Shown here: piece by piece, positions 1 through 9,729 of the stretch
Position numbering within the stretch: position 1 is the stretch's first letter
Layout of the letters: each line of letters begins with the position of its first letter
Assembly: GCA_003660555.1 (NCBI GenBank)
Contig: QMUK01000046.1
Span: 1-9,729 of the forward strand
Length of the DNA: 9,729 nucleotides
Reading direction: 5' to 3'
Source of the DNA: Thermococci archaeon
Lineage (GTDB): Archaea > Hadarchaeota > B88-G9
Notes under the pieces: generated by a model
Told to the model about the DNA's origin: nothing
Database searches by the model: none
What the model saw: the letters and a program-made list of their open reading frames with translations, nothing else
Program-made: the position numbers and the translations under genes

Positions 1-124
1 CGAGTACCAGATAAGAGTTGTAGCTAGTGCCATCTGGGAGTGGAATCAACTCATCGAAGAGTCTCCTGTCCCAGTGTTGAGCTCCTAAGTAATAAACTCC
101 CGGTTTAATCTCCACAGGGTGCAT
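1..124 (-). CDS. Flavodiiron protein (A-type flavoprotein), N-terminal fragment cut by window edge
   Basis: The last gene of a leftward operon; only about 41 N-terminal residues lie in the window. The stretch [18 protein letters not shown] followed by [12 protein letters not shown] is the typical start of the metallo-beta-lactamase-like domain of flavodiiron proteins (rubredoxin:oxygen oxidoreductase / FprA), whose family pattern is GvYwvGaiDWdlRdFH then GtTYNaYLi. These cytoplasmic enzymes use a diiron site and FMN to reduce O2 to water, or NO to N2O, with electrons from rubredoxin. The ATG (124-122) overlaps the rubredoxin stop TAA by one base (TAATG), so the two are probably translationally coupled. 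The diiron ligands and flavodoxin domain lie outside the window, so O2 versus NO specificity cannot be judged. The gene adjacency to rubredoxin supports the call strongly. Confidence 0.85.
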
Positions 125-291
125 TACTTTACCCTCTCGAAGTATTCCTTACCAACACCACAAATGGGACAAGTCCAATCCTCTGGTAAATCCTCGAAAG
201 AGGTCCCTGGTGGTATCCCAGAATTGGGATCTCCTTTCTCGGGATCGTACACATAACCACAAACGGTACATTTGTACTTGTCCATGTGCAT
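124..291 (-). CDS. Rubredoxin
   Basis: A small one-iron electron carrier of 53-55 residues, the usual rubredoxin length. Two CxxCG knuckles are visible: [16 protein letters not shown] near the N-terminus and [14 protein letters not shown] near the C-terminus. The four cysteines form the Fe(SCys)4 site, and the aromatic residues of the small core (YVYD, W, F) are present. The start is either ATG at 291 (MHMDKYKC) or ATG at 285 (MDKYKC). The upstream rubrerythrin stop overlaps the ATG at 291 by one base (TGATG), which favours 291. It sits between a rubrerythrin-like gene and a flavodiiron gene, so its likely job is to feed electrons to both for reduction of peroxide and O2. It is too short for most ORF finders but unmistakable. 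Confidence 0.95.
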
Positions 292-782
292 CACGCTCTC
301 AATAGCTCTAGGTATTTGTCATAGAGCCCCAATCTAAGAGCAGCTTCTAATTCACCTTCCAGAATATGATGATAATGGCTTTTTTCAACACTTGACAAAT
401 AGTTAAGTATTCTAGAGAGATCTTCTCTCCCTTCTTCTGCTTTCTTGGATAGGGATAAGTAGAAGTTCCTCTCTGATATCTCAACTTCCATGGCTTGTTC
501 AATTATCTCCGAAGTCTTCATGCCTTGTACGTATCTAATCTCTGGGAGAGGAATCGGACTTTTTTCTGGAATCTTCGGCTCTTTGCCTGCATACGTTTTA
601 TGGAAAAACAATCTCGGTATGTCTTCATGCTTCTTCTCCTCCTCAGACAGGAATCTGAATCTCTCCTTTGCTACGGGATTTGATACTTCTCTGAACAGTT
701 TCTCATAGGTTTCCCTACTTTCCATTTCGGTTTTAATAGCTATACTAAATAGATCACTTAAATCCAGTTTCCTCAAGTCCAA
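291..782 (-). CDS. Rubrerythrin-like ferritin-fold diiron protein (no rubredoxin domain)
   Basis: A four-helix ferritin-like protein of about 163 residues. Helix 1 carries [15 protein letters not shown], helix 2 [14 protein letters not shown], helix 3 [15 protein letters not shown] and helix 4 [15 protein letters not shown]. This gives the two ExxH-type pairs (EEEKKH and EKSH) and the extra glutamates expected of a diiron site. Classical rubrerythrin has a C-terminal rubredoxin domain. This one ends after helix 4, and the missing domain is supplied by the separate rubredoxin gene that overlaps its stop codon. The likely role is peroxide reduction in the cytoplasm. Start choice: a perfect GGAGGTGATC (794-785) sits just before a TTG at 782, so translation probably begins there (DLRKLDLSD). 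An in-frame GTG at 803 would give 170 residues but has no ribosome site. The family is clear; the exact substrate is inferred. Confidence 0.85.
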
Positions 783-784
783 GG

Positions 785-794
785 GATCACCTCC
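785..794 (-). promoter_or_regulatory. Very strong Shine-Dalgarno deciding a TTG start
   Basis: On the minus strand this reads GGAGGTGATC, full complementarity to the 3' end of archaeal 16S rRNA. From GGAGG to the TTG at 782 there are 7 nt, the normal spacing. It lies inside the longer GTG-started reading of the rubrerythrin-like gene, which argues that the longer reading is wrong. Confidence 0.75.
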
Positions 795-821
795 AGAATT
801 CACGTCATTACAAAATCGTCA

Positions 822-847
822 CCAATTAAAGCTTTTCTATTAAATAG
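822..847 (-). promoter_or_regulatory. Candidate TATA region for the rubrerythrin-rubredoxin-flavodiiron operon
   Basis: On the minus strand two A/T-rich TATA-like cores are visible, CTATTTAATAG (847-837) and GCTTTAATTGG (832-822). Either could serve: about 25 nt downstream of the nearer one gives a transcript start near 800, leaving a short leader that carries the GGAGGTGATC site. The whole gap to the divergent sfsA remnant is only about 80 bp, so both genes once shared this region. Which core is used cannot be decided from sequence. Confidence 0.4.
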
Positions 848-863
848 TTCAGTTGGAGGCTAA

Positions 864-1566
864 ATCGAGGAAGTCATCACAGTACCCTTGGGATTTAAGG
901 GAACTTTTATCTCTAGGCCAAATAGATTCCTAGAGATAGTACATCTACCAAGTGGAGAAGGGTGAAAGTACACATTCATGATCCAAGAAGCTTAAGGAAA
1001 TCTTAAAGAAAGGAAACGAAGTTCTAATCAGAAGAGTTGAGAATGAGAAGAGAAAAAACTAATTGGAATTTAATAGCAAAGAGAGCAGGTAGAGAATAGG
1101 TTTTCTTGCACTGGTTATCATCAAAGGATAGCTGAATGGCTATTACCCAAGAAAAGTCCTAGGGACTCCCATTAAAATTAAAAAAGAGAAGTGAAAATAG
1201 TATATTGAGAGAAAAAGAGAGGAAACATAGCAGGATAGAATAGATTTTCTCATCGAAACAGAGTTAGGGAGAACTTGGGTAGAAGTGAATGGATGTACGC
1301 TAACCAAGAGAAAAAATAGCTGTTTCTAAACGCACATACTGAGAGGGGTAGGATACACCTCTCCGAGCTGATGGAATTAATCTAGGGGAGAAATTCGCAT
1401 TAATCTTCTTAGTATTCAGAAGAGCCGATGTCTTTCTCCAAACTGGGAAATTGATTATAAGTTTTCAGAACTTTGTCAAAGCTTTAAAGATGAAATTGGA
1501 AATAAGAGCATTTCCTTTGCGTACAATGAGAATAAATTGTACTACTTGGAAGAGATATCGATATGT
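864..1566 (+). pseudogene. sfsA: Decayed sfsA (sugar fermentation stimulation protein family)
   Basis: No frame stays open, yet reading across frames recovers the SfsA family from end to end in the right order. The pieces are: FKGTFISRPNRFLEIVHL (from about 897), VKVHIHDPRSLRK (962), LKEILKKGNEVLIRRVENEK (991), TNWNLIAKRAGRE (1058), YHQRIAEWLLPKKSP (1116), DRIDFLIETELGRTWVEV (1234), AHTERGRIHLSELMEL (1332), ALIFLVFRRADV (1397) and SPNWEIDYKFSEL (1435). The family pattern is RPNRFla, vHlhDPGRLkElL, SRiDFLl..grtWVEVKg.TL, tERGr.HL.EL, FvvqR.dad.FsPNweiD. At least seven frame changes and several in-frame stops separate them, for example TGG to TAG at 1097 before VFLHW. SfsA proteins bind nucleic acid through an OB-like N-domain and a nuclease-like fold. 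The total length matches the normal 230-240 codons, so little was deleted. A GGAGG (855-859) precedes ATC at 864, in frame with the first piece, possibly a lost ATG. Confidence 0.88.
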
Positions 1567-1570
1567 CTCC

Positions 1571-2059
1571 TCACAAGAACTTGACCATTTCCCTTGCTTC
1601 TCTTCTGGGTGGCGGTTCTGGAACCTCCTCAGGATATCCGAGAGGAGTAATGGTTGCTATGTAGTGCTCAATTGGAATCCCTAACAATTTCTTCACCTCT
1701 TCTCCGTCCATGTCAGCTATCCAACAGGTCCCTAGACCGAAGAGCCAAGAGGCGAGCATGAAGTGATAAGCAGCAATGCAAGCATCCTGTTTGTATCTCA
1801 GAGACGTCTCTGGATCTGAGCAGATTGCTACAGCTAGTCTAGCTCTGCTAATGGGAGCACTACTCTCCCCTCGAAGAGATCCAAGGAATTCCATCATTTC
1901 TCTATCTCTTATCACTACGAAATAGTAAGACTGAGAGTTCTTCGAAGTCGGGGAATACCTACATATCTCGAATATTTTCCAGAGTGTTTCCTCCGATACT
2001 TCTTTGTCCTTGAACTTCCTAATACTTCTTCTAGAGGTTAGAAGTCTTTCCCCATCCAT
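1571..2059 (-). CDS. Nitroreductase-family FMN oxidoreductase
   Basis: A 162-residue protein of the FMN-binding nitroreductase fold. The N-terminal RRSIRKF (residues 10-16) is the phosphate-binding signature, SPTSKNSQSYYFVVI (about 36-50) is the second FMN segment, DACIAAYHFMLASWLFGLGTCWI the central helix and turn, and LGYPEEVPEPPPRR the C-terminal lid. These are cytoplasmic NAD(P)H-dependent flavoenzymes with varied substrates; the sequence does not say which. It is short for the family (often 170-220), with a compact middle. Start: ATG 2059 is preceded by GGAGGG with normal spacing. Its first 29 bases overlap the end of the upstream GAF gene in another frame, so the pair is an operon. Its stop lies next to the 3' end of the convergent sfsA remnant. 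Confidence 0.85.
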   Translation of the reverse strand: MDGERLLTSRRSIRKFKDKEVSEETLWKIFEICRYSPTSKNSQSYYFVVIRDREMMEFLGSLRGESSAPISRARLAVAICSDPETSLRYKQDACIAAYHFMLASWLFGLGTCWIADMDGEEVKKLLGIPIEHYIATITPLGYPEEVPEPPPRREAREMVKFL

Positions 2060-2531
2060 GTAACTCCCTCCAGATTGAGTACAGGATATCAGAGACCTCT
2101 CTAGCTACAACCTCCAAGAAGGAGACGTCCTCATCTGAGAATGGGGATAAATAGTGTGAGTCTATGTCCAATTCTCCTATGATTTCTCCCTCCTTGAATA
2201 CGGGAAGTACTATCTCTGATTTGACTTTAGGACTACAGGCCAAGTAGTTACTCTCCTTAGAAACGTCTTGTACAACTAAAATTCTCTTTTCCTTTGCAGC
2301 CCTTCCACAAACTCCCAGACCAAATGGTATTCTAACGTGCTCTGTGGGTTCTCCAGAGAATGGGCCGAGTACTAGCTCTTCCCCTCTAACTAGGTAAAAT
2401 CCCACCCATTGATAGTGTGGTATCTCTCGGAGAAGCTCGCACACCCTTTCTAGTTTCTTCCAGGCATTTTCTCTTCTTTCAAGGTTTTTTTCGATTTTCA
2501 TGAGTACTTCCTCATACTTATTTTTCGACAT
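2031..2531 (-). CDS. GAF-domain free methionine-(R)-sulfoxide reductase (fRMsr-like)
   Basis: A 166-residue single GAF domain. The motifs YQWVGFYLV (40-48), VRIPFGLGVCGRAA (66-79), YLACSPKVKSEIVLPV (96-111) and GELDIDS (119-125) mark the fRMsr branch rather than a signalling GAF. The family reduces free methionine-R-sulfoxide using cysteines equivalent to E. coli Cys84, Cys94 and Cys118. Here C75 and C99 match the last two with identical spacing, while the first is His65 (EHVRIP in place of ACVRIP). Two cysteines may still suffice for catalysis and disulfide formation, but the third is absent. The gene is followed, with overlap, by the nitroreductase, a plausible oxidative-repair pair next to the O2-detoxification operon. 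The start ATG at 2531 follows GGGGAGAGATTAG. The function is inferred from the motifs. Confidence 0.85.
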   Translation of the reverse strand: MSKNKYEEVLMKIEKNLERRENAWKKLERVCELLREIPHYQWVGFYLVRGEELVLGPFSGEPTEHVRIPFGLGVCGRAAKEKRILVVQDVSKESNYLACSPKVKSEIVLPVFKEGEIIGELDIDSHYLSPFSDEDVSFLEVVAREVSDILYSIWRELHGWGKTSNL

Positions 2532-2559
2532 CTAATCTCTCCCCTTGAGCTTCTGAGGT

Positions 2560-3366
2560 GTGGCATCACTACGGATCTGCCTCGATTAAACCTATCGCTA
2601 GGGTCTCTTCCAACTCCGTAGCTATAATACAAATGGTGCCAGCTAAGAGATTGTCCGAGTATGAATCCACCCAGAACAGAGTAATCCTCGAATACTCCCT
2701 CCGTAGATTCTCTTTTCTTCTAGCCCTCCGCTGTAACATTCAATGGCTCTATATCCAAAATAGTAAGCGAAGATGGGGAATAGGATTCAACACAGCAAGG
2801 AAGACCCATTCCCATTCAGACATCTCCAATAACTTAGCTCTGGACTTACTCACGTATGAGACTACTCCGGAGGTTATTACTCCCTCCAATAATCCTAGAG
2901 TAGCGTGCCATAGACCCAACTGGAACAGTGATTGACAGCCCATAGCCGAAGGACTTGGAAAATTTCTATATCGCAAACACAGCAGCTACAGTAACCCAAT
3001 CCATCCAGAAAGAAAAGAAATCTGCCATCCTGTCTGAGGATTTTCGTAAGACTTCACATGTGTAATGTCCCAAGATTACTGCCACGTCCCAATAGTCTAG
3101 GCGGTTATTCCACCGTCTCCGAAGGGGCATTGCACTATTAACACAGAGGTCGGGTATGCATCCGAGATATGGCCCTAGGAGGATTTCCGCAAGAGTCCCA
3201 TGAAGTGGGTTGAGATACCTCTAGAGGCCAATTGAGCATCTGGGGCCGCGAACATCCCTGCAGCTATACGCCTAGAAGACCAGCTTTGCCATCTACTTTA
3301 GCTTTTCTTTTAACGAGTAGCTACTAATACGCCGGAAAGTATGTAGAACAAGACAAAAACCTTCAT
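2560..3366 (-). pseudogene. Decayed CbiM-type cobalt/nickel ECF transporter gene, possibly with fused PDGLE/CbiN-like tail
   Basis: About 950 bases lack a sensible gene, but the minus strand read across frames gives an ordered CbiM/NikM series. It runs FVLFYILSGVLVAT (from 3366), VDGKAGLLGV (3296), QMLNWPLEV (3242), THFMG then GTLAEILLGPYLG (3199), TSVLIVQCPFGDGGITA (3150-3100), LDYWDVAVILGHY, and FQLGLWHATLGLLEGVITSG (from 2925) with SYVSKSRAKLLE. The family pattern is aaQMlNfPi..gtSGHllG, LaaillGPyag, vlivQ.l.FgDGGitaLG, h..iG..EgliTa. CbiM is the membrane substrate-binding unit of Co/Ni uptake. Further on, GGLEEKRIYGG and GVFEDYSVLGG resemble the PDGLE/CbiN tail, with less certainty. The N-terminal metal-binding MHIPDG start was not found, and many stops and shifts are present. 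The 75-codon run 2976-2749 is just its longest open fragment. No cbiQ or cbiO is in the window. Confidence 0.82.
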
Positions 3367-3481
3367 ATTTAGGAATCCATCAGGTATGTATGTGTAACTC
3401 TCTCGGCATCCCCGGTATTGTTGTTAGTAGGTATAATCTTCTTATCGGAGAAAAGAATCATGAATCACAAGACCTTTCGCT

Positions 3482-3490
3482 AGGAGGGAG
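3482..3490 (+). promoter_or_regulatory. Shine-Dalgarno deciding a TTG start for deoxyhypusine synthase
   Basis: AGGAGGGAG lies 5-9 bases before the TTG at 3496, with GGAGG 8 nt from the start codon. This supports TTG over the in-frame GTG at 3508. Upstream, ggtataatc (about 3430-3438) could be a TATA-like box for this gene, but it is weak. Confidence 0.65.
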
Positions 3491-3495
3491 AAGAA

Positions 3496-4449
3496 TTGAA
3501 TCCAGTGAAAGACTTGAATCTAAGAGCAGAGATGAGTGTGAAAGAGCTAATAGATCAATTTGGGTCATCCGGCGGGTTTACCACGAGAGAACTATTCCTA
3601 GCTTCTGAGATATTAAAGGAAATGATAAATGACAATGAATGTGTCTCTTTCTTGTCATTCCCAGCTTGTATAGTTGCTACGGGAGCTAGAGGTGTAATAA
3701 GAAAAATGGTTCAAGAGGAAATGATCGACGTCCTAGTGACTACTTGCGGAACTCTAGATCATGACCTTGCTAGAGTTTGGAGAGATTATTACCACGGGAG
3801 TTTCGAACTAAATGACGAAGAATTACGGAGAAATGGAATAAACAGAATAGGAAATGTGTTAGTCCCAAATGAGAGCTATGGTTTGATTCTGGAGAGGAAG
3901 ATGAAAGAGATTTTGGAGGACATTTACTATGAGGGATTCAGAGAAATTTCTACTAGGGAATTAGCCTGGGAAATAGGAAAGAGATTAGAAAAAGAGGAAA
4001 GAAAGGAAACTTCCATCGTTTACTGGTGTTACAAGAACAGGATTCCGATTTTCGTTCAAGGAATAACAGACGGAGCAGTCGGAAGCCAAATATGGCTCTT
4101 CAGACAAGAGAGAAGGGACTTCTCAGTGAATGTATTTAAGGATGAAGAAGAGCTGAGTGAGATAATATTCAACTCTAAGAAGACCGGAGCACTAATAATA
4201 GGTGGAGGAATAAGTAAGCATCACACAATATGGTGGAATCAGTTTAAAGGAGGATTAGACTACGTGATATACGTCACTACGGCTGTGGAGTGGGATGGCA
4301 GTCTTTCAGGAGCTAGGATTAAGGAGGCGATTTCTTGGGGAAAAGTGAGTGAGAAAGCCAAAAAGGCTTCTGTTTACGGTGATGCAACACTAATACTGCC
4401 ACTAATGGTCTCATATGTGCTGGACATCCTTGGTAGGGACGAAAAATAG
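3496..4449 (+). CDS. dys: Deoxyhypusine synthase
   Basis: A 317-residue enzyme that transfers the aminobutyl group of spermidine, with NAD, to a lysine of translation factor aIF5A, the first step of hypusine formation. Family signatures run in order: SGGFTTREL (25-33), ATGARGVIRKMV (61-72), VTTCGTLDHDLAR (81-93), NRIPIFVQGITDGAVG (181-196), LIIGGGISKHH (233-243), YVTTAVEWDGSLSGAR (259-274) and EAISWGK (277-283). K241 in GGGISKHH matches the catalytic lysine of the human enzyme (Lys329), and EWDGSLSGAR is a substrate/NAD pocket segment. The length is typical of archaeal forms and all motifs are intact. It starts at TTG with a strong ribosome site. It is divergent from the cbiM remnant and convergent with the propeller lipoprotein gene (30 bp between stops). 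The C-terminal half is the better conserved. Confidence 0.96.
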   Translation: MNPVKDLNLRAEMSVKELIDQFGSSGGFTTRELFLASEILKEMINDNECVSFLSFPACIVATGARGVIRKMVQEEMIDVLVTTCGTLDHDLARVWRDYYHGSFELNDEELRRNGINRIGNVLVPNESYGLILERKMKEILEDIYYEGFREISTRELAWEIGKRLEKEERKETSIVYWCYKNRIPIFVQGITDGAVGSQIWLFRQERRDFSVNVFKDEEELSEIIFNSKKTGALIIGGGISKHHTIWWNQFKGGLDYVIYVTTAVEWDGSLSGARIKEAISWGKVSEKAKKASVYGDATLILPLMVSYVLDILGRDEK

Positions 4450-4461
4450 GAAAATTTATGG
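4438..4461 (-). terminator. Candidate T-rich terminator of the propeller lipoprotein gene
   Basis: On the minus strand, 20-40 bases past the lipoprotein stop, the sequence contains AAATTTTCC then TATTTTTCG, two T-runs (4 and 5). Archaeal polymerase often ends at such runs without a hairpin. The second run overlaps the last codons of the convergent deoxyhypusine synthase gene. Confidence 0.35.
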
Positions 4462-4479
4462 ATCTAAAGGGTCACACCT

Positions 4480-6609
4480 CTATACTTGGCTTGGTTTAAC
4501 TCTCCACACCGAATAGCCTCTGGTTCCAGCGAAAAGATATCCGTCCTCATAGACTAGGTTCCTTATCTTCAAGGTCAACAACCCATTGTTGAATTCCTTG
4601 AGTCTAACTCCTCCAGATTTCAATTCATCGATTGTTGTATAGAAGACCCCCTCTCCATCAGTTGAGAGGAATATTATTCCTTTCTCCCAAGCTATAGCCA
4701 TATCCGTGTATTTCTTATTCGGTAATTTCACCCTAATCTCCTCTTCTGAAAGAAAATCTGGCTTATAAACCAGAGATTCTGGAGTCAGGGCTATGAACTC
4801 TCTATTATTAACAGAGAAGTTAATGGCATACTCTTCATATATTGTTTTTGTCACTCTCCCATCGTAAAAGTAAATCTTCCCTTTCTTCCCGGACCATCTC
4901 CATCCATCTCCTAAGTATTTGCCTTCATAGGTTTCGAAGAAGAGTTTCCCATCGAACTTCCTTATTAATGGTACTCCAGAGCCAAAGTCGATCTTCGAGA
5001 CCTCCATTGTTTCTAGATCTAATACATCTATTCCGTTATCCATGTTTCCTGCGTAGAGTTTACCCTCTGAGATAACCATTTCATAGTGAGGCCCACCTAT
5101 CAATTTCTTCACGCAATTCCTTCCACCTCTCACGAGGCAAGAAGTATCTATTCCAAAGACACCGTCTCCCCTAAATGGACTGGGATACCCAGTGGATATC
5201 AACAGGTCGTACTTACCTTCTATTCTCCTCTCTGGAGACACGGCGCACCAGGGGTAACCTGGTAGCTTTCCCCCGCCTACTTCCTTTCCTAATCTCAGGT
5301 CTATGCCCTTCATCCATTCTTCTCCATTATTAAAGGCTATTTCAGTTCCAGAGACTGCTGTAACGACTATGGTTCCCGAGAGAATTCCAGACTTTATTGG
5401 GTTAATAGCGTTTATGGTATCTCCAAAGACTCCTTCGTAAGAATTACTCCAATTTAGTCCTCCGTCCATAGTTTTTTGGACTGCTTGTCCTCCAACAGTT
5501 ACTAAAGCGTATTTAGTAGCTTCTCCACAGCTAGTTTTCACTTTTTCATCTCCGTAAAAAGCTATAGAAGTAGCGTAATTTGAGTGGATTTTCCAATCCT
5601 TTAGTTCCCCATTCCAACATCCTACACCAAAGAAGGAATTTCCGAACCCTTTTGCAGAGAAAGAATAGAACCTAGACACTCCTCCGCAACCGAACCAGAG
5701 CCTATTCTCATTAATTGGATCTGGAACTAGGAAATAGAATATGGAATTAGTGTTTTTTCTTCCAGGGATCTTTACCTGTTCCCACTTCCAAGTATTTCCA
5801 ATTTTCCTCCCGATGTACCACCAGTCCCCTATGGTTCCTACGTAGAGATTGTATTTTCCGTCCACGAAGACGTTAGTGGTCTTCTTATCCAGTATCTTTC
5901 TCCATCTCTTCCCATCTGTGGAGAAAAATAATCCGGAGTATGGACTGGATATGAACAGATATGGATATTTCGCCGACACGGTTATTTCCTTATTAGCAGG
6001 AACCTCAAGCTCTAATATGGTCTTATCTCTCTTAAGGACAAAAAGTCTCCCATCTCCCGGCCTCCCATTTCTATATTTCTTATCTAGGACTGCAGTAAAG
6101 AACAATTCGTCCTTGTATTTGGCTAGAGAAACCAAGTGGTACGTCCCATCATCGATTTCAGGAAATCCTGTTTTCAACTTAGTCCAGCTCTCCCCTTCAT
6201 CCAAGCTGTACCAGAGTCCCTTGTTAGACCCAGCGTAGAGCACTTCTCCTATTTCCTCCATGTCATAGAAGTACACGTCGGTGAAGTCCTCTTGTTTTAT
6301 TATTTCCCAGCTTTCTCCACCGTTTTTACTTCTCCAAACTCCCCCGAACCCATGGGAGACGAAGAGCACACCACTTCTAGTGGAATATATGAAGTGCATG
6401 TCTCCACCGTCCATTCCGTTGAGTTGCTCCCATTTCCCAGACACCACTCCTAATCTCTTCCTTGTTGAATCTACCGGCCTCTTTTCTTCAATTTTTTTAG
6501 TTTTTGGACCGTGAATCCTCTTCTTATCAGGCTTTTCAATTTTCTCAGAGACACATCCCAATGAGGAGGCGACGAGCATTACAATTATGAAATAGACGAC
6601 CCCCCTCAT
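4480..6609 (-). CDS. Secreted lipoprotein with BNR/Asp-box beta-propeller repeats
   Basis: About 709 residues. The N-terminus MRGVVYFIIVMLVASSLGC is a short basic start, a hydrophobic run and a lipobox-like SLGC with Cys19, followed by a charged K/E-rich linker to about residue 55. It is therefore probably anchored on the outside of the membrane. The rest is a series of beta-propeller blades. Asp-box turns of the S/TxDxGxxW kind are visible: SKNGGESWEII (95-105), SLDEGESWTKL (135-145), STDGKRWRKI (230-239), TMDGGLNWSNS (380-390) and STDGEGVF (649-656), with GT/AGS-type blade strands between. The size suggests two propellers. Such folds occur in sialidases, sortilins, GH74 glycanases and Ycf48-like factors; catalytic residues of those enzymes were not recognised, so no activity is assigned. 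GAGGTG (6621-6616) supports ATG 6609 over the GTG at 6618. C-terminal NNGLLTLKIRNL then LFAGTRGYSVWRV is a closing blade. Confidence 0.82.
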   Translation of the reverse strand: MRGVVYFIIVMLVASSLGCVSEKIEKPDKKRIHGPKTKKIEEKRPVDSTRKRLGVVSGKWEQLNGMDGGDMHFIYSTRSGVLFVSHGFGGVWRSKNGGESWEIIKQEDFTDVYFYDMEEIGEVLYAGSNKGLWYSLDEGESWTKLKTGFPEIDDGTYHLVSLAKYKDELFFTAVLDKKYRNGRPGDGRLFVLKRDKTILELEVPANKEITVSAKYPYLFISSPYSGLFFSTDGKRWRKILDKKTTNVFVDGKYNLYVGTIGDWWYIGRKIGNTWKWEQVKIPGRKNTNSIFYFLVPDPINENRLWFGCGGVSRFYSFSAKGFGNSFFGVGCWNGELKDWKIHSNYATSIAFYGDEKVKTSCGEATKYALVTVGGQAVQKTMDGGLNWSNSYEGVFGDTINAINPIKSGILSGTIVVTAVSGTEIAFNNGEEWMKGIDLRLGKEVGGGKLPGYPWCAVSPERRIEGKYDLLISTGYPSPFRGDGVFGIDTSCLVRGGRNCVKKLIGGPHYEMVISEGKLYAGNMDNGIDVLDLETMEVSKIDFGSGVPLIRKFDGKLFFETYEGKYLGDGWRWSGKKGKIYFYDGRVTKTIYEEYAINFSVNNREFIALTPESLVYKPDFLSEEEIRVKLPNKKYTDMAIAWEKGIIFLSTDGEGVFYTTIDELKSGGVRLKEFNNGLLTLKIRNLVYEDGYLFAGTRGYSVWRVKPSQV

Positions 6610-6670
6610 TCGACACACCTCTGGTTTCCAACCACTCGACGAACTGTGTTGAATTCCTTTTCCGGTCCTT

Positions 6671-6690
6671 GAGAATATAAAGAATATTTT
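6671..6690 (-). promoter_or_regulatory. TATA-box promoter of the propeller lipoprotein gene
   Basis: The minus strand reads AAAATATTCTTTATATTCTC; the TTTATATT core (6681-6674) is a good archaeal TATA box. A start about 25 nt downstream, near 6652, would leave a leader of about 40 nt containing the GAGGTG ribosome site before ATG 6609. No other gene lies between. Confidence 0.55.
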
Positions 6691-6761
6691 GGTCTATCCA
6701 ACGACAGTTTGAGTGAATCCTAGGAAAAGCTCTGAACTTATCAGTTGAATATCCATAGATC

Positions 6762-7760
6762 ATGGGTTCCTATCTGCTTAGGTGGTGCGGGGGACGGGAT
6801 TTGAACCCGCGCAGGCCTACGCCACGGGACCCTCAATCCAGCATTTCCTCAAAGCCAGATTTCATCTATTCTCTACGTGAAATCCAGAGGCTAGATGGGC
6901 TAGAGTCTAACTTTAGAGTAAAGAACCTAGGGATAAGATACTCGGAAATAAGAGAAGAGTTCAAGGAGTGGCTGTCCAGGTATTCAGAGGAGTACTCCAA
7001 GGAAATACTCAGATATCTGGATAGATACCTAGGAGATTTCCCCTTGAAAAGCGCAAAAGATCTCTTAAAATTGGTGAATTCAGTCAAATCGGGAAGAAGG
7101 CATCTATGCTATTCCATAAGGGTTCTAGTTAATTTCTTGGAGGAATTCGGTCTAATTGGCAAATCGGATGCAAACCTAATAAGGAGTTTAGTGAAAATAC
7201 CGAAGAGTGGAGTAGACAACTACGTGCCACGTAATGAGGAGGTTCTAGAGGCGTATTCAAAAATAGAAAAAGAGGAAACTAGATTAGTGTTCGAGCTCCT
7301 CATGTTCTCTGGAATGAGAATAGTGGAAGCGTCCGAGCTCCTTAGCAAGTTCGAGAAATCCAAACTAATAGCCTTGGAGGAAATTGGGATATCTAGGTAT
7401 CCCATTTCCCTCCTTAGAGGAACTAAGAGAATCTATTATGCCTATATGCCATTTGAGTTCTCTTTAAAGCTTAGAAGGATCAGAATGAGTCCGAAAGCCA
7501 TAACTAAGAGGCTAATCAGAGTTGGATTGGCTGGGAAGTACCTCAGGAAGTGGAACTACAACTTCCTCATAGAGAGAGGGGTTCCCGAGAGCGTAGCCGA
7601 TTTCATCCAAGGGAGAGCTCCGGTATCGGTGGGTTCGATGCACTACTTGGCCAAAGTCAGACAGGCAGACATCTGGTATTCCAAGGTATCGGGGGAAATG
7701 GTTAGTCTAATTAACAGAAAAAGAGATGGATCCAACAATGAGATTAGTGATACACAATGA
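6762..7760 (+). CDS. SSV-type archaeal tyrosine recombinase, int(C) fragment reading through the tRNA half
   Basis: A 332-codon ORF whose residues 8-27 or so are the tRNA-Leu half read backwards (WCGGRDLNPRRPTPRDPQ). The remainder is a full archaeal phage-type integrase: core-binding helices (about 60-150), then the catalytic domain with R186 (MFSGMRIVEA), K223 (GTKRIYYAY), the KxxR box K259/R262 (KYLRKWNYNF), ADFIQGRAPVSV, H294 and the nucleophile Y306 (DIWYSKV). This layout, with the att site inside the integrase N-terminus, is typical of SSV-type elements, where integration splits int into int(N) and int(C). The first seven codons (6762-6782) are chromosomal flank, so the true N-terminus should be at the other end of the element. 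The ATG at 6762 has no ribosome site. The catalytic domain is undamaged, unlike its neighbours. Likely a trapped int(C); a leaderless, flank-started active product is possible but unproven. Confidence 0.87.
   Translation: MGSYLLRWCGGRDLNPRRPTPRDPQSSISSKPDFIYSLREIQRLDGLESNFRVKNLGIRYSEIREEFKEWLSRYSEEYSKEILRYLDRYLGDFPLKSAKDLLKLVNSVKSGRRHLCYSIRVLVNFLEEFGLIGKSDANLIRSLVKIPKSGVDNYVPRNEEVLEAYSKIEKEETRLVFELLMFSGMRIVEASELLSKFEKSKLIALEEIGISRYPISLLRGTKRIYYAYMPFEFSLKLRRIRMSPKAITKRLIRVGLAGKYLRKWNYNFLIERGVPESVADFIQGRAPVSVGSMHYLAKVRQADIWYSKVSGEMVSLINRKRDGSNNEISDTQ
6783..6837 (-). other. 3' half of a tRNA-Leu gene: attachment site (attL/attR-like) of an integrated element
   Basis: On the minus strand the segment runs from the anticodon loop to CCA. 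It has an anticodon (GAG at 6834-6832), a stem half, a long variable arm (GTGGCGTAGGCCTGC), a T-arm GCGGG-TTCAAAT-CCCGT, the acceptor strand CCCCCGC, discriminator A and an encoded CCA (6785-6783). The long variable arm with A73 fits archaeal tRNA-Leu; a shifted stem would read the anticodon as UGA (Ser), but archaeal tRNA-Ser normally has G73. The 5' half (D-arm and GCGGGGG acceptor strand) is absent: past 6840 the sequence is integrase coding DNA. It is not a working tRNA but the duplicated 3' half left at one end of an integrated genetic element. Confidence 0.85.
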
Positions 7761-8439
7761 TCAGAGAGCTCGACCCATAGCGACCCCATCGTGAATCTAG
7801 AGGTGAGTAAATCTTGGTCTCTCCCAGTTTAGCTTGGAATTGGAGACACCTTAGACCTCACTTACTAGCTAGAAAGAGTCAAGAAGTTCTTCGTTATGGT
7901 ACAAATGACGGGGGCCGAATTCTCTGAATAGTGTATTAACTGACTTAGATATCCGAACAAATGTTATAATCTCGGATCAAGAATCGTTAGGGGGAAGTAA
8001 TAGATGATTTGGATATGAAAATAGAATGACCAGTCTCTCGAAGATTCGGCTCGTCTAATTGCAACCTCTCACTAGGTCCGAGTTTCCCAGATATTTAAGA
8101 GACTGCTCTCTGTAAATACACTCATGGTTCATACCGGAAGAACTTGGGCATCTAATCAATCGTTCCAAATGTAGAGGAGCTTCCCTAGAATAGAGATTGT
8201 CTTGCCCAAGGACTTTTACTTCTACGATTCCCCCTTCTGCTTTTAGACTTCTGCATCGTCTGAGATAAATTACGAATCCTCTTTTGTTCTTTTCAATTAT
8301 TATTAGATTATCGTGAATCACTTCTCTGAATTGGGATTCTGCTGTGAAGCTTCACATAGTGGAGGATCCATCTAGACTAGTAAAGCAATCGCCAACGGAT
8401 ACGTTTGGGAAAGTACTGGCCTGAGAGTGGTAGGGAATA
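7761..8439. other. ORF-poor stretch in the element, no gene recognised
   Basis: About 680 bases between int(C) and the helicase remnant. The longest run is 88 codons on the minus strand (8321-8055; MIHDNLIIIEKNKRGFVIYL at the N-terminus), in a pyrimidine-rich part of the plus strand. It has no ribosome site that I can see and matches no family I know; it may be a fragment of a decayed minus-strand gene or chance. On the plus strand near 7940-8030 a short piece (LTDLDIRTNVIISDQESLG) could belong to the linker of the helicase further right, but this is weak. Stops are frequent in all frames, so I consider the stretch decayed. Confidence 0.4.
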
Positions 8440-9348
8440 GAACGTGCCGATTTACTGGTATGCCATCTGCCTGAATGTGGGAAGTTCCGCATACAAACAA
8501 GAGGGATCAATTGAAGGGGGCACATCCTTTTACTGCCATGGAGATATCAGCAGTTACGCACGTAAGTTCGTCATACCTAGTTTGGTTTTGCGACTTCCAA
8601 GGACTTTAAACCAAAGAAACCTAGAGAACTACGCACGATGCACGAATTCACAATAGGTCATTTTAGGTATAAAGAGCCTGAATAGGTATTCAAAACAGGA
8701 AAACTAAGGGTTAGGTCTCGTATTCCCCAGATGGATAATCGGCAGTGATTCGTAGCGGAGGAGGGTTCTGGATATGTTTCGAATGCGAATGCCCTCCGGA
8801 GCTAAGAACAGATAGACACAAACTCCTATGGAAATGAATGCACTTCTCCTCTAAGGGGTCCATTCCATTTAGGTCATGTTTTCAAGACAGATATTCTCTC
8901 AATTTCCATAGAGAGTGAAACTTATCTCACAGCAACTGACATTAGCTTTTGGTCTCCTTACTCTATGCTATACTTGGGGAGTAAGCCAAGCCCTCGGAAT
9001 AAGGAGAGGAGACCAGACGGGTGCCTCCATCCAAGCGACAGGGGAATGACGCTAGTACTCTTCGACAAGTCTCTAGAGGGGCAGGAGATGCGAAGTATAA
9101 TGAACGAGGAGAATCTGAGGGAAATCCTCAAGGAGACTTTCTCAATAGTCAGTAATTGCACATGTGGGCCAGAGACTAGCTATGGATGTTTGAGGGCTTA
9201 CGACAACCAATTCTGTCATGAATTACTAAGGAGAGGACTAGTCTTGAACTTCCTTGAAAGAGTTCTACCAGAGGAGCTAATTAATCAAGCAAGCGTTACC
9301 CACGAGTTAACACCATCTCAGAGTAGTGTTGACCATAAGAAAAGTTAA
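8440..9348 (+). pseudogene. Decayed C-terminal part of a DUF1998/zinc-cluster superfamily 2 helicase
   Basis: The C-terminal region of the COG1205-like helicases (DEAD/DEAH motor plus metal-binding Cys cluster plus DUF1998) is recovered across frames: ARKFVIPSLVLRLPRTLNQR (about 8560), FECECPPELRTDRHK (8778, frame 3), GNECTSPLRGPFHLGHVFK then TDILSI (8830-8901, frame 1), GVSQALGIRRGDQTG (8978, frame 2), GCLHPSD and LVLFDKS (about 9019-9075, frame 1), and finally CTCGPETSYGCLRAYDNQF then HELLRRGLVLNFLERVL. The family pattern is HlGh.f.TDvL, Gas.alGirr.DldGcL, vlfD..pGGaGh, C.CG.etSCy.CLR.Y.NQ..H.lL.Rg. The GGAGH loop is eroded to LEGQEM. Frame 1 is open from 8806 to 9348, but part of it (about 8970-9018) is out of frame, so the apparent 127-codon gene starting at 8965 is not real. 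The motor domains were not found; before 8560 the assignment weakens. Confidence 0.75.
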
Positions 9349-9382
9349 TCAAAATCAGAAGAAATAGGAGTGAAACACTCGT

Positions 9383-9729
9383 CTACACGAGGGACATCTG
9401 CTGAGAGGGCCCCCTGACTCTTCCATTTTCGACACTTATCTCCGTCCAGTCCCCCTCTCCTTCCACCTCAACGTGAGTTATAAGGAATATCTGGTCGAAG
9501 TATCTAGTCAACACCTTGGACATGAGCCTAAGTATGTTCCTCCTCCTCTCTGAATCCGAGGAGGAAAGTGGCTCATCCAGAAACAGGAATCTCGGGTATC
9601 TCCCCTTTGTTTGTGGAAGCAGAGAAAGTATGAAGGAAATCCTCATGGCTAGGAGGAATTGGTCAATGGTTCCACCGCTGTATATGTCCTTGGGAATGAA
9701 CCTCCCTGCCTCGGAATCGAAGACCTCTA
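9383..9729 (-). CDS. Rad50/SMC-like ATPase, C-terminal ATPase lobe (cut by window edge)
   Basis: The reading frame is open from the right edge to a TAG at 9385-9383, about 115 residues. It contains an ABC signature-like SGGTIDQFLLAMRISFIL, a Walker B plus D-loop FLFLDEPLSSSDSERR with the catalytic Glu after Asp, and an H-loop in IFLITHVEVEG. That order is the C-terminal half of the split nucleotide-binding domain of Rad50, SMC, RecN and related ATPases; the Walker A, coiled coil and zinc hook or hinge would lie to the right. The ATG at 9646 is internal, not the start. The signature is SGGT rather than SGGE. It is convergent with the helicase remnant (34 bp gap, holding a CTCGT-ctac-ACGAG hairpin at 9378-9391). 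A partner nuclease or other function is not visible, so repair, defence and plasmid maintenance all remain possible. The frame is intact in the part seen. Confidence 0.82.
   Translation of the reverse strand, partial: EVFDSEAGRFIPKDIYSGGTIDQFLLAMRISFILSLLPQTKGRYPRFLFLDEPLSSSDSERRRNILRLMSKVLTRYFDQIFLITHVEVEGEGDWTEISVENGRVRGPSQQMSLV

Follow-up and report, generated by a model that had tools for sequence, protein, structure and literature searches.

Two contig ends of a draft archaeal genome as the probable junctions of a mobile element with an SSV-type integrase gene split at tRNA-Leu(GAG)

Suicidal integrases are defined by a PF16795 domain together with an attP site located within the integrase gene (PMC8371274). 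The free element carries an unsplit integrase gene that is split on integration, and the separated halves recombine poorly or not at all, although excision can be promoted by a related complete integrase (PMC8371274). SSV1, SSV2, pXQ1 and XQ2 all have the PF16795 domain and an attP inside the integrase gene, and their int(N) and int(C) segments are separated at a tRNA gene whose 3′ part is duplicated. The pT26-2 family of the Thermococcales also uses a suicidal integrase at the 3′ ends of tRNA genes, and the integrases of the Archaeoglobus pleolipovirus ApPV1 and the Aeropyrum ovoid virus APOV1 contain tRNA-derived peptides (ECGGRDLNPRTP, WCGGWDLNPRRPTP) of the same kind as the one described below. 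Two integrated elements in Archaeoglobales MAGs, L086 and L087, have an int(C)/tRNA-Leu junction of the same type as the locus reported here.

The window analyzed is the whole of contig C46 (9,729 bases, forward strand), part of a draft archaeal genome of 1,295,439 bases in 150 contigs that is 91% complete. It very probably includes the boundary, on the int(C) side, of an archaeal mobile element that has integrated and encodes an SSV-type (type I, 'suicidal') tyrosine integrase, and a second contig, C3, would carry the other junction. The features are collected in Table 1.

Table 1. Coordinates and supporting evidence for features of the window and for a second int(N) on contig C86
Feature	Position	Strand	Evidence or remarks
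Host chromosome flank	1..6782		Includes the genome's only deoxyhypusine synthase
int(C), C-terminal part of SSV-type integrase, in frame with tRNA-Leu 3′ part	6762..7760	+	ORF, PF16795, PHROG 5127, SSV1 integrase structures
Attachment-site copy at int(C) junction, tRNA-Leu(GAG) 3′ part, CCA to anticodon stem	6783..6839	-	57 bases vs C3:216-272
Phage_integr_3 catalytic domain	7221..7688	+	PF16795; R186, K222, R262, H294, Y295/Y306 kept
Element DNA without long open frame, decayed or non-coding	7761..8964		Stops in all six frames
C-terminal remnant of DruE-like helicase	8965..9348	+	DruE1 positions 1621-1688 of 1776, E 3.1e-9
C-terminal part of SbcC-like ATPase, off contig end	9383..9727	-	mad3 E 2.1e-6; LmuB E 1.1e-5; SbcC-like PHROG E 1.7e-4
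Decayed second int(N)	C86 (L052) 2080-2391		Adjoins tRNA-Leu(UAA); ~80% DNA identity to C3 int(N)

The int(C) reading frame has 332 codons, and its first residues (MGSYLLRWCGGRDLNPRRPTPRDPQ) are encoded through the antisense strand of the tRNA-Leu 3′ part. The flank to the left of the tRNA stretch supplies the ATG and the first seven codons, and int(C) could therefore be translated; a 306-codon open frame has a chance of ~6e-10 at the local base composition. Residues 154–309 match positions 2–158 of the 161 in PF16795 (Phage_integr_3; E 7.7e-47; score 159.6 bits, cut-off 27 bits), and the score in the whole-genome profile search is 161 bits. Residues 6–310 match the PHROG 5127 integrase (E 2.4e-50), and the protein both matches and aligns to the SSV1 integrase catalytic-domain structures 3uxu, 3vcf and 4dks. 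The residues listed in Table 1 occupy invariant columns in an alignment of int(C) with five relatives, and the catalytic set of SSV-type integrases (R, K, R, the H/Y region and Y) is kept. The preliminary description of this DNA had proposed an in-frame fusion of the reversed tRNA-Leu 3′ half to a complete integrase catalytic domain, and the reading frame, the nearly end-to-end PF16795 match and the 57-base tRNA match all bear this out. The tRNA stretch starts with the encoded CCA and takes in the GAG anticodon (window 6832–6834). Its end had been put at 6837, two bases short of the 6839 indicated by comparison with the genome's tRNA-Leu(GAG). ARAGORN finds no intact tRNA in the window, as expected because only the 3′ fragment is present.

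A scan of named genomes identified related integrases at 52 loci. Archaeoglobales, Thermococcales and Thermoplasmata account for most of them, Woesearchaeota, Nanoarchaeota and Methanosarcinales for a few, and two are on contigs assigned to bacterial bins. In a 53-row tree, the window integrase and that of L086 form a pair (support 100/96, 62% identity), and identity to that of L087 is only ~41%. We considered membership of a pT26-2-like integrase clade and rejected it, as the pair with L086 falls outside a 97/88 clade that contains pT26-2 and ApPV1; the deeper forks of this tree are weak. Identity to the pT26-2 integrase is 34%, and no other pT26-2 gene is seen in the element DNA of the window. 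ApPV1 (36% identity) and APOV1 (31%) are on separate tree branches and differ further in that no virion gene is seen in the 2 kb of element DNA. The SSV2 integrase is distant (~30% identity), and the window host, as far as is testable, is not a crenarchaeon of the group that carries SSV1, SSV2, pXQ1 and XQ2. Its phylum also differs from that of the Archaeoglobaceae, since the Archaeoglobaceae genome L103 is related to it only at the level of domain. Among 28 genomes of the host's own phylum, including the source, the best other PF16795-type match scores 39.5 bits, compared with 161 for the window.

When the DNA of the window reading frame is compared with its own genome, it matches the left end of contig C3 at 97% over 60 bases, and the 57 bases of the tRNA stretch are shared with a single mismatch. 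An intact tRNA-Leu(GAG) predicted by ARAGORN is located there on the minus strand. On the plus strand there is an int(N) reading frame, already open where the contig begins (in the frame of base 3) and entering the tRNA, which reads SVTLREEVVRLLREESKRKGIGLNELILKLIEDRPRTVLGDVDKKSALRIRRPYGFPPTVNPQESDSGSFL followed by the tRNA-coded WCGGRDSNPRRPTPRDPQS, and this peptide is in the identical frame in the window int(C). There are 71 codons before the tRNA, a length that would be open by chance in ~2% of cases. Joined at the shared stretch, with int(N) before it and int(C) after it, the two halves form a single open frame of 396 residues, whose N-terminal end is missing because the left end of C3 falls within int(N). 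Both junctions and their agreement in frame can be read directly from the two contigs. By itself, int(N) gives no significant hit in domain and PHROG profile searches, matches nothing among phage records and does not align to the N-terminal region of one related integrase, so that its resemblance to a ribbon-helix-helix protein is no more than an impression. As in SSV-type integrations, the gene appears to be split into int(N) and int(C), each in the same frame with the tRNA-Leu 3′ part, and the intact tRNA is restored on the int(N) side (C3:216–303). An intact tRNA-Leu(GAG) fused to int(N) had been predicted to lie elsewhere, and C3:1–303 contains exactly this arrangement, in the same frame as int(C); the contrary case of an intact tRNA-Leu(GAG) lacking int(N) did not occur, as the C3 copy carries it.

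Chromosomal genes are present on the outer side of both junctions. Outward of the tRNA on C3, away from int(N), there is a peptidase-like ORF followed by rpoD, S11, S4 and S13 (names assigned from the sequences by eye), and other genomes of the phylum likewise have rpoD next to tRNA-Leu(GAG). To the left of the window junction is the deoxyhypusine synthase (3496–4449; NF002294, 449 bits), a single-copy gene in this genome. Together these place the element to the right of 6783 on C46 and to the left of C3:216. The host flank of the window also contains two long stretches without plausible genes (804–1570 and 2532–3495), which are unusual for a 1.3-Mb archaeal genome and represent decayed genes or non-coding DNA. 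The 712-aa product of the gene adjoining the junction (4480–6618, minus strand) starts like a lipoprotein, and its sortilin/beta-propeller match is weak (E 7e-7, short of the Pfam cut-off).

The only mismatch between the two copies of the tRNA stretch is at tRNA position 57 in the T-loop, which is A in the window and G on C3. Position 57 of tRNA-Leu(GAG) is A in ten other genomes of the phylum (one of the ten copies, in L078, was recognized by sequence and not called by ARAGORN), which suggests that the window stretch is probably the host's original tRNA 3′ end and that the C3 copy was brought by the element. With this assignment, the simplest reading would put the strand exchange on the anticodon side, somewhere from 6803 to 6839, in agreement with the crossover in the anticodon loop reported for SSV1 (PMC8371274). 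Later mutation of one copy explains the mismatch about as simply, and we therefore take position 57 as support and not as proof. Synteny did not reveal the empty site; the DNA following tRNA-Leu(GAG) differs between relatives.

We propose that attP was inside the element's integrase gene and would have been a copy of the tRNA-Leu(GAG) 3′ part of the host. The integrase gene would then have been split when the element recombined with the tRNA gene, probably in the anticodon stem-loop or beside it. At the window junction (6783–6839) the host's old tRNA 3′ end would have been kept and fused to int(C), and at the C3 junction an intact tRNA-Leu(GAG) would have been rebuilt with the element's copy of the 3′ end and fused to int(N). 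The element would run rightward from 6783 off the contig end and enter C3 from its left end. This anatomy, as read from the bases, fits each of the published steps for suicidal integrases. We infer that one and the same element ends on C46 and on C3, and that it would lack efficient excision unless a complete integrase were supplied in trans. The edge of an integrated element of SSV type that the preliminary description had placed here is thus supported by the catalytic domain, the C3 junction, the frame match and the shared 57 bases. The same architecture is found complete on a single contig in L087, which counts for the model. In this Archaeoglobaceae MAG, a complete 3.7-kb element (10000–13772) is bounded by an exact 52-base repeat, its copies 3.7 kb apart, and ends at an intact tRNA-Leu(UAA). 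Several facts count against the model. C46 and C3 are separate contigs that no other contig joins, and a search found no overlap of their ends with other contigs; int(N) has no significant domain match and a ~2% chance of being open over its 71 codons; and the genome contains two copies of int(N) and one of int(C).

The second int(N) was found because the end of C3 also matches C86:2127–2272 (80% DNA identity), beside tRNA-Leu(UAA). Its frame is broken by stops and small length changes, and it likely derives from an older (fossil) integration of a related element at another tRNA-Leu. A search of the genome found no second strong int(C). A XerA-like ORF on contig C78 was considered as the missing partner and rejected, as its 271-aa recombinase frame scores weakly against PF16795 and is surrounded by ordinary genes. 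On C86 (L052), positions 1–960 upstream of the decayed int(N) contain adjacent genes with nucleotidyltransferase-domain (PF01909) and HepT-like (PF01934) products, the usual MNT/HEPN toxin-antitoxin pair. The same contig has a 104-base direct repeat (166–269 and 1032–1135, 866 bases apart) whose copies are 85% identical.

The presence of this second int(N) at tRNA-Leu(UAA) with only one strong int(C) lends some weight to the window and C3 being a rearranged remnant, in which int(C) and the C3 int(N) come from different integrations, or were parted by recombination between related elements, with no single element between them. Exchange between related integrated elements is reported in Thermococcus (PMC8371274), and the DNA adjoining int(C) looks decayed. 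However, the window stretch has the GAG anticodon, and it matches 57 bases of C3 compared with only ~43 of C86. In addition, the C3 int(N) and the window int(C) are both open while the C86 int(N) is broken; we consider a rearranged remnant improbable. An artefact of assembly or binning, with a chimeric or foreign contig setting an integrase beside unrelated chromosome, is less probable still. What speaks for it is that the assembly is a draft in 150 contigs, that C46 lacks flanking sequence and that the start of C3 falls within int(N). Nonetheless, the two junctions agree in both base sequence and frame, which would be rare for a random chimera, the genome's only deoxyhypusine synthase is on the window, and the listed contamination is only 0.61%. 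That the element disappeared long ago and int(C) is an old domesticated fragment, retained by the host in another role, merits hardly any credence: the open frame of int(C) has a host-supplied ATG while the adjoining element DNA looks decayed, but the C3 int(N) is open too, and a difference of only one base between the att copies is consistent with a fairly recent integration.

Approximately 2 kb of the integrated element is visible in the window, and within it no hallmark structural or replication gene of Fuselloviridae, Pleolipoviridae or pT26-2 is seen. The N-terminal part of the DruE-like remnant is not open upstream, and no second copy of the SbcC-like ATPase was found in the genome. DNA methyltransferase genes are near the integrase in L086, L087 and L113, and are shown to be inside att repeats only in L087, which differs from the window element in having a type II methyltransferase and another ORF where the window has other remnants. 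No similarity was detected between the cargo of the related integrase loci and the window element. The DruE-like and defence-ATPase remnants, together with the methyltransferases of related loci, thus make a defence cargo plausible here, and L087 is possibly a minimal restriction-modification island moved by a suicidal integrase. In another Archaeoglobaceae MAG (L103, JALWDS010000008.1; 86–2397 and 8810–10894), a stretch with the integrase C-terminus recurs unchanged ~8.7 kb further on, with the integrase truncated in one copy and full-length in the other; this repeat is a tandem or assembled-circle form of another such element.

The two int(N) copies, open at tRNA-Leu(GAG) and decayed at tRNA-Leu(UAA), and the tRNA 3′ part that they share, raise the tentative and rather doubtful idea that the genome preserves a target switch by a suicidal integrase, in which elements carried the tRNA 3′ half between isoacceptors while changing specificity. 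The GAG and UAA genes are identical from the CCA back into the variable arm (~42 bases, by eye), and this arm is unlike the one in the CAA and CAG tRNA-Leu genes of the same genome or in tRNA-Leu(GAG) of relatives. Identical 3′ parts are found between isoacceptors in relatives too (e.g. CAG and GAG in G002), and the GAG/UAA identity alone is therefore weak evidence of transfer by elements.

The element is a clear new example of the ordinary suicidal-integrase class in a less studied host, and the basic arrangement of an integrase split at a tRNA is otherwise well known. It provides a matching junction pair for a suicidal integrase in a phylum without another strong match to the family among the genomes sampled, and a single base, at position 57, would distinguish the host-derived side from the element-derived one. 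A published idea proposes specificity switching among tRNAs whose variable arm is long, and the decayed int(N) at a second tRNA-Leu makes it testable in one lineage.
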